Translations under genes and position numbers: made by a program | NCBI GenBank assembly: GCA_947588805.1 | Contig: CANPYR010000001.1 | Coordinates: forward strand, 124,001-188,000 | Length of the DNA: 64,000 nucleotides | Origin: an uncultured Clostridia bacterium | GTDB taxonomy: Bacteria > Bacillota > Clostridia > Oscillospirales > Ruminococcaceae | Direction of reading: 5' to 3' | In this document: positions 1 through 64,000 of the stretch, one piece after another | How positions within the stretch are numbered: position 1 is the first letter of the stretch | Layout: every line of letters starts with the position of its first letter | Notes under the pieces: model-generated | Database searches by the model: none | What the model was told of the DNA's origin: nothing | The model's input: only the letters and a program-made list of their open reading frames with translations

Positions 1-109
1 CCGGACTTATAAGAAGCGCTCCGAGCACCGTCTGCTCGGCTTCTATGCTGTACGGCGGCTCCCTTCCGATGAGCTCGGAAATTTCGTATGCCGCTAATCT
101 TTCAGGCAT
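1..109 (-). CDS. dnaB: Replicative DNA helicase DnaB, N-terminal fragment (cut by window edge)
   Basis: Only the first 36 codons lie in the window. The reading begins MPERLAAYEIS and continues through PPYSIEAEQTVLGALLIS, the hallmark start of the DnaB N-terminal domain, which mediates hexamer assembly and primase contact. The start ATG lies 3 nt after the rplI stop codon and has a GGAGGAG ribosome-binding site overlapping the end of rplI, so the two are translationally linked. The order gdpP-rplI-dnaB is a classic Firmicutes replication/ribosome cluster. The helicase core lies outside the window. Confidence 0.9.
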   Translation of the reverse strand, partial: MPERLAAYEISELIGREPPYSIEAEQTVLGALLISP

Positions 110-112
110 TTT

Positions 113-562
113 TTACTCCTCCGGCTCTACCTTTACCGTCATCTTCGCCGATATCCCCTGCGTGAATTTGACCTCGCAGCCGTATTCTCCGTACGCCTTG
201 ATATCCGACTGCAGGCTGACCTTTTTCTTATCCACCGCTTCCCCGAACTGCTTCTCGATATATTCCGCTACCGTCGCGGAGGTTATAGCTCCGAAGAGCT
301 TTCCGCTCGCGCCGGCCTTCGTCTTTATCGTAACGGTATGCCCGTTAAGATTTCTTGCGGCGTTCTCGGCTTCGGTCTTTGCTACGTCGAGCCTGTGCTG
401 TTCGGCGGCCTTCTTGCCGGCAAGATCGTTCACGTTCTTAGCCGTCGCTTCGATAGCGTATCCTCTTGCAAGAAGAAAGTTTCTTGCGTATCCGTCCGCT
501 ACGTTCAGAGTATCCCCGGCCTTGCCGGAGCCCTTTACATCCTTGATCAAAATTACCTTCAT
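113..562 (-). CDS. rplI: 50S ribosomal protein L9
   Basis: 149 residues, the usual length for L9. The N-terminal rRNA-binding domain ([17 protein letters not shown], then [16 protein letters not shown]) is followed by a long charged connecting helix (about 45-75) and a C-terminal domain with a [17 protein letters not shown] segment. L9 binds 23S rRNA near the L1 stalk and supports translation fidelity. AGGAGG lies 8 nt before the ATG. It sits between gdpP (25 nt upstream) and dnaB (3 nt downstream) in one operon. Confidence 0.97.
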
Positions 563-586
563 TTTTCTTTCCTCCTATAGTTCAGA

Positions 587-2533
587 CTATGATTTTATCA
601 AAAAGTCCTCGATGGCGTTTCTTACCATTTCTTCCGCTTCCTCAAGCGTCGCTTCTATCTGAGCGCCCGCCATGGTCTGGTGCCCTCCCCCGCCTATCGC
701 TTCCATTATAAGCTGCACGTTGAAGCTGTCCATCGACCTTGCGGAGATATACGCGATATTATCTATCCGATAAATCACAAACGAAGCCTTGACTCCGATT
801 ATCCCCAAAAGCTCGTCGGCAGCCTGCGGGGCCGCAAGCCTTAGCTCCGGCGAAGCCGAATCCGTAACCGCTATCGCGCAGCCGTGGAAGAGCTTCGCGG
901 ACTGTATAAGGACGCTCTTTTCACGGTATGTCTCCAAGGAATCCGCAAACAGTCTCTTTACCGTCACGGTATCCGCTCCTAACTTTCTTAAGTAAGCCGC
1001 GGCTTCAAACGTCCTCGCGCCGGAGCGCATGACGAAGTTTTTAGTATCGAGCATTATCCCGCACATCAGAGCTTCCGCTTCGGCTATGGATATCTTGCAG
1101 TCGGGCCCGAAGTACTGTATCAGCTCGGTGCACATCTCGCACGCCGAGGACGCGAACGGTTCATGGAAGAATACCACCGCGTTCGCGATATGATCTACCA
1201 TCATCCTGTGGTGGTCTATCACCACTACCTGCTTCGCTTGCTCGTAAAGCTCCTTCGAGTCGAGCATAGAAGCCTTATGCGTATCGCAGATAATCAAAAG
1301 ATCCCGATCCCCCATCTCGAGCCTTGCGTCCCCTATCGGCTTGAAGTAGTCCTTCCCGCAGCGCTCCGAGATATGCTCCACAAGCGACTTCGAGAGATTT
1401 TTTTCCATATCTATCACGCAGTACGCGTTCTTTCCCATGCTCCGAAAAGCTCCGCAGAGTCCCGCCGCCGCTCCCACGGCGTCGAAGTCGGCAAAGCGGT
1501 GCCCCATTATGTAGATGTTCTGGCACCCGGAAGCAAGCTCCAAAAGCGCCGTCGCTATTACTCTCGTTCTGACCTTGGTTGATTTCTCTATGCCCTTTGA
1601 GACTCCTCCGTAGAAATCAAAGCCGTTCTCGGTCTTAACCGCCGCCTGATCTCCTCCGCGCCCTAAGCACATATCAAGAGCCTGGCGCGCGAATTTCTCG
1701 CTCTCCGCAAGATCTCTTCCCCCGCGTCCCACTCCTATCGAGAGCGATACCGAGGATCTCTCGCCGAGACTTATGGATCTCGCTTCGTCCAAAATATCAA
1801 ACTTTCTCTCTATTATCGGACCCAAGTGCCGCTCCTCGATTATGCAGTAGAACCTGTCGGTGGAAAGCCGGTGCAAAATGCCGTTGGTGTTTTCTATGAA
1901 GTGCTCGAAAAGCTTCTCTATCTGCACCCTGAAACCCGCTTTATCCGATTCCTTGGAATTCTGAAGCACCTCTTCGTAGTTGTCCACCGCAATCAAAAGG
2001 ACCGTCTTTCTGCTCGCGCGGTACTCCCGCTCAAGCTCCACCTGCTGAGTGCAGTCGTTGAAGCTCACTATCGAAAGCCCGCTTTCATGCTCCTTCGCCT
2101 TAACTCGGTAGTGCCGATCGAGTATCTTTACCACCGCTCCCGAATCGCTGTAGAATTTCGAGATATTATTCCCCAAAAGCTCCTCGAGCGGTATCCCGTA
2201 CACCCTGTCGCCGCCGAAGATATGCTCCTCAAAGCTCCTGTTATACCATATTATCGCCTTTGAGGGATCGGATATTATTATCGGCGAGGGATAGTCGTAG
2301 AACTCCTCCCGGCAGATCTTGAGTATGTTCTTATCCATCCCGGTGACGTATCTTGCGACGTTTTGAAGGGTGAGAACTGTTATCGCTATCACCGCAAGGT
2401 CGCATATTACCGTAAGCGCCGCCGCCGCGGCCGCATAGTGCAGCCCCGAGAGATAAAGCACGACGGCGCTTGCTCCCGATACCGCCATCAGAAGAAGAAG
2501 CGGGATTATAAGAATACTGAGACGTTTTTTCAT
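587..2533 (-). CDS. gdpP: Cyclic-di-AMP phosphodiesterase GdpP (PAS - degenerate GGDEF - DHH/DHHA1)
   Basis: 648 residues, normal for GdpP. Two membrane helices occupy roughly residues 5-60, followed by a PAS-like domain (about 75-165), a degenerate GGDEF domain (about 170-300, no intact GGDEF signature) and a DHH/DHHA1 phosphodiesterase. Metal-binding motifs are visible: GHRFADFDAVG, ICDTHK, VVIDHH and GGGGHQTMAG. The family hydrolyses c-di-AMP to pApA at the membrane and counteracts CdaA, whose gene is at 19327. A clear Shine-Dalgarno is missing before the ATG, so translation may be weak or coupled to the RNase J gene 67 nt upstream. Confidence 0.93.
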   Translation of the reverse strand: MKKRLSILIIPLLLLMAVSGASAVVLYLSGLHYAAAAAALTVICDLAVIAITVLTLQNVARYVTGMDKNILKICREEFYDYPSPIIISDPSKAIIWYNRSFEEHIFGGDRVYGIPLEELLGNNISKFYSDSGAVVKILDRHYRVKAKEHESGLSIVSFNDCTQQVELEREYRASRKTVLLIAVDNYEEVLQNSKESDKAGFRVQIEKLFEHFIENTNGILHRLSTDRFYCIIEERHLGPIIERKFDILDEARSISLGERSSVSLSIGVGRGGRDLAESEKFARQALDMCLGRGGDQAAVKTENGFDFYGGVSKGIEKSTKVRTRVIATALLELASGCQNIYIMGHRFADFDAVGAAAGLCGAFRSMGKNAYCVIDMEKNLSKSLVEHISERCGKDYFKPIGDARLEMGDRDLLIICDTHKASMLDSKELYEQAKQVVVIDHHRMMVDHIANAVVFFHEPFASSACEMCTELIQYFGPDCKISIAEAEALMCGIMLDTKNFVMRSGARTFEAAAYLRKLGADTVTVKRLFADSLETYREKSVLIQSAKLFHGCAIAVTDSASPELRLAAPQAADELLGIIGVKASFVIYRIDNIAYISARSMDSFNVQLIMEAIGGGGHQTMAGAQIEATLEEAEEMVRNAIEDFLIKS

Positions 2534-2600
2534 TTTTATCTATCACCGAAACTCTTTTTTAGTCGCAGCGGCGTATGCGGCCGCTTATATTACCTATAAA

Positions 2601-4646
2601 TTATATATCCATTATGTCCGGAATAACCATCGGGCGGCGCTTGGTCTTCTGGAAGAAGAAGTCTCCGAGCTCGTCCCTGAGCCTGTTTTTTATTGCCGCA
2701 TAGTCGTGGCGGGTTCTCAGCTCGTCTGCAAGGACCTTTTTCGCGAGCTCCCTCGCTTTATCCATAAGCTCCTCGCTCTCTTTTTCATACACAAAGCCCC
2801 TTGATATCACGTCGGGTCCCGAAAGAAGCCTTCTGTCCATCTTATCGACGGTGAGAGTGACGACTATAACGCCGTCCTGAGCTAAGTGCTTGCGGTCCTT
2901 TAATACGATCGCTCCCACGTCCCCGACTCCGTATCCGTCTACCATCACCTTTCCGGACGGGACGTTTCCGGTTATTCTTATCTTTTCGCCGTCGGTCTCG
3001 ATAACGTTTCCTATGTCGGCGATAACGATATTTTCCTCCGGAATACCCAATTCCCTCGCTGTGCGCGCATGACGGCTCAAATGCTTATACTCGCCGTGTA
3101 CGGGGATGAAGAACTTCGGCCTTGTGAGCGCTAAGATAAGCTTCTGCTCCTCCTGGCATGCATGACCCGAGACGTGGACTTCATACATCTCCTCGTATAC
3201 TACCTCCGCTCCGAGCTTCAGAAGCTCGTTCACCACTCTTCCGACAAACTTCTCGTTTCCCGGTATCGGACGCGCGGAGATTATAATATAGTCGTTTGAA
3301 GTCACGCTCACCTGTCTGTGGTCGTTAAGCGCCATTCGGGTAAGCGCGCTCATGGGTTCGCCCTGGCTTCCGGTGGTTATAAGAACTATCTTATCGTCGC
3401 TGTAGCTCCTCATCTTGTCGATATCTATAAGCACCCCGTCCGGGATCCTGAGATATCCGAGGTCTACTCCGAGCTTCATCACGTTTACCATCGATCTTCC
3501 GAACACCGTGACTTTTCTTCCGTACTTCGCCGCGCAGTCTATTATCTGCTGGATCCTGTGGACGTTTGAAGAGAAGGTCGCGATAATGATACGCTTCTTT
3601 CCGGCCTTATTGAATAAGTTGTCAAAGGTCCCTCCGACCTTTCTTTCGGACGGCGTGAAGCTCTGGCGTTCGGAGTTGGTGGAATCCGACATAAGCGCCA
3701 GAACGCCTTCTGTTCCGAGAGCCGCAAATCTCGGAAGATCTATTATCCCGCCCTCTATCGGCGTATAATCGACCTTAAAGTCTCCGGTGTGGATCACCGT
3801 CCCGGCGGGGGTTCTTACCGCCACCGCCACAGCGTCGGGGATGGAATGATTAACTCTTATAAACTCAGCCGTCATGCCGCCGAGTCTCACGGTCTGCCCG
3901 GGGGCTACCGTCAGAAGCTTCACCGCGCCGAGATTATGCTCTTTGAGCTTTGATTCGATAAGTCCGAGGGTGAGCTTGGTCCCGTAGATAGGAACGCTGA
4001 ACTTCTTAAGAAGATAGGGTATGCCGCCGATGTGGTCTTCATGACCGTGGGTGACTATAACGCCCCTCACGCGGTCCTTATTCTTTTCCACGTAGCTGAA
4101 ATCGGGTATTACTATATCAACCCCCGGCATCTCAGCGTCCGGGAAGGTCATTCCGCAGTCGATAATAATAATATCCTGCGCGGTCTCGATAAGATACATA
4201 TTCTTACCGACCTCGTTAAGGCCGCCGAGCGCCATGATCTTCACGGGCTGCTTATTACCGCCGGCGCTTTGAAGATTCGTAACTGCGCTCACAGACGGCG
4301 CGGGCTCGAAGGAATGCTGCTCGGGAGCTTTTTTAGCGCTGTTCTTACCGCGGCTATTACTGTTATTATTATTTCCGCCGCCGCTCTTGCTGTTTTTGGA
4401 GCTCTGCTTCGACTTATTTGTCACGGATTTAGCGGCGGAGTTTTTCCGGGACTGATTAAGCTCGCTTTTATCAAGCTGAGCTTTTTTCTGCTCGTTATTT
4501 TTCTTTCTTAAACCTCTCCCGGTCTGATTTCTTGAAGCCTTCTTAGAGAGCGGCGGGGCCGAGATCGCCGCCGCAATAGCCTGGTCAAGCGCGGAGATAT
4601 CCGACTTGCGCGGCTTTTTTCTTTCTTTCGTGTTGTTGTTCGCCAT
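2601..4646 (-). CDS. rnj: Ribonuclease J with long basic N-terminal extension
   Basis: 681 residues, longer than the usual ~555. Residues 1-134 are a low-complexity Lys/Asn/Ser-rich tail without enzyme signature. The metallo-beta-lactamase/beta-CASP core starts at VKIMALGGLNEVGKN, with the metal motif HGHEDH at 200-205 and later SGHACQEEQK and FIPVHGEYKHL. RNase J is a 5'-3' exo- and endoribonuclease central to RNA maturation in Firmicutes. GAAAGG precedes the ATG. It leads the rnj-gdpP-rplI-dnaB run. J1 and J2 cannot be told apart from one copy. The extension may add RNA or partner binding (inference). Confidence 0.93.
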   Translation of the reverse strand: MANNNTKERKKPRKSDISALDQAIAAAISAPPLSKKASRNQTGRGLRKKNNEQKKAQLDKSELNQSRKNSAAKSVTNKSKQSSKNSKSGGGNNNNSNSRGKNSAKKAPEQHSFEPAPSVSAVTNLQSAGGNKQPVKIMALGGLNEVGKNMYLIETAQDIIIIDCGMTFPDAEMPGVDIVIPDFSYVEKNKDRVRGVIVTHGHEDHIGGIPYLLKKFSVPIYGTKLTLGLIESKLKEHNLGAVKLLTVAPGQTVRLGGMTAEFIRVNHSIPDAVAVAVRTPAGTVIHTGDFKVDYTPIEGGIIDLPRFAALGTEGVLALMSDSTNSERQSFTPSERKVGGTFDNLFNKAGKKRIIIATFSSNVHRIQQIIDCAAKYGRKVTVFGRSMVNVMKLGVDLGYLRIPDGVLIDIDKMRSYSDDKIVLITTGSQGEPMSALTRMALNDHRQVSVTSNDYIIISARPIPGNEKFVGRVVNELLKLGAEVVYEEMYEVHVSGHACQEEQKLILALTRPKFFIPVHGEYKHLSRHARTARELGIPEENIVIADIGNVIETDGEKIRITGNVPSGKVMVDGYGVGDVGAIVLKDRKHLAQDGVIVVTLTVDKMDRRLLSGPDVISRGFVYEKESEELMDKARELAKKVLADELRTRHDYAAIKNRLRDELGDFFFQKTKRRPMVIPDIMDI

Positions 4647-4764
4647 AATTACCTTTCTTTTTAATAATATATTTTTATGTAATTTATATAACCGCGCTCA
4701 ACGCGTCCTAAGCGTTCGGGCGGGCAAAGCTCATGCATAGTATGACATAATATGAGATGGTACT

Positions 4765-4793
4765 ATTGTACTACATTTTTTTTGAAATGTCAA
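4765..4793 (-). promoter_or_regulatory. Promoter of the rnj-gdpP-rplI-dnaB operon
   Basis: On the minus strand TTGACA (4788-4793) is followed after 17 nt by TACAAT (4765-4770), a near-consensus sigma-A promoter. The transcript would carry a leader of about 110 nt before the RNase J start. Just upstream, 4811-4833 is a perfect 9-bp hairpin (GATGTGGCC / GGCCACATC) without a T-run. Confidence 0.75.
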
Positions 4794-4860
4794 GCGTTTA
4801 TATGCGCGAAGATGTGGCCAAGGCGGCCACATCAAGAATACAGATGTCAGAATTTTTTTG

Positions 4861-5031
4861 GGGGACGGCGGCGGGAGGAGCGGGGGAGGGCGGGAAAACA
4901 TTGCCGGTTTTGTTCCCGTTCGACTGCCCTCGACAAAAACGACAGTCTCGGTTGTCTCACGGACAAAACTCGGCAAGTTTGGCGGGAGCAGTCGGTAGTA
5001 ATAAAGCAGAAACGTAGCTCCTCCCGCCGCC
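4861..5031. repeat. G/C-skewed spacer with a 15-bp perfect inverted repeat
   Basis: The 394-bp spacer 4647-5039 contains no convincing gene. GGCGGCGGGAGGAGC at 4867-4881 recurs as its exact reverse complement at 5017-5031. The left copy sits in a G-rich run (4861-4894) with several G3-G5 tracts. Similar C-rich stretches occur at 46421-46470 and 61244-61310, so this looks like a dispersed element; its function is unknown. Confidence 0.6.
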
Positions 5032-5039
5032 GCTCCCTC

Positions 5040-7136
5040 CTAACCTCCCATCCCCAACCGCCTTCTCATTTCCTCCGTTATGCTCGCCGCGGCTTCCGTC
5101 GATAACGCTTCGATATATAACCTTACCGCTTTTCCCGATCTCTGCGGCCTTATATATGCCTTCGCGCCTTCGGATTCGATACTTATCTCCTCCCCTGCCC
5201 TCGCGCCCGTAAACGCGCTTCCCAACAGCTTCGGTATGCTCTTTCGGTCCGCTTCTATCACCTGACGGCGGTATATTATCTCCGGGATCTCTCCTGCGGC
5301 TTCCGACAGACTTTTCCCGTGCTTTTTAAGATACCCTGCCGCGAGCGCGATAAGATACATAGGATCGAATGTGAACTCCGATACGCGTCTTTCATGCGAA
5401 GGCTCTCTTGACGTGACCGCGTACCTGTCGCAAAGCGCCGGAGCCCAATGCGGAACCGTTATCTTTATCCCGCGCTCCCCGCATGCCTTCGCGCAGAGTA
5501 TCAATAGCTTTTCATACGGTACAGACTCCCCGTTTTCTATTGCCGATACGCTCATCCCGTCCGGAGCTTCTGTAAATATCATCCCGCCGGAAACGTCTCC
5601 GAAAATTTTTCCGAATATCTCCCTCTCCCGCTCCGAATCGGTCCTTATCTCCGCTGCGGGAATCATTCCGTCTTCGCCATCCCCTATAAGCTCTTTGAGA
5701 CTTTTTATATATTCTTCACGCTCCGCTTCGCGCCTGCGCTCCCTGCCTGTTTTTGCGGGCGTGAATTCAAATCTGTTGTACGCGCTCGCTATCTTTCTCT
5801 CGTCGCTTCTTGAAAGCTCGTATCTGTAAGAATCAATAAGCCTTATTTTTTCATCCGAAATAAATAATATATATCCCGTTTCGGTTTTTCGCGATACATA
5901 TATCCCCTCTCCCAAACTCCCGCCGTCTATGATATCCGCGTCCGCTCCCGCCGATCTTGCTCCGAGCGATAACGCTTCCGCGTATCCCCCGCTTCCGCAT
6001 ACGGTTATGTTTTTAAGCCCGAGAGCCGTCGCTATCGCAGACCCGCACTTCATCGCTTCATGCGGGCTTGATATCCCTGTAATTATCCCGCCGTCGTCAA
6101 ATCCGAATTCCTCTTTTTTCCTGCGATTTATATCCGTCCTGACATATGCGTTGTCCTGTATCCTCGTCCCTCCCGCTATTCTCACTCCCTCGGCCACCGT
6201 AACGTTCTTCCCTACAACGCACCCGTCCCCTATGACCGAATTTTTCATCATTATAAGCCCCTCCCCGACGGTGCAGGATTCCCCTATCACCGCTTCCGAA
6301 AGATCCGCTCCCGAGGATATCCGAGAATTTTTCATGATAAGCGAAGATACCGCGCGCGAACCCTTTCCGAGCGTTGCGCCCTCCTCCAAAACGCTCGAGC
6401 TTATACTCAGCCCGTTCATGTCAAAGCCTTCCGGAACAAAATTCCCATTCCCCAAAAGCTCCCTCTGGCATTCAAGAAGCGACGGTATATCCCCTATGTC
6501 AAACCAGTACCCCGTCTCTTTGTAAGCGAAAATCCTCCCGCCGCGCTCAAGTATCGCGGGAAAGATATCCTTAGCGAAATCAAGCTTCTCCCCCTCCGGG
6601 ATCTCCTTAATTATTTCGCCCGAGATCACATAACACCCCGTGTTTGCAAGATCGGTTATGCATTTATCGTATCCCGGTTTTTCGATAAAGCCGGTGACTC
6701 TTCCGTTTCTTTCAGTCACCAGCCCGTACTCCCTCGGATCCTCCACGCGAGCCGTCACGATAGTTATATCCGCGGAGTTTTTGGCATGAAAATCAGCGAT
6801 CTTTCTATAGTCAAATCCCGTAACGCCGTCTCCGCTCAGGATCAAAAGATCCTCTCCCCCGAAAGCCTTTCTTACGCATCCCGCCGTCCCCAAAGGATAC
6901 TCCTCGCGGCAGCAGCGGATCTTCATCCCCAAAAACTCCTCCCCGAAGCTCTTCTCAATCATCTCCGACTTATAAAAAGTACAGAGCGAAGCTTCGGTGA
7001 AACCCGCGTCGGAAAGCGCGCGAAGGCACCTTTCAAGAGCGGAAACGCCGAGTATTCTCACAAGCGGCTTCGGGATATTTTCGGTAAGCGGCCTAAGCCT
7101 TACGCCCTCCCCGCCGCAGAGTATCACAGCTTGCAT
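5040..7136 (-). CDS. Sugar-1-phosphate nucleotidyltransferase fused to a degenerate phosphomannomutase-like domain
   Basis: 698 residues. Residues 1-230 form a nucleotidyltransferase with MQAVILCGGEGVRLRP (nucleotide-binding signature) and PKPLVRILG; NTP plus sugar-1-phosphate would give an NDP-sugar. Residues about 245-330 show hexapeptide left-handed beta-helix repeats (GATLGKGSRAV, GDGCVVGKNVTV). From about 340 to the end it resembles phosphomannomutase/phosphoglucomutase, but I cannot find the TASHNP-type phosphoserine loop, so this half is probably not a working mutase. AAGGAG precedes the ATG. It stands alone between spacers. The best substrate guess is mannose- or glucose-1-phosphate, not decidable here. 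Confidence 0.8.
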   Translation of the reverse strand: MQAVILCGGEGVRLRPLTENIPKPLVRILGVSALERCLRALSDAGFTEASLCTFYKSEMIEKSFGEEFLGMKIRCCREEYPLGTAGCVRKAFGGEDLLILSGDGVTGFDYRKIADFHAKNSADITIVTARVEDPREYGLVTERNGRVTGFIEKPGYDKCITDLANTGCYVISGEIIKEIPEGEKLDFAKDIFPAILERGGRIFAYKETGYWFDIGDIPSLLECQRELLGNGNFVPEGFDMNGLSISSSVLEEGATLGKGSRAVSSLIMKNSRISSGADLSEAVIGESCTVGEGLIMMKNSVIGDGCVVGKNVTVAEGVRIAGGTRIQDNAYVRTDINRRKKEEFGFDDGGIITGISSPHEAMKCGSAIATALGLKNITVCGSGGYAEALSLGARSAGADADIIDGGSLGEGIYVSRKTETGYILFISDEKIRLIDSYRYELSRSDERKIASAYNRFEFTPAKTGRERRREAEREEYIKSLKELIGDGEDGMIPAAEIRTDSEREREIFGKIFGDVSGGMIFTEAPDGMSVSAIENGESVPYEKLLILCAKACGERGIKITVPHWAPALCDRYAVTSREPSHERRVSEFTFDPMYLIALAAGYLKKHGKSLSEAAGEIPEIIYRRQVIEADRKSIPKLLGSAFTGARAGEEISIESEGAKAYIRPQRSGKAVRLYIEALSTEAAASITEEMRRRLGMGG

Positions 7137-7208
7137 ATAATTTCTCCTTCCAGGCGCGCCCGCCGTTTTGGAGTTATGTTATGCGGGGAGGAGGGCAAAT
7201 ATGCGCGA

Positions 7209-7260
7209 TTAGAGGTTAGAGAGTTAGAGATTAGAGGGTTAGAAAGTTAGAAGATAGAGA
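7209..7260. repeat. Degenerate heptameric tandem repeat (TTAGARR type)
   Basis: Variants of TTAGAGG/TTAGAGA/TTAGAAG follow each other with mostly 7-nt spacing, just upstream of the nucleotidyltransferase gene. It opens the 940-bp spacer 7137-8076, which holds further repeats and the promoter of the sulfur operon but no convincing gene. Confidence 0.7.
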
Positions 7261-7492
7261 GCGGAGTCGGAGATTTATCGGATTAAAGCAGTAGAAAGTG
7301 TGGAAAATCCGGAAAGTGCAGGGTAGGTGGGATTTATTTTTTGAGCCGGGAGGATTGTGGATAATCCGGATTTCCCACACTATTAGCCTTATTATGCTTA
7401 AAATCCATAAAATCCATAAGAATTTGAGATAAAAATTCTATGATTTAATTTTGCACTGTGGTGTATTAAAGCGATTTTTGCCTTTATAGTTT

Positions 7493-7666
7493 CATGAACT
7501 TTCAGCACTTTCAGCACTTTCTGTTAGATTAAAGTGCTAAAGCTCCGTCCCCGACCTCTATCTTCTAACCGTCTAACATTCTATCCTCTATCATGAACTT
7601 TCTGCACTTTCCGCACTTTCTGTTGGGCTAAAGCGTTAAAGCTCCGTCCCCGACCTCTATCTTCTA
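7493..7666. repeat. Near-identical ~75-bp direct duplication
   Basis: The segment 7493-7567, starting CATGAACTTT and containing GCTCCGTCCCCGACCTCTA, recurs at 7592-7666 with a few substitutions (offset 99 bp). Each copy carries CACTTTC motifs and ends in a heptamer-like pyrimidine stretch. Neither copy contains a plausible reading frame. Confidence 0.7.
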
Positions 7667-7710
7667 TCCTCTATCTTCTATCCTCTATCCTCTATCTTCT
7701 AACTCTCTAT
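7655..7710. repeat. Heptameric tandem repeat, TATCYTC type
   Basis: TATCTTC and TATCCTC alternate at exact 7-nt steps for about 50 bp, ending about 35 bp before the -35 box of the sulfur operon. It belongs to the dispersed heptamer family seen across the window. Confidence 0.75.
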
Positions 7711-7746
7711 CCCCTGAACTCGCTCAAAAAAATTTTGCTTACCCCC

Positions 7747-7775
7747 TTGACATCCTGCGCGAGGTGTGATATTAT
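7747..7775 (+). promoter_or_regulatory. Promoter of the cysteine/homocysteine operon
   Basis: TTGACA (7747-7752), a 17-nt spacer and TATTAT (7770-7775). The predicted start falls inside the palindrome at 7776-7800, leaving an untranslated leader of roughly 290 nt before the sulfhydrylase gene. Confidence 0.8.
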
Positions 7776-7800
7776 ATTACCAACCTATTTGGTAGGTAAT
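7776..7800. promoter_or_regulatory. Palindromic operator, probable Rrf2-regulator binding site
   Basis: A 25-bp inverted repeat, arms ATTACCAACC and GGTAGGTAAT around TATTT with one mismatched pair, lies immediately after the -10 box and covers the likely transcription start. Its size and A/T-rich centre match the general layout of IscR/Rrf2-family operators. The operon's last gene encodes an Rrf2 protein with three cysteines, so autoregulation is the simplest reading (inference). Confidence 0.65.
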
Positions 7801-7818
7801 TATTCTTCGGACGGCTCT

Positions 7819-7885
7819 GGGCTTGATTTTACTGCTTTTTCTGTTATTTCTTACTTTTTCTGTTTCATGCCCTGAAATCAAGCCC
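7819..7885 (+). other. Inverted repeat in the sulfur-operon leader
   Basis: GGGCTTGATTT (7819-7829) is exactly complementary to AAATCAAGCCC (7875-7885), enclosing a 45-nt pyrimidine-rich loop in the 5' leader. It could form an 11-bp stem. It matches no riboswitch I know; SAM-riboswitch and T-box signatures are absent. Confidence 0.5.
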
Positions 7886-8008
7886 TACCCCCGAAAGCGT
7901 AAAGGACGGTGTTCGGAATATGAGCGGAAGACTGTTTATTCGGCTTCTTCGTGAAAATTTTCGGTTCGGACGAATGCGCGCTCTGAGAGTCACGGCTGAG
8001 AATACGGA

Positions 8009-8054
8009 TAATAAATAACAAATAATAAATAGCAAATAGCAAATAATAAATAAC
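8009..8054 (+). repeat. A/T-rich heptamer array upstream of the sulfhydrylase gene
   Basis: Six steps of AATAACA/AATAATA/AATAGCA at 7-nt period end about 20 nt before the start codon, directly ahead of the AAAGGAAA ribosome-binding region. It may keep the translation start unstructured (inference). Confidence 0.7.
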
Positions 8055-8076
8055 ATATATGAAAGGAAATTAAATT

Positions 8077-9369
8077 ATGAGCAACTATAAATTTGAAACT
8101 CTTCAGCTTCATGTCGGCCAGGAAAACGCGGATCCCGCTACCGATGCGCGCGCTGTTCCCATCTACGCGACCACTTCATACGTCTTTCACAACTGCGAAC
8201 ACGCCGCGGACAGATTCGGACTTCGCGACGCGGGGAACATCTACGGACGGCTTACAAATTCCACTCAGGACGTTTTGGAAAAGAGGATAGCGGCTCTTGA
8301 AGGCGGCGTGGGAGCGCTTGCTCTCGCTTCGGGGGCGGCGGCAATCACCTACGTCTTGGAAGCTTTGGGACAGAACGGCGGGCATTTCGTATCCCAGAAA
8401 ACGATCTACGGGGGAAGCTATAATCTTCTTGCGCATACGCTTCCGGGGCTCGGTATAACCGCGGATTTTGTGAACATTCACGATCTTAAAGAGACCGAAG
8501 CCGCGATAAAGCCGGAGACGAGAGCGATATATATTGAGACTCTCGGAAACCCGAACAGCGATATTCCGGACATTGACGCGCTTGCAGAGCTCGCTCACAG
8601 GCACGGGCTTCCGCTCGTAGTAGACAACACCTTCGGCACTCCATACCTCATCAGACCGATAGAGCACGGCGCGGACATAGTGGTTCATTCCGCTACAAAG
8701 TTCTTAGGCGGTCACGGGACTACGCTCGGCGGGATAATCGTGGATTCCGGGAAATTCGACTGGGCGGCGAGCGGGAAATATCCTGCGATAGCGGCTCCGA
8801 ATCCGAGCTACCACGGCGTTACCTTCACGGAAGCGGCAGGTCCCGCGGCGTTTGTCACATACATAAGAGCGGTGATTTTAAGAGATACCGGCGCGACGAT
8901 CTCTCCGTTTGCGGCGTTTCTGCTTTTGCAGGGCATAGAGACTCTTTCTTTGCGCGTAGAACGTCATGCGAAAAACACCGAAAAAGTTATCGAATATCTT
9001 TCAAACCATCCGCTTGTGGAAAAGGTCAATCACCCGTCGCTTCCGGATCATCCGGATCACGATCTGTATCTGAAATACTTCCCGAACGGCGGCGGCTCGA
9101 TCTTCACTTTTGATATCAAGGGCGGTCAGAAGGAAGCTCACAAATTCATAGACAGTCTTGAAATCTTCTCGCTTCTTGCAAACGTCGCGGACGTAAAGAG
9201 TCTTGTTATACATCCCGCGACGACTACTCACAGTCAGCTCAGCGAAGAGGAGCTTAAGGATCAGGGCATAGGTCCGAACACGGTAAGGCTTTCGATTGGT
9301 ACCGAGCACATCGACGATATTATTGCGGATCTTGAGAAAGGCTTCAAGGCGGTAGAGGAGTTGAAGTAA
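8077..9369 (+). CDS. metY: O-acetylhomoserine aminocarboxypropyltransferase (sulfhydrylase)
   Basis: 430 residues, typical for this Cys/Met-metabolism PLP family. It makes homocysteine from O-acetylhomoserine and sulfide. Visible signatures are LQLHVGQENADPATDARAVPIYATTS at the N-terminus (the long family form), ETLGNPN, DNTFGTPYL and the PLP lysine in HSATKFLGGHGT (K208). The AAAGGAAA site lies close to the ATG. It is first in an operon with cysK (40 nt downstream) and an Rrf2 regulator. Neighbouring cystathionine lyases share the fold, but the QxHxGQ start and the length favour MetY. Confidence 0.92.
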   Translation: MSNYKFETLQLHVGQENADPATDARAVPIYATTSYVFHNCEHAADRFGLRDAGNIYGRLTNSTQDVLEKRIAALEGGVGALALASGAAAITYVLEALGQNGGHFVSQKTIYGGSYNLLAHTLPGLGITADFVNIHDLKETEAAIKPETRAIYIETLGNPNSDIPDIDALAELAHRHGLPLVVDNTFGTPYLIRPIEHGADIVVHSATKFLGGHGTTLGGIIVDSGKFDWAASGKYPAIAAPNPSYHGVTFTEAAGPAAFVTYIRAVILRDTGATISPFAAFLLLQGIETLSLRVERHAKNTEKVIEYLSNHPLVEKVNHPSLPDHPDHDLYLKYFPNGGGSIFTFDIKGGQKEAHKFIDSLEIFSLLANVADVKSLVIHPATTTHSQLSEEELKDQGIGPNTVRLSIGTEHIDDIIADLEKGFKAVEELK

Positions 9370-9409
9370 TCCTTCGCCAAAACCCAAAATCTATCCGGAG
9401 GTAATCAAA

Positions 9410-10339
9410 ATGAAAATCTACAAATCATCAGCCGAACTCGTTGGGAGAACTCCCCTTCTTGAGCTCGCTCACATAGAAAACGCATACTCTCTTCAGGCTA
9501 AAATCTACGCAAAGCTTGAATACTTAAATCCGGCGGGATCAGTCAAGGACAGAGTTGCTAAGGCTATGATCGAGGACGCGGAAGCTCGCGGAATTCTTAA
9601 GCCCGGCTCCGTTATTATCGAACCTACGAGCGGTAATACCGGTATCGGCCTTGCTTCTATCGCCGCCGCTAAGGGCTATAGGATTATTATCGTCATGCCG
9701 GATTCCATGTCGGAGGAAAGACGGCTGATTATGAAAGCATACGGCGCGGAGCTGGTTCTTACCGAGGGCGCTAAGGGGATGAAGGGAGCTATCGCCAAGG
9801 CCGACGAGCTTGCTGAAGAGATCCCGGACAGCTTTATAGCGGGGCAGTTCGTAAATCCCGCTAACCCGAAGGCTCACCGCGAAACCACCGGTCCCGAGAT
9901 TTATGAGGATACCGACGGAACGGTTGATATCTTCGTCGCGGGAGTAGGCACGGGCGGCACAGTCACCGGAGTCGGCGAATACCTTAAATCCAAAAAGCCG
10001 GACGTTAAGATAGTCGCGGTGGAACCGAAAAGCTCCGCTGTTCTCTCAACCGGTATCGCAGGTTCCCACAAGATCCAGGGGATAGGCGCGGGATTCGTTC
10101 CGGAAGTCCTTAATACAAAGATCTACGATGAAATAATCGCCGTAGATAACGACGACGCATTCAGCATAGGAAAAGAGATAGGCCGCCGCGAAGGCGTTCT
10201 TGTCGGGATATCCTCGGGAGCCGCGGTATGGGCCGCGATTGAGCTTGCAAAGAGACCGGAAAATAAGGGCAAAAATATAGTGGTTCTTCTTCCCGATACC
10301 GGCGACAGATATCTCTCCACTCCCCTTTTCAGAGACTGA
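9410..10339 (+). CDS. cysK: Cysteine synthase A (O-acetylserine sulfhydrylase)
   Basis: 309 residues, full length. It converts O-acetylserine and sulfide to cysteine with PLP. K46 in PAGSVKDR is the PLP lysine; EPTSGNTGIGLA is the substrate loop and GVGTGGTVTGVGEYLK the phosphate-binding glycine loop. GGAGG precedes the start. The gene lies between metY and the Rrf2 gene, with 3 nt between its stop and the Rrf2 ATG, so the three are co-transcribed and assimilate sulfide by two routes. Confidence 0.96.
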   Translation: MKIYKSSAELVGRTPLLELAHIENAYSLQAKIYAKLEYLNPAGSVKDRVAKAMIEDAEARGILKPGSVIIEPTSGNTGIGLASIAAAKGYRIIIVMPDSMSEERRLIMKAYGAELVLTEGAKGMKGAIAKADELAEEIPDSFIAGQFVNPANPKAHRETTGPEIYEDTDGTVDIFVAGVGTGGTVTGVGEYLKSKKPDVKIVAVEPKSSAVLSTGIAGSHKIQGIGAGFVPEVLNTKIYDEIIAVDNDDAFSIGKEIGRREGVLVGISSGAAVWAAIELAKRPENKGKNIVVLLPDTGDRYLSTPLFRD

Positions 10340-10342
10340 GTC

Positions 10343-10747
10343 ATGATAATTTCAACTCGCGGAAGATACGCTTTAAGGGTCATGCTCGATTTAGCGGAGC
10401 ACATGGGCGAAGGATTTGTTCCGATGAAGACGGTCGCCGAGCGCCAGGGGATCTCTTTAAAGTACGTTGAGAGAATTGTGCCTGTGCTCACCAAAAACGG
10501 ACTTATAGAGGGCGTTCAGGGCAAAAACGGCGGTTACAGGCTGGTAAGGGCACCGAGCGAGTATCGCGTAGGGGAGATTCTCCGTCTGACAGAAGGCGAC
10601 CTCGCCCCGGTAGCATGTCTTGAAGCCGGCGCCGGGGAATGCCCGAGGGCGGGAAAATGTCCCACCCTGCCGATGTGGAAGGAGCTTTACGGACTGATAA
10701 ACGGGTTCTTTGACGGCAAAACGCTCGAGGATCTGCGGGGAAAATAA
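10343..10747 (+). CDS. Rrf2-family transcriptional regulator with Fe-S-type cysteine triad
   Basis: 134 residues. A winged helix occupies residues 1-70 (MIISTRGRYALRVMLDLA, SLKYVERIVPVL, GKNGGYRL). Three cysteines at 92, 100 and 106 (C-x7-C-x5-C) resemble the iron-sulfur-binding triad of IscR, rather than CymR, which lacks it. As last gene of the metY-cysK operon it probably controls that operon through the palindrome at 7776-7800, linking cysteine synthesis to Fe-S or sulfur status (inference). There is no isc gene beside it, so the name iscR is not used. Confidence 0.88.
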   Translation: MIISTRGRYALRVMLDLAEHMGEGFVPMKTVAERQGISLKYVERIVPVLTKNGLIEGVQGKNGGYRLVRAPSEYRVGEILRLTEGDLAPVACLEAGAGECPRAGKCPTLPMWKELYGLINGFFDGKTLEDLRGK

Positions 10748-10842
10748 AAAGATTCCCCGGACTATGCCGTCTCTTATAATATTTAAAATATTTAATTATT
10801 GAACGAAACTTCAAACCTATACTGTTACGCCGAATTGATCCG

Positions 10843-10885
10843 AATCTGTTCTTGCTTTCCGAAAAAGGCAGGAGCAGATTTTTTT
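10843..10885 (+). terminator. Intrinsic terminator of the metY-cysK-rrf2 operon
   Basis: AATCTGTTCTTGC (10843-10855) pairs with GCAGGAGCAGATT (10868-10880), two G-U pairs included, followed by a run of T to 10885. It lies about 95 bp after the regulator stop codon. Confidence 0.8.
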
Positions 10886-10940
10886 ATGCTCCCGGCATGA
10901 AATTTCGCTTTTTCTTAATAAATTCTTAATAAATTTCCCC

Positions 10941-10969
10941 TTGCGCCTTAAGAATTTCCGTGCTATACT
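10941..10969 (+). promoter_or_regulatory. Promoter of the membrane-protein gene
   Basis: TTGCGC (10941-10946), 17-nt spacer, TATACT (10964-10969), 30 nt before the start codon at 10999. AAAGGAG lies between them. Confidence 0.65.
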
Positions 10970-10998
10970 GAGAAAAACTTGTCTCAAAGGAGTTAATC

Positions 10999-11547
10999 AT
11001 GTTAAGATCATTAGTCGAATTTTCCCCTGCGATCGTCCTGCTTCAGGTCGTGATCGCGGCACTTGCCTTGGCGCTCAGCTTAAAGCGCCGCTCGCTTTTT
11101 TATTCGCTGACAGTATTTTTCGCAGCGTACGCAGTCGCAAATTTTATTTTCCTTATCATCCTTCCGCTCCCGCTGAAATTCGACGGCCCGCGACCGGAAT
11201 TTATATTCGCTTCGCAGTTCGAGGGTTTTGATATAGGAGTATTTTTCATGCATTTTTCCGAAGTTTTAGCGCGGGACAAAAGGTATCTAACAGCGCCGTT
11301 TTTGATGGCTTTTTTCTGTCCGTTTGTAATGCCGCGGCTCAGAAAACCGTTAGGCGGGCTTTATATTCTCGCCGCCGCGGAGACGTTTTACCTGTCCGCA
11401 AACCTTTTGATTAACACCGTATCGCGCCGAGTCATGACGCCGGTTTCCGCAGGGAAAATGATCTTTATAGCGTTATCGGTCTGCGCGGGGGTGGGGATAT
11501 ATTCTATTGTCGCTTTTGCGAAAGATAAACGTAATATGAATAATTAG
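10999..11547 (+). CDS. Integral membrane protein of unknown function
   Basis: 182 residues with about five hydrophobic segments (roughly 10-27, 32-57, 95-112, 118-140 and 150-170), short loops and a basic tail ending KDKRNMNN. It has its own promoter and an AAAGGAG site. Weak resemblance in layout to VanZ-like proteins (the LMAFFCPFVMPRLRKPLGG stretch) is not enough for assignment. It converges on the BlaR1-like gene across a degraded coding region. Confidence 0.6.
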   Translation: MLRSLVEFSPAIVLLQVVIAALALALSLKRRSLFYSLTVFFAAYAVANFIFLIILPLPLKFDGPRPEFIFASQFEGFDIGVFFMHFSEVLARDKRYLTAPFLMAFFCPFVMPRLRKPLGGLYILAAAETFYLSANLLINTVSRRVMTPVSAGKMIFIALSVCAGVGIYSIVAFAKDKRNMNN

Positions 11548-11571
11548 GAATTGCTGTTTATACCCACTCGC

Positions 11572-11855
11572 TTACCGATTCTTGAAATCCTCGGAAGTAA
11601 ATTCCTTGCCGAGCTCCCAGCCGATTCCGTATATGTCTCGGCATGGCAGCTCGCGGCTATCGCTATATATATTTTCCCGTCGTACATTTCAGGGCGCTCA
11701 GGGATATCGCCGTCAAAAAGCTGAAGTCCCACGTGCAGAAGATCGAATATTTCAGACGGCTCGATTTTAAGAGCGCTCCGGCTGTCCGGAACCGTAACCG
11801 AAAATGATAACCCGTCAAAATCTTCGGCGTAGGTTTTTAGGGACGGCGGCGTATC
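11572..11855 (-). pseudogene. Frameshifted coding remnant downstream of the BlaR1-like gene
   Basis: Directly after the TAA of the BlaR1-like gene, the same frame stays open and protein-like for about 65 codons (SLKTYAEDFDGLSFSVTVPD, then EIFDLLHVGLQLFDGD, RPEMYDGKIYIAIAAS). The sensible reading then moves to another frame, ending RDIYGIGWELGKEF..EDFKNR and a stop at 11572. No start codon with a ribosome-binding site is evident. It could be a decayed separate gene, or the lost C-terminal part of the sensor, cut off by a nonsense mutation. Confidence 0.45.
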
Positions 11856-13166
11856 TTACTCCTCGGCCGAGCTTTCCGCACGGCTTGCTACCGTTTCATA
11901 GAGCTCTCGCGCTTTATCGGAATCTTCTAATCGGTATATCCGCGACGGTGCGGGTGAGTTTGAGACGAATACCGACTTGAAGCCGCTTATGAACGTCACC
12001 GTCGTTTCTTTACCGTCTTCGGCGCTTTGAAGCGTCAGACTGCGAATGTCGCTAAGATCAGGCTCTTTTGATTCTTCGGCATAGATTCTGAGCTCCGAAA
12101 GCTCGCGGAGCGTTTTGCCGTCTATCTCCCCTGCCGATAGGATCTCCCTCCCCTCTTCGCCTGAGCTTACATACGCTCTGACAGGCTCCGAAGCTTCGTC
12201 TATGCTCCATCCCTCCGCTTCCTTAAGACTTATATATACCTTCGGGTCGGTGAGAATGCATACCGCCGCGGCTATGCAGATAACTACGGCCGCGCATACC
12301 GTCAAAAAGGCCGGCTTTTTATATTTTAACACTGATTTTATCCTGCTTTTTACATTTTCTTCACCGAAAGCAAGCGGGCATACCTGCGGTCTTATAGTCT
12401 TGGAGCCGAAGCTTAATAACGCCTGAGCATAGTCTGCGCGCGAAGTCTTATCCATCTTTTTTATCGCTTTTTCATCGCACGCCGATTCTATATCCCTGCA
12501 AAACATCGCATATCCGATCCATACGAGCGGGTTGAACCAGTGAAACGAAAGAAGCAGGAATCCGAGCGGCTTTATTATATGATCCCCGCGGCTGATATGA
12601 GCGTTTTCGTGCGCTGCGATCAGCCTAAGCTCCCTCTCGGAAACCTCCGGCGGGATATAGATCCTCGGACGGATAATGCCGAAAAGAAACGGCGCGCAGA
12701 TTTTTGAAGATACGAAAATATTATCCCTCAAAAGAACCGCTTCGGCGGTATTTCTTTTTATTTTGATACAGCTTATAACTGCATATAAAATCGCCGCCGC
12801 GACGCCGACGATCCAAATTGCCGAAAGAACCGGGAGTATAATTTGAACCGGACCAGCGCTGTAAGACGGATCAAACGCCGACGGGCCGGTTATTGCCGCG
12901 GGGATAATGCTCTCGGCGGGCGGTGATGATAATGACAATGCTTCGGGCGCTGTGAACGTTGCGGGTACGGCGCTTGCGGGCGGGATGATACTCAGTCTGC
13001 TCTTAAGCGAAAACGGAACGGCAAGCCGAAGCGCCGCTATCCCCCAAAGAAGAACCGAGATCCACTTGGGAGCTTTTCTTAATACGAGCCTGAGAAGCAG
13101 TACGGCAAAAACCGCCCGGCTTGCCGAAGCGCTCATCTTTAATATAGCCGTGAATATTTCAGTCAC
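11856..13166 (-). CDS. BlaR1/MecR1-type M56 membrane metallopeptidase with non-PBP sensor region
   Basis: 436 residues. Membrane helices lie near 15-55, 108-135 and 285-305. The zinc site is HENAH at 186-190, followed by FHWFNPLVWIGYAMFCRDIESACDE, characteristic of M56. In the family, signal sensing activates cytosolic proteolysis of the paired BlaI repressor. The outer C-terminal region after the last helix is only about 130 residues and shows no penicillin-binding SxxK/KTG motifs, so beta-lactam sensing is doubtful. The start overlaps blaI by 8 bp. No beta-lactamase gene is nearby. Confidence 0.85.
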   Translation of the reverse strand: MTEIFTAILKMSASASRAVFAVLLLRLVLRKAPKWISVLLWGIAALRLAVPFSLKSRLSIIPPASAVPATFTAPEALSLSSPPAESIIPAAITGPSAFDPSYSAGPVQIILPVLSAIWIVGVAAAILYAVISCIKIKRNTAEAVLLRDNIFVSSKICAPFLFGIIRPRIYIPPEVSERELRLIAAHENAHISRGDHIIKPLGFLLLSFHWFNPLVWIGYAMFCRDIESACDEKAIKKMDKTSRADYAQALLSFGSKTIRPQVCPLAFGEENVKSRIKSVLKYKKPAFLTVCAAVVICIAAAVCILTDPKVYISLKEAEGWSIDEASEPVRAYVSSGEEGREILSAGEIDGKTLRELSELRIYAEESKEPDLSDIRSLTLQSAEDGKETTVTFISGFKSVFVSNSPAPSRIYRLEDSDKARELYETVASRAESSAEE

Positions 13167-13536
13167 CGTTTTTATCCCCTTTCCTGTAGCGGTCTATCAT
13201 GTCTTGGATGGCTTTAATATCCTCGTCGGAGATTTTACGCCGCTTAGTGAATGCTGCGATAAACGCGGGCAGGGATCCCTCAAAGGTCTTCTCTACCATC
13301 TCGTCAAGCTCAGCTTCCTGGATCTCGCCCTTGCTGACCAAAGAAGTTACCACCGTGTTTTCGTTTTTTAGCACTCCCCTCTCGGAGAGCCTTTTTATCA
13401 CGGTGTAGGTCGTAGTAGGCTTCCAGCCGAGCTGCTCTCGGCAGAGCTCCACGAGCTTCGAGCTCTTTACCGGCTCGTTCTCCCAGAGTATCAGGCAAAA
13501 ACGGTATTCGCTTTCAAATACCTTCGGCGTGCTCAT
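13159..13536 (-). CDS. BlaI/MecI/CopY-family transcriptional repressor
   Basis: 125 residues with a winged helix at about 5-75 (FESEYRFCLILWENEPVKSSKLVELCREQLGWKPTTTYTVIKRLSERGVL) and a C-terminal dimerisation tail (TFEGSLPAFIAAFTKRRKISDEDIKAIQDMI). This is standard family length. Its own promoter contains a large dyad (13548-13587), the expected site for autoregulation. It overlaps the M56 sensor gene by 8 bp, giving the usual repressor-protease pair. The wider targets are unknown. Confidence 0.92.
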   Translation of the reverse strand: MSTPKVFESEYRFCLILWENEPVKSSKLVELCREQLGWKPTTTYTVIKRLSERGVLKNENTVVTSLVSKGEIQEAELDEMVEKTFEGSLPAFIAAFTKRRKISDEDIKAIQDMIDRYRKGDKNGD

Positions 13537-13547
13537 ATAAATTCCTC

Positions 13548-13599
13548 CTCTAATGCGTTAGATTGATTATAGTCTAACACATTAGAGTAACTTTGTCAA
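13548..13599 (-). promoter_or_regulatory. Promoter and 15-bp-arm dyad operator of the BlaI/BlaR1-type pair
   Basis: CTCTAATGCGTTAGA (13548-13562) and TCTAACACATTAGAG (13573-13587) are inverted with one mismatch around a 10-bp centre. On the minus strand TTGACA lies at 13594-13599; a TATAAT sits in the operator centre (13566-13571) at a long 22-nt spacing, while TAGACT gives 17 nt. Either way the dyad covers the promoter, as expected for BlaI repression. Confidence 0.75.
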
Positions 13600-13668
13600 G
13601 GGGTAAAAGAAAAAAATTTTAGGTAAAAAAATAAAAGCCGGAAGCAGAAGCCCTCTCCCCCCAAAGCA

Positions 13669-13726
13669 CTTCTAACTTCTGACTTCTAATTTCTAATCTC
13701 TAATCTCTAACTTCTGTCTTCTACTC
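13669..13726. repeat. Heptameric tandem repeat (YTCTRAY) reaching into the DUF3810 stop codon
   Basis: TTCTAAC, TTCTGAC, TTCTAAT, CTCTAAT and TTCTGTC follow each other at 7-nt steps. The stop codon of the DUF3810 gene (13721-13723) lies inside the last unit. Confidence 0.75.
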
Positions 13727-14866
13727 CAGTTGGCCGTTGGCGTTATAGTCCATTAAAAGCTCAACTACCCGGTTATATGCGTTTATACCGTCCTTGACTC
13801 CGTTCATGGTAAGATTAGCGTTGGTAAGAGCGTCCGAAATCGCGCTCACCGTCTCTGTCGGGATTATCTCCTTTTCCTTGTTCTTTTCCCAGTAGTCCGC
13901 GCGGTATGAACCTATATCGTAGTCCCAGACGTTCTTCGGCACGCACGCCACCGCTTCCCAGAGTCTGTCCTCATAGTCGGTGCCTTTAAGCTCCAAAGCG
14001 TTCTTATAAAGATAGTAAAACCCGTCAAGAAGCGCCGAATATTTCATCTCGTCGGTGCCGTATTTCAAACACGCCACTATCGCCGTAAAGCTCGCTTCGT
14101 TTTCCTGGATTATCCCTTTAAGGTGCGAAAGCTCGTGACAGACCGTCGCGGGAACAGCTATGGGCTGTATGTCGCGGTTATATGTAGCTTCGTACGCGAA
14201 CGGGATATAAAGCCCTATTATCCCCTCCTGCGACATGAAGAAGGAATTTATTATCTTCTTCGGCTTCGGATAATAGCCCTTAAGCTGCGAATATTCGTTT
14301 CCTAACTGCTTCATCGCCCTGCGGCAGTCGTCGGACGTATCCTCGCTTAAAACTATATATCCGTCAGAGTCTCTATGCATCTTTGGCTCAAGCTCCGCTA
14401 TGCGCTCGGAAAATTTGGAAAGCGTATCGAGCAAAAGCTCTTCGTTATGCTCGGCAGGCTCGAAATATCTGTCGGAGAAGGTCGTGCAGTGATACATCAC
14501 AAAACAGCCGAGAGTCTCAGCGGCGAAGATAAAGACAAGGACCCAGCATAAGAACCTTAGCGCCCTGACAAGAGTTCTGCGCGTTTTCTCAGAATCCTTT
14601 CGCTTCACGATCACATATATTATCACCCACGGTATACCTATTATCGCCATCAGCGCGAATATTATTATCATAATCTCCCCGAGCGAAAACGGCAAAAGCC
14701 CCGCAAGAAACACGGGTATAGCGCTGTAGACGGGGTAGATCTTCCGGACATAGAAATCCGAAAAGCCGACGGAGAGCCATGAAAGAGCGTTTATCGCTAT
14801 GAGTATTATGTATATCGCCGAAAGGATGATATCGCTTTTCTTGAATTTCCTGTTTTTAATTTCCAT
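13721..14866 (-). CDS. DUF3810 family membrane protein with zincin-like HExxH
   Basis: 381 residues. Three N-terminal membrane helices (about 14-34, 48-87 and 100-125) precede a soluble domain. HELSH at 244-248 with a nearby glutamate-rich QENEASF segment forms a gluzincin-type motif, so a zinc peptidase role is plausible but unproven for this family. The start overlaps the upstream cation-efflux gene by 11 bp, indicating co-transcription. The last codon is provided by the adjoining heptamer array. Confidence 0.82.
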   Translation of the reverse strand: MEIKNRKFKKSDIILSAIYIILIAINALSWLSVGFSDFYVRKIYPVYSAIPVFLAGLLPFSLGEIMIIIFALMAIIGIPWVIIYVIVKRKDSEKTRRTLVRALRFLCWVLVFIFAAETLGCFVMYHCTTFSDRYFEPAEHNEELLLDTLSKFSERIAELEPKMHRDSDGYIVLSEDTSDDCRRAMKQLGNEYSQLKGYYPKPKKIINSFFMSQEGIIGLYIPFAYEATYNRDIQPIAVPATVCHELSHLKGIIQENEASFTAIVACLKYGTDEMKYSALLDGFYYLYKNALELKGTDYEDRLWEAVACVPKNVWDYDIGSYRADYWEKNKEKEIIPTETVSAISDALTNANLTMNGVKDGINAYNRVVELLMDYNANGQLE

Positions 14867-15776
14867 CTTTATCCTCAGTCCCCTGATTTTTTTCGGCTTC
14901 CACGGGGTCGGTATGTATGGTTATCACTACCCCGAGCCGCTCAAGTATCTCTTTTTCTATGCCGTCCAGAATATCGTGGACCTCCTTTATCCTGCGGTCT
15001 CCGTCTACCTCGCAGTGGACCGAGCCGAAATTATGCCCGCTGCCGTAGTTATGGATGACAAGATCGTGATATCCCAAAACGTCGGGACGGCTTTTTATTA
15101 TCTTCTCAACCTCGCGTATAAGCTCCTCCGACGGGGGAGAGCCGAGCATAGGACTTACCGCGCTCTTAAGAGTCAGAGCCGACGAGCGGATTATAAACAG
15201 CGATACCAAAAGCCCCGCCCAGCCGTCTATATTTATCCTGAATATCTGCATTACAGTCATGCTCAGAAGCACCGACAGAGTTATTACCGCGTCGTTTCTT
15301 GAATCCTCGGCGGCGGCACGAAGAGCTATCGAATTTATCTTTTTCGCAAGCCTGCGGTTCACCGCCGCCTGAGCTGTCTTAAGTAAGATCGCCAAAACGA
15401 GCGAGACGTATGTAACAGTCCCTATCGCAAGCTCGGAGGGCGTTATTATCTTCTCTATGGAGCTCTTTGCGAACAGAATCCCTACAAGAAGCATTATTAT
15501 CGATATAAATACCGCGGTTATATCCTCGTACCTTGCATGGCCGTAGGGGTGCTCGCGGTCGGCGGGCTTTGAAGCCAACTTGAAGCCGATAAGAGTCAGA
15601 ACCGACGAACCCGCGTCGGTAAAACTGTTTACAGCGTCGGCGGCGATAGTTACGCTCCCGGTCAGAGTTCCGGCGGCTATCTTTATTATAAACGCAAGAA
15701 GATTTGTCAGTATGCCGAAAACCCCGGCGAAGAGTCCCGTTCGCTCGCGGGCGGCGTTGTCGGAAGAAATAATCAA
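14856..15776 (-). CDS. Cation diffusion facilitator (CDF) family metal efflux transporter
   Basis: 306 residues with six membrane segments and a cytosolic C-terminal domain with ferredoxin-like fold (about 215-300). ADAVNSFTDAGSS and ADREHPYGHARYED carry the metal-site D/H residues of the family, which exchanges Zn, Fe or Mn for protons. The start is TTG at 15776; AAGGGG lies rather far upstream, so the exact start is uncertain. It has its own promoter and overlaps the DUF3810 gene. Metal specificity cannot be read from the sequence. Confidence 0.9.
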   Translation of the reverse strand: MIISSDNAARERTGLFAGVFGILTNLLAFIIKIAAGTLTGSVTIAADAVNSFTDAGSSVLTLIGFKLASKPADREHPYGHARYEDITAVFISIIMLLVGILFAKSSIEKIITPSELAIGTVTYVSLVLAILLKTAQAAVNRRLAKKINSIALRAAAEDSRNDAVITLSVLLSMTVMQIFRINIDGWAGLLVSLFIIRSSALTLKSAVSPMLGSPPSEELIREVEKIIKSRPDVLGYHDLVIHNYGSGHNFGSVHCEVDGDRRIKEVHDILDGIEKEILERLGVVITIHTDPVEAEKNQGTEDKDGN

Positions 15777-15835
15777 GAGTAAACACGTTCCCCTTTTGTA
15801 TTAAGCTGCGGCTCAGGGCCGGCGTTATATATTAT

Positions 15836-15864
15836 ATTATACCAAAGCGCGAGATATTTTGCAA
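15836..15864 (-). promoter_or_regulatory. Promoter of the CDF-DUF3810 operon
   Basis: On the minus strand TTGCAA (15859-15864), 17-nt spacer, TATAAT (15836-15841), about 60 nt before the TTG start. Confidence 0.65.
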
Positions 15865-15872
15865 GTCCGAGA

Positions 15873-16043
15873 TTATGGAAATTTATTTTTATACGGAATA
15901 AGCATGCGAGAGGGCTTTTCCGGTCTATCGTGCAGCCTTTCCGAAAGCCGGGATACCGCTTTTTCGCTTTCAAAATATCGGTCCCTTAAATATTCTTCAA
16001 GACGCTTTAGATCTTTATCTATTCCGAATTTCACAGTCCGCAT
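15873..16043 (-). CDS. Small hypothetical protein, 56 residues
   Basis: Reads MRTVKFGIDKDLKRLEEYL, followed by a highly charged helical stretch and the end PYKNKFP. Composition and codon choice look protein-like and the frame fills most of the spacer between gapA and the CDF gene. The upstream Shine-Dalgarno is weak (GTGGAT). I do not recognise a family. It could be expressed by read-through from gapA past the hairpin at 16081-16106. Confidence 0.4.
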   Translation of the reverse strand: MRTVKFGIDKDLKRLEEYLRDRYFESEKAVSRLSERLHDRPEKPSRMLIPYKNKFP

Positions 16044-16080
16044 AACTTATCCACTATCATTTTTACGGGAAATAACCAAC

Positions 16081-16106
16081 AAGAGGGACCCGCTTGAGTC
16101 CCTCTT
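16081..16106 (-). terminator. Terminator-like hairpin after gapA
   Basis: AAGAGGGAC (16081-16089) pairs with GTCCCTCTT (16098-16106). On the minus strand the downstream tract is only moderately T-rich (TTGTTGGTTATTT), so termination may be partial. Confidence 0.55.
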
Positions 16107-16137
16107 GCATTTTAGATCGAATTTTTACCCGGAGCGA

Positions 16138-17223
16138 TTAGTCGTTCAGGGACTTGTCAAGCTCGGCGAAGTACTTGATGGTGCGTACCATCTGAGTGGT
16201 GTAGCTGTTCTCGTTGTCGTACCAGGAAACTACCTGTACCTCATAGAGATCGTCGGCGATATTCGCAACCATGGTCTGGGTAGCGTCGAAGAGGGAGCCG
16301 TATCTCATGCCGATAACGTCGGAGGAAACGATAGGATCCTCGTTGTAGCCGTAGGAAGCCGAAGCGGCTGCCTTCATAGCGGCGTTGATCCCTTCCTTGG
16401 TAAGGCCGGCCTTCTTAACGACGGCGGTGAGGATGGTGGTGGAGCCTGTCGGAACGGGAACTCTCTGAGCGGAGCCGATGAGCTTGCCGTTGAGCTCGGG
16501 AATTACAAGACCGATAGCCTTAGCTGCGCCGGTGGAGTTAGGAACGATATTAGCGGCGCCGGCGCGGGCTCTTCTGAGATCGCCCTTGCGGTGCGGGCCG
16601 TCAAGTATCATCTGGTCGCCGGTGTAGGCGTGGATGGTGGACATGATACCGCTCTGGATAGGAGCGTAATCGTTAAGAGCCTTAGCCATAGGAGCTAAGC
16701 AGTTAGTGGTGCAGGAAGCCGCGGAGATAATGGTATCGTCCTTGGTGAGGGTGTTCTCGTTTACGCCGTAAACGATAGTGGGAAGATCGTTTCCGGCAGG
16801 AGCGGAGATAACGACCTTCTTAGCGCCGGCGTCGATATGAGCCTGGCTCTTAGCCTTAGAGGTGTAGAATCCCGTGCACTCCAAAACTACGTCTACTCCG
16901 AGCTTGCCCCACGGGAGCTTCTCGGCCTTTGGCTCGGCATAGATGGTGATCTCCTTGCCGTCAACGATGATAGCTCCGGGAACGGTAACGGTCTTGCCGT
17001 CCTCCGCATACTCGGCGGGCTTTACGTCTACGGTATGAAGGCCTTCGCCTATTCTTCCGCAGTAGCCGCCCTGAGCGGTATCGTACTTAAGAAGATGAGC
17101 GAGCATTTCGGGCTTGGTGAGGTCGTTGATAGCGACGATCTCATACCCTTCCGCGCCGAACATCTGTCTGAATGCGAGACGGCCTATTCTGCCGAATCCG
17201 TTGATTGCAACTTTTACTGACAT
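16138..17223 (-). CDS. gapA: Glyceraldehyde-3-phosphate dehydrogenase, type I
   Basis: 361 residues, somewhat longer than the usual ~335. The Rossmann start is [18 protein letters not shown]; the catalytic cysteine is C171 in [42 protein letters not shown] and [16 protein letters not shown] are family signatures. It oxidises glyceraldehyde-3-phosphate to 1,3-bisphosphoglycerate with NAD(P). AGGAGG precedes the ATG. It is monocistronic with its own promoter; no pgk or tpi adjoins it. Confidence 0.97.
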
Positions 17224-17269
17224 TTTGAATTTACCTCCTGTAAAATAATTGCGTTAAATTGCACTTTCT

Positions 17270-17298
17270 ATCTTACACCAAATCAAATGAGTTTTCAA
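17270..17298 (-). promoter_or_regulatory. gapA promoter
   Basis: Minus-strand TTGAAA (17293-17298), 17-nt spacer, TAAGAT (17270-17275), about 45 nt before the ATG. Confidence 0.65.
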
Positions 17299-17361
17299 GT
17301 AGTTTCTGAAAAAAATCTTAAAATATTTTTAATTTTCGGAAAAATTTCCGGCGCGGACTGT

Positions 17362-17385
17362 AATTTACAGTATATTTTGTAAATT
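17362..17385. promoter_or_regulatory. Palindrome upstream of gapA
   Basis: AATTTACA and TGTAAATT are perfect inverted arms around an 8-bp A/T-rich centre, about 65 bp upstream of the gapA -35 box. This is operator-like, but no regulator can be named. The rest of the spacer up to 17600 holds a weak pyrimidine-rich heptamer-like stretch (about 17437-17500) and no other gene. Confidence 0.4.
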
Positions 17386-17600
17386 ATTTGCGGGATAGAA
17401 GCCTTGCCCGCGACCTTATCCTGCCGACATTTAAACGCGCAAACCCATAGTTACGACTTACGACCTCCGATTTCTCAATTCTGTCTTACGCCTATCCCAA
17501 ATCCTTACTTGCCGGCATACTATAAAACAGTCGGTAAGGTATGCGCGCCAAAGCCCCGAATACCCTGCCGCTCAGAAATCATCAAGGGAGTGCATCGGAA

Positions 17601-17834
17601 TTGACATATACATTGATAAACGTTTCATCAGTCACCTACGCCATGAAATCCAAAAATATCCTGAATAATTCGGGATACTACTGCGAAATAGAGCGCGAGG
17701 AGAGAAATAAGCGCTCGGGTTGCGGCTACGCTATCAGGATAAAGGACGATCCCGCGGTTATATGCGGAATACTTGAGCGCAACGGGATAACGACCGGCGA
17801 GAGAAGAACCGCAGAACGGGGGAACCGCCGATGA
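17601..17834 (+). CDS. DUF3343 protein (putative Se/S carrier-like)
   Basis: 77 residues from a TTG start at 17601, chosen because AGGGAG lies 10 nt upstream and the family begins at the first strand (LTYTLINVSSVTYAMKSKNIL). The central SGCGYAIRI segment is the conserved cysteine motif of DUF3343. Its 3' end overlaps the start of the cysteine-desulfurase-like gene by 4 bp, a recurrent pairing that suggests this small protein accepts or carries sulfur or selenium from the enzyme (inference from context). Confidence 0.75.
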   Translation: MTYTLINVSSVTYAMKSKNILNNSGYYCEIEREERNKRSGCGYAIRIKDDPAVICGILERNGITTGERRTAERGNRR

Positions 17835-18967
17835 GACATGTTTATTTTGACAACGCCGCGACTACTTATCCAAAGCCCCCGTCCGTCGCGGAAGCGGTCA
17901 GGACGGCTGTGGAGAAATACGGCGGGAATCCCGGGCGCGGAGGACATTTTTATTCCATGAACGCTTCGGCGGCGGTATATAAGGTCAGAGAACAGGCTGC
18001 GGAATTCTTCGGCGCGGAGCCCGAAAACGTCGCTTTTACTCTTAACTGCACCCACAGCCTTAATCTTGCGATAAAAGGATTAGTAAAGCCCGGGGATAAA
18101 ATCGTCATATCCTCTATGGAGCATAATTCCGTCGCCCGTCCCGCATACGCGCTTTCTAAGATCGGGGTGAGCGCAAGAGTCGCTAAAATCGGCGGGACGG
18201 ATGAGGAGACCGTGGAAAATTTCAGAAGGCTTCTTTCACCGGAAGTCAGGCTCGCGGTATGCTCGGCGGCTTCTAACGTCACGGGAAGGGCGAACCCGAT
18301 AGATAAGATCGCGGAAATCTGCCGGGAAAACGGTATCTGCTTTATCGTAGACGGCGCTCAGGCCTGCGGGATCCTGCCTATAAGCCTTCGCGACGGGATG
18401 AATTTTATCTGCACGGCGGGTCATAAGGGACTTTACGGCCCTACCGGGACCGGGCTTTTGATCTCGGACGGAAAATTTACGCTCGATACCGTTATCGAGG
18501 GCGGTACCGGTGCTACGTCCTCGGAGCTTTCTCAGACCGGGTTCATGCCGGAAAGATTAGAGAGCGGGACTCTGAACACCGTCGGGATCTTGGGTCTCGG
18601 CGCGGGAATTTCTTATGTCAAGAGCATGGGTACCGAGAAGCTTTTCAGGCATGAAAGCGGGCTTTGCGATATCCTGATAGACGGGATAAAGGGCGAGCAA
18701 GGGGTGAAAATATACAGAAAAGGAGAAAAATTCGTGCCGATAGTTTCCTTTAATATAGACGGTATCCCCGCTCCGAAGCTCTCCTCGGCGCTTTCAGATT
18801 CGGGATACGCTCTGCGCGGCGGGCTTCACTGCTCTTTACTCGCTCACCGTACTCTCGGCGCCCTCCCGGACGGAACGGTCAGATTCTCCCCGTCCGCTTT
18901 CAGCTCCGAAAAGGACGTAGCAGGACTTGTAAATAATCTGAAAAAAATTTGCAAAACAGGGCTTTAA
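17831..18967 (+). CDS. Cysteine desulfurase-like class V aminotransferase
   Basis: 378 residues. Class V PLP fold with FDNAATTYPKPPSV at the N-terminus, VDGAQACG, the PLP lysine K199 in TAGHKGLYGP and the catalytic loop cysteine C334 in RGGLHCSLLAHRTLG. It should remove sulfur (or selenium) from cysteine and hold it as a persulfide. It does not sit with iscU or sufBCD; its partner is the overlapping DUF3343 gene. This is the shorter NifS-like subgroup rather than IscS or SufS proper, so no symbol is given. Confidence 0.88.
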   Translation: MRHVYFDNAATTYPKPPSVAEAVRTAVEKYGGNPGRGGHFYSMNASAAVYKVREQAAEFFGAEPENVAFTLNCTHSLNLAIKGLVKPGDKIVISSMEHNSVARPAYALSKIGVSARVAKIGGTDEETVENFRRLLSPEVRLAVCSAASNVTGRANPIDKIAEICRENGICFIVDGAQACGILPISLRDGMNFICTAGHKGLYGPTGTGLLISDGKFTLDTVIEGGTGATSSELSQTGFMPERLESGTLNTVGILGLGAGISYVKSMGTEKLFRHESGLCDILIDGIKGEQGVKIYRKGEKFVPIVSFNIDGIPAPKLSSALSDSGYALRGGLHCSLLAHRTLGALPDGTVRFSPSAFSSEKDVAGLVNNLKKICKTGL

Positions 18968-18971
18968 CCTA

Positions 18972-19000
18972 TTGAAATTCTCTGTAAAATCTGCTATTAT
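18972..19000 (+). promoter_or_regulatory. Promoter in front of the structured cdaA leader
   Basis: TTGAAA (18972-18977), 17-nt spacer, TATTAT (18995-19000), with TATAAT overlapping at 18998-19003. It begins 4 nt after the desulfurase stop codon. Confidence 0.65.
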
Positions 19001-19006
19001 AATATA

Positions 19007-19168
19007 GTCGGGTCCTAAGCCCGGCGGCGCTGAGATCTTTTCCTGTCGTTAATCGCCCGAAAAGGTCGGAACCGGGCGATTTAAAGATATAGTCCGATAT
19101 TATTTTTAATTTCTCCGTCTTAGGCGGCTTATAACGCTTGCAGTGTGGACCTTCCGATTCCACACTGC
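19007..19168 (+). ncRNA. Candidate structured RNA or leader upstream of cdaA
   Basis: The 359-bp spacer 18968-19326 has no reading frame. AATCGCCCG (19051-19059) pairs perfectly with CGGGCGATT (19073-19081), and ATCTTT/AAAGAT extend this stem across an asymmetric internal loop. CGGG/CCCG forms a small hairpin near the start, and GCAGTGTGGA/TCCACACTGC (19140-19168) a 10-bp hairpin that lacks a T-run. It is either a free RNA or a ~320-nt 5' leader of cdaA-cdaR. SRP RNA and ydaO-type signatures are absent. Confidence 0.4.
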
Positions 19169-19326
19169 AAAAACGGGATTTAATTATTACTGCTTTTTGC
19201 GGGACTTAATATATTTTTGAGAGTGAATTTTACGAATTTTATTTTTACCGGTACTTCGTCCGAAAAACTTTTCGGTTCTTTTCGGCGGGAAGCGGTTTTA
19301 AAATTCTCATAAGGGGGCTTTTTGCT

Positions 19327-20250
19327 TTGCAGAATTACATAACCCTCGCGACGGAATATCTTAACAGCCTGTCGTCGAGACTCCTTAGCGTCGTCGCTTC
19401 CATCCAGATAATAGATATTATCGACATGGTCCTGATGACCTATATCATCTATAAGGGACTTAAGATAATACGCGAAACAAAGGCTCAGCAGCTTATCACG
19501 GGTATCTTTATCATGCTCGTGGTCTACGGCGTTTCGGTCGCTCTGAAGCTTAAAGTCATGACGTTTTTATTCGGCAACTTCTTCCAGGTCGGCTTGATCG
19601 CTATCGTAGTCGTTTTCCAGCCCGAGCTCAGAAGAGTATTGGAGAGGGTCGGACGTACGAACGTAAAAACCGTATTCAACCCCGGCGGCAGAGACGAGGA
19701 CATAGACGCGAAGTGGGAAAAAACGATAGATATTATCTCCGACGCGGCTATGCAGCTTTCCGATACCGCTACCGGAGCGCTTATAGTTATTGAGCGAACG
19801 AATAAGCTCGGAGAGCAGGTCGAGACCGGCACTGTTATGGACTGCGTGCCGTCGGTGGCGACGTTCGGGACCATCTTCTTCCCGAAAACTCCCCTTCACG
19901 ACGGAGCGGTAATTATTCGCGACGCTGTGATTCACGCCGCGGGCTGCTTCCTGCCGACTCCGCAAAAAGAGGACCGCATAAACAAACAGCTCGGCTCCCG
20001 TCACCGCGCGGCGATAGGGATGAGCGAAACCTCGGACGCTATTATCATAGTCGTCTCGGAAGAAACCGGTACCGTATCGATAGCCGAAAACGGCGAGCTT
20101 ACAAGGGGCTACTCCAAGGAACGGCTCAGCGAGTATCTTAAATCCAAGATAATCCGCGAGAGCAGCAGAGAGGTAAATATCACCGGCATCCTGAAGTACG
20201 GAAAGGAGTTAATCAATGGCAGAAAAAAGAGCGAAAAGGACAAGCAGTAA
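19327..20250 (+). CDS. cdaA: Diadenylate cyclase CdaA
   Basis: 307 residues, TTG start at 19327 with AAGGGGG upstream. Three N-terminal membrane helices (about 30-48, 53-75 and 82-98) lead into a DAC domain with the catalytic DGA at 192-194 (PLHDGAVII) and RHR at 225-227 (SRHRAAIGMSE). It condenses two ATP into c-di-AMP at the membrane. It overlaps cdaR by 35 bp. glmM, which usually follows in Bacilli, is not here. Confidence 0.95.
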   Translation: MQNYITLATEYLNSLSSRLLSVVASIQIIDIIDMVLMTYIIYKGLKIIRETKAQQLITGIFIMLVVYGVSVALKLKVMTFLFGNFFQVGLIAIVVVFQPELRRVLERVGRTNVKTVFNPGGRDEDIDAKWEKTIDIISDAAMQLSDTATGALIVIERTNKLGEQVETGTVMDCVPSVATFGTIFFPKTPLHDGAVIIRDAVIHAAGCFLPTPQKEDRINKQLGSRHRAAIGMSETSDAIIIVVSEETGTVSIAENGELTRGYSKERLSEYLKSKIIRESSREVNITGILKYGKELINGRKKSEKDKQ

Positions 20251-21562
20251 TTCTAAGTCCCGCAGGGAAAATCTTATTACCCTTATCGTCTCGGTCATTA
20301 TCGCCGTGGTAGCGTGGGTTATCCTCTCTATCACCGCCTTTTCGGATATCACCGTCACGCTGAGGGACGTGCCGATAGATTTCTCTCTTGAAGGGTATTA
20401 CGCGGATATATCCGGGCTTTCGGTAGTCGATAAGGACATAGATAAGGTAAACGTTTCCTTTGTCGGTCAGCGCGACAGCGTGGGAAACTATACGAGCGAC
20501 GACATCAAGGTCAGCCTTGATCTTAACAGCGTAAGAACCTCGGGAAGCTACGACATCCCGATAATCGTTACGAGCGTTCACGGGGATCAGCTTGAAAACA
20601 TCGAGATCGGCCCGCAGAAGACCGTTCATATCGAATTCGACAGGTTTGCTTCCAAACAGCTCACTCTTGACAGCAGGACTTTAAGATTCGATACCGGAAA
20701 TATCACCGCCGCGATGGGATGCGTTATAGACGAGGAGGAGATAACCGTCACCCCGTCTCAGATCACCGTCTCGGGACCGCAGGACTACATAGATCAGGTT
20801 ACGTCCTGCGTTTTGGAGCTCGACCAGCCGATGAGACTCACCGAGTCTACAAGCGTTTCAAACGCGAGCGTAAAGCTCTATTCCGGAGACGCTGTGTTTG
20901 AAAATCCGAAGGTCAGTATCGATACCGAATCCTTCAACGTCTATATCCCGGTCTACTATACAAGACAGCTCCCTATCGATATAACGCTCCAGAGCTATTC
21001 CGACAAGATAGACGTTTCTACCATCCCCTACTCCCTCTCGGAAAGCTCGATACTTGTAAGAAGCCAGAACAGCGATATAGATAAGATTGCGAACCTGAAT
21101 CTCGGCTACATCGAAGTGAGATATATCCGTCCCGGGACAGCGCAGTCTTATGAGATCCTGCAAAATACCAACTACGAAAATATTTCCGGCATAGAAAACG
21201 TGCAGGTCAGATTCGAGCTCGAGGGGTATGCGGAGAAGAATATAAATATTCCCAATTCGCAGATCTACGCGATTAACGGAACAAGCGATTTTAACGTTAC
21301 GGTCGATACCGACAGGATAAACGTCACGGTGGTCGGTCCGCAGGAGGTTTTGGATACGCTTGACGCTTCAAGCTTTGTCGCGGAGATAGATCTTATGGAT
21401 TATAACCTGTACGACGGTTCGAGATTCTTCACCGCGGCTATCTACGCCCCCGGTCATCCCGACGTGTGGGCTCTGGGAGTTAATCAGGTGCTTTTGCAGA
21501 TATCTCCGATAGAGCAGGTCGAAGCGCCCGCCGAGACAGACGGCGCTGAGGAAGCGGAATAA
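20216..21562 (+). CDS. cdaR: CdaA regulator CdaR (YbbR-domain protein)
   Basis: 448 residues. One membrane helix at about 20-40, with a Lys/Arg-rich cytosolic start, anchors an external part made of about four YbbR repeats, each with the pattern TVSGPQDYID or TVVGPQEVLD (clearest near residues 180 and 375). CdaR binds and modulates CdaA at the membrane. The 35-bp overlap with cdaA supports coupled expression. The acidic tail (EAPAETDGAEEAE) is low-complexity. A weak hairpin with GGGTTTTT follows near 21610-21650. Confidence 0.9.
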   Translation: MAEKRAKRTSSNSKSRRENLITLIVSVIIAVVAWVILSITAFSDITVTLRDVPIDFSLEGYYADISGLSVVDKDIDKVNVSFVGQRDSVGNYTSDDIKVSLDLNSVRTSGSYDIPIIVTSVHGDQLENIEIGPQKTVHIEFDRFASKQLTLDSRTLRFDTGNITAAMGCVIDEEEITVTPSQITVSGPQDYIDQVTSCVLELDQPMRLTESTSVSNASVKLYSGDAVFENPKVSIDTESFNVYIPVYYTRQLPIDITLQSYSDKIDVSTIPYSLSESSILVRSQNSDIDKIANLNLGYIEVRYIRPGTAQSYEILQNTNYENISGIENVQVRFELEGYAEKNINIPNSQIYAINGTSDFNVTVDTDRINVTVVGPQEVLDTLDASSFVAEIDLMDYNLYDGSRFFTAAIYAPGHPDVWALGVNQVLLQISPIEQVEAPAETDGAEEAE

Positions 21563-21658
21563 ATAATTTTAAATAATCAAAGAGGTCGGATCTCGGATAT
21601 CGGATTTTAAAAGAAGCTCCGATTCCGTCTTCCGGCTTCGGGTTTTTAACGAGGAAAA

Positions 21659-23242
21659 ATGCCTATAATTGTTTCTGACATAAAATGCCCCGTGAATTCG
21701 CCTAAAGAAGAGATAATCAAGCTTGCGATAAGCTCTCTTAAGCTTAAGCGGTCGGATATTTTAGGCGCGGGGATCTATAAAATATCACTTGACGCAAGAA
21801 AGCGCGAGGATATTCACAGAGTCTGCTCGGCGGTTTTAAGGCTCAGATCCCCGGAGCGCGAGAAGGCTCTCGCCCGTAAGACCGGGTGCAGATATTTTGA
21901 AGAAAAAGAACCCGAGATGATCCGCTCCGGCGTTAAAAGAGACGGAAGGACCGTTATCGCAGGCTTCGGACCCGCGGGGATGTTCTGCGCGCTGACTCTT
22001 GCGGAAAACGGCTACAGGCCGATAGTTTTGGAGCGCGGCGCGGACGTAGATTCAAGAACAAAAGCCGTAGAGAGATTTTGGAGCGGCGGGGAGCTCGATC
22101 CCGAAACGAACGTGCAGTTCGGAGAGGGCGGCGCGGGGACCTTCTCGGACGGAAAGCTTACTACAAGAATAGGCGATCCGCTTTGCAGGTATGTCCTTAA
22201 GCGCTTTCACGAGATGGGAGCGCCGGAGGAGATCTTATATCTTGCAAAGCCCCATATCGGCACCGACAGGTTAAGAGAGATCGTAAAAAACATAAGAAAA
22301 AGAATAATCTCCTTGGGAGGAGAGGTAAGGTTTTTAACGAAGCTTGACGGGATAAATATTAAAAACGGAAGCGCGGTCTCGGTAAGCGCAGGCGGCGTTG
22401 AGATTCCGACGGCTTCGCTGACGCTTGCGATAGGGCATTCTTCCCGGGATACGTTCGAGCTTCTTTTAAAACGCGGGCTTACGCTTGAGCCGAAGGCTTT
22501 TTCCGTCGGAGCGAGGATAGAGCATCTTCAGAGAGATGTTGACATATCGCTTTACGGCGCGGAGTCCGAAAGCTTGGGGCTTCCGAAGGGAGAATACCAG
22601 CTCTCACACCGAAGGCCGGACGGCAGAGGGGCGTATACCTTCTGCATGTGCCCCGGAGGAGAAGTGGTCGCGGCCGCGAGCGAGCCCGGCGGCGTAGTTA
22701 CTAACGGGATGAGCAGGTACTTAAGAGACGGCAAAAACGCAAACGCCGCGCTTGTCGTTTCCGTTGGGAAAGAGGATTTTCCCGCCGGAGCTCTCGGGGG
22801 CGTTATGTTTGCAAGAGCTATCGAGCAAAAGGCTTATTCCTGCACCGGGTCCTTTTACGCTCCATGCGAGACCGTCGGGGCGTTTTTGGATGATATTTCT
22901 CCCGAGCGGATAGTGACTCCGAGCTATCTTCCCGGCACCCGTGAAGCGCCGCTTGATAAATTTCTTCCCGGTTTTGTGACCGAGATGATGAAGGAGGGCT
23001 TAAGAAAATTTTCTCGTGAAATGCCCTGCTTCGGATTGCCTTCCGCTGTTCTTACCGCTCCCGAGACGAGAACCTCCTCGCCGGTTAGGATAACGAGAGG
23101 CGAAAATGGCGTCTCTCTCGGCACGGATAATATCTATCCCTGCGGCGAGGGCGCGGGATATGCGGGAGGGATAATGTCCGCGGCCGTGGACGGGATAAGA
23201 ACGGCGAGGAAAATTATGGAGGAATACGGCGCGGGGGATTAG
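21659..23242 (+). CDS. NAD(P)/FAD-dependent oxidoreductase, uncharacterised dehydrogenase family (COG2509 type)
   Basis: 527 residues. A small N-terminal domain (1-95) is followed by the FAD-binding signature VIAGFGPAGMFCALTLAENG (about 100-119) and VQFGEGGAGTFSDGKLTTR, ending in GEGAGYAGGIMSAAVDGIRTA, which closes the FAD site. The architecture matches a widespread uncharacterised FAD dehydrogenase family; its substrate is unknown. GAGG lies close before the ATG. It sits between cdaR and pyk and may be read from the same transcript. Confidence 0.85.
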   Translation: MPIIVSDIKCPVNSPKEEIIKLAISSLKLKRSDILGAGIYKISLDARKREDIHRVCSAVLRLRSPEREKALARKTGCRYFEEKEPEMIRSGVKRDGRTVIAGFGPAGMFCALTLAENGYRPIVLERGADVDSRTKAVERFWSGGELDPETNVQFGEGGAGTFSDGKLTTRIGDPLCRYVLKRFHEMGAPEEILYLAKPHIGTDRLREIVKNIRKRIISLGGEVRFLTKLDGINIKNGSAVSVSAGGVEIPTASLTLAIGHSSRDTFELLLKRGLTLEPKAFSVGARIEHLQRDVDISLYGAESESLGLPKGEYQLSHRRPDGRGAYTFCMCPGGEVVAAASEPGGVVTNGMSRYLRDGKNANAALVVSVGKEDFPAGALGGVMFARAIEQKAYSCTGSFYAPCETVGAFLDDISPERIVTPSYLPGTREAPLDKFLPGFVTEMMKEGLRKFSREMPCFGLPSAVLTAPETRTSSPVRITRGENGVSLGTDNIYPCGEGAGYAGGIMSAAVDGIRTARKIMEEYGAGD

Positions 23243-23288
23243 AAGAAAAAGATTCAAACAGTTTAATATTAAAAAAAGGAGAATCAAA

Positions 23289-24701
23289 ATGAGAAAGACA
23301 AAAATTATCTGCACCATCGGACCGTCCTGCTCGGACGAAAACACTCTTCGGGAGATGATGCTCGCGGGGATGAACGTCGCAAGGCTCAACTTCTCTCACG
23401 GCACTCACGAGGATCACAAGGAAAAGATAGATCTTATAAAAAAGCTCCGGGACGAGCTCGATCTTCCGGTCGCTATTATGCTCGATACCAAGGGGCCGGA
23501 GTACAGGATAAAAAAATTCGCTAAGGATAAGGTCTTTCTGAATTCCGGGGATGAATTCACCTTTACCACCGAAGAGGTCGTCGGCGACGAAAAAAGCGTC
23601 TCGGTCAGCTATAAAAATCTTGCGGAAGAGCTTGAGATCGGCGATACCATACTCTTGAACAACGGGCTTCTGTCTTTTGAAGTTACCGAGATCTCCGGCG
23701 GGGATATCAAAACCGTAGTGCGCGACGGCGGCGAGCTTTCAAACAACAAGTCGATGGCGTTTCCCGGGAAGGTGCTTAAGCAGGTTTATCTCAGCGAACA
23801 GGACAAGTCGGATATGCTCTTCGGGATCGAAAACGACGTGGACTTCATCGCCTGCTCCTTCGTTTCAAGAAGACAGGACCTTATCGACGTGCACGAGTTT
23901 TTAAACGCGAACGGCGGCGAGGATATAGATCTCATCGCTAAGGTCGAAAACCAGACCGGCGTTGACAATATCGAGGAGATCTGCGAGGAGTGCGGCGGGA
24001 TAATGATCGGCAGGGGCGATATGGGCGTTGAGATCGCTTTCGAGAAGCTCCCTGCGATCCAGAAAAATATCATAACAAAGTGCCGGCTTCTCGGCAAAAG
24101 AGTTATCACCGCGACGGAAATGCTCGAATCTATGATACATAATCCCCGCCCGACTCGCGCCGAGACCTCCGACGTTGCGAACGCCATCTACGACGGGACT
24201 TCGGCTATCATGCTCTCCGGCGAGACCGCAGCGGGACAGTACCCGGTCCTTGCTCTTAAGACTATGGCGAAAATCGCAGAGGAGACCGAGCGCGGGATCG
24301 ATTACGCTTCGCTTTTCAAGATTCACGATTTCAGGATCCACAACACCGTAGACGCTATCTCCCACGCCACCTGCGGAATGGCGATAGACGTGGGCGCAAA
24401 GGCGCTCGCGGTATGCTCGCTCTCCGGCGCTACCGTGAGAATGGTTTCACGCTTCAGAGCGCCGGTGGACATTTTAGGACTTACGACGAGCGAGAAGACA
24501 AGGCGAAAGCTTGCACTTTCCTGGGGAGTTACGCCGAAGATCTGCGAAAAATTTGATTCCACCGACGTTTTGTTCTACGCCGCGAAGCTTAACGCTAAGG
24601 CGACGTTTGATCTTAAGCCCGGGGATACGATTGTCACGACCGGAGGGATGACGAACGGAACTTCGGGGAATACAAACCTTATTAAAATCGACAGGATTTA
24701 A
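23289..24701 (+). CDS. pyk: Pyruvate kinase
   Basis: 470 residues, the form without the extra C-terminal PEP-utilising domain common in Bacillus. Signatures include RKTKIICTIGPSCSD, MNVARLNFSHGTHEDH, LDTKGPEYRI and the active-site block IMIGRGDMGVEI, then TATEMLESMI and TSAIMLSGETAAGQYP. It transfers phosphate from PEP to ADP, the last glycolytic step. AAAAGGAGAATC precedes the ATG and a strong terminator follows. Confidence 0.97.
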   Translation: MRKTKIICTIGPSCSDENTLREMMLAGMNVARLNFSHGTHEDHKEKIDLIKKLRDELDLPVAIMLDTKGPEYRIKKFAKDKVFLNSGDEFTFTTEEVVGDEKSVSVSYKNLAEELEIGDTILLNNGLLSFEVTEISGGDIKTVVRDGGELSNNKSMAFPGKVLKQVYLSEQDKSDMLFGIENDVDFIACSFVSRRQDLIDVHEFLNANGGEDIDLIAKVENQTGVDNIEEICEECGGIMIGRGDMGVEIAFEKLPAIQKNIITKCRLLGKRVITATEMLESMIHNPRPTRAETSDVANAIYDGTSAIMLSGETAAGQYPVLALKTMAKIAEETERGIDYASLFKIHDFRIHNTVDAISHATCGMAIDVGAKALAVCSLSGATVRMVSRFRAPVDILGLTTSEKTRRKLALSWGVTPKICEKFDSTDVLFYAAKLNAKATFDLKPGDTIVTTGGMTNGTSGNTNLIKIDRI

Positions 24702-24724
24702 AAATAAAAAATATAAAAAACTTT

Positions 24725-24753
24725 GTCCCCGGAGGGCTTCCGGGGACTTTTTT
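24725..24753 (+). terminator. Bidirectional terminator between pyk and the thioesterase gene
   Basis: GTCCCCGGA (24725-24733) pairs with TCCGGGGAC (24739-24747), followed by TTTTTT. A T-run is also present on the opposite side, so it can serve both convergent genes. Confidence 0.92.
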
Positions 24754-24835
24754 CTATTTATTATTCATAATATTCAAGCTCCGAAAGCCCGAAGCGGACC
24801 GCCGAAGCTTAATTTATTCTGCAAAACTGTTATCT

Positions 24836-25552
24836 CTATTTATTGAATCTCACTACCGCTCTGAGCTCTTCACGGTCTTCGGATAAAAACGCCACGGTGC
24901 GAGCGGATTCGTCCTCGCCGTAGCGCAGCACTCCCCTCTCGCCGTATGCGAAGGCTTTACGGTATGTGATCTCAAAATCGTCCGCGCCGCCGGATTCGTA
25001 TACCTCCTCCGGAAGCGTTTCAACCGCAAGATCAAGATATTTTACGTTATTCATGTGACGGTTCGGGTCGATAAGATTTCTTCCGACCGTGAATTCCTTT
25101 TCCGAAATCGCTTCGGGAACGGATCTTAGCTTCGGAAGCCAAAGCTCGTCGAAATTATGGCGCTCCGGCTCGCTTTCATATCTTTCAAAGGCTTCGTCGC
25201 TCATTCGTTCAAGCTTTCCCGTGGCGCTGTTAAATCTCGCCCAGTTTGAAAGCGCGGTTATTACCGTTCTTCCGTCCTTTTCGATCTCAAATTCGCGTGA
25301 AGCCGCCACGCCCTTCATTCCCCTGCTCCAGGTCTTAGCCGTCACCCAGTCGCCGTACCTCGGGCGCTCAGCGACCTTAACTCTGTACGCCGTAAGAAAC
25401 CACCTTCCCGGCGTATCGTTAAACCCGTCGCCTACGGCTTCGCCCTGCAAGCAGCAGACGTTTTCAAAGAGCTTTAAGATAGAAGAATCAAGGATCCTCA
25501 TGTCTAAGGAAACGTCGGAAAATCCGACATAAAATTTTTCACTGTATACCAT
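24836..25552 (-). CDS. Acyl-ACP thioesterase
   Basis: 238 residues built as a double hotdog fold, the bacterial relative of plant FatA/FatB. The second repeat carries DPNRHMNNVKYLDLAVETLP, with the catalytic Asn/His region. It releases fatty acids from acyl carrier protein. The Shine-Dalgarno is weak. It lies 16 nt downstream of asnA, on the same strand, and probably shares its transcript. No fatty-acid synthesis gene is close. Confidence 0.87.
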   Translation of the reverse strand: MVYSEKFYVGFSDVSLDMRILDSSILKLFENVCCLQGEAVGDGFNDTPGRWFLTAYRVKVAERPRYGDWVTAKTWSRGMKGVAASREFEIEKDGRTVITALSNWARFNSATGKLERMSDEAFERYESEPERHNFDELWLPKLRSVPEAISEKEFTVGRNLIDPNRHMNNVKYLDLAVETLPEEVYESGGADDFEITYRKAFAYGERGVLRYGEDESARTVAFLSEDREELRAVVRFNK

Positions 25553-25568
25553 TTTCCAGATTCCCGTA

Positions 25569-26576
25569 TCAAAGAAGGGGTATTCCCGCCTTCCCGCATT
25601 CCCTGAGCGTATCGCCGTCCCAGACCGAAACCTGCACCTCGCCGATATGAGCCTTTCCCAAAAGCAGCATGCAAAGTCTCGACTGACCGATACCGCCGCC
25701 TATGGTGAGCGGAAGCTCTCCGTCAAGAAGCATCCTATGGAATTCAAGTCCCGAGCGCCATTCGCATTCCGCTTTTTTAAGCTGCGCCCTTAAAGAATTT
25801 GCGTCTACGCGTATCCCCATCGAGCTGAGCTCAAACGCGCAGCCGAGCGTTTCATTCCACATAAGTATATCGCCGTTAAGCGTCCAGTCGTCGTAGTCCG
25901 GCGCGCGGCCGTCATGCTTCTGACCGGATTTCAATACGTCGCCGATCCCGATTATAAACGCGGTCCTGTTTTTTCTTAAATATGCGTTCTCGCGCTCCTT
26001 CGGCGTGAGTCCGGGATACATATCCTCAAGCTCCTGAGCGGTGACGAAGCTGACGTTTCTTTCAAGCGTGCAGCAGACGTTAGGATATATCCTCGTAACG
26101 GTATCGGAGGTATCGCAGACCGCGTTCACTATCTTTATAACCGTCTGCTTAAGAAAATCAAGATTTCTCTCGGCGGGAGTGATGATCCTCTCCCAGTCCC
26201 ACTGATCGACATAAACGGAGTGAAGATTGTCGAGCTCCTCGTCTCTTCTTATCGCGTTCATGTCGGTATAAAGTCCTTCGCCCTCGTGAAATCCGTACTC
26301 TTTGAGCGCCATTCTCTTCCACTTTGCGAGCGAATGAACGACCTCGGCGTTTTCCTCCGTCTCCCTGATCTCGAATATCACCGGGCGCTCGACGCCGTTA
26401 AGATCGTCGTTAAGACCTCTGCCGCCGTCCACAAAAAGCGGAGCGGAAGCGCGTTTGAGATTAAGCGCGCGGCAGAGATTAAGTTCAAAAGTGTGTTTGA
26501 TAAGACCGATCGCGGTCTGCGTTTCATAAGCGTTGAGCCGCGGAACATAGCCGGCCGGAATATAAACCTTGCTCAT
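25569..26576 (-). CDS. asnA: Aspartate--ammonia ligase (asparagine synthetase A)
   Basis: 335 residues from the ATG at 26576, chosen over one 24 nt upstream because AGGAGGAG lies 7 nt before it. AsnA resembles class II tRNA synthetases; visible family blocks are YETQTAIGLIKHTFELNL, VDGGRGLNDDLNGVERPV, VHSLAKWKRMAL and TIGGGIGQSRLCMLLLGK. It forms asparagine from aspartate, ammonia and ATP. Its own promoter lies at 26615-26643. Confidence 0.96.
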   Translation of the reverse strand: MSKVYIPAGYVPRLNAYETQTAIGLIKHTFELNLCRALNLKRASAPLFVDGGRGLNDDLNGVERPVIFEIRETEENAEVVHSLAKWKRMALKEYGFHEGEGLYTDMNAIRRDEELDNLHSVYVDQWDWERIITPAERNLDFLKQTVIKIVNAVCDTSDTVTRIYPNVCCTLERNVSFVTAQELEDMYPGLTPKERENAYLRKNRTAFIIGIGDVLKSGQKHDGRAPDYDDWTLNGDILMWNETLGCAFELSSMGIRVDANSLRAQLKKAECEWRSGLEFHRMLLDGELPLTIGGGIGQSRLCMLLLGKAHIGEVQVSVWDGDTLRECGKAGIPLL

Positions 26577-26614
26577 ATAAACTCCTCCTGTCATTTTCAT
26601 GGAAATTACGAGTA

Positions 26615-26643
26615 ATTATATCACTTTTGAAGCGGATTGTCAA
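26615..26643 (-). promoter_or_regulatory. asnA promoter
   Basis: Minus-strand TTGACA (26638-26643), 17-nt spacer, TATAAT (26615-26620): full consensus, about 38 nt before the ATG. Confidence 0.85.
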
Positions 26644-26700
26644 GGTGTGGATTTTTGTGGGGAATGTTGTTTGCGCTGTTAAAATACAGCGGTCAGCGTA

Positions 26701-26754
26701 CAGAAGACAGAAGCGCTAATAGAAGGCAGAAGACAGAAGACAGAAGTCAGAGTT
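26701..26754. repeat. Heptameric tandem repeat (CAGAAGA type)
   Basis: CAGAAGA, CAGAAGC and CAGAAGT recur at 7-nt steps with one interruption. The remainder of the spacer 26644-27009 is non-coding, with CTCGCTAATCCCGGCATTCC-like segments and a terminator. Confidence 0.7.
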
Positions 26755-26934
26755 GATAAGCGGAGGGTTCAATCGTCCCCGGCTTTCCCCTGCGTCAAAA
26801 TAAAATCTGTCACGGGAAGCCGTAGTCTCGCTAATCCCGGCATTCCCGACGCGCAAAATAAAAATCAGAAGCAGCGTCTACCTATCCCCGCCACAAAATA
26901 ATAGTCATCTCCCCATCCTCCCAAATCCTCCATC

Positions 26935-26960
26935 AAAAAACGGGGAGAAAACTCTCCCCG
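26935..26960 (-). terminator. Terminator of the GH26 gene
   Basis: CGGGGAGA and TCTCCCCG (26941-26960) form an 8-bp stem; on the minus strand TTTTTT (26935-26940) follows directly. It lies about 50 bp after the GH26 stop codon. Confidence 0.9.
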
Positions 26961-27009
26961 CCTTTCGCCGTTTACTTCCCTATCCCCTCTGCTCCTCATC
27001 CGTCCCCGA

Positions 27010-28509
27010 CTACTTTCCGTATTTCCTAAGATTCGGAAGCTCGCTCAACGTCAGCGTGTGCTCGCTTGAATATGCCTTCTCAAGCATACTCTTCTCGGTA
27101 TATCTCTCGCTCAGCGCGCCGTTTTCAACGCAGTACTCCCCGCTCCATGTCCCCCAGAACAGCCACCTCGCATTGTCGCGCCAGGTAAGCTCGGGATCCA
27201 TCACGCAGCCGTTTTCCGAAAGCGCTGTGAGCTTATTCTCCCCTGCGCACTCGGCGCATTCCGCAAACGTCGAAGAATAGCTTCCGTATTCGCGCTCGCC
27301 GGGGTATATGTCCCAAGCGACTATGTCCACAACGTCGTCTCCGGGATACCAGTCCTTGCTCTGGCCGTTCCACATCCAGATAAGATTGTTAAGTCCGTAG
27401 GTGTTTGTCAGTTCGTCATAGAGACGCCGCCAGAGCTTTATATAACTCTCCGGCTTGCAGTTTCCCCACCAGAACCAGCCGCCCGAAGCTTCATGGAGTG
27501 GTCTGAAGATTATCGGCACTCCGTCGTCTTCAAGTCTTTGGAGCTGCTCCGCGATATCCTCTATATCCTCTTCAAGCTTCTCAAGGCACCTGTCGTCCTC
27601 GCCGTTCATCACCGCGTCAAGATCTATCTTTGAAGACTCCGGCCTGAAGGAATCCCACCACTCCTTTCCGTCCTCAACGTACATAAGCGGCGAGAGCCAG
27701 TGCCAGCACATCTGCACGATCCCTCCGGCGTTATAATACCAGTCGTGCGCGTATTCTACCGCGTTACACTCTGCGCCGTTCACGACCGCGGAATGAGTGT
27801 AATTCCCTATGTCGAGACCTAATACCGCAAAGCTGTCGCCTACGGCTTCGGTCACGGCTTTATATTCGTCGGATTCTCTCCCCTTTTCCGCAAACTGCCC
27901 CGAAAGGGAATATTTTCCGTATATATCCTTAAGAAAACTGTAAAGCGCTTTAGTATGCTCGTCGGCGTTGGGATTTAAAAGCTCTGCGGTGACGTTATAA
28001 GCTTCGGAAAAGTCAAACTCGGTCGGCGAAAGCTTAAGACCGCCGAAGTCTACCCATCCCCAGCTCGGCGTAAGAGTTACCTCGTGATCGCCCTCTGAGA
28101 AGTATACAAACTTAGCAGTCGGGCTGTCGGGAGTTATATCCGCGATCTTATAACCGTCAACCGATACGCTGTTCACACGGTTTCCGTCTCCGGTCTGTTC
28201 AAAGGTCAGATCATACCACCCCGCCGAAGTCGCGGATACGTTATAAGTAATTGAGTCCCCGGCTTCGTTCATACCGGTAATCCTGTCTCCGGAAAGCTTT
28301 GCGTTGCCGCCGAGAATCGCTTCGGAAGCGGGGATATCCTGCTCTGTCAATTCCCCGGACTGCCGGTTCAGCGAAAGCTCTCCCGCTTCAAATTCCGGAA
28401 AGTCCGTCTTCTTATCCCCGTACCTCGCGTCGATCGTGGTCTTTTCACAGGACGAAAGAAGCATTACCGCCGCAGTTATCACCGCTGCAAATTTCATTAT
28501 TCTTTTCAT
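27010..28509 (-). CDS. Lipoprotein beta-mannanase, glycoside hydrolase family 26
   Basis: 499 residues from the ATG at 28509 (AAGGAG 9 nt upstream; the earlier ATG overlaps the ribosome-binding site). A lipoprotein signal with lipobox LLSSC anchors it outside. Residues about 45-170 resemble a beta-sandwich carbohydrate-binding domain (SAGWYDLTFEQTGDGNRVNSV). The GH26 barrel carries the acid/base glutamate in RPLHEASGGWFWWG and a likely nucleophile in ALSENG. The family hydrolyses beta-1,4-mannan. It is single, not in a polysaccharide-utilisation cluster. Confidence 0.88.
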   Translation of the reverse strand: MKRIMKFAAVITAAVMLLSSCEKTTIDARYGDKKTDFPEFEAGELSLNRQSGELTEQDIPASEAILGGNAKLSGDRITGMNEAGDSITYNVSATSAGWYDLTFEQTGDGNRVNSVSVDGYKIADITPDSPTAKFVYFSEGDHEVTLTPSWGWVDFGGLKLSPTEFDFSEAYNVTAELLNPNADEHTKALYSFLKDIYGKYSLSGQFAEKGRESDEYKAVTEAVGDSFAVLGLDIGNYTHSAVVNGAECNAVEYAHDWYYNAGGIVQMCWHWLSPLMYVEDGKEWWDSFRPESSKIDLDAVMNGEDDRCLEKLEEDIEDIAEQLQRLEDDGVPIIFRPLHEASGGWFWWGNCKPESYIKLWRRLYDELTNTYGLNNLIWMWNGQSKDWYPGDDVVDIVAWDIYPGEREYGSYSSTFAECAECAGENKLTALSENGCVMDPELTWRDNARWLFWGTWSGEYCVENGALSERYTEKSMLEKAYSSEHTLTLSELPNLRKYGK

Positions 28510-28582
28510 TTGATACATCTCCTTGGTAAACCGTTAAAGAATAAAATGTAATTAACTTCCCGCCGCAAAACTGCGGCCCTTT

Positions 28583-28620
28583 ACTTCTGTCTTCCGACTT
28601 GTGATTTCTGTCCTCTGTCA
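28583..28620. repeat. Heptamer-like array touching the dnaE stop codon
   Basis: TTCTGTC, TTCCGAC, TTCTGTC and CTCTGTC units at about 7-nt period. The dnaE TGA (28618-28620) is the last unit's end. Confidence 0.65.
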
Positions 28621-31600
28621 GCCTCCGTTTCTGAGTCTTACGTTCTGAGCGCCGAAGGCTTTAATAAGCTCGCTCAGGACTCTTGCGGAAAGCTCTATGC
28701 TTGAAGCTCCTTTAAGCGCCTTGACCGTTCCCATGCCGTTAGCGCTTTTAACGCCGTTAAGATATACCTGCAAGCGGTTTCCTCCGGGGTAGGTCTTGCA
28801 AAGCTCCCGCAAAAAGCTCTTTTTCTCCTCATCATCCGGATCTATCCTCACCCTCACGGCCATCTCGCGGAATCCTTCTATTTTTCTTCCGATCTCGGTG
28901 ATTTCATCCGCTAAAACCGATATCCTTTCCTCGTCTCTTATCGAAAGCTTCCCTCTTACATATACCGCCGTCCCCTCTTTGAGTATTTCCTTGACGTTTT
29001 GATATACGCTTGAAAATACCACGCATTCAATTGCCCCGGAAATATCTTCAAGAGTCAAAAAGCACATTTCCTGACCGTTTTTAGCGACGTAATTCTTAAC
29101 GCTGTTTATTATCGCGACAAGAGAGATCTCTCTTCTGTCGGAATATTCCCTTTCGCCGGCTTCCACTCCCTCGGCTATCTCCCGGACGGTATCCGCTCCC
29201 GCAGCCGTCGCCCAGGGCGTATATTCGCTCAGCGGGTGGCCGGATATATATATCCCGAGGACCTCTTTTTCATATTCAAGAAGCTGCGGAAGCCTGAATT
29301 CCTCGACGGTTTTCATTTCCGGCTCGGAGCTCTCCCCGACGCTTCCGAACAGATCGAGCTGGCCCTCGATATTATCTCTTTTTTCCTCCGAGACCGCTTC
29401 CATCAGCCACTCGAGATTAAAAAGCATCTCCCTGCGGTTATTTTTGAAGCCGTCGAATGCTCCGGACTTTATAAGGCTCTCGACCGCCTTTGAATTAAGC
29501 TCTCGGCCGTACATCCTTGAAAGAAAATCGTAAAGGGATTTGAATTTTCCGTTCTCGGCTCTTTCCTTCTTAAGATTCTCTATGAAGCCCCCGCCTAAAT
29601 TCTTGATCGCTAAAAGTCCGTATCTTATCCCGTCGCTGCAGACCGTAAAGCCTTCGTCGGACAGATTCACGTCGGGTCCCAGGATCTTAACTCCGCTCTG
29701 CGCGCAGACCTCGGTGTATTCCGAGATCTTCCCGGCGGCTCCCAAAAAGCTCGTCATAAGCGCAGCCATGTATTCACGGAAGTAGCGGCATTTTAAATAC
29801 GCGGTTTGATACGCTACCGTCGCGTATGCGGCGGCGTGGGATTTGTTGAAAGCGTAGCTCGCAAAGCTCAGCATCTCGTCAAAAAGCTCGCTCGCCGTCT
29901 CCTCCGGTACTCCGTTCTTTACGCATCCCGGGACGTTCTCATCCCCGTAAACAAACGCCCTGCGCTCCGCTTCGAGCGCGCCGAGCTTCTTCTTCGCCAT
30001 CGCCCTTCTCACTACGTCCGCGCGGCCGTAGGAATACCCCGCAAGCTCGCGGAATATCTGCATAACTTGCTCCTGATATACGATACAGCCGTATGTTACG
30101 TCAAGTATCGGCTTCAGAAGCGGAGTCTTATACTTTATCAGCCCGGGGTTGTGACGGTTTCTTATATATGTCGGGATGGAATCCATCGGCCCCGGACGGT
30201 AGAGCGATATGACCGCGATTATGTCCTCCAAGGCTTCCGGTACAAGCCGCATAATCGTGTTGGTCATGCCGCCCGACTCGAGCTGAAATACGCCTGCGGT
30301 ATCTCCGCGAGCGAGCATTTTATAGACCTCGGGATCTTCGTAGGATATCTTTTCTATGCTGAAACCGGGCTCTTTTTTCCTTATCATTTCCTCAGCGTCG
30401 CGTATTACCGTCAGGTTTCGGAGCCCCAGAAAATCTATTTTAAGAAGTCCCAGCCTTTCAAGCACCGTCATCGTATACTGCGTGACTACCTGACCGTCTG
30501 CGGACTGAAGCGGAACGTAGTCCGAAACAGGACGGTCGGTTATCACCACCCCGGCGGCGTGCGTGGAAGCGTGTCGGGGCATGCCTTCGACCTTCATCGC
30601 AAGATCTATAAGCTCTTTATTCTTGGGATCGGAACGGTACAGCGCCCTGAAATCCGAATTTTTTTCTATCGCTTCCGAAAGGCTCCGGCCGAACGGCACG
30701 GCCTTCGCAAGAGTATCCGCAACCCTCAGCGGAACGTCCATCGCCCTCGCTACGTCTCTTATGGCGTTTTTCGCCGCCATCGTACCGAAGGTTATTATCT
30801 GCGCCACGCGGTCGTATCCGTAGCGGCGCTTTACGTATTCTATTACCTCCTGCCGCCTTACTACGCAGAAATCGATATCGAAATCCGGCATTGATACCCG
30901 CTCCGGGTTTAAAAATCTCTCGAAAAGAAGACTGTATTTAAGCGGGTCTATTCCTGTGATCCCTATGCAGTACGCGGCAAGGCTTCCCGCGCCGGAACCT
31001 CTCCCCGGACCTACGGGGATATTTTGGGAACGCGCGTAGTGGATGAAGTCCCAGACTATAAGGTAATAATTTACAAACCCCATCCGGGATATGACCGAAA
31101 GCTCGTATTCAAGCCTCTCCCTCGCTCCCTCGGGAGGATTTTCGCCGTATCTGTCTTTCAGACCCTCCGCGCAGAGCGAACGGAGAAATTTTTCGTTATC
31201 CTCAACGCCCTCAAGCTTAAACGCCGGGAGCTTCGTCTTTCCGAACTCAAATTCAAGATTGCATTTATCCGCGATCTCAAGAGTATTTGAAACAGCGTCC
31301 GGTCTTTGAACGAAGAGCTTTTTCATCTCCTCGGGGGATTTGAAATAAAACTCCTCCGAGCCCATATCCATAGCGTCCGGATCGGATTCTCTCGCCGCGG
31401 TGGCTATGCACATCAGGATCTTCTGCATTCTTGAATCGGTCTTGTCGATGTAGTGGCAGTCGTTCGTCGCGACGAGCTTTATTCCGGTCTCCTTTGACAG
31501 CCGGTACTGATAGGGTAAGATTCTCGTCTGGTCCTCGAGCCCGTGATTCTGGACCTCGATATAATAGTCCTCGCCGAAAAGTTCTTTATATTTTAACGCC

Positions 31601-32061
31601 GTCTCCTTCGCGGCTTCGTAATCCCCCGCGGCGAGCTTTCTTGCTATCTCTCCCGCCAAACACGCGGAAAGGCATACGAGCCCGGAGCTGTGCTCCTTCA
31701 AGAGTCCGAAATCTATCCTCGGCTTGCCGTAAAAGCCTTCGGTATAGGACGCGGATACCAGCTTGCAGAGATTTTTATATCCTTCGCCGTTTTTGCATAA
31801 GAGTATAAGATGATATGGCTTCCCCGCTCTTTCAAACCTCGAGCCTTCGGCCATATACATCTCGCACCCTATGATTGGCTTTATACCCTGCGCTTTGCAT
31901 TCGTCGTAAAATTCTATAGCCGCATATATATTTCCGTGATCCGTTACCGCTACGGACTCCATCCCGTATTCCTTCGCCCGCTTCACAAGCTGTTTGAGCC
32001 TGCAAGCGCCGTCAAGAAGAGAATATTCTGAATGAAGATGAAGGTGTACAAAATCAGACAT
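28618..32061 (-). CDS. dnaE: DNA polymerase III subunit alpha (DnaE type)
   Basis: 1147 residues. N-terminal PHP domain (FVHLHLHSEYSLLDGACRL), polymerase palm with PGRGSGAGSLAAYCIGI and the catalytic PDFDIDFC, fingers with PRHASTHAAGVVI, then RPGPMDSIPTYIRNRH, a helix-hairpin-helix region and a C-terminal OB fold (about 980-1060). Replicative polymerase; in Firmicutes it works beside PolC. It is last in a long minus-strand operon, 18 nt after whiA. Confidence 0.97.
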   Translation of the reverse strand: MSDFVHLHLHSEYSLLDGACRLKQLVKRAKEYGMESVAVTDHGNIYAAIEFYDECKAQGIKPIIGCEMYMAEGSRFERAGKPYHLILLCKNGEGYKNLCKLVSASYTEGFYGKPRIDFGLLKEHSSGLVCLSACLAGEIARKLAAGDYEAAKETALKYKELFGEDYYIEVQNHGLEDQTRILPYQYRLSKETGIKLVATNDCHYIDKTDSRMQKILMCIATAARESDPDAMDMGSEEFYFKSPEEMKKLFVQRPDAVSNTLEIADKCNLEFEFGKTKLPAFKLEGVEDNEKFLRSLCAEGLKDRYGENPPEGARERLEYELSVISRMGFVNYYLIVWDFIHYARSQNIPVGPGRGSGAGSLAAYCIGITGIDPLKYSLLFERFLNPERVSMPDFDIDFCVVRRQEVIEYVKRRYGYDRVAQIITFGTMAAKNAIRDVARAMDVPLRVADTLAKAVPFGRSLSEAIEKNSDFRALYRSDPKNKELIDLAMKVEGMPRHASTHAAGVVITDRPVSDYVPLQSADGQVVTQYTMTVLERLGLLKIDFLGLRNLTVIRDAEEMIRKKEPGFSIEKISYEDPEVYKMLARGDTAGVFQLESGGMTNTIMRLVPEALEDIIAVISLYRPGPMDSIPTYIRNRHNPGLIKYKTPLLKPILDVTYGCIVYQEQVMQIFRELAGYSYGRADVVRRAMAKKKLGALEAERRAFVYGDENVPGCVKNGVPEETASELFDEMLSFASYAFNKSHAAAYATVAYQTAYLKCRYFREYMAALMTSFLGAAGKISEYTEVCAQSGVKILGPDVNLSDEGFTVCSDGIRYGLLAIKNLGGGFIENLKKERAENGKFKSLYDFLSRMYGRELNSKAVESLIKSGAFDGFKNNRREMLFNLEWLMEAVSEEKRDNIEGQLDLFGSVGESSEPEMKTVEEFRLPQLLEYEKEVLGIYISGHPLSEYTPWATAAGADTVREIAEGVEAGEREYSDRREISLVAIINSVKNYVAKNGQEMCFLTLEDISGAIECVVFSSVYQNVKEILKEGTAVYVRGKLSIRDEERISVLADEITEIGRKIEGFREMAVRVRIDPDDEEKKSFLRELCKTYPGGNRLQVYLNGVKSANGMGTVKALKGASSIELSARVLSELIKAFGAQNVRLRNGG

Positions 32062-32079
32062 TTTAATTCCTCGCCGCTC

Positions 32080-33009
32080 TTATTCTTCCTGCTTCATCCG
32101 TTCCGCTATCGCCATTATCCTCTGAAGCCTGTGGTTTACTCCCGAGCGCGAAAGCGGAGTGTCTAAGGCGTTCATCAGCTCGGAAAGGCTCATCTCCGGG
32201 TATTTTAATCTTACCTCCGCTATCTCCCTGAGCTCCTCCGGAAGCTTTTCGATCCCGCCGTGAGAGGATATTATCCCGATAGCTTCTATCTGTCTGCTCG
32301 CCGAACGGCTCTGCTTCTCAAGATTCGCAGTATCGCAGTTGGTCGCGCGGTTCGCTCTGTTTCTTATATCCTTGTAAATTTTTACGTTCATAAGCTCCAT
32401 GCTCGATCTCGGCGCGCCGATAAGCGTGAGGATATCCTCTATGTGCTCGCTCTCTTTAAAGTATAACACATAGCTCGTCCTTCTCTTTACCGTACCGCCG
32501 TCAAGCGCAAGGCGCTCGTAAAACATCCCCGAAAGCTCCCGGCAGAGATTTTCCCGAGGGGTGACAAATTCAAGATGATACCCCTTTGAAGGCTCCACTA
32601 CGCTCCCGCACGCCAAAAAAACCCCGGCGCAGAACGCGCCGAAATTCTTTTCCGAAAGCTCTTTAAGCCTGCCGTGAGACCTTTCCTCCGAAGCATTAAC
32701 CCCCGTCTCGGCGCAGAGCCTTTTTATTTTATCAGCATCAGTTATCCTGAGCGAATAGAGCGTCGGTCGGCTGCTTCGCTTTTTTCTGCTCAAAGATACC
32801 GTCCCGCCGCCGCAGATATGCTCCGAAAGCTTTATGAACAGATCCCTGACCGTTCGGCTCTCGGTCTGGAAATGAATAAGCCCGGGACCGAGCTCCTTCG
32901 AGTACAGTATCATTCCCGCCAAACACGCGTCGCAGCGCTTTTTGCCTGTGAGATTTTCAGCGGCCTCGGACTTGACTCTGTGAGAAAAAAGTTCGTCCTT
33001 CGCATTCAT
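32080..33009 (-). CDS. whiA: DNA-binding protein WhiA
   Basis: 309 residues. An N-terminal region of homing-endonuclease fold (about 20-210) has lost the nuclease motif, and a C-terminal helix-turn-helix ends PLSRSGVNHRLQRIMAIAERM, the WhiA signature. In Firmicutes it influences cell division and chromosome segregation. The ATGA overlap with rapZ shows translational coupling. YvcK, usually between rapZ and whiA in Bacilli, is absent here. Confidence 0.95.
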   Translation of the reverse strand: MNAKDELFSHRVKSEAAENLTGKKRCDACLAGMILYSKELGPGLIHFQTESRTVRDLFIKLSEHICGGGTVSLSRKKRSSRPTLYSLRITDADKIKRLCAETGVNASEERSHGRLKELSEKNFGAFCAGVFLACGSVVEPSKGYHLEFVTPRENLCRELSGMFYERLALDGGTVKRRTSYVLYFKESEHIEDILTLIGAPRSSMELMNVKIYKDIRNRANRATNCDTANLEKQSRSASRQIEAIGIISSHGGIEKLPEELREIAEVRLKYPEMSLSELMNALDTPLSRSGVNHRLQRIMAIAERMKQEE

Positions 33010-33857
33010 ATCTCAACGCACCTGTGCTCCACGCGGACCTTCTTGCCGTCCTTGGAAAAGTCCTCAGAAAGCCTTCTTGCAAAGCTGACCGAGCGGTGCT
33101 TTCCTCCCGTGCAGCCAAACGCGATCACAAGTCTCGGCTTTTCCTTTGAATAGAGCGGGATCAGGTATTCCACCAGATCCTTTATCCGCTTATAGGTCTC
33201 CTTTGAATCCTCAAAACTGAAGACGTAATCGTAAACCTCGCTGTCAAGCCCTGTTTTAAGTCTCAGCTCCGGGATATAGTATGGATTTGAAAAACACCTT
33301 ACGTCAAAGACGAGATCCGCGTCCTTCGGGATCCCGTACATATATCCGAAGGAAATTATATCTATAAGAAGCTCGCCGTTGTTTTCGGAGAATATCCCCT
33401 TTAGTCTCTCGCGGAATTTTCCTATGCTCGTGTGGGAGCTGTCAAGATAAAAGTCCGCAAGAGTCCTTGCTCCCTCGGTCTCCTTTCTCTCCATCTCTAT
33501 GGCGCGCATGAGATTCCCCGAGGCTTCCATTTCAAGCGGGTGCCGCCTTCTCGTCTCCTTATACCTGTTTATCAGCACCCCGTCGTCGCAGTCAACAAAA
33601 ACTACCGTCACGTCTACTCCCGATTCCCGAAGCGCAAGAACGCATTCCCGAAATCTTGAAAACAGCCCGCCGGATCGAACGTCCACCGCAAAACAGATCT
33701 TCTCGGTTTTAGGCGCGGAGTTTCTTATAAGCTCGGTAAAGCTCCCCAAAAGCTCCGGCGGCATATTGTCTATGCAGTAATATCCGAGATCCTCGAAAAC
33801 GTCGAGAGCCGTGGATTTTCCCGCTCCGGACATTCCCGTCACAACCACTATCTTCAT
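33006..33857 (-). CDS. rapZ: RNase adapter/nucleotide-binding protein RapZ
   Basis: 283 residues. The Walker A GMSGAGKST lies at the N-terminus (8-16), FVDCDDGVLINRYKETRRRHPL is conserved, and the C-terminal part contains FGCTGGKHRSVSFARRL. In E. coli it controls GlmS through sRNA and RNase E; in Firmicutes the homologue YvcJ binds nucleotides and its role is less clear. It overlaps whiA by 4 bp and follows murB by 33 nt. Confidence 0.95.
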   Translation of the reverse strand: MKIVVVTGMSGAGKSTALDVFEDLGYYCIDNMPPELLGSFTELIRNSAPKTEKICFAVDVRSGGLFSRFRECVLALRESGVDVTVVFVDCDDGVLINRYKETRRRHPLEMEASGNLMRAIEMERKETEGARTLADFYLDSSHTSIGKFRERLKGIFSENNGELLIDIISFGYMYGIPKDADLVFDVRCFSNPYYIPELRLKTGLDSEVYDYVFSFEDSKETYKRIKDLVEYLIPLYSKEKPRLVIAFGCTGGKHRSVSFARRLSEDFSKDGKKVRVEHRCVEI

Positions 33858-33890
33858 CTTTCGCGCTCCTTTATCTTAAATTATCCTGAT

Positions 33891-34832
33891 TCATCGATCC
33901 TCTTCCTGCGATACCGGTATCAGCCTTACCTCCGGTTCGAGCGAATAGCCCGTCTTTTCAAGAACCTCTTTTTGCGCCATGGTGATAAGCCCCATTATAT
34001 CCGAAGCGCTCGCGCCGCCTAAGTTCACTATGAAATTTGCGTGCTTCGGAGATATCTGCGCGCCGCCGAATTTTCTTCCTTTAAGACCGCTCTGCTCTAT
34101 GACCAGACCCGCGTATGTCCCCTCGGGTCTTTTGAACGCCGAGCCGAACGACGGAAATTCGAGCGGCTGGCGGGATTTTCTTCTTTGGATCAGCTCCTCC
34201 ATTTTTTCAAGTATTTCATCCCTGCTCCCGCTCTTAAGACCGAACGTCGCGGATATGATTATCTCCCCGCTTCGCTCAAATCTTGAAGTCCTGTAGCCGA
34301 ATGAAAGCTCATCTGCCGTAAAGGTCCTTACCTTTCCATCCGCTTCCATCGCTTCCACGCCGACCGTGATATTTTTTATCTCTCCCCCGTACGCTCCGGC
34401 GTTCATATATACCGCCCCGCCTACCGTCCCGGGGATACCGTAAAGGCATTCCATACCGCTTAAACCCGCTTGCTGAGCGGCTTTGCACACATTCATAAGC
34501 AGCGCTCCGGCAGGGGCCTTTATAAGCGTTCCTTCTATCTCGATCTCCGATTTCGAGTCGGATGAAACTATCGCCGCGCCGCGAAATCCTCCGTCCGAAA
34601 ACAGACAGTTTGAACCGTTTCCGAGGACCATGCTGTAAAGCCTTATATCTTTACACGCAAAATATATCCTTGCCGCGGTCTTTGAGTCGGGAGCTTTTAT
34701 AAACAGGTCGCAGTTCCCGCCCACTTTGACCGTGGTATGCCTTGAAAGCGGCTCGTTATATATGATTTCCGCGCCGAGACTCTCGCCGAGCGCCGCTATC
34801 TTTTCAATTTTTTCCCTATATTCCAATTTCAA
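33891..34832 (-). CDS. murB: UDP-N-acetylenolpyruvoylglucosamine reductase
   Basis: 313 residues from a TTG start at 34832 with GGAGG 7 nt upstream. FAD-binding segments HTTVKVGGNCDLFI, LGNGSNCLFSDGGF and GIPGTVGGAVYMNAGAYG, then FGYRTSRF and PSFGSAFKRPEGTYAG carrying catalytic residues. It reduces UDP-GlcNAc-enolpyruvate to UDP-MurNAc. It is in one run with hprK, a PHP gene, rapZ and whiA, and with murD further upstream. Confidence 0.96.
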   Translation of the reverse strand: MKLEYREKIEKIAALGESLGAEIIYNEPLSRHTTVKVGGNCDLFIKAPDSKTAARIYFACKDIRLYSMVLGNGSNCLFSDGGFRGAAIVSSDSKSEIEIEGTLIKAPAGALLMNVCKAAQQAGLSGMECLYGIPGTVGGAVYMNAGAYGGEIKNITVGVEAMEADGKVRTFTADELSFGYRTSRFERSGEIIISATFGLKSGSRDEILEKMEELIQRRKSRQPLEFPSFGSAFKRPEGTYAGLVIEQSGLKGRKFGGAQISPKHANFIVNLGGASASDIMGLITMAQKEVLEKTGYSLEPEVRLIPVSQEEDR

Positions 34833-34927
34833 AACGTTACCTCCGCTGTTTGATGACAGAATTGAGACGTAAGAGACAGAAATTTTATTCCGGAGTATTT
34901 ATATTACCGGATACTTTTTTATATGCG

Positions 34928-35662
34928 TTATATTTGGGAGTCGGGATGTTTTTTCTGGATTTTTTCGCGTATCCTTTCCCAGTCGGCGTTTGCTATCAGT
35001 TCCGTGGGAAAACCGTTTTCTTTAAGCGCTTTCTCGCACAGAGACGTTTCCCCTATCTGCGACCAGAAGTGCGCGTCGGTATCTACCGTTATCTCGCAGG
35101 AGTATTTCTTGCACGTCTCAAGCATCCCCCTGACCGATTCCGGGGTGCTTTTTCCTGTTCTTATCGAGCTTTCGTTAAGCTCCAAAAGCACTCCCGCTTC
35201 CTTAGCCGCAGGAACTAATTTCTCCCAATCTACCGGAAATTTAATCGCGGTGGGATGGCCTATCATATCTACCCGGGGATTATTAAGCGCTTTTATATAT
35301 CCTTTTGTCACCGTCTTCGCGTCCGCGGGAGTGAAATTTCTGAAGTAGTGGCTGTGATAGGATATTACCGTCCATTCGAGCCAGTCAAGATCGGAATCAA
35401 TCAGATCAAGCGCGCCGGAATAATCGGCAATATTGACCTCCGCGCCCCTGATGACCGTTACGCCGTAAATCTCCCTCGGAAGCACCCTCTTCGCGTTTCT
35501 GAAATGCCAGATATGAGCGGAATCCGGCATTATGTCGGTGTGGTCTGTCATCGCTATCGCCTTAAGACCTATCTCCTGCGCGTACCTTGCGTTCTCGGTG
35601 ACAGTTGAAAACGCATGAGTGGAAGCGAGGGTATGGGTGTGCATATCAGCTTGGATTATCAT
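34928..35662 (-). CDS. PHP-domain phosphatase (YcdX-like)
   Basis: 244 residues. Metal-binding PHP motifs are MHTHTLASTHAFST near the N-terminus, MTDHTDIMP, RGAEVNI, SYHSHYF, GHPTA and TVDTDAHF. Family members are trinuclear-zinc phosphatases or phosphodiesterases; the YcdX group has no settled substrate. It starts inside the hprK stop codon (ATGA overlap). Confidence 0.88.
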   Translation of the reverse strand: MIIQADMHTHTLASTHAFSTVTENARYAQEIGLKAIAMTDHTDIMPDSAHIWHFRNAKRVLPREIYGVTVIRGAEVNIADYSGALDLIDSDLDWLEWTVISYHSHYFRNFTPADAKTVTKGYIKALNNPRVDMIGHPTAIKFPVDWEKLVPAAKEAGVLLELNESSIRTGKSTPESVRGMLETCKKYSCEITVDTDAHFWSQIGETSLCEKALKENGFPTELIANADWERIREKIQKKHPDSQI

Positions 35663-36618
35663 AGGTCGGTCCAGTTCTGCACCGTCTCGGTGCCTTCCAT
35701 CTCAAGACCGAGATTCCCTAAAAGCTCCTGAGCGGCGTTATATCCCATCTTCTTCTCGCGGTTATTCATCGCCGCGACCTCAAGTATTACCGCAAGGTTG
35801 CGGCCCGGCTTTACCGGGATGGTTATCGACGGCACGTTTACGCCGAGAATATTCGTGTATTCGCTGTCTACTCCCATTCTGTCATAGAAGCGCTCGGGAT
35901 CCCACTGCTCAAGCTTTACCACCAGATCTATCCTCTCGGTGTTCTTGATAGCGCCCATTCCGTAAAGCCTTCTTACGTTCACGATGCCTATTCCGCGCAG
36001 CTCGATGAAGTGACGGATATTCTCGGGAGAAGATCCGACGAGCGATATCGCGGAAACGCGCTTTATCTCCACCGCGTCGTCCGCTACCAGCCTATGGCCG
36101 CGCTTTACAAGCTCGATCGCGGTCTCGGATTTACCTACTCCGCTCTCCCCTACTATCAGAACGCCTTCGCCGTAGATCTCTATCAAAACGCCGTGACGTG
36201 TGATCCTCTGCGCGAGCTCGACGTTAAGGTACGCCACGCCCCTCGCTAAAAGCTCCGAGGAGCCGTACTCGGTCTTGAAGATCGGCACCCCGTACTTCTT
36301 CGCCGCTTCAAGCATCTCCGGGAACGGGTCGCGGTTCATGCATATTATCATCGCGGGAAAACGGTATGAAAACAGCTTGTCAAGCCGTTCCGAACGCGTT
36401 TTGCTGTCAAGTCCTTCAAGATATGCGTACTCGGTATTGCCGATAGCCTGTATCTTCTCGGTGTTGAAATACTCATAGAACCCCGCTAAAAGCAGCGCGG
36501 GACGGTTTATATCGTTGTTGTGTACAAACATCTCCTCTAACTTGCCGGGATTGTATACGACCTCAAGTCCGATCTCTTTTACAAAATTTGCAAGCGATAC
36601 CTTATAAGCTTCAGCCAT
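35659..36618 (-). CDS. hprK: HPr kinase/phosphorylase
   Basis: 319 residues. The N-terminal half (1-130) is the regulatory domain; the catalytic half has Walker A GESGVGKSETAIEL, the HPrK signature in ADDAVEIKRVS and LRGIGIVNVRRLYG, and a C-terminal KPGRNLAVILEVAAMN. It phosphorylates or dephosphorylates HPr at serine for carbon catabolite control. AAGGAG precedes the ATG. No ptsH is in the window. Confidence 0.96.
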   Translation of the reverse strand: MAEAYKVSLANFVKEIGLEVVYNPGKLEEMFVHNNDINRPALLLAGFYEYFNTEKIQAIGNTEYAYLEGLDSKTRSERLDKLFSYRFPAMIICMNRDPFPEMLEAAKKYGVPIFKTEYGSSELLARGVAYLNVELAQRITRHGVLIEIYGEGVLIVGESGVGKSETAIELVKRGHRLVADDAVEIKRVSAISLVGSSPENIRHFIELRGIGIVNVRRLYGMGAIKNTERIDLVVKLEQWDPERFYDRMGVDSEYTNILGVNVPSITIPVKPGRNLAVILEVAAMNNREKKMGYNAAQELLGNLGLEMEGTETVQNWTDL

Positions 36619-36678
36619 TTCAAACGCTCCTTACTTATTTATTCTTTTTTACGCCTTACGGCTAAATCTATTTTAATT

Positions 36679-37950
36679 TCACTTTAATTCCGCCGTCTTC
36701 TCGTCGAGCATGTTCTGGACCGCAAGAAGGATCCCCATTCTTCCCGTGGGGTATGTAAGCCCGCCCTGGAGCCATGCGGCGTAAGGCGGTCTTATCGGCG
36801 CGTCGGCTGAGAATTCAATAGATGATCCCATCGTGAAGGCTCCCGCTCCCATTATTATCTTTGAGTCATAGCCCGGAGTCTCGATAGGCTCGGGGGTGAG
36901 ATAGCTGTCTATCGGCGCGCCGCGCTGGACTCCCCTTATGAACGAACAAAGCCGCTCTTCGGTCTCAAGCTGTATCGAAGCGATTATATCCGCGCGAGTC
37001 TCGTCCGGCTTCGGAAGGCTCTCGAATCCCATCAGCTCAAACAGCCTGCATGCAAACACCGAAGTCTTAACCGCGCTCATGACCGTCTGAGGGGCGAGGA
37101 AGAATCCGAGATACATCTCGCGGTTCTGCTGGAGGGTGCAGCCTATCTCCTTTCCCATCCCCACGCAGGTGAGTCTGTAGGCGCAGAGCTCGATAAGATC
37201 CTTTCTTCCCGCGATATATCCTCCGGTCCTTGCGATACCGCCGCCGGGATTTTTAATAAGCGATCCCATCATTATATCCGCGCCCACGTCGGTGGGTTCG
37301 ATCTCCTCTACGAATTCTCCGTAGCAGTTGTCTACCATTATTATCGCGTTCGGATCGTTTTCTTTTACCGTCTTAATTATTTTCTCTATGTCCGAGACGG
37401 AATACGACGGGCGTGTGGAATATCCCCTCGAGCGCTGGATGTACGCTATCTTAGCTCCTTTGACGCGCTCGGCTATTCTTTCAAGATCCGGCATTCCGTC
37501 CTCTTTAAGCTCTACCTCTTCATACTCCACCCGATAATCCTTTAAGCTTCCGTTTCCCGGCTTTCCCCTCTTTCCGACTATCTCTTCAAGAGTATCATAA
37601 GGCGCTCCCGTGCACATCAAAAGCCTGTCGCCGGGTCTTAAAATGCCGAAAAGAGCGGTGGAGATGGTGTGGGTGCCGTTCACAAAATTGAACCGTACGA
37701 TCGCGTCCTCTGTCCCGAACGCCGAAGCGTATACCTTATCGAGAGTATCTCTTCCCATGTCGTCGTATCCGTAGCCTGTGGTGCCGTGAAGAAAGGTCTC
37801 GGAGACGTTATTATTTATAAACGACCATAAAACCTTTTCACCGTTGTGTTTTGCGATCCTCTCGGCCCTTGCAAACTGCTCCCGGCACTGCTCTTCGGCA
37901 ATTTCCGAAAGCTCGCGGAGCTTAGGATCTATCCTGAAAAATTCCTTCAT
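36679..37950 (-). CDS. Methionine gamma-lyase-like PLP protein (aluminium-resistance family)
   Basis: 423 residues, Cys/Met-type PLP fold of the Met_gamma_lyase family once tied to aluminium resistance. GTTGYGYDDMGRDTLDKVYA, NFVNGTHTISTALFGILRPGDRL, VDNCYGEFVEEIEPT and the probable PLP-lysine region MGSLIKNPGGGIARTGGYIAG are visible. The substrate remains unsettled. It lies in the murD-dnaE run, 60 nt before hprK. Confidence 0.87.
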   Translation of the reverse strand: MKEFFRIDPKLRELSEIAEEQCREQFARAERIAKHNGEKVLWSFINNNVSETFLHGTTGYGYDDMGRDTLDKVYASAFGTEDAIVRFNFVNGTHTISTALFGILRPGDRLLMCTGAPYDTLEEIVGKRGKPGNGSLKDYRVEYEEVELKEDGMPDLERIAERVKGAKIAYIQRSRGYSTRPSYSVSDIEKIIKTVKENDPNAIIMVDNCYGEFVEEIEPTDVGADIMMGSLIKNPGGGIARTGGYIAGRKDLIELCAYRLTCVGMGKEIGCTLQQNREMYLGFFLAPQTVMSAVKTSVFACRLFELMGFESLPKPDETRADIIASIQLETEERLCSFIRGVQRGAPIDSYLTPEPIETPGYDSKIIMGAGAFTMGSSIEFSADAPIRPPYAAWLQGGLTYPTGRMGILLAVQNMLDEKTAELK

Positions 37951-37978
37951 CTTTCTTCTCCTGTTTTATTTATTTTAA

Positions 37979-38713
37979 TCATTTATTTTCATCCGAAGCC
38001 GTAAAAACTATATCCTCTCCGACCGCCTTGCAGCCCGCTTCTTCATAAAACCCCGCGGTCTCCTCAAGCGCCCCGAGGTAGCTTATATACCCTTCGTCGC
38101 CGAGCTTTTTCGCCGTTCTCCAGATAAGCTGCCTTGCGTATCCCTTCCCTCGGTCCTTAGGCGGCGTAGCTACGTCGGATATATATGCGAGCCTGCCGTC
38201 TTTAAATCTTACGCTCAATACCGCCGAGCCGTATCCGTAAAGCTCCTCAAGCCCTCGGTTGATTCTTCTCAAGGTATCGGTAAGCCACGCGGGATAGCTC
38301 TCGCGGGGAAGACCAAGAGTTTCAAATACCTTCTCGGGCTCCGGCGTAAAGATCCCCTCTGAGCTGTCAAACTGAGGTATCTCATAGAATTTTCTCTTCG
38401 CGGCCTTATATCCGGAAAAGCCGTTTTTCGGAATAAGCTCGGCGGGAAGCTCGAACGAATAGGGAGCCTGAAAATCTATGAACTCTGATATCTCGCGCTT
38501 AAGCGTTCCGGACGGCTTTACGCCGTTTAACAGATCAATAGTGACCGCGCCGTTAAGCACGCAGATTATCCCTACTCTCGTCTTATAGAATATCTCGTAA
38601 AAGCGGCAGAAGCCGTATTCAAGCCCGTAGGCGTTAAGATGCGATCTTATCACTCTTGAATAGTGAGTATCGCCTAACTCTTCGCCGCCGCAGCTTTCAA
38701 GAAGTCTTATCAT
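37979..38713 (-). CDS. GNAT family N-acetyltransferase
   Basis: 244 residues. The GNAT acetyl-CoA fold is in the C-terminal half (about 160-235), with VATPPKDRGKGYARQLIWRTAKKLGDEG as the pyrophosphate-binding motif A and LGALEETAGFYEEAGCKAVGED closing it. The first 130 residues are not recognised. The start overlaps the murD stop (ATGA), so it is coupled to murD. Substrate unknown. Confidence 0.82.
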   Translation of the reverse strand: MIRLLESCGGEELGDTHYSRVIRSHLNAYGLEYGFCRFYEIFYKTRVGIICVLNGAVTIDLLNGVKPSGTLKREISEFIDFQAPYSFELPAELIPKNGFSGYKAAKRKFYEIPQFDSSEGIFTPEPEKVFETLGLPRESYPAWLTDTLRRINRGLEELYGYGSAVLSVRFKDGRLAYISDVATPPKDRGKGYARQLIWRTAKKLGDEGYISYLGALEETAGFYEEAGCKAVGEDIVFTASDENK

Positions 38714-40104
38714 TTAAGCGCGTTCACCCGGTTCTTGAAATCCTTTCCGCGCACAAGGCAGTTAGGATACATATCAAAGCTCGCGCAGGCGGGAGACATC
38801 GCAACCACGTCTCCCGGAGCGGCTTCACGTCTTGAAATCTCCACCGCTTCGGCCATATCCCGGGCGCGGACTATCTTAAGCTTTTCGGGATCATACCCTT
38901 TATATTCCGTCACGGCCTTTTCTATCTTCGGAGCGGTAGCGCCGATAAGTATCAAAAGCTTAGCATACTCGTTCACGGGCTCCGCGAGCGGCTCGAAGGG
39001 TATCATTTTGTCATAACCTCCGGCTATAAGTATGATCCTCTTTCCGAAGGATCTTAAGCACACGGCTGTGCTGAGCGGAGTAGTCGCTTCGGAGTCGTTA
39101 TAGTATCTTACGCCGTCAAGCTCTCTTACGAATTCTATCCTGTGCTCCACCCCGCCGAAGCTCTTAGCGACCTTGCATATCGTCTCCGCGGAAACGTCTC
39201 CCCACACCGCGCAGATAGCGGCGAGGAAGTTTTCGATATTATGATCTCCCGGTATCCTTATATCCGACGCGGGAAGTATCTTTACCGACTTTCTTCCGTC
39301 GCGGTAGCAAAGAATGCGGTTTGAATCGAGATACGCTCCGACGGTGGGCTTCGTCTTAAGCGAGAACAGGTTAAGGCTTCCCCTGACTCTGTCCCGAAGC
39401 TCGAGAGTAGCCGGGCAGTCGGCGTTAAGTATAGCCTTTGAGAACGCGGACTGATGGTCAAGAATATTGCGCTTCGCGCTTACGTATTCCTCCATGTCCT
39501 TATGAACGTCAAGGTGATTGGGAGAAATATTGGTTATCACCGCCACGTCGGGAGACTGCCGCATGGAGATAAGCTGAAAGCTTGAAAGCTCCACCACCGC
39601 GTAGTCGTCCTCTGAGATCGATTCTATCCTCGGCAAAAGCGCGTTTCCGATATTTCCTCCGAGCCACACTGTGTAACCTTCGGCCTTTAAAAATTCGGAA
39701 ATGAGAGTCGTGGTTGTAGTCTTCCCGTTTGAGCCCGTGACCGCGAATATCCTGCACGGACAGAGCTCGAAAAAGCTCTCCATCTCGCTCGTTATAACTA
39801 CTCCCTTTTCCCTCGCTTCCAAAAGCTTCGGGTTGTTGTAATACATCCCCGGGGTGCGGTAAACTACGTCGAAGCTCTCAAGACTGTCAAGATATCCCTC
39901 CCCGGTTATGAACTTCACCCCCAAGGATCTGAACTCGTTAAGAAGCTCTTTATCGTACTGTTCCTCGGTTTTTCTGTCTAAAACCGTCACGTCTATATTC
40001 TTCCCGACAAAAAGGCGTATCAGCTCGTTATGACTTACTCCCGTGCCGATAAACGCCACCTTTTTATCCTTAAGTCCTTCAAAAAAACGCGTTGTCTTGC
40101 TCAT
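38710..40104 (-). CDS. murD: UDP-N-acetylmuramoyl-L-alanine--D-glutamate ligase
   Basis: 464 residues. Mur ligase with the ATP loop GSNGKTTTTTLISEFL, ITNISPNHLDVHKDMEEY, GVEHRIEFV, NDSEATTPLSTAVCLR and C-terminal SPACASFDMYPN. It adds D-Glu to UDP-MurNAc-L-Ala. GGAGGGAG precedes the ATG. It is the first gene of the long minus-strand run to dnaE and has its own promoter. Confidence 0.96.
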   Translation of the reverse strand: MSKTTRFFEGLKDKKVAFIGTGVSHNELIRLFVGKNIDVTVLDRKTEEQYDKELLNEFRSLGVKFITGEGYLDSLESFDVVYRTPGMYYNNPKLLEAREKGVVITSEMESFFELCPCRIFAVTGSNGKTTTTTLISEFLKAEGYTVWLGGNIGNALLPRIESISEDDYAVVELSSFQLISMRQSPDVAVITNISPNHLDVHKDMEEYVSAKRNILDHQSAFSKAILNADCPATLELRDRVRGSLNLFSLKTKPTVGAYLDSNRILCYRDGRKSVKILPASDIRIPGDHNIENFLAAICAVWGDVSAETICKVAKSFGGVEHRIEFVRELDGVRYYNDSEATTPLSTAVCLRSFGKRIILIAGGYDKMIPFEPLAEPVNEYAKLLILIGATAPKIEKAVTEYKGYDPEKLKIVRARDMAEAVEISRREAAPGDVVAMSPACASFDMYPNCLVRGKDFKNRVNALK

Positions 40105-40153
40105 CTTTATCTCCCTCCGAAGCGTTTGATTTTTAAATTTTCATTCTCTTAGT

Positions 40154-40182
40154 ATTATACACTATTCCTTCCGAAATTTCAA
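40154..40182 (-). promoter_or_regulatory. Promoter of the murD-to-dnaE gene run
   Basis: Minus-strand TTGAAA (40177-40182), 17-nt spacer, TATAAT (40154-40159), 50 nt before the murD ATG. It diverges from the pot promoter about 150 bp away; the spacer between them shows no other feature beyond a GCCCGT/ACGGGC pair. Confidence 0.8.
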
Positions 40183-40334
40183 CCGTTTTTATAAGGATTT
40201 TTTATTGCCCGTGCAATACGCGCTTATTACGGGCCGCGCATTGAATTTACGCTTTGATTTCGTCTTAAAAATGCATAAAGAATCCCTCGCCGGGACGCGA
40301 TTTTTGTTGAAAACGAAAAACTTGAAAAATCCTA

Positions 40335-40363
40335 TTGTAAAATATGAAATTTCGTATTATAAT
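40335..40363 (+). promoter_or_regulatory. Promoter of the potABCD operon
   Basis: TTGTAA (40335-40340), 17-nt spacer, TATAAT (40358-40363), about 70 nt before potA. Confidence 0.75.
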
Positions 40364-40435
40364 GATTTTGGCTGACCGCGTCCAATTACGGCCGGCCGAA
40401 GGCTAATCTATCTGTAAAGGAGACAAAGAAAGTAA

Positions 40436-41485
40436 TTGGAAAATACTATCATCAGTTTACGCAACGCTGTCGTTGAGTATGACGGAGAACAGATCCTGAA
40501 ATCCATCAGTCTCGATATCATCGACAAACAGTTCGTAACTCTTCTGGGGCCGTCGGGTTGCGGCAAGACTACAACCCTGCGTATCATCGGGGGCTTTGCC
40601 GAAATGGCAAGCGGTGAACTATTTTTTAACGGTGTTAATATCAAAAATCTTCCTCCCCATAAGCGGCAGGTCAACACCGTATTTCAGAAGTATGCGCTTT
40701 TCCCGCATCTCAACATCTATGAAAATATCGCGTTCGGTCTTAGGATCCAAAAGCTCCCCGAAGGCGAAATAAAAACGAGAGTTGAGGAAATGCTGGAGCT
40801 CGTAAACATGCGCGGATACGAAAAGCGCTCGATCAATTCGCTGTCGGGCGGACAGCAGCAGAGAATCGCTATCGCAAGAGCTCTGGTAAACCGTCCGAAG
40901 GTCCTTTTACTTGACGAACCGCTCGGAGCTTTAGACCTTAAGCTCCGTAAGGATATGCAGATCGAGCTAAAGCGCATGCAGCAGGATCTGGAAATTACTT
41001 TCATTTATGTTACGCACGATCAGGAGGAAGCCCTTACCATGTCGGATACCGTCGTAGTTATGCGCGACGGGATGATCCAGCAGATAGGCACTCCTCAGGA
41101 CATCTACAACGAGCCTAAAAACGCCTTTGTCGCGGACTTCATCGGCGAATCGAACATCATCGACGGCATAATGCGCCGCGATTTTCTTGTAGAATTCGCC
41201 GGAAGAGAATTTGTCTGCGTAGACAAGGGCTTTGAAAAGGACGAGCTGGTTGACGTGGTCATAAGACCCGAAGACATCAAGGTCGTCTCTCAGGACAAGG
41301 GCGCTATAGTCGGAGTAGTGGAAAACGTCGTCTTCAAGGGCGTTCACTACGAGATAACCGTGGACGCGCTCGGATATAAGTGGATAATCCAATCGACCAT
41401 GAGCGAGGAGGTCGGTTCTATAATCGGGATGAACGTTACTCCCGAGGACATCCATATCATGCATAAGTCGGAGGAAAGCAGATGA
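40436..41485 (+). CDS. potA: Spermidine/putrescine ABC transporter ATP-binding protein
   Basis: 349 residues from a TTG start, with AAAGGAG about 13 nt upstream. Walker [10 protein letters not shown], signature [15 protein letters not shown], Walker [13 protein letters not shown] and the switch histidine in VTHDQEEAL; the C-terminal TOBE region is about 240-345. It powers polyamine import. The start overlaps none upstream; its 3' end overlaps potB by 4 bp. Confidence 0.93.
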
Positions 41486-42291
41486 AGGTCTCCCGCACTC
41501 TTGCAATACCTTATGTAGTCTGGGTCCTCATCTTCACCGTCGTCCCGCTCGGACTTGTCATAGGCTTCGCCTTTACGAATCCCGACGGAAAGATCACCCT
41601 TGAGAATATCTTCGAGATGTCGGACTACATGGCGGTCTTATTCCGCTCCATACTCTTCGCCATCGCCGCCACCGTCATCTGCCTTATAATCGCGTTCCCC
41701 GCGGCGTACATAATCTCCCGCGCTAACGCTATAAATCAGTCCACGCTGATAGTTTTGCTTATGGTCCCGATGTGGATAAACTTCCTCTTAAGGACCTACG
41801 CCTGGATGACTCTTTTAGAGCAGAACGGCGTTATAAACCGTATCTTAGGCGCTATAGGTCTCGGGCCGTATCAGCTTATAAACAATTCCGGAGCCGTTAT
41901 CTTAGGCATGGTATACAACTACCTGCCGTTCATGATCCTGCCGCTCTATTCGGTCATGGTAAAGATAGATCAGTCGGTAATAGAAGCCGCTCAGGACCTC
42001 GGTTCAAACAAGATAAGGCTCGTAAGAAAAATATTGCTGCCGCTTTCCATGCCGGGAATTTCTACCGGCGTTATCGCGGTGTTCGTCCCGTCCGTCTCCA
42101 CCTTCGTCATTTCAAGAATGCTGGGCGGCGGCACCAACGACCTTATCGGCGATATAATTGAAATGCAGTTCTCGGGGAATTCCTATAACCCGCACCTCGG
42201 CTCGGCGATGGCGCTGGTCTTAATGATCATCGTCCTCTTTATGATGAGCCTGTTCAACCAGTTCGGTACGGAGGAGGATGTTGCGCTGTGA
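41482..42291 (+). CDS. potB: Spermidine/putrescine ABC transporter permease PotB
   Basis: 269 residues, six membrane helices, with the EAA-type loop [25 protein letters not shown] that contacts the ATPase. ATGA overlap with potA and GTGA overlap with potC indicate tight coupling. Confidence 0.92.
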
Positions 42292-43118
42292 AAAGTATTT
42301 CTTCCAAGGTCTATATGTATATCCTCTACGCGTTTTTGTATCTTCCGATACTGGTTCTTATCGTGTTTTCCTTCAACCAGTCGAAATCGAGAGCTAACTG
42401 GACCGGCTTCACGCTTCACTGGTACGCGGATCTTTTCCGCGACGAGAGGATTCTTACCTCGCTTCTTAACACCGTAATAGTCGCGCTCGCGGCTTCGGTT
42501 CTCGCGACCGTGCTCGGCACCATGGCCGCGCTCGGAATACATTCCATGGGGAAATTCGGTAAAAGCGTTCTTATGGGCGCTACCTACATCCCGGTAATAA
42601 ATCCCGAGATAATCATGGGTATCTCGCTCATGATACTCTTTAGGTTCTTCGTCGCTCACTTCAACTTCCAATTCGGCTTCGCGACGCTGATTTTAGCCCA
42701 TATAAGCTTCGACGTGCCTTACGTTATCTATAACGTCCTGCCTAAGCTTAGGGCGATGAATCCGAACCTCGTCGAAGCGGCTCAGGACCTCGGCTGCAAT
42801 CCGAGACAGGCTTTCTTCAAAGCCGTCATCCCCGAAATCATGCCCGGCATTTTCTCGGGATTCCTGATGGCTCTCACATACTCTGTGGACGACTTCGTGG
42901 TATCCTATTTCACCTCCGGAACGACGGTGGAAACGCTTTCGGTCACTATCGAGTCTATGACGAGAGTAAAGGTTTCGCCGAAGATCAACGCGCTTTCCGC
43001 TATCATCTTCGTCGTTATCACCGCGATCCTAATTATCAAAAACGTTCTTGAAAACCGTCGGCTCCGCAGGGATATGGCGCTTTCCCGCGCGGCTCTTAAG
43101 GAGGCGAGAGGGAAATGA
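42288..43118 (+). CDS. potC: Spermidine/putrescine ABC transporter permease PotC
   Basis: 276 residues, GTG start overlapping the potB stop. Six membrane helices and the coupling loop EAAQDLGCNPRQAFFKAVIPEIMPG. YSVDDFVVSYFTSG is typical of PotC. It forms the membrane channel with PotB and overlaps potD by 4 bp. Confidence 0.92.
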   Translation: MKSISSKVYMYILYAFLYLPILVLIVFSFNQSKSRANWTGFTLHWYADLFRDERILTSLLNTVIVALAASVLATVLGTMAALGIHSMGKFGKSVLMGATYIPVINPEIIMGISLMILFRFFVAHFNFQFGFATLILAHISFDVPYVIYNVLPKLRAMNPNLVEAAQDLGCNPRQAFFKAVIPEIMPGIFSGFLMALTYSVDDFVVSYFTSGTTVETLSVTIESMTRVKVSPKINALSAIIFVVITAILIIKNVLENRRLRRDMALSRAALKEARGK

Positions 43119-44371
43119 AAAGACTTATTTGCATAATTCTTTCTCTGAGCGTTTTATTATACCTTACCGCCTGCGGAGGAACCGCCGAGACCGAAGAGAT
43201 TGACAGAGAAGCCGTGCTTGAGGAATTCGGGCTCGATCCCGAGCTGTTTTCGGACTACGACTATTCCCGCCTCAAGGACGAGGATATCACCCTAAACGTA
43301 GCTAACTGGGGAGAATACATGTCTATAAACGACGACGAATCGGTAGACGTGAACGAAGCCTTTGAAGCGCTTACGGGTATCACCGTGAACTATAAGACGG
43401 TCGCTTCAAACGAAACGCTCTATTCTAAGCTTCTTTCCGGCGGCGCGACCTATGATATAGTCATACCCTCCGACTATATGATATCTAAGATGATGAAGGA
43501 GGGAATGCTTCAGAAGCTCGATTTTGATAACATCCCTAACGTCAACAACGTCATGCCGAGCTTTTTAAACCCTCAGTACGACCCGTATAACGAGTATTCC
43601 GTCCCCTATCTCTGGGGGATGGTCGCCATCATCTATAATACCACGATGGTGGACGAGGAGATCACCTCCTGGGCTTCTCTTTGGGATGAAAAATACGCCG
43701 GGAACATTCTGATGTTCAACAATCCCCGGGACGCTTTCGGGATCGCTCAGGCTTATCTCGGCTACAGCCTGAACACCGAGAACAAAGCCGAGCTTGACGC
43801 ATGCTCGGAGCTTCTTAAAGAGCAGAAGGAGATCGTTCAGGGGTATGTAATGGACGAGATCTTCGACAAGATGGAGGGCGGTTCGGCGGCGATAGCTCCT
43901 TACTATGTCGGCGACGCGGTGACGATGTGCGACGACAATCCCGATCTTGCTTACGTCATTCCCGAAGAGGGCACCAACTGGTTCGTGGACGCGATGTGCA
44001 TTCCGACTACAGCCGAAAACAAAGAAGCCGCGGAGATGTATATAAACTTTCTCTGCGAAGCCGAGATAGCTCTTGCAAACTGCGAGTACGTGGGATATTC
44101 CACCCCGAACGCAAAGGCTTACGAGCTTTTGGACGAGGATGTAAGAGAGGACGAAAAGAGATATCCGAGCGACGAGTTTCTGGCGGAGCACACCGAGGTG
44201 TTCGTAAATATGTCGGATGAAGCGAACGCTTATATGCAGTCGCTCTGGAATCAGCTTAAAATCGATAACTCCAACGTATGGTTCGTACCGATATTCCTTA
44301 TCTGCCTTGTAGCGGCTACAGTCGCCGTAAACGTATGGCGCGCGCTTAAGAAGAAACGGGAACAGTACTGA
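43115..44371 (+). CDS. potD: Spermidine/putrescine-binding lipoprotein PotD with C-terminal membrane helix
   Basis: 418 residues. A lipoprotein signal with LTACGG gives a lipid anchor, and the periplasmic-binding fold starts near residue 65 (ITLNVANWGEYMS; TYDIVIPSDYMISKM; VPYLWGMVAIIYNT). It should capture polyamines outside the membrane. Unusually a hydrophobic stretch (about 388-405, WFVPIFLICLVAATVAVNVW) and a basic tail end the protein, predicting a second membrane anchor. It completes the potABCD operon. Confidence 0.9.
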   Translation: MKRLICIILSLSVLLYLTACGGTAETEEIDREAVLEEFGLDPELFSDYDYSRLKDEDITLNVANWGEYMSINDDESVDVNEAFEALTGITVNYKTVASNETLYSKLLSGGATYDIVIPSDYMISKMMKEGMLQKLDFDNIPNVNNVMPSFLNPQYDPYNEYSVPYLWGMVAIIYNTTMVDEEITSWASLWDEKYAGNILMFNNPRDAFGIAQAYLGYSLNTENKAELDACSELLKEQKEIVQGYVMDEIFDKMEGGSAAIAPYYVGDAVTMCDDNPDLAYVIPEEGTNWFVDAMCIPTTAENKEAAEMYINFLCEAEIALANCEYVGYSTPNAKAYELLDEDVREDEKRYPSDEFLAEHTEVFVNMSDEANAYMQSLWNQLKIDNSNVWFVPIFLICLVAATVAVNVWRALKKKREQY

Positions 44372-44520
44372 GAGATTAAATTTAAATCATCGGAAAAGAC
44401 TTCGGGGCGAAAACGCCGAAATTCCGGGATAGAGACTTGATCTTAAGTATTGGCAGCTTAGTTTTGGGTTCTTTCCCTGCTATATAAACGCAGGAAAAAT
44501 ATAAAAACGCGGAGGTAGTT

Positions 44521-45675
44521 ATGACAAAAAGAAGAAAGACCGCACAGGTATTCAACCCCAACGTCAGCGTGGCGCCGCTCGGGATTATCGCCATGGACGG
44601 CGCTAAAGAGCTCGGAGCGAAGATAAACGATTATCTCGTGACCTGGGCAAGACAGTCGGGGCAGGACGTGGATACCTTCCTTATCACCTGCAAATGTCCG
44701 AGATTCCAGTCCGGAGACGCAAAGGCGCTTATCGAAAGCACAGTGAGGGGTCTTGACCTGTTCATCATCTGCGATACCGGAAATTACAGCTGCACCTATC
44801 CCCTCTTCGGCCACGAAAACCATATGTCCCCCGACGACCACTATCAGGACCTTAAGAGAATCATCCAGGCCGCCGGAGGAAAGGCTCACAGAATTAACGT
44901 CATTATGCCTATCCTCTACGGCGGCAGACAGCACCGCCGCAACTACCGCGAATCACTTGACTGCGCTTGGATGCTCCAGGAGCTCCAGCAGATGGGAGTG
45001 GAAAATATCCTCACCTTCGACGCGCACGACCCGAGAGTCCAGAACGCCGTGCCGCTGATGGGATTCGATAACATCATCCCCTCCTATCAGGTCCTTAAGA
45101 CTCTTATCCACACCGTAGAAGGTCTCAACGTCTCTAAGGACAGCTTCATGGTAGTCTCCCCCGACGAGGGAGCCATGTCAAGAAATATGTATTATGCTTC
45201 CGTTTTGGGAGTGGATCTCGGGATGTTCTATAAGAGAAGAGACTATTCCGTCGTCGTGAACGGCAGAAACCCGATAGTCGCCCATGAATATCTCGGAAAC
45301 GACGTCAAGGGTAAGGATATCTTTATCGCAGACGATATTATTTCCTCCGGCGACTCGGTTCTTGATATCGCGGACGAGCTTAAGGCCAGAGACGCGGGAA
45401 GGATCTTCGCGTACGCTACCTATCCCATCTTCACAAACGGCCTTAAGCCCTTCGACGACGCTTATGAAGCCGGCAAGCTCAGCGGAGTCTTCGGAACTAA
45501 CCTCAGCTACCTCAACCCCGAGCTCTATGAGCGCCCCTGGTTCCATAAAGTGGACTGCTCGAAATACGTATCGTATTTCGTCGCGGCTCTTAATCACGAT
45601 ATGTCTGTCAGCGATATTCTTGATCCTCATGAAAAGATCCGCGCGCTTCTTGAAGAACACAGGCATATTCTCTGA
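44521..45675 (+). CDS. Ribose-phosphate pyrophosphokinase homologue, long divergent form
   Basis: 384 residues, against about 315 for classical Prs. Two phosphoribosyltransferase-type domains; the PRPP loop is DIFIADDIISSGDSVLDIA (about 262-280), and NVIMPILYGGRQHRR plus TFDAHDPRVQNAVP correspond to the ATP and ribose-5-phosphate regions. It likely makes PRPP from ribose-5-phosphate and ATP, but the usual FSDGE start is missing and the nucleotide site is altered, so it could be a second paralogue. GGAGG precedes the ATG. It is monocistronic. Confidence 0.8.
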   Translation: MTKRRKTAQVFNPNVSVAPLGIIAMDGAKELGAKINDYLVTWARQSGQDVDTFLITCKCPRFQSGDAKALIESTVRGLDLFIICDTGNYSCTYPLFGHENHMSPDDHYQDLKRIIQAAGGKAHRINVIMPILYGGRQHRRNYRESLDCAWMLQELQQMGVENILTFDAHDPRVQNAVPLMGFDNIIPSYQVLKTLIHTVEGLNVSKDSFMVVSPDEGAMSRNMYYASVLGVDLGMFYKRRDYSVVVNGRNPIVAHEYLGNDVKGKDIFIADDIISSGDSVLDIADELKARDAGRIFAYATYPIFTNGLKPFDDAYEAGKLSGVFGTNLSYLNPELYERPWFHKVDCSKYVSYFVAALNHDMSVSDILDPHEKIRALLEEHRHIL

Positions 45676-45698
45676 CGTTTTTCTCAAAGAACCCGCGT

Positions 45699-45741
45699 AG
45701 TAATTAGTAGTTAGTAGTTAGTAATTAGTAATTAGCAATAG
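45699..45741. repeat. Heptameric tandem repeat (TTAGTAR type)
   Basis: TTAGTAG, TTAGTAG, TTAGTAA, TTAGTAA and TTAGCAA in exact 7-nt steps, 24 bp after the PRPP-synthetase-like gene. Confidence 0.8.
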
Positions 45742-45794
45742 CCGGTTTGTTTTTTGCATATAAATTATTAAATACGATAAGAGGAGGATCTTAT

Positions 45795-46292
45795 ATGAAA
45801 GAATTTGACGTTTCTGAGCTGAGCTTCAATCCGTTCGGGAGAATAGGTAAGGACTGGTGCCTTATCTCGGCGGGAACCGAAAAGAGCTTTAATACCATGA
45901 CCGCTTCCTGGGGAGGAGTCGGAATATTATGGAACAAGCCGGTCGCGACCTGCTATATCAGGCCGCAGAGATTCACAAAAGAATTTGTGGACCGCGAGGA
46001 GCTCTTCACCCTGACTTTCTTCCCGGACGGCTACAGAAACGCCCTTTCCCTCTGCGGAAGCGTTTCGGGACGCGAGCACGATAAGCCGAAGGAAACCGGA
46101 ATAACTCCCCTCTTTATTGACGGAACGGTCAGCTTTGAGGAAGCGGATCTTGTTTTGGTATGCAGAAAGCTCTACGCGCAGCCGATGAGCGAAGAATGCT
46201 TTACCGACAGGAGCGTTTTTGAGAAGAATTATCCGATGAAGGATCTGCACACAATTTATGTTGGGGAGATCGTCAGGGCTTATAAGAAGTAA
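45795..46292 (+). CDS. Flavin reductase family protein (flavoredoxin)
   Basis: 165 residues from the ATG at 45795, selected because GAGGAGG lies 7 nt upstream. Split-barrel FMN-binding fold: FNPFGRIGKDWCLISAGTEKSFNTMTASWGGVGILWNKPVATCYIRPQRFT is the FMN site. Family members reduce or carry flavin electrons. No partner oxygenase or electron-transfer gene is near. Confidence 0.88.
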   Translation: MKEFDVSELSFNPFGRIGKDWCLISAGTEKSFNTMTASWGGVGILWNKPVATCYIRPQRFTKEFVDREELFTLTFFPDGYRNALSLCGSVSGREHDKPKETGITPLFIDGTVSFEEADLVLVCRKLYAQPMSEECFTDRSVFEKNYPMKDLHTIYVGEIVRAYKK

Positions 46293-46420
46293 GGGTAAAA
46301 GGGAAACGGGATGGGACGGATTAAGCTGCGGATTGCTGCTTTCGGGGTTCATTCGGCGCGGGATCCGGGGCGCGGCATAGCGGCGGCGAGATTCGCTGCC
46401 TTTGATATTTTCGCTGCAGA

Positions 46421-46470
46421 CTGCGCCCGCCCTCCCGCCCTTCCCCGCGAATCTCCCCGCCGCATTCCCC
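46421..46470. repeat. C-rich dispersed element
   Basis: CTGCGCCCGCCCTCCCGCCC followed by CTTCCCCGC and CTCCCCGCCGC. It resembles 61244-61310 and, reversed, 4861-4894. The 350-bp spacer from flavoredoxin to the tRNA holds no gene besides this and the tRNA promoter. Confidence 0.5.
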
Positions 46471-46584
46471 TGCCATGTTTTACATTTAATGCTATTAAAT
46501 ATTCCTTTTTCAGGATCTCCATGCAGAAATTTGTTTTCGGAAGGAGAAATAAAAAAATTTTTGAAAAAAGTTTTTAAAAAACTC

Positions 46585-46613
46585 TTGACAAATCGGTTTG
46601 TATGGTGTATAAT
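46585..46613 (+). promoter_or_regulatory. tRNA-Thr promoter
   Basis: Full consensus: TTGACA (46585-46590), 17-nt spacer, TATAAT (46608-46613), 32 nt before the mature tRNA end. Confidence 0.9.
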
Positions 46614-46645
46614 ATCAAATCGTGGCGCGGAGATCGCGCACAGGC

Positions 46646-46721
<76 letters not shown>

Positions 46722-46722
46722 T

Positions 46723-46750
46723 AGCTCCCGAAGTTCTTCGGGAGCTTTTT
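46723..46750 (+). terminator. tRNA-Thr terminator
   Basis: AGCTCCCGAA (46723-46732) pairs with TTCGGGAGCT (46737-46746), followed by T5. It directly follows the CCA end. Confidence 0.92.
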
Positions 46751-46781
46751 CTGTCTTCAAACAAAAAGAAAGGACGAAACC

Positions 46782-47483
46782 ATGCCAATAACCCAGGAAT
46801 ATCTTGATCTGAAAAAATGGTACGAGGAGACTGCTGATGAGCGGTGCGAGGAGATGGGCGCGTTTTTTGACCGCAGGATCGCGACTTACGAGGAACATAT
46901 GAGCTTCTGGCAGGAGCACTACGGGCGCGTGGCCGAGCTTTTGCCGAGCGGCGTCGGGACGCTTTTGGACCTCGGCTGCGGCACCGGGCTTGAGCTTGAC
47001 CGCATCTTCCGGCGTTTCCCGAATATCAGCGTACACGCGGTCGATCTCTCCGAGGAGATGACTAAGGAACTCCTCAAAAAGCACGGCGGCAGGGATCTAA
47101 AAATTATCCTCGACGACTATTTTCTCCACGATTTCGGGGAGTGCCGGTATGATGCCGCGGTCTCGGTCGAGACGCTTCATCACTTCACTGCCGAGAAGAA
47201 AACGGGGCTGTTTGCGAAGATCAACCGCGCGCTTAAGCCGGGCGGGATCTACATCGAATGCGACTACATTGCCTCGACGCCCGAGATCGAGGAACTCGCC
47301 TTTTCGGAGTGCCAACGCCGCAGAAAGCGCGACGGGGTCCCTGACGGGCAGTATATCCACTTCGACACCCCGCTGACGCTTGAACACGAGCTTTCAGCGA
47401 TGCTTGCGGGAGGTTTTGGGAGCGCGGAGATGGTTGAGAACCTCAAAGGTACGCCGATTATTATTGCAAAGAAAGGAAATTGA
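46782..47483 (+). CDS. Class I SAM-dependent methyltransferase
   Basis: 233 residues. The AdoMet motif is TLLDLGCGTGLELDRIF (about 60-76), motif II VHAVDLSEEM, then DAAVSVETLHHF and LKPGGIYIECDY. The N-terminus (MPITQEYLDLKKWYEETADERCEEMGAFFDRRI) is helical. Substrate unknown. AAAGGA precedes the ATG. The P-loop kinase gene begins 1 nt after its stop, so they form an operon. Confidence 0.88.
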   Translation: MPITQEYLDLKKWYEETADERCEEMGAFFDRRIATYEEHMSFWQEHYGRVAELLPSGVGTLLDLGCGTGLELDRIFRRFPNISVHAVDLSEEMTKELLKKHGGRDLKIILDDYFLHDFGECRYDAAVSVETLHHFTAEKKTGLFAKINRALKPGGIYIECDYIASTPEIEELAFSECQRRRKRDGVPDGQYIHFDTPLTLEHELSAMLAGGFGSAEMVENLKGTPIIIAKKGN

Positions 47484-47484
47484 G

Positions 47485-48006
47485 ATGAAAATTTCCATTA
47501 TGGGGTACAGCGGGTCGGGGAAATCAACCCTCGCACGGTTTTTGGGCGAAAAATATCACGCCGAGGTGCTGCACTTCGACGCTATTCATTGGCTGCCCGG
47601 CTGGGTTCAGAATACCAAAGAAGAAAAAACAAGGCTCACCGAAGAATTTCTTGAAAAAAATTCCTCATGGATTATCGACGGGAACTATTCAAAATATTTT
47701 CTTGAACGAAGGCTCGAGGAATCTGACAGGATAATACTTATGCTCTTTAACCGTTTTTCCTGTCTTGTAAGAGTGATTAAAAGATACTTAAAATATAAAG
47801 GCTCCTGCCGCCCGGACATGGGAAAAGGGTGCGAGGAGAAGATTGATCCTGAATTTGTGAAGTGGGTGCTCTGGGAAGGAAGAAGCAAGAAAACAAGAGC
47901 GATGCTTCGCGGGATACGGGAAAAATATCCCGAAAAGACCGTTGTGATCAAGAATCAGCGGCAGCTTGACAGGTTCATGAAGGAGATCGAAAAGAGCGAA
48001 GATTAG
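47485..48006 (+). CDS. P-loop adenylate-kinase-like protein (FlaR/topology-modulation family)
   Basis: 173 residues from the ATG at 47485 (AAAGGAAAT upstream within the methyltransferase end). The Walker A GYSGSGKSTLARFL is followed by LHFDAIHWLPGWV and WIIDGNYSKYF, typical of the group annotated as DNA topology modulation/FlaR-related. It is probably a small-molecule or nucleotide kinase; the true substrate is unknown. Companion of the upstream methyltransferase. A weak GAGC/GCTC hairpin with TTTTTT surrounds the stop. Confidence 0.82.
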   Translation: MKISIMGYSGSGKSTLARFLGEKYHAEVLHFDAIHWLPGWVQNTKEEKTRLTEEFLEKNSSWIIDGNYSKYFLERRLEESDRIILMLFNRFSCLVRVIKRYLKYKGSCRPDMGKGCEEKIDPEFVKWVLWEGRSKKTRAMLRGIREKYPEKTVVIKNQRQLDRFMKEIEKSED

Positions 48007-48071
48007 CTCTCCGCTTTTTTCTTATTTTTCTTAATTTTTTCTTAAATTTTTTATTTGTTACCCTTTTGTTA

Positions 48072-48099
48072 TTGCAATTTTATTTTTCGGTGATATAAT
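48072..48099 (+). promoter_or_regulatory. Promoter of the CotH-like gene
   Basis: TTGCAA (48072-48077), 16-nt spacer, TATAAT (48094-48099). The 5' leader then carries a CAGAAAT-type repeat (48104-48146) before GGAGG and the ATG. Confidence 0.7.
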
Positions 48100-48103
48100 A
48101 AAA

Positions 48104-48146
48104 TAGAAGACAGAAATCAGACGTCAAATTTCTGATATCAGAATTT
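48104..48146. repeat. Heptamer-like array in the CotH-gene leader
   Basis: AGAAGACAGAAATCAGACG followed by the reversed form TTTCTGATATCAGAA, giving a small palindrome. Member of the dispersed repeat family, here inside a transcribed leader. Confidence 0.55.
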
Positions 48147-48181
48147 GACAGTAATTAGAATATATTATCCGGAGGAATAAA

Positions 48182-49885
48182 ATGCGCGGAAAATTCAGAA
48201 TTCTTCCCGTCGCGACGGCTTGCGTTATGCTTTTAAGCTCCTGCTCGTCGCTTTATTCGCATGAGGAGGAAATCGAAAAGCCGGTTAATACCGAAAGCAA
48301 TATAAATATAGAAACGTCCCCCGCCCCGAATTCCGAGCCGCAGGACCCTAACGTTCCGTCTTTTGTCGGCGAAGGAAATAAAGAAAATATTTCAGCTCCC
48401 GAAGTTACGTCGGAGCAGTCAGAGACAGACGTTGAAACATCCGAAACCGCTCCGGAGACGGCTCCGGCTTCGGATAGCGGCGGGTATATAGTTGACGATT
48501 GGAAGAGCGGTCTTGATATCAAAAGTCCCGAAGACATATCCTCTCTTTATGAGTCTTTCAGGATCGATAAGGCCGCAAGAGAAGGCTATTACAGAATGAT
48601 CTGCTCGGAATGCGAGCTTCCGATTATCCACATCTCCACCGAGGGCGAAAAGGAAATTCTTTCAAGAGACGAGTATGTAAACTGTCTTGTGGAAACCATG
48701 AACACCGACGGGATATATCAGTTCGCCGCGACGGGCGGGATAAGAGTCCGGGGAAACGCCAGCGCAGACTACGGAAACGTCGATTTTATCCGAAACAACA
48801 TCGTCTCCTACAGGATCAAATTCAACGAAGCTCAGTCCATGCTCGGGCTTAATAATTTCGCTCGGTGCAAGTCCTGGATACTCTTAAAGGCCTATGATAC
48901 CGGCGTAAGGAATCTTCTTGCTTTTAAGCTTGCAAAGGCCGTCAACGAGGAAAAATATTACGTCACAGATTCTAAGCCGGTGCAGGTATATGTGAACGAA
49001 AAGTACGCGGGGATGTATATACTCTGCGAACAGACTCAGGAAAATTCTCAGCGTATCGACATAAACGAAGCCGCGGAGGGGTATGAGGGAACCGACATAG
49101 GATATCTTGTAGAGCTTGACAACTACGCTTCTTCGGACAGCGATCCGTTCTTTCTTTTAAATTACGATCTTGAAGAAATCACCGACGCTTACGGCGTGAC
49201 GAGGGTACCGAGAAAATATACCTACTCGGTGAAAAACGATCTCTACAGCAAGGATCAGCTCAAATTCATCGAGCGGCGGTTTGAGATATACTGGGAGATC
49301 GCGATGAGGGCGATTAAGTACGGAGAATTTTACAGGATGGATGAAAATTACGAGATAGTTCCCGCGCAGGATGAATTTTCCTCTGCCTACGACTGCATAA
49401 ACGCCGCCATAGACGTTGAATCGGTGATAGATATGTATATTACCTACGAGACGGTAAACGATCAGGACTTAGGCGGCGGGTCGTTCTTCTTCGCGGTAGA
49501 CTACGGTTCCGACTCAAAATATCCCCGCCTTACGATGGTCGCGCCATGGGACTTCGACTGGGGGTATTCCGACTACGGCTGCACTCCGGACGGCGGTCTT
49601 TATGCCGCAAGATTCAAGGACGACTATTTTGTGGAGCACTGGGGCGACCGCTCGAATCCGTGGCTGATACTATTTTATTCCGCGGACTGGTTCAAGGAGC
49701 TGGTGAAGGAAAAGTGGGCGCAGAGAAAGGCTGCTATGCTTGAAGTCTGCGACGAGGTAGAAAATACAGCGATAGAATTTTCGGAGGACTTCGACAAGGA
49801 CGGCATACGCCGCTCCGCGAAGTCGAAAACGACGGTGGATTGGGTGCGGGACAGGATAGATTATCTCTGCACGTTGTGGGGATGA
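48182..49885 (+). CDS. CotH kinase-like lipoprotein
   Basis: 567 residues. Lipoprotein signal with LLSSCSS, then a low-complexity acidic/Pro/Thr linker (about 25-105) and a CotH domain: IRVRGNASADYGNVDFIRNNIVSYRIKF, WILLKAYDTGVRNLLAFKLAKA, YAGMYILCEQ and, later, MVAPWDFDWGYSDYG. CotH proteins are atypical protein kinases first found in spore coat assembly; surface-anchored versions are common in gut Clostridia. GGAGG precedes the ATG. Single gene. Confidence 0.87.
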   Translation: MRGKFRILPVATACVMLLSSCSSLYSHEEEIEKPVNTESNINIETSPAPNSEPQDPNVPSFVGEGNKENISAPEVTSEQSETDVETSETAPETAPASDSGGYIVDDWKSGLDIKSPEDISSLYESFRIDKAAREGYYRMICSECELPIIHISTEGEKEILSRDEYVNCLVETMNTDGIYQFAATGGIRVRGNASADYGNVDFIRNNIVSYRIKFNEAQSMLGLNNFARCKSWILLKAYDTGVRNLLAFKLAKAVNEEKYYVTDSKPVQVYVNEKYAGMYILCEQTQENSQRIDINEAAEGYEGTDIGYLVELDNYASSDSDPFFLLNYDLEEITDAYGVTRVPRKYTYSVKNDLYSKDQLKFIERRFEIYWEIAMRAIKYGEFYRMDENYEIVPAQDEFSSAYDCINAAIDVESVIDMYITYETVNDQDLGGGSFFFAVDYGSDSKYPRLTMVAPWDFDWGYSDYGCTPDGGLYAARFKDDYFVEHWGDRSNPWLILFYSADWFKELVKEKWAQRKAAMLEVCDEVENTAIEFSEDFDKDGIRRSAKSKTTVDWVRDRIDYLCTLWG

Positions 49886-49895
49886 GGTAAAGCGG

Positions 49896-49923
49896 ATAAG
49901 TAATAAGCAATAAGTAATAATTA
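49896..49923. repeat. Short heptamer array (AAGTAAT type)
   Basis: AAGTAAT, AAGCAAT and AAGTAAT at 7-nt steps immediately after the CotH stop codon. A related CAGAGGTCAGAAATCAGATC stretch lies at 49993-50015. Confidence 0.65.
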
Positions 49924-49924
49924 A

Positions 49925-49962
49925 GCCCCCGGGTGAGCGCCCGGGGGCGCGAACGCTTTTTT
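49925..49962 (+). terminator. Terminator of the CotH-like gene
   Basis: GCCCCCGGG (49925-49933) pairs with CCCGGGGGC (49940-49948), followed by GCGAACGC and TTTTTT. Confidence 0.8.
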
Positions 49963-50051
49963 GGCGGAAAGACCCGGCGGGATGAGCGAGATTTCAGAGG
50001 TCAGAAATCAGATCTCGGAATTTCAAGGTTTCGCCTTCGGCGAGGAATCAA

Positions 50052-50223
50052 GGCACCACCGCGCAATTAGCGGCTAACGCCTTTTTGGCGCATCTACTTG
50101 CATATTTTTCGTCATATTTCACAAAAATCCTCGCTAATACACAAAGTATTAGCTCCGGTTTTTGTTTCATCTGACAAAAAATCTGACTGCGTATCTGCAC
50201 CAAAATAATTGTGCGGTGGCACC
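50052..50223. repeat. 172-bp imperfect palindromic element with 18-bp terminal inverted repeats
   Basis: Ends GGCACCACCGCGCAATTA (50052-50069) and TAATTGTGCGGTGGCACC (50206-50223) are inverted with 3 mismatches. The centre is a perfect GCTAATAC/GTATTAGC hairpin (50133-50153). Between them the two halves also align inverted (for example ATTTTTCGTCA against TGACAAAAAAT). The whole unit can fold into one long hairpin. It is MITE-like or a transcribed hairpin; no transposase is nearby. An 82-codon frame across it is a by-product. Confidence 0.7.
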
Positions 50224-50279
50224 TTAAAAATACGACGATAGTGTGTGCGGAATAGGCGCTCCCGTATGAGCGATAAAAT

Positions 50280-50308
50280 TTGACAACCGCACGCAAATGT
50301 GATATAAT
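50280..50308 (+). promoter_or_regulatory. Promoter of the MATE gene
   Basis: TTGACA (50280-50285), 17-nt spacer, TATAAT (50303-50308): full consensus, 41 nt before the TTG start and 57 bp after the palindromic element. Confidence 0.85.
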
Positions 50309-50348
50309 GTATCCCGTTCGTTAAATTAAATGAAAGCGAGGAATTTTT

Positions 50349-51738
50349 TTGGAAAAAACCGCGCCGGGGCGTTTAAGCAAGTACATAGTTACCGACGGCT
50401 CCTTCTATAAAAGAGCTATGCTCTTAATCATCCCCGTGCTCTTCCAGAACCTTATTAACCAGGGCGTTAATATGATGGATACCATTATGGTCGGAAACCT
50501 TGGAGAAGTCTCGATCTCCGCTTCCTCCCTTGCTAATCAGTACTACGCTATCTATAATATCATGTGCATGGGCATAAGCGCCGCGGGTCTTGTTTTGGCT
50601 TCTCAGTACTGGGGCGCAGGCGAGCCTAAGACGGTCAGAAGAACCTTCGATCTCGTTATGCAGATCGTTATGATTATGGGCCTCGTTTTCGCAGTCCTTA
50701 CCGCGCTCTTCCCGGAAACGATAATGTCTCTCTATACCCCCGACCGCGACGTTATCCTGGAAGGCGCGAAATATCTTAGAGTTACCGCGTTCATCTTCCT
50801 CCCGCACGGGATAAGTCTTGTAATGTCAAACGTCATCCGCGCCGTCGGAAACGCAAGGCTCGGGCTTGTCATCTCCTGCGTATCGTTCGTCGTGAATATC
50901 GGCTGCAACTACGTCTTCATCTTCGGCGTGCCGGCTCTCGGGATCCCCGCTCTCGGCGTAATGGGAGCCGCCGTGGGAACTCTTTGCGCAAGAATAGTCG
51001 AGCTTTTGGTCTGCGTTATCTATATGTTCAGATTCGAGAACCGACTTATCTACCGACCGAACGGTCTTATCAAGCCACCGACTAAAAATCTCTTCTCGGA
51101 ATTTATCCGTCTCGGGCTTCCCGCGATAATCTCCGATACTCTCCTCGGAGTCGCCGCCACAGTTATCTCAATGATCCTCGGAAGAATGGGAAAGGAAGCT
51201 ACAAGCGCTTACGCGATAGTGGTGGTGCTCGAACGTCTCTGCACGGTCGCTACGGGAGGTATAGCAAGCGCTTCGGGAGTTATGATCGGCCAGACAGTCG
51301 GTCAGGGAGACTACGAACGCGCGCATAAAGAAGGCCGCTCCTTCCTGATAATAAGCGTGGGGATAGGAATAGTCGCTTCGATCTTGGTGAGATTTGCGGG
51401 AGTCTGGTCGATAGGGATGTATAAGATCACCGACGAGACAAAAGCTATCGCGGTCTCAATGATGGGTTCGAGCGCTGTGATAGTATTCTTCCAGGCAGTC
51501 CAGAGCGCTCTCAAAAGGCATTCTCCGCGGCGGCGGCGATACGAGATTTCTCATGATAGCGGACGTAATCTTCCAGTGGGCGGCTTCCATCCCGCTCGGC
51601 TACGCGATGGGTCTCGTCTTTAAAGCCCCGGCGTTCTGGGTACTTATCGCCCTGCGTATAGACTACATAATCAAGTCCGTCTGGCTGACAATACGTCTTG
51701 GCGGCGCCAAGTGGATTCATAAAGCCAAATCGGTTTGA
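50349..51738 (+). CDS. MATE family efflux transporter, interrupted by a +1 frameshift near the 3' end
   Basis: TTG start with GAGGAA 5 nt upstream. The first 389 codons read as a normal MATE protein (LIIPVLFQNLINQGVNMMDTIMVGNLGEVSISASSLANQ; many membrane helices). At AAAA 51513-51516 one extra base shifts the frame to a short basic tail ending at 51623. Skipping one A restores KGILRGGGDTRF and the last two helices, to a stop at 51738. MATE proteins export drugs or metabolites by Na+ or H+ exchange. This is either a real inactivating mutation, a sequencing error or slippage. Confidence 0.85.
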
Positions 51739-51766
51739 GATAAATAAAATAGATAAAATAAAAACC

Positions 51767-51814
51767 CCCGGCGCGCCCGCATTCTAAAGCAAGCTGCGCC
51801 GGGAATATTTTTTA
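51767..51814. terminator. Bidirectional terminator between the MATE gene and ilvE
   Basis: CCCGGCGC (51767-51774) pairs with GCGCCGGG (51796-51803). T-rich tracts follow on both strands, serving the two convergent genes. Confidence 0.75.
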
Positions 51815-51842
51815 TTCGGAAATCAATCCCCATCCTCAAAAT

Positions 51843-51876
51843 TCCGACTTCCGACTTCTGATTTCTGTCCTCTTAT
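51843..51876. repeat. Heptamer-like array touching the ilvE stop codon
   Basis: TTCCGAC, TTCCGAC, TTCTGAT and TTCTGTC at 7-nt steps; the ilvE TAA (51873-51875) is at its edge. Confidence 0.7.
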
Positions 51877-52943
51877 TGCACCGTGACTCTCCAGCCGTAG
51901 GGATCGGCTTTCTTGCCCCACTGAATGCCCGTAAGCTCGTCGTAAAGCTTCTGGGTGAGCTCTCCTATCTTTCCCCCGCCGATATCTATAACTTCATCCT
52001 TATATCTGAGCTTTCCTACCGGCGATACGACTGCTGCGGTGCCGGTTCCGAAGACCTCTTCAAGAGCGCCGGTTCTTGCCGCTTCTATAAGCTCGTCTAC
52101 CGAGATCCTTCTCTCTTCGGTCTCATATCCCCAGTCGCGGCAGAGATGCAAAATGGAGTCGCGGGTGATTCCGGGAAGTATAGAGCCGTTTAACATAGGC
52201 GTTACAACCTTGCCGGAGATCTTGAACATTATGTTCATCGATCCCACTTCTTCTATATACTTTCTCTCAACTCCGTCGAGCCAGAGCGCCTGGGAATATC
52301 CGCTGTCATGCGCTTTGACCTGGGCGGCAAGAGAAGCCGCATAGTTTCCTCCGGTCTTTGCGTATCCCATTCCTCCGCGCACCGCTCTTACATACTCGTC
52401 CTCGATCCAGATCCCTACCGGGGCAAGTCCGCTCTCGTAATAAGCTCCGGACGGTGAGAGAATGATTATGAAAAGATAGGTCTTAGAGGGAGCTACGCCG
52501 AGATGGGGGTCGGTAGAAATGATGAACGGACGGATATAAAGCGAAGTGCCTTCCTCGTAGGGAACCCAGTCGCGATCGACGTTCACCAACGTCTTAACCG
52601 CCTGTACGAAGTCCTCCTCCGGCAGTCTCGGAATGCAGAGACGGTCGTTTGAATTGTTTGCGCGCTTCGCGTTCATGTCGGGTCTGAAGAGATAGACTTC
52701 GCCGTTATCTCCCCTGTAGGCCTTGAGTCCCTCAAACATCTCCTGACCGTAGTGAAGAACCATCGCCGCCGGGCTGAGAGTGATATCTCCGAACGGAACG
52801 ACTCTCGGGTCGTGCCAGCCCTTTCCCTCGGTGTAGTTCATGATAAACATATGGTCTGTAAAAATGTGCCCGAACCCTAAAGGCTCTCCCTTAGCCGGGA
52901 TCTTCTTAGGATTCTTGGTCTTTTCGATTTTGACGTCGAGCAT
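51873..52943 (-). CDS. ilvE: Branched-chain amino acid aminotransferase
   Basis: 356 residues, fold-type IV, long (BCAT/eukaryote-like) form. PGKGWHDPRVVPFGDITLSPAAMVLHYGQEMFEGLKAYRG is the family start; the PLP lysine is in GMGYAKTGGNYAASL; EEVFGTGTAAVVSPVG binds cofactor phosphate. It interconverts Ile/Leu/Val and their 2-oxoacids with glutamate. GGAGGG precedes the ATG. It follows the 2-oxoacid oxidoreductase genes by 93 nt and also has its own promoter, so it acts with that enzyme on the same 2-oxoacids. Confidence 0.96.
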   Translation of the reverse strand: MLDVKIEKTKNPKKIPAKGEPLGFGHIFTDHMFIMNYTEGKGWHDPRVVPFGDITLSPAAMVLHYGQEMFEGLKAYRGDNGEVYLFRPDMNAKRANNSNDRLCIPRLPEEDFVQAVKTLVNVDRDWVPYEEGTSLYIRPFIISTDPHLGVAPSKTYLFIIILSPSGAYYESGLAPVGIWIEDEYVRAVRGGMGYAKTGGNYAASLAAQVKAHDSGYSQALWLDGVERKYIEEVGSMNIMFKISGKVVTPMLNGSILPGITRDSILHLCRDWGYETEERRISVDELIEAARTGALEEVFGTGTAAVVSPVGKLRYKDEVIDIGGGKIGELTQKLYDELTGIQWGKKADPYGWRVTVQ

Positions 52944-52991
52944 AGATTAAACCCTCCAAAAAAAGAAATTATACTTTATAACGCACCTGCT

Positions 52992-53020
52992 ATTATACTA
53001 CGTTAAACCGGAAAATTCAA
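52992..53020 (-). promoter_or_regulatory. ilvE promoter
   Basis: Minus-strand TTGAAT (53015-53020), 17-nt spacer, TATAAT (52992-52997), between the oxidoreductase gamma gene and ilvE. It gives ilvE a T-box-independent transcript. Confidence 0.75.
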
Positions 53021-53035
53021 GCCCCTTTCGGGATT

Positions 53036-53575
53036 TTATTCCGAAAATCCGTATCCCGCTTCTATCGCCTTCATATTGAGCTCGATAAGATCGCGGTGCT
53101 TAGCCGATACGGTCTTTGAAAGCGCTTCTTTGAGTCCTTCCATCGATACCGCTCCGGTCTCCCTTATGACCTTTCCCAAAATGATCATATTCGCAAGAGT
53201 CGGCGTCCCGAGATCTCTCGCTATCTTTGTGGCGGGGATGTAAAACGCTTCGATATCGCTTCTTTTAACCTTTCTGTCGATAAGAAAGCTGTCTATAAAC
53301 ACCTTCGCCCCCGGAACCGCCGCGCTCTCGTATTTATCCAGGGACGGGAGATTCATAGCGATAAGAATGTCCGGATTTGAAACTATCGGAGACCCGACCG
53401 GGGTATCCGAAATTATAACCGAGCAGTTCGCCGTGCCGCCGCGCATCTCGGGGCCGTAGGACGGAAGCCACGATATCTGCTTCTGTTCTTCAAGCCCTTT
53501 GTATGCCAGCACCTTCCCCGCGAACAAAATCCCCTGACCGCCGAAGCCGGCTATAAGTATCTGCGTGTAAGCCAT
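53036..53575 (-). CDS. 2-oxoacid:ferredoxin oxidoreductase, gamma subunit (VOR type)
   Basis: 179 residues. The gamma fold begins ILIAGFGGQGILFAGKVLAYKGLEE and continues with WLPSYGPEMRGGTANCSVIIS, the common core of KorC/VorC/PorG. It completes the CoA-dependent oxidoreductase with the alpha, beta and ferredoxin subunits encoded directly upstream. AAGGAGG lies before the ATG, 1 nt after the beta stop. Confidence 0.93.
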   Translation of the reverse strand: MAYTQILIAGFGGQGILFAGKVLAYKGLEEQKQISWLPSYGPEMRGGTANCSVIISDTPVGSPIVSNPDILIAMNLPSLDKYESAAVPGAKVFIDSFLIDRKVKRSDIEAFYIPATKIARDLGTPTLANMIILGKVIRETGAVSMEGLKEALSKTVSAKHRDLIELNMKAIEAGYGFSE

Positions 53576-53576
53576 T

Positions 53577-54326
53577 TCAGTTCTCCTCCTTAGATTTATC
53601 GCGGTAAACTCCTAAAGGATAGTAGGGTATCATATCCGTCTCAATCCACTTAAGAGCGTTATCAGGAGTCATTCCCCAGTTGGTGGGGCAGCTTGAAATG
53701 ACCTCGATAAGCGAAAAGCCCCTGTTCTCGATCTGATTTCTGAACGCGCGGTTAATAGCCTTCTTCGCCGCCAGCACGTTCTTAACGTTATTTACCGCCA
53801 CGCGCTCGATATAATACGGCGCGTCAAGCGCTGAGAGAAGCTCGCAGACCTTTATCGGATATCCCACCGTCTTAACGTCTCTTCCGTAAGGCGAGGTCTG
53901 AGTTACCTGTCCGGGGAGAGAGGTCGGAGCCATCTGTCCTCCGGTCATTCCGTATATCGCGTTGTTTACGAATATAACGGTAACATTTTCATTTCTTGTA
54001 GCGGCGTGGACCGTCTCGGCCATTCCTATGGACGCAAGATCTCCGTCGCCCTGGTATGTAAATATTATCCTGTCCGGCATAGCTCTCTTAAGACCCGTCG
54101 CGACTGCGGGAGCGCGTCCGTGAGCGGCTTCGACCATGTCGCAGGAGAAATAGTCGTACGACATAACCGCGCAGCCTACGGGAGCAACGCCTACGGTCTT
54201 TCCGAGAATACCGAGATCGTCAATAGCTTCGGCGACAAGGCGGTGGATAATGCCGTGAGTGCAGCCGGGGCAGTAGTGAAGCGGAGCGTCGGTAAGCGCT
54301 TCGGGTTTTTTGAATACTGTCGCCAT
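53577..54326 (-). CDS. 2-oxoacid:ferredoxin oxidoreductase, beta subunit (thiamine diphosphate-binding)
   Basis: 249 residues. CPGCTHG near the N-terminus, GVAPVGCAVMSYDYFSCDMVEAAHGRAPAVATG and the thiamine-diphosphate/Mg motif GDGDLASIGMAETVHAA...NNAIYGMTGGQMAPT. It carries the reaction centre. The start overlaps the alpha stop codon by 1 nt. Sequence alone does not separate 2-oxoisovalerate from 2-oxoglutarate enzymes; the linked ilvE and T-box favour branched-chain substrates. Confidence 0.92.
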   Translation of the reverse strand: MATVFKKPEALTDAPLHYCPGCTHGIIHRLVAEAIDDLGILGKTVGVAPVGCAVMSYDYFSCDMVEAAHGRAPAVATGLKRAMPDRIIFTYQGDGDLASIGMAETVHAATRNENVTVIFVNNAIYGMTGGQMAPTSLPGQVTQTSPYGRDVKTVGYPIKVCELLSALDAPYYIERVAVNNVKNVLAAKKAINRAFRNQIENRGFSLIEVISSCPTNWGMTPDNALKWIETDMIPYYPLGVYRDKSKEEN

Positions 54327-55384
54327 CAGATTTTTCCTCCTTCCATGTCCTTTATCGCCTTAAGCACCTCTTCCGGAGACGGGATCATTCCCCCGACTCT
54401 GCAGCAAAGGCTTACGGGCTTTTTGCAGTCCTCCGCAAGACGAATATCCTCTATCATCTGTCCCATCGAAAGCTCGACCGAGACAAATCCCTTTACCTTA
54501 TCCGCGGCCTTTCTGATTGCTTCCTTCGGGAACGGCCAGAGCGTGATCGGCCTTATAAGTCCTGCTTTAATTCCCTGTTTTCTCGCTTCGGTTATCGCGT
54601 TTTTGGATACCCTCGCCGCTATCCCGAACGCTACCACGCATACGTCCGCGTCCTCCGTCATGTACTCCTCGCACATCGCTTCGTTTTCGGCTACGGTCCT
54701 GTATTTTTCATATCTCTCGATATTTTTCTGCTCAAGCTGCTCCGGAACAAGATAAAGCGAGTTGACTATATTATGCTCTCTCTTATTCTCCGTTCCCGTG
54801 ACCGCCCAGGGCTTTTCGGGCTTATATTCCACGGCTTCCGGAAGCTCTACCGGCTCCATCATCTGTCCCATCGTTCCGTCCGCTAAAAGCATAGCGGGCA
54901 TGCGGTACTTATCCGCAAGGTCGAAGGCCTTTACCGTCAGATCAGCCATCTCCTGGACCGAAGCCGGAGCCAAGACTATAAGATGATAATCTCCGTGACC
55001 GCCGCCCTTGGTCGCCTGGAAGTAATCCGACTGCGAGGGCTGGATACCTCCGAGACCGGGGCCTCCGCGCTGGACGTTTACTATAAGCGCCGGAAGATCG
55101 CACCCGGCAAGATATGAGATCCCCTCCTGCTTAAGGGAAACTCCGGGGCTTGACGAGCTCGTCATAGCCCTAAGCCCGGCCGACGCTACTCCGTAAACCA
55201 TATTTATCGCGGAGATCTCGCTCTCGGCCTGCAAAAAAGTCCCGCCTATCTTCGGCATTCTCTTGGACATATATGCGGCGATTTCGGTCTGCGGGGTGAT
55301 CGGGTAGCCGAAATAGTGGCGGCAGCCCGCTCTTATCGCGGCTTCGGCAATCGCTTCGTTGCCCTTCATTAAAACCTTTTCCAT
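54326..55384 (-). CDS. 2-oxoacid:ferredoxin oxidoreductase, alpha subunit (VorB/KorA type)
   Basis: 352 residues. FGYPITPQTEIAAYMSKRMP, FLQAESEISAINMVYGVASAGLRAMTSSSSPGVSLKQEGISYLAG and VNVQRGGPGLGGIQPSQSDYFQATKGGGHGDY are the hallmark substrate- and CoA-domain blocks. Length fits the short 352-residue alpha subunits that come with separate beta, gamma and delta chains. AAGGAGG precedes the ATG, 11 nt after the ferredoxin gene stop. Confidence 0.92.
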   Translation of the reverse strand: MEKVLMKGNEAIAEAAIRAGCRHYFGYPITPQTEIAAYMSKRMPKIGGTFLQAESEISAINMVYGVASAGLRAMTSSSSPGVSLKQEGISYLAGCDLPALIVNVQRGGPGLGGIQPSQSDYFQATKGGGHGDYHLIVLAPASVQEMADLTVKAFDLADKYRMPAMLLADGTMGQMMEPVELPEAVEYKPEKPWAVTGTENKREHNIVNSLYLVPEQLEQKNIERYEKYRTVAENEAMCEEYMTEDADVCVVAFGIAARVSKNAITEARKQGIKAGLIRPITLWPFPKEAIRKAADKVKGFVSVELSMGQMIEDIRLAEDCKKPVSLCCRVGGMIPSPEEVLKAIKDMEGGKI

Positions 55385-55394
55385 ACTTTCCTCC

Positions 55395-55601
55395 TTACTT
55401 CTCCACCGTTATAACGCAGTCGGGGCACATCGTCGCGCAGAACGCGCAGCCTATGCATTTTTCCTGATCGGTTATCTCGGCGGGCGAATGGCCTTTTTTG
55501 TTGATTTTGTCCTTGGCGATCACAATGAGCTTCTTCGGGCACGCGCTTACGCAGAGTCCGCAGCCCTTGCATACGTCGGTATTGAACGTCAGCTTCGGCA
55601 T
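55395..55601 (-). CDS. 2-oxoacid:ferredoxin oxidoreductase delta subunit (2x[4Fe-4S] ferredoxin)
   Basis: 68 residues with two cluster motifs, CKGCGLCVSACP and CIGCAFCATMCP. It relays electrons between the thiamine site and external ferredoxin. GGAGG lies 6 nt before the ATG. First of the four oxidoreductase genes. Confidence 0.93.
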   Translation of the reverse strand: MPKLTFNTDVCKGCGLCVSACPKKLIVIAKDKINKKGHSPAEITDQEKCIGCAFCATMCPDCVITVEK

Positions 55602-55613
55602 AAGTTACCTCCT

Positions 55614-55650
55614 TGTAGTTGTTAGTTATTAGTTATTAGTTGTTAGTATA
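55614..55650. repeat. Heptameric repeat (TTRTTAG) supplying the ATPase stop codon
   Basis: TTGTTAG, TTATTAG, TTATTAG and TTGTTAG at exact 7-nt steps, between the ATPase and ferredoxin genes. The ATPase stop TAA (55643-55645) is inside it, so the array lies within the operon transcript. Confidence 0.8.
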
Positions 55651-56317
55651 GATCGTAATACCTCTTTTGGACGTCGAGCTCGAATACATTATTAAGTTTT
55701 ACTGCTTTTGAAAGCTCTCTTTCCACTGCGGTGAATTTCAGCGGCAGACCGCTCATTTTACTGAGCTTCAGGCTTTTTTCCTGCCCGTCGTAAACCGTCT
55801 TAGGGGTAGTAAGCGCCGCAAGATTCGTGTTATTGACTATCCCGTTGAACTTTATCCCTCCCGCGCTCTCTATCTCCCTCATTACCTCCAAAGCGTCCTC
55901 GGGAGTGAGCGTAAGCGGGCGGCAGAAATTCGCGACGAAGAGCATGTCGTAGTCGTTCTCCTCGATTATATACGGCGCGAACCTCCCAAGAGCATACGCC
56001 CCGCGGTCGTCGCCGCCTATATCCAAAACCGCGTGACGAGAGCGGTTCTGGACTACTCCGTACATCTCTGAAGGAAGCGCCGGAAAATCTACGTTTGAAT
56101 TCGCGTACTCCGAAGAAATTATCTCTATACCCCTTGATCTTAAGAGCTCCTCCGAATCCTTTGTGCGAAAATACGGATTAACTATATCAAGGTCCGCGAT
56201 CACCACGCTCTCAAAGCTCTCTCTGAGCTTAAGCGCATAATTCACCGCAAGATTTGTCTTGCCGGAGCCGTAGTGCCCGGCGAAAAGAGTCGTTCGCCTG
56301 AATTCTATTTCAATCAA
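55643..56317 (-). CDS. ParA/CooC-like P-loop ATPase in the oxidoreductase operon
   Basis: 224 residues. Deviant Walker A HYGSGKTNLA (about 15-24), Walker B-like VVIADLDIVNPYFRT and HAVLDIGGDDRGAYALG. The layout suggests a MinD/CooC-type ATPase of the metal- or cofactor-insertion group. Linkage to a multi-cluster oxidoreductase suggests a role in assembling or activating it (inference). The start is uncertain: the TTG at 56317 abuts GGAGG, so initiation may occur slightly further on. Confidence 0.75.
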   Translation of the reverse strand: MIEIEFRRTTLFAGHYGSGKTNLAVNYALKLRESFESVVIADLDIVNPYFRTKDSEELLRSRGIEIISSEYANSNVDFPALPSEMYGVVQNRSRHAVLDIGGDDRGAYALGRFAPYIIEENDYDMLFVANFCRPLTLTPEDALEVMREIESAGGIKFNGIVNNTNLAALTTPKTVYDGQEKSLKLSKMSGLPLKFTAVERELSKAVKLNNVFELDVQKRYYDLY

Positions 56318-56356
56318 ACCTCCGTATAAAAATTCAAATCCGAATATGTATCTTTT

Positions 56357-58630
56357 TTACAGCTTGTTTCTCTGGATCTTTCCGGATATCGTCTTCGGAA
56401 GCTCGTCCCTGAACGCTATCACTCTCGGATATTTATACGGCGCGGTGTGGCTCTTGACATAGTTCTGGATCTCTTTTTTAAGCTCCTCGGAAGCTACCGT
56501 TCCCTTTGTCAGCACTATGCTCGCTTTTACTATCTGCCCTCTTATCTCGTCCGGCACCGCCGAAACTCCGCATTCCAAAACATACGGCAGCTCCATAATC
56601 ACGCTCTCTATCTCGAACGGCCCGATACGGTATCCCGAGGACTTGATAACGTCGTCTATTCTCGATACGTACCAGAAGTATCCGTCCTCGTCGCGCCATG
56701 CGGTATCGCCGGTGTGGTAATAACCGTCGTGCCAGGCCTCGCGTGTGAGATTTTCGTCAAGATAGTATTCCTTATAAAGCCCTATCGGAACCTCCTCCGA
56801 GGTCTTTATGCAGATCTCTCCGACTTCGCCGTTCTGAACCGGGTTCCCGTCGGGATCAAGAATGTCGATATCGTACTGCGGCGAAGCCTTGCCCATGGAG
56901 CCGTACTTCGGTATGTCGCCGTAGAGGTTTCCTATGACGAGAGTGGTCTCGGTTTGGCCGAAGCCCTCCATTATCTCAAGCCCGGTCGCCTGCTTGAACT
57001 GCTTCGCGACCTCGGGATTAAGAGCTTCTCCGGCAGTAGTCATGTGATGGATGGAGCTGAGATCGAATACCGAGAGATCCTCCTTGATCATCATCCTGAG
57101 CATTGTCGGCGGGGCGCAGAATGTGGTTATATTATACTTTGCAAACATCGGCAGAATATCCGCGGCGTCGAATTTGTCAAAGTCGTAGACGAATACCGCT
57201 CCCTCGCAGAGCCATTGCCCGTAGAGCTTTCCCCAGAGGGATTTTCCCCACCCGGTATCGGATATCGTGAGATGAAGCCCGTCGCGCTCGCAGCAGTGCC
57301 AGTACTTCGCGGTGACGAAATGCCCGAGGGCGTAGGTGTGAGCGTGAGCCGCCATCTTAGGATTCCCGGTAGTGCCGGACGTGAAGAACATGAGCGCGGT
57401 ATCGGATCCCGCAGAGCAGCCTTCCGGGCGCTCGAATTTACCGGTGTAAAGCTGGTACTCGTTATCAAAATCGTGCCAGCCCTCTCTTGCGCCGCCTACA
57501 AGTATCTTCATCTTAACGCTCGGACAGTTAAGAGCCGCTTTCTCAGCTATCTCAGCTACGTCTCCGTCGGCAGTGCAGAGTATTGCGGAAACTCCCGCGC
57601 GGTCGTAGCGGTATTCAAAATCGTGCTGCTTGAGCTGATTTGTAGCCGGGATTGCGATAGCTCCGAGCTTATGAAGCGCCACCATCGCAAACCAGAACTG
57701 ATAGTGCCGCTTAAGAACCAGCATTACCCTGTCCCCGCGCTTTATCCCGAGACTCTTAAGATAATTCGCGGTCTGGTTTGAAGCTCTCTTTATATCTTTA
57801 AAAGTAAATCTTCTCTCGACCTTATGCTTATCGACGTGTATCATCGCAAGCTTATCCGGGAACTTATCCGCAATAGCGTCAACGCAGTCGAAGCCGAAGT
57901 TAAACGTCTCGGTATCGTGGAACTTCATGTCGGTAAGCTTGCCGTTTTCATCCTCGACAAAGTCCACGAACTTCTCCGTAAGAAGTCGCTCTTTTTTCGG
58001 CCTGTTCGCCTGGATAAGAGAAGTGCGTGCGGTCTCTTCGCTCTCGTTCTCGCCGGGAAGGACTACCGCCACAAACGTGCAGTCCCTGCCGTTTACTGCT
58101 ATCATGCCGTGAGGAGTCGAGGAGTTATAATAAATGCTGTCGCCCTCGTTCAGTATCTCCACATGGCTTCCGACCTGCACCTTTAAGCTTCCCGAGATGA
58201 TTATATCGAACTCCTGGCCGCTGTGCTTAGTCAGGTGTATCGGGACGTTCTGCTGAGATTCTATATAATCGTATGTCACCCAGTAGGGCTCCGCGATCTT
58301 ATCCCTGAACTTAGGAGCGAGATTCGCGATATCGATCCCCTTCTCGTGCGCAGTGACCTGTCCCTGACCTCTTCTGGTGAGGGTATAGCTTGAAAGTCTC
58401 GCCGCGGTCCTTCCCTCCAAAAGATCGGTAAGATCCACGTCGAACGCGAGCGCGCACTTGTGGATAAACGTGAACGGAAGGTCGGCCTGAGCGCTCTCGT
58501 ATTCAAGATAATCCTGTTCCGAGACCTCGGTCTTTTCAGCCATTTCGGCAGTCGTCCAGCCCATTATCTCCCGCATTTCACGGATACGGGCCGCCATATC
58601 GCGGAGCTGAGTTGATGAGTTGTTGGCCAT
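56357..58630 (-). CDS. Acyl-CoA synthetase with N-terminal XRE-HTH and cupin domains
   Basis: 757 residues from the ATG at 58630, selected for AAAGGAG 8 nt upstream. Residues 9-70 are an XRE helix-turn-helix (REMREIMGWTTAEMAEKTEVSEQDYLEYE), about 118-185 a cupin (HSGQEFDIIISGSLKVQVG, NEGDSIYYNSSTPHGM), about 225-757 an adenylate-forming ligase with FFTSGTTGNPKM, GFGQTET, YHTGDTAW and catalytic-lysine PKTISGKIQRN, closest in style to medium-chain acyl-CoA synthetases. It should activate a carboxylic acid to acyl-CoA. A T-box leader precedes it and the VOR genes follow. Confidence 0.9.
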   Translation of the reverse strand: MANNSSTQLRDMAARIREMREIMGWTTAEMAEKTEVSEQDYLEYESAQADLPFTFIHKCALAFDVDLTDLLEGRTAARLSSYTLTRRGQGQVTAHEKGIDIANLAPKFRDKIAEPYWVTYDYIESQQNVPIHLTKHSGQEFDIIISGSLKVQVGSHVEILNEGDSIYYNSSTPHGMIAVNGRDCTFVAVVLPGENESEETARTSLIQANRPKKERLLTEKFVDFVEDENGKLTDMKFHDTETFNFGFDCVDAIADKFPDKLAMIHVDKHKVERRFTFKDIKRASNQTANYLKSLGIKRGDRVMLVLKRHYQFWFAMVALHKLGAIAIPATNQLKQHDFEYRYDRAGVSAILCTADGDVAEIAEKAALNCPSVKMKILVGGAREGWHDFDNEYQLYTGKFERPEGCSAGSDTALMFFTSGTTGNPKMAAHAHTYALGHFVTAKYWHCCERDGLHLTISDTGWGKSLWGKLYGQWLCEGAVFVYDFDKFDAADILPMFAKYNITTFCAPPTMLRMMIKEDLSVFDLSSIHHMTTAGEALNPEVAKQFKQATGLEIMEGFGQTETTLVIGNLYGDIPKYGSMGKASPQYDIDILDPDGNPVQNGEVGEICIKTSEEVPIGLYKEYYLDENLTREAWHDGYYHTGDTAWRDEDGYFWYVSRIDDVIKSSGYRIGPFEIESVIMELPYVLECGVSAVPDEIRGQIVKASIVLTKGTVASEELKKEIQNYVKSHTAPYKYPRVIAFRDELPKTISGKIQRNKL

Positions 58631-58673
58631 TTGATCTTCTCCTTTAAAATAAAAAGTGTTGATTTGGGACATT

Positions 58674-58705
58674 AAAAAACCGTCCCAAAGAAAACTTTGA
58701 GACGG
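58674..58705 (-). terminator. T-box-controlled intrinsic terminator
   Basis: On the minus strand CCGTCTCAAAG and CTTTGGGACGG (58680-58705, one G-U pair) are followed by TTTTTT (58674-58679). The first arm overlaps the 3' side of the antiterminator sequence, the standard T-box switch. Confidence 0.88.
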
Positions 58706-58962
58706 GAATTCCCGCGGTACCACTCAAATTGCAGAAAACTCTGCCGCTTAGCGGCTTGCATTTTGATATACAAAAATACAAAATATGTAAGCCTGCCGCT
58801 GTAACGCGCGGACGCGAGCAGTCCTAATTAACTTCAGACCGCCGGCTCGGAAGTGATACGAGCGGCACTGCCCCAACCGGATTTCAGCGTTCCCGGCTCT
58901 CTGAATGGCGCAAATAAAGCGGCTCCGTCTTCGTCATCGCCTTTATCGGTTATAACTTTAAA
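58674..58962 (-). promoter_or_regulatory. T-box riboswitch leader, probable specifier ATC (isoleucine)
   Basis: The minus strand carries the T-box sequence AGTGGTACCGCGGG (58711-58724), whose centre pairs with the uncharged tRNA acceptor end. Upstream, GGCGATGACGAAGACGG and CAGAGAGCCGG are Stem I landmarks. The specifier-loop strand reads CGTATCACTTCCGAGC (58845-58860); by the usual pattern of codon, A-C, then CTTCTGAGC-like sequence, the specifier is ATC (58855-58857). GTA (Val) is the next possibility. The leader induces the downstream operon when cognate tRNA is uncharged. Confidence 0.88.
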
Positions 58963-58966
58963 GTAT

Positions 58967-58995
58967 ATAATACCACGCCGCAAAGCCGCTGTCAA
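58967..58995 (-). promoter_or_regulatory. Promoter of the T-box operon
   Basis: Minus-strand TTGACA (58990-58995), 17-nt spacer, TATTAT (58967-58972). The transcript starts about 330 nt before the synthetase ATG and covers the T-box. Confidence 0.85.
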
Positions 58996-59070
58996 TCGGT
59001 AAATTAAATAAAATTGGGACAACCGAAAAGGCGGCTGATTGGCAGAATGTCGAAATAAAAAACGCTATTA

Positions 59071-59106
59071 GAGGGCAGAGGTCAGAGGTCAGAAATCAGA
59101 GGTTGG
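59071..59106. repeat. Heptameric repeat (GGTCAGA type)
   Basis: GGCAGAG, GTCAGAG, GTCAGAA and ATCAGAG at 7-nt steps, upstream of the T-box promoter. It begins the gene-free stretch 58996-59735. Confidence 0.7.
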
Positions 59107-59177
59107 TAGGCTGGGGTTTCGGGGGGAGATGTAGTTTTATGGATTTTGTGAACTTTGCGCATTTTGAGGGACAAAGT

Positions 59178-59204
59178 GTGCAAAATGTGCAAAATGTGCA
59201 AAAT
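59178..59204. repeat. Three tandem copies of GTGCAAAAT
   Basis: Perfect 9-bp unit repeated three times, in an A/T-rich spacer where CATTTTG/CAAAATG motifs recur on both strands. Confidence 0.75.
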
Positions 59205-59292
59205 TCATGTTTTGAGGGTTGGGGGATGAGAGGGAGTCGCTTGTGAATAATACGCATTTTAAACATTATTGGGGCAATTAAGCGTATAGTTC

Positions 59293-59400
59293 ATAGTTAT
59301 TAGTTGTTAGTAGTTAGTAATTTCTTACAGCGCTTTGAAATATAAGTTGCAGGGCGGCACATTGAAACTAACTACTAACTACTATTCTCTAACAACTATC
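59293..59400. repeat. Two heptamer arrays facing each other (long inverted repeat)
   Basis: 59293-59323 carries TTAGTTGTTAGTAGTTAGTA and 59365-59400 carries the complementary type ACTAACTACTAACTACTA. The arms can pair over about 25 bp around a 40-nt loop. No gene is evident here. Confidence 0.7.
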
Positions 59401-59709
59401 AGCCCGAAAATGTTGATAATGTCGATAATTCATGCAGAGTGAGTTTGACTTTTACGTTTCAAAATATTGCCAAAATGCTGATTGTACATACGTCTTAAAG
59501 GCAAAATTACGCTTTAATAATTTAAAGTATCAGTTATTTTTATATATATTGTATATAGTGTGAGCACAAGGCAAGCCCATTTTCGTGATATTACACATTT
59601 TTCATTCAAAAAACAAAATCATACTTTCATGAATTTTAAGCATTTTCCGCACAGTTAAAGGGGTTACATATCTTGAACCCATGCCTTAAACCCCGTCGCG
59701 GGGAAGGAT

Positions 59710-59762
59710 ATTCTCTAATTTCTAATCTCTAACTTCTAACCCTCTAACTCTCTATCCTCTAA
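59710..59762. repeat. Heptameric array forming the 3' end of the ATPase gene
   Basis: TTCTCTAATTTCTAATCTCTAACTTCTAACCCTCTAACTCTCTATCCTCTAA-type units at 7-nt steps. The last eight codons and the stop of the gene at 59736 lie inside it. Confidence 0.75.
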
Positions 59763-60755
59763 ACGCGCAAAATTCATCCCTTCAATATATATCTTCTCAA
59801 GCTCGTCGTGAGTTTGCTTTGCTTCTTTGAGGGCTTCTACCGCCGCGCCGCTCAGCTCTTCTTTTAGCGCCGCGTTGAAGCTCAGCTTCTTCTTACTTTC
59901 TCTGAGCTTATTTCGGTCGTAGAATCTCATCCCGTTTATCTTCTTGAACGCCCCGGGATCATCCCCCGAAACAAACGCCGCGCCTGCGGATTCTATCACC
60001 ACCTCGCCGTATACGCTGCCGGGCGTTCTCGGGTCCTTGGAAGCGGTTACGTCATACCCCGCGGCCGCCGCAGCAAGCGATATCCCCTTGAGCAAAAAGT
60101 CCGAAACCGCCGCGCAGGGATCATTCACCGAAAAGATCCTGCAATCCCCGAGCGCGCCGTCAATTCTCAGTATTCCCTTCGGCGTGACGGAGGAGATCTG
60201 TTTTAGGGATATTTTCCCGCGCTCGCCGCCGGTCTTAGGGAAAAGCCGCTGTGAGAGCCGTTTTATGTAGCCTTCGGCCTTTTCGCGGAGCATGGCGCTT
60301 TCGCCTATCGATAACATCTCCCCGCTTAAGCTGTGGATGGCTGCGAGGTATCTTCTTACGCTTGCGTGGAGTTCTGCGCAGCGGTCGCTCAGGGCGACGA
60401 TATCCTCAGTCCGCGATCTGAGAAAGCTTTCATCCCAGAATTTTCCGAGATTGATTATCGACTGTTTTGCGCCGGGGTAGATCGGTTCAAAGACGTGCGG
60501 GGAAGTTCCGTCGACGATTATCACGCCGGTTTTTCTGAAAATCACCGCGTCGAGCGAGTCCGGGTCCGACGAGCAGTAATAAAGCTCCGGTTCGTCGTCG
60601 CGGCGGTCGGCTGCGGCGCGCTTCATAAGAGTTGATTTTCCGGTTCCGGGACCGCCTTTGAGGATGTAAGTGTAAGCCGCGGTGCGGATCTCCTCGCCGA
60701 ACGAAGTTTCAAAGCCCGTGGGAGTCGGGATCCCTAAAAAATATTTTTTTATCAT
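59736..60755 (-). CDS. P-loop ATPase of unknown role (PRK06851-like)
   Basis: 339 residues from the ATG at 60755 (GGAGG 5 nt upstream; an earlier ATG overlaps that site). Walker A GGPGTGKST lies at 34-42, then IVDGTSPHVFEPIYPGAKQSIINLGKFWDE and a second half (about 190-330) with RIFSVNDPCAAVSDFLLKGISLAAAAAGYDV. The layout matches an uncharacterised Clostridia ATPase family with tandem P-loop-like halves; the second has no clear Walker A here. The C-terminal residues (LEDRELEG) come from the heptamer array, so the end may be recently altered. Confidence 0.75.
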   Translation of the reverse strand: MIKKYFLGIPTPTGFETSFGEEIRTAAYTYILKGGPGTGKSTLMKRAAADRRDDEPELYYCSSDPDSLDAVIFRKTGVIIVDGTSPHVFEPIYPGAKQSIINLGKFWDESFLRSRTEDIVALSDRCAELHASVRRYLAAIHSLSGEMLSIGESAMLREKAEGYIKRLSQRLFPKTGGERGKISLKQISSVTPKGILRIDGALGDCRIFSVNDPCAAVSDFLLKGISLAAAAAGYDVTASKDPRTPGSVYGEVVIESAGAAFVSGDDPGAFKKINGMRFYDRNKLRESKKKLSFNAALKEELSGAAVEALKEAKQTHDELEKIYIEGMNFARLEDRELEG

Positions 60756-60812
60756 AGCTGCCTCCATGGTTGGTTTTTATATTATTTTATGCGGAGGACG
60801 GAGGGAGTGATA

Positions 60813-60849
60813 ATAGAGGATAGATGGTTAGAGAGTTAGAGGATTAGAA
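60813..60849. repeat. Heptameric repeat (TTAGAGA/ATAGAGG type)
   Basis: ATAGAGG, ATAGATG, GTTAGAGAGTTAGAGGATTAG. It lies in the 646-bp spacer 60756-61401, which has no convincing gene. Confidence 0.6.
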
Positions 60850-61243
60850 TTGCGGGAGGGTGGGAGAAGTTGGCAGTGATTCGGAGGATATGGCGCGAAT
60901 CGCTGCGCTTGCGAGCGCTGAGTCGGCAGGAATGAATAGATGGGAGAAAAAGGATTTGAATGCCGCGCGGGGAGCTGTGATAAATTATAGATAGAAGCAG
61001 GGAGCTGCAGGTCAATTTCATGCTTGCCACGACTAAGGCGGGGCTTTTGAGACCGTACTCTCTGCTTCTTTTTTTCATATTGCTGCCGAACGGTTTGCCT
61101 ACGGCTTTCCGCCGCTGATTTTTATTTGGCGCTTGAAATACGCTGAGCTGTCCGAAACTGCAACCTCCTGCTTCTGTCTTTTATCTTTCGCTTAGGCGAA
61201 TCGCGAGGCGGGAGGAAGCTGCCTTTGCTGTAGCCGTTACCGT

Positions 61244-61310
61244 CTGCGCCCACCCGCCGGCCCTTCCCCGCTTCTCCCGCCGCCGTTCGCTCATTCCCCT
61301 CCCCTCCCCA
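61244..61310. repeat. C-rich dispersed element
   Basis: CTGCGCCCACCCGCCGGCCC, CTTCCCCGCTTCTCCCGCCG and CCCCTCCCCTCCCC. Matches in order and composition the C-rich stretch at 46421-46470 and, inverted, 4861-4894. Confidence 0.5.
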
Positions 61311-61401
61311 AAAAATCGCCCCGTTCACATCGCTGAAACGACATGCCCGGGGGTTGATTCCAAAATATTTACTTCTCTTAACTGCTTATCCTTACTTATC
61401 C

Positions 61402-62223
61402 TCAGCTTGCGGAGCTGACCGAAACGATATGCGGGTTCACGCCCTCGTACCAGTAGAGGAAGCCCTCCATATCGATCGTGTCTCCGATATTAAGCGCCTT
61501 AACAGCGCTGTAAACCTCGGTCGTGCTGTCGCAAAGATAGGATTCCACTACGAAAGTATAGGTCTCTCCGTTGAAGGAAACGTTGAAGTAGAGATCGTCT
61601 CCATCCTGCCCGGAGCCGTCGTAGTTATAAAGAAACGCTACGTCGTTTCCGTCCGCGTCCTTGGAAGCTTCCACAGTCATACCCTTGAAGCTTACATATT
61701 CGTTCTGGTGATCGATAAGCTCGTCGGTCCCTAAGAGCGAAGTCACGTCAAGAGCTTCCGCTACATAGCTTCCGTCGATGATCTCAAAGCTTGCGTCGAT
61801 GATCTCAACCTCGCCGGACCACTCCGACTTGAAGCCTGTGACTCTTATCTTAGTTCCCTTTTCAAGCTTAGCATAATCCTCCTCGGAGCAAGCCATGTTG
61901 TAGAGGAAGTAAGCGCCGTCCTCAGCCTGAGTGTATACCGTCGCGGTATCCTCCCACCAGGACTGCTTAGCCTGGACGTAGGTCTCGACCGTCACCTCGG
62001 TATCAACCGCCGCGGCAATGTATTCGTCGTGAGTCATAACGTTTACGCCCTCAGCGTCCGCGCCGTTTTCGTCCTCGGAATTCTCGGGAGCGGCGTCATT
62101 GTTCTCAACGACTTCGCCGTTGCCGTTATTGCCGTCGTTGCCGTCGTTTTGGGGCTCAGAGCCGCACGCGGCTAACGAAAGAGTCATGACCGCGGCAAGA
62201 AGAACCGCTAAAAATTTCTTCAT
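61402..62223 (-). CDS. Secreted lipoprotein with tandem OB-fold-like domains
   Basis: 273 residues. Signal peptide with lipobox LSLAACGS, then an Asn/Gly/Asp/Glu-rich linker (about 22-60). Two OB-like regions follow: about 65-140 (VTVETYVQAKQSWWEDTATVYTQ, KLEKGTKIRVTGFKSEWSGEVEI) and about 170-270 (NEYVSFKGMTVEASKDADGND, LNIGDTIDMEGFLYWYEGVNPHIVSV). Such proteins are common surface lipoproteins in Clostridia; ligand unknown. It has its own promoter and a ~185-nt leader. Confidence 0.8.
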   Translation of the reverse strand: MKKFLAVLLAAVMTLSLAACGSEPQNDGNDGNNGNGEVVENNDAAPENSEDENGADAEGVNVMTHDEYIAAAVDTEVTVETYVQAKQSWWEDTATVYTQAEDGAYFLYNMACSEEDYAKLEKGTKIRVTGFKSEWSGEVEIIDASFEIIDGSYVAEALDVTSLLGTDELIDHQNEYVSFKGMTVEASKDADGNDVAFLYNYDGSGQDGDDLYFNVSFNGETYTFVVESYLCDSTTEVYSAVKALNIGDTIDMEGFLYWYEGVNPHIVSVSSAS

Positions 62224-62414
62224 TTTAAATTATCTCCTTTCAGTATCCAAAGGCTTCCCGCGCTCCCCGGACAGGTCTGCGATCCCGGATATCCCGCGAT
62301 TCGGAATTCAAACGCCGTACAAAGCGTCCGGCATATTCCAAAAAGAGGGAATACAGCCAAAAACCGCAAGCAAGTCAAAAAGCAAGGCCGCCTTTATTCA
62401 TTTGATACAAAAAC

Positions 62415-62442
62415 ATTATACTCTTTTTCAGCATTATGTCAA
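62415..62442 (-). promoter_or_regulatory. Promoter of the OB-fold lipoprotein gene
   Basis: Minus-strand TTGACA (62437-62442), 16-nt spacer, TATAAT (62415-62420). It leaves a leader of about 185 nt with GC-rich hairpin potential; no known riboswitch motif seen. Confidence 0.8.
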
Positions 62443-62649
62443 GAGGATTCGAAAAATTTTTGGTCTGTGAAATAAATCTTTTACAAAAGTCGCCCGAACG
62501 CTTTAAAAAATGTTATGATGAAATACCCGCAAATACACATCGCGAAAGAAGCGCCGGAAGAATGACCGGGAGGTTTCTTTTTTTTGAAGCGATTGCAGCG
62601 AAGCGTTGGCAAAGAGCCGCACAAATTCAATTATATTCCCGAAATACTC

Positions 62650-62678
62650 TTGCCAAGCCCCAAAATCTGTGGTATAAT
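62650..62678 (+). promoter_or_regulatory. Promoter of the thioredoxin-like/CAP gene
   Basis: TTGCCA (62650-62655), 17-nt spacer, TATAAT (62673-62678), 41 nt before the ATG. Confidence 0.8.
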
Positions 62679-62719
62679 ATTTAAAACGCCATCCGGTTTA
62701 TCTCATCAGGAGGTTTATT

Positions 62720-64000
62720 ATGAAAAAGTATTCTAAAATTCTTTTATCGCTTTTTGCGGCGGTCGCTGCAATTGTTATTTTTGCCGGGAACGTCTTTGCC
62801 GCCGATTTCTTCTTTGACGGCGAGGGGCTTTCGGACTTCGCCGCGCCTTCTGCCGCTTCCGGAACAGACCTTGGAAGCGCGTTTATGGCTCCGCACGATT
62901 ATAATACTCCGAACACCGTCGTCTGGGAGCTTCCCACAATAGACGGAAATACCGTCAACAATAATTCCTTCCTCGGAAAGATCCAAGTATTTATTTTTTA
63001 TAGACTTGACGGAACCTGCTACAACTCAAATAACACCATTTCTTCTATCGCAAACAGCGAATGGGTTAAAAGCGACAAGGTGAAGGTTATCGCGATAGGG
63101 TTAAATTACTCTGACGACGTTGAGGAAGCAAGACAAGCGACAGTAGACTATAAGAACAAATACGCTCCGGACTGCGACGATATTGTTTTTGCATACGGAA
63201 CAACTTATGACCAGACTTATTGGACATGGATAGATTTTGAAAGGCTCACAGGTAAGGTCGTCGGGCATACATTTGCGATGAATTACGTTATAGATAAAGA
63301 TAATAATTTCAGATTCACCTGGGACGGAAACTATCATTCTACATACTACGAGAGCGTTCTTTCGCTTCTTGACAACGATTTTAAATCATACGGAGTATAT
63401 AAAACCGCAGTCGAGGGGTATGAAGAATATTCGGAAGCGGAGACGGTGCTGAGACTTTTGAACGAATACAGAGTAAGCAAAGGACTTAATGAGCTTAAAA
63501 CCAATCCGGAGCTGAGCAGGGCGGCTATGCAGCGCGCCGCGGAAAACTCGCTGTATTTTTCACATACAAGACCGAACGGCCTGCCTTGTAACTCGGTTCT
63601 GAGCGGAAGCGGTATGTCTTATATCGGTGAAAATATTGCAAACGGGTCGATTTCTCCGGAGATGGTTATGACAGCATGGAAACGTTCTTCGGGGCATAAC
63701 AGAAATATGCTTGAACCAGACCACAGTTCGGTCGGCATAGGCTGCTTCACCGATTTAAACGGGGTAAAGTACTGGGTGCAGCTCTTCAGCGGCACCGAGG
63801 TCGAGCAGTCCGATCTGAATATGCCGGAGCGCCTTAAGACGTGCGCGGACGTAGATATAAATTCCGGGATCGTAAGCACTGATATCTCCCCTGCCGAGCT
63901 TAAGATATCCGAGGGACAGAGCGGAAGCGTTACGCTGAGTCACGCCGCAAAAAAATTCCCGCTTCATTTCACCTTCGTCTCGTCGGAAGATCCCGAAACC
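62720..64000 (+). CDS. Secreted thioredoxin-like/CAP-domain protein, N-terminal part (cut by window edge)
   Basis: 427 codons are visible without a stop. AGGAGG lies 6 nt before the ATG. A signal peptide ends near VFAADFF. Residues about 60-225 look like a thioredoxin/redoxin fold (VVWELPTIDGNTVNNNSFLGKI, VKVIAIGLNYSDDVEEARQ, FAMNYVIDKDNNFRFTWDG) but the usual CxxC is replaced by DGTCYN. Residues about 245-360 form a CAP/SCP domain (AETVLRLLNEYRVSKGLNEL, YFSHTRPNG, GENIANG, SSGHNRNML, YWVQLFSG). A further domain begins (TDISPAELKISEGQSGSVTL). Confidence 0.82.
   Translation, partial: MKKYSKILLSLFAAVAAIVIFAGNVFAADFFFDGEGLSDFAAPSAASGTDLGSAFMAPHDYNTPNTVVWELPTIDGNTVNNNSFLGKIQVFIFYRLDGTCYNSNNTISSIANSEWVKSDKVKVIAIGLNYSDDVEEARQATVDYKNKYAPDCDDIVFAYGTTYDQTYWTWIDFERLTGKVVGHTFAMNYVIDKDNNFRFTWDGNYHSTYYESVLSLLDNDFKSYGVYKTAVEGYEEYSEAETVLRLLNEYRVSKGLNELKTNPELSRAAMQRAAENSLYFSHTRPNGLPCNSVLSGSGMSYIGENIANGSISPEMVMTAWKRSSGHNRNMLEPDHSSVGIGCFTDLNGVKYWVQLFSGTEVEQSDLNMPERLKTCADVDINSGIVSTDISPAELKISEGQSGSVTLSHAAKKFPLHFTFVSSEDPET

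Follow-up and report, generated by a model that had tools for sequence, protein, structure and literature searches.

A T-box-controlled operon of a Clostridia bacterium as the probable isoleucine arm of reductive branched-chain-acid assimilation

In the rumen, 2-methylbutyrate is converted to isoleucine, isobutyrate to valine and isovalerate to leucine (passages of PMC7356843), and work cited in the same passages has tied branched volatile fatty acids to the branched-chain amino acids (BCAA) of ruminococci since the 1960s. A ligase that acts on such acids, MbcS of Staphylococcus aureus, selectively activates 2-methylbutyrate and isobutyrate, with butyrate and isovalerate being poor substrates and acetate not being used (passages of PMC10026030).

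The window analysed here, the whole stretch of 64,000 nucleotides from an uncultured Clostridia bacterium, carries on its minus strand an operon in the order ACS (an AMP-forming acyl-CoA synthetase), P-loop NTPase, VorDABC (the four subunits of a 2-oxoacid:ferredoxin oxidoreductase, VOR) and ilvE, headed by a T-box leader (Table 1). We believe that this operon is very probably the arm for isoleucine within a system that assimilates branched-chain acids reductively. Uncharged tRNA-Ile would bind the leader through an AUC specifier and the UGGU bulge, upon which the antiterminator would form and the operon would be transcribed. The ACS would activate external 2-methylbutyrate to 2-methylbutyryl-CoA, the ferredoxin-dependent oxidoreductase would carboxylate this to 3-methyl-2-oxopentanoate, and IlvE would aminate the product to isoleucine. 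In relatives, an ACS clade with a valine T-box would use isobutyrate, ahead of the same VOR and IlvE genes.

Table 1. Positions of the leader elements and genes in the window
Feature	Position	Strand	Basis
Promoter TTGACA-17-TATTAT, TG ahead of -10	58967..58995	-	11/12 consensus bases
T-box leader (Stem I, Stem III, antiterminator)	58695..58946	-	RF00230 match over curated cut-off
Specifier helix, 5' strand GAAG, partner CUUC	58929..58932	-	pairing across 173 leaders
Specifier codon AUC (Ile)	58855..58857	-	leader alignment and pairing of the following helix
T-box core UGGUACCGCG	58713..58722	-	sequence, RF00230 match, antiterminator fold
Intrinsic terminator, stem of 11 pairs	58680..58705	-	excludes antiterminator
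ACS (AMP-forming acyl-CoA synthetase) of the Ile clade; XRE-HTH and cupin at the N-terminus; Gly462	56357..58630	-	profile matches
P-loop NTPase between ACS and VOR genes	55643..56317	-	conserved; no family match
2-oxoacid:ferredoxin oxidoreductase delta, 4Fe-4S ferredoxin-like	55395..55601	-	profile matches
2-oxoacid:ferredoxin oxidoreductase alpha (NCBIfam VorB)	54326..55384	-	NF005507, 562.6 bits, cut-off 399
2-oxoacid:ferredoxin oxidoreductase beta (ThDP)	53577..54326	-	15 NCBIfam models matched, none over its curated cut-off
2-oxoacid:ferredoxin oxidoreductase gamma	53036..53575	-	best NCBIfam match 118.5 bits, cut-off 235
Possible separate ilvE promoter TTGAAT-17-TATAAT	52992..53020	-	10/12 consensus
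IlvE, branched-chain amino acid aminotransferase	51873..52943	-	NF009897, 500 bits, cut-off 307

The leader and its specifier codon

The RF00230 covariance model matched the leader at 58946-58695 with 97.0 bits (cut-off 93, E 4.4e-20). The genome of this organism yielded 10 T-box matches at E <= 0.001, three of them over the cut-off, and the operon leader is one of the 10. The core TGGTACCGCG was read at 58722-58713, and its UGGU would pair with the ACCA end of a tRNA. In the antiterminator fold this UGGN bulge is left unpaired, and the stretch CGUCUCAAAG is claimed by both this fold and the terminator, so that the two folds compete and exclude each other. Folded alone, Stem I reached a minimum free energy (MFE) with a z of 0.63, and 146 of 200 shuffles folded equally well; the evidence for Stem I is therefore comparative. 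Together, these features indicate that the T-box leader is real, and we infer tRNA-dependent read-through from it. No tRNA-Ile was present among the typed tRNAs of the organism's own, incomplete genome (30 of 35 tRNA matches typed).

The elements proposed by the sequence-only reading were recovered: its promoter as TTGACA-17-TATTAT at 58995-58967 (11/12), its T-box leader by the covariance check, its core (58711-58724) as an interval within which the core read here falls, and its terminator (58674-58705) as an 11-pair stem at 58705-58680. Promoter-like sites near the leader numbered 2 in 501 bases scanned, against 0.7 expected.

The specifier occupies an internal loop of Stem I, beside a conserved helix that we used to fix its frame by comparing the four bases after specifier+1 with the GAAG strand on the 5' side. 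All four pairs of this helix form in frame in 171 of the 173 related leaders compared, with compensatory changes (alignment columns); with a shift of 1 to 3 bases, all four form in only 0 to 6 of them. Because the helix pairs in frame, the frame of the specifier is fixed. Read by eye in the same frame, other T-boxes of the same genome give CUC ahead of a leuA-leuC-leuB-ilvBN-ilvC run, GUC ahead of valS and UAC ahead of tyrS (codons and gene names by eye), which is consistent with this frame. The specifier is AUC, for isoleucine, as had been proposed before the frame was set by the helix.

Operon proteins and the two synthetase clades

The gene content agreed with the earlier description of an acyl-CoA synthetase, a P-loop ATPase, four oxidoreductase subunits and IlvE. 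The XRE-HTH and cupin N-terminus of the ACS had been absent from that description. Only VOR alpha and IlvE scored over curated cut-offs; beta, gamma and delta fell below theirs, gamma also with a second model (75.4 against a cut-off of 81.1) and delta in 25 of 60 models (the matches listed). The best NCBIfam match of the ACS was the MbcS equivalog model NF047394, at 440.5 bits, below the cut-off of 850. With these three subunits and the ACS below their cut-offs, the substrates are not proven by family.

A gap of 92 nt precedes ilvE. Because this gap holds a promoter-like site, ilvE may also be transcribed alone; with 6 promoter-like sites found in the scan against 4.3 expected, the candidate promoter may be due to chance. 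The P-loop NTPase gave no family match in profile searches and no convincing relative among PDB sequences (best E 0.68). It was aligned with 28 homologues, and its predicted model (pLDDT 87.0) places SRP/FtsY GTPases and HypB as the nearest folds, at fold level only. No support was found for the idea that this protein drives low-potential electron transfer. Checked against defence genes, the P-loop protein upstream gave no match.

Nearly every ACS leader with a T-box core shares the isoleucine codon. Counting leaders with a core only, and leaving out genes without one, ATC was found in 75 of 77 ACS leaders; one of the others is truncated and one is misaligned by a base, with ATC in the other alignment. 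A second ACS (ACS2), often with its own T-box, carried GTA in 69 and GTC in 8 of 78 leaders, one being truncated, and the leaders of a LeuA-like gene carried CTC in 17 and CTG in 3 (a leucine codon in 20/20). The same count returned two extra core rows, GTA before IlvE in L079 and ACT inside the Vor genes in L110, the latter probably by chance.

In a FastTree phylogeny of 178 ACS rows, 160 were labelled by specifier, 86 as Ile and 74 as Val; because some genes are represented twice, these comprise 83 distinct Ile and 71 distinct Val sequences. The specifier amino acid changes once on this tree, at an Ile/Val split with a support of 100, and of the 18 rows without a label, 6 lie on one side of it and 12 on the other. 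Two alignment columns are fixed differently (>90%) between the clades. Column 58, K/R, lies in the HTH region; column 462, Gly in the Ile clade and Ala in the Val clade, is the sole such column in the catalytic domain. When 12 ACS rows were aligned with E. coli Acs, Gly462 corresponded to Val310, Gly558 to Trp414 and Ala533 to Val386, three Acs residues that we take to line the acetyl (acyl) pocket; Gly in place of Trp414 presumably opens the pocket beyond C2-C3. The nearest solved structure by sequence for both clades is 3ETC (626 and 628 bits; 626 for the ACS of the window), which we take to be the AMP-binding protein of Methanosarcina acetivorans and, presumably, to prefer 2-methylbutyrate; it likewise aligns with Gly at column 462. 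On the simple reading of this alignment, column 462 would give a larger pocket for 2-methylbutyrate (Gly) and a smaller one for isobutyrate (Ala).

Relatives, classical genes and the direction of the pathway

We compared 41 genomes: that of this organism, 24 of its genus and 16 of other families. From these, 22 full-length ACS loci of at least 59% identity were fetched, one per genome (L027-L048); two more genus genomes contain ACS fragments only. A T-box core lies ahead of the ACS in 21 of the 22, and in each of these leaders the aligned specifier is ATC; in the remaining genome (G027), neither the core search nor Infernal found a T-box ahead of the ACS. Eight loci that are more distant, unfused or partial (L049-L056) had no T-box core. 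Public genomes gave at least 590 candidates, of which we retained the best 80; most are metagenome-assembled genomes (MAGs) under the names Clostridia, Oscillospiraceae or Ruminococcus, and the sample names of many refer to a ruminant gut. Within this best 80, a core was found within 700 nt upstream of the ACS in 70; 69 of these cores were readable, all 69 as ATC, and one (L081) is truncated. As for the other 10, L095, coreless in the first scan, has a T-box with ATC by eye; L100 offers only 252 nt of upstream sequence; in L125, L128, L131, L134 and L146 the ACS starts 45-90 nt after another AMP-ligase gene and has no leader of its own; and L079, L091 and L147 showed no T-box ahead of the ACS.

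The order of the operon is largely kept. In 47 named loci with at least 8.9 kb downstream of the ACS, all four Vor genes follow on the same strand in 41, IlvE in 36 and the second ACS in 34; Vor alpha or Vor genes are missing downstream on that strand in 5. The ACS is a lone gene, with VOR elsewhere in the genome, in G026, G027, G034, G035 and G040, and G009 has no ilvE after the ACS operon genes.

Within the genus, VOR alpha (E <= 1e-60) was found in 18 of 18 ACS-carrying genomes and in 0 of 7 lacking the ACS, all seven being 100% complete. With TIGR01127 as the one threonine-deaminase model searched, ilvA was found in all 7 genomes without VOR alpha, whereas in 10 of the 18 with it no ilvA match reached the cut-off (Fisher p 0.02, relatedness ignored; 3 of the 10 are 84-92% complete) and 8 keep it. 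No cimA scored over the cut-off in the 25 genus genomes. Over all 41 genomes, ilvC and ilvD are jointly absent in 9, and five genomes with an AUC T-box ahead of the ACS are without both (G023, G026, G034, G035, G040); in 4 of these five the ACS is alone, with VOR elsewhere. In a sample of 245 genomes of the order, ilvC scored over the cut-off in 19 of 90 ACS carriers vs 99 of 155 others (p 8.7e-11 in a plain Fisher test that, like the one above, ignores relatedness and genome incompleteness). Carriers are here defined by score, as an ACS match at best E <= 1e-239, with the cut set after the scores were seen and T-boxes checked in few. Among carriers at least 95% complete, ilvC was found in 13 of 47.

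In the genome of this organism, models identify ilvD, ilvC, whose two parts lie at two contig ends, and ilvA (TIGR01127, 490 bits, cut-off 378.75), a threonine ammonia-lyase that may be biosynthetic or catabolic and that lies beside an RidA-like gene (by eye). Read by eye, ilvBN and leu genes stand behind a Leu T-box, where leuD is unlisted. A lack of the ilv route is thus ruled out here by the ilvC and ilvD models together with ilvBN by eye, and a lack of ilvA by its TIGR01127 match. With these genes present, the operon would be a parallel isoleucine supply beside the classical route and no bypass of it, and it need not be used for isoleucine. The proposal that the operon bypasses the usual ilv route therefore fails for this genome; a true bypass may hold for relatives in which no ilvA match reaches the cut-off (10 of 18 genus carriers) or which lack ilvC and ilvD.

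The same genes allow another route to isoleucine, in which the ACS would activate propionate, VOR would turn the product into 2-oxobutyrate and the classical ilvBN, ilvC and ilvD found here (ilvBN by eye, the others by model) would complete the synthesis; isoleucine from propionate is among the routes in GapMind, which cites Monticello 1984 (passages of PMC7311316). However, AUC T-box-ACS units occur in the five genomes without ilvC and ilvD, with the ACS apart from VOR in four of them, and 2-oxobutyrate would be a dead end there. The best family match of the ACS is MbcS, and its Gly558 at the position of Acs Trp414 presumably opens the pocket beyond C2-C3. These points weaken the propionate alternative for this genome, and we consider it unlikely.

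Still less probable is a catabolic VOR, by which the operon would oxidise branched 2-oxoacids from Ile, Val and Leu to acids for energy. This is the usual annotation of VOR operons, and the reaction is generally known to be reversible, but an isoleucine T-box turns the operon on when isoleucine is scarce, the ATP cost of an AMP-forming ligase is in keeping with uptake and not with fermentation, carriers tend to be without ilvC, and a paralogue with a Val T-box stands ahead of the same VOR genes. We give similarly little credence to a membrane lipid route, in which the ACS would make 2-methylbutyryl-CoA mainly as a primer of branched fatty acids, with VOR and IlvE renewing its supply from isoleucine. 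In S. aureus, MbcS, which the ACS matches best in NCBIfam, does feed lipid synthesis (passages of PMC10026030); control by uncharged tRNA-Ile would, however, raise the consumption of isoleucine just when it is scarce, and amino acids better explain both the presence of ilvE in the operon and the split between Ile and Val codons.

The anabolic reading, from acid through acyl-CoA and 2-oxoacid to amino acid when isoleucine is scarce, is well supported by the comparative data. The Ile T-box, a ligase that spends ATP, the presence of IlvE, the paralogue with Val codons ahead of the same VOR genes and the distribution of the genes all make carboxylation the likely direction of VOR. The sequence-only reading had argued for this direction from the T-box, and it gains from AUC in every readable leader of the ACS clade, from the paralogous clade with Val specifiers, from the occurrence of the genes where ilvC/ilvD or ilvA are missing and from the relation of the ligase to the MbcS family (passages of PMC10026030). 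Gene order, co-occurrence and the pairing of clade with codon can be read directly from the genomes; the direction of VOR and the substrate of the ACS are what they point to.

That reading had also taken the operon to lead into Ile, Val and Leu. The isoleucine arm holds here; the valine and leucine arms are separate and found in relatives only, where the ACS2 clade, with its Val T-boxes, lies ahead of the same VOR and IlvE genes, and Leu T-boxes are found before a degenerate LeuA-like gene that neighbours a third ligase. One relative that is 100% complete (G023), without ilvC and ilvD and with no ilvA over the cut-off, combines these in a single locus: a Leu T-box ahead of the LeuA-like gene, an AMP-ligase whose N-terminus resembles a TIM barrel and a gene resembling amidohydrolases (the last two named by eye), an Ile T-box ahead of ACS, and a Val T-box ahead of ACS2-NTPase-VorDABC-IlvE. 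Erysipelotrichaceae bacterium NK3D112 (L144), whose record bears no MAG mark, also has leaders for all three amino acids. We think it likely that many rumen and gut Clostridia have a three-armed Ile/Val/Leu salvage, in which each tRNA switches its own ligase (for Ile one for 2-methylbutyrate, for Val one for isobutyrate, and for Leu a fusion of TIM barrel and AMP-ligase together with a LeuA that is catalytically degenerate and may act as a leucine sensor) and one VOR and IlvE are shared; the T-box codon would then annotate the substrate, and the Gly/Ala pocket swap would set it.

Comparison with known systems

No report of T-box control of VOR or branched-acid ACS genes, or of a codon-ligase pairing, was found in the open-licence PMC papers searched; the main texts of PMC2494555 and PMC3766115 contain neither 'ferredoxin' nor 'acyl-CoA'. 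The passages on GapMind hold no isoleucine route from 2-methylbutyrate (PMC7311316), and neither ferredoxin nor isobutyrate appears in the main text of a gut reconstruction. Such organisms would probably be classed as auxotrophs by genome tools. The T-box codon would offer a sequence-only read-out of direction and substrate and gives candidate genes for each arm, so that one can test directly which organisms rebuild BCAA from isoacids, a question of long standing; the presence of VOR need not imply BCAA fermentation.

The chemistry itself is long known, and it is for candidate genes of each arm, T-box control and the ligase-codon pairing that we found no earlier report in the open-licence papers searched. 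The T-boxes of the classical BCAA genes, such as the organism's own leu-ilv run (G000:C16), belong to the same RNA family and have the same architecture and one amino acid per leader, but they serve synthesis from pyruvate and threonine, whereas the operon described here would recover carbon from external branched acids. MbcS (passages of PMC10026030) and 3ETC are likewise AMP-forming ligases, and MbcS takes 2-methylbutyrate and isobutyrate. In contrast to MbcS, which feeds lipid synthesis, the ACS is an XRE-cupin fusion, is followed by VOR and ilvE, and occurs as two paralogues split by codon. The proposed conversions are the same as in the isoacid-to-BCAA chemistry of the rumen (passages of PMC7356843), to which this analysis adds, for each arm, candidate genes and a predicted tRNA-coded control.

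A LeuA-like protein behind leucine T-boxes

Specifiers for leucine were found in 20 T-box leaders of LeuA-like genes. Isopropylmalate synthases carry the motifs RDGxQ and HxH. Among the 30 LeuA-like ORFs compared, both motifs were degenerate in every row spanning them, and the C-terminal motif STDIIGASIRAY was retained in the rows spanning that region (two ORFs lacked the N-terminal motif region and two the C-terminal one). This combination of degenerate and retained motifs indicates, at the level of sequence, that the LeuA-like protein is a pseudoenzyme, and its role is perhaps leucine sensing. The acyl-CoA ligase whose N-terminal region is TIM-barrel-like perhaps forms the isovalerate/leucine arm; an amidohydrolase-like gene came next after it in two of the three loci.

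Features discussed in this part
Feature	Location	Remark
LeuA-like ORFs	L057:8704-10080; L064:10465-11853; L061:5342-6796	27 more ORFs (30 in total)
Acyl-CoA ligase, N-terminal TIM-barrel-like region	L057:10110-12557; L064:11857-14367; L061:6797-9256	region named by eye; L, fetched loci
XRE-HTH and cupin joined to ligase	window:56357-58630	first 200 codons
Promoter-like site	window:52992-53020	operon-internal, ahead of ilvE
P-loop protein	window:59736-60767	operon's upstream neighbour
P-loop NTPase, conserved	window:55643-56317	between ligase and VOR genes

A possibly regulatory fusion and gene placement

With its XRE-HTH/cupin fusion, the window acyl-CoA synthetase may also be a transcription regulator. 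Elsewhere this region was a separate match immediately ahead of an unfused ligase, for example in a compared genome (G035:C29:7163-7696, then 7791-9356). At L083:11377-13934 the VOR genes form a cluster that is more distant (59% for alpha) and lies convergent to the Ile-type synthetase, not downstream of it on its own strand.

The two P-loop proteins

The models closest to the upstream P-loop protein were PRK06851, with scores under their cut-offs; none of the defence families checked matched it. A search for family matches to the operon's P-loop NTPase found none, and its predicted model resembles the folds of SRP/FtsY GTPases and HypB.
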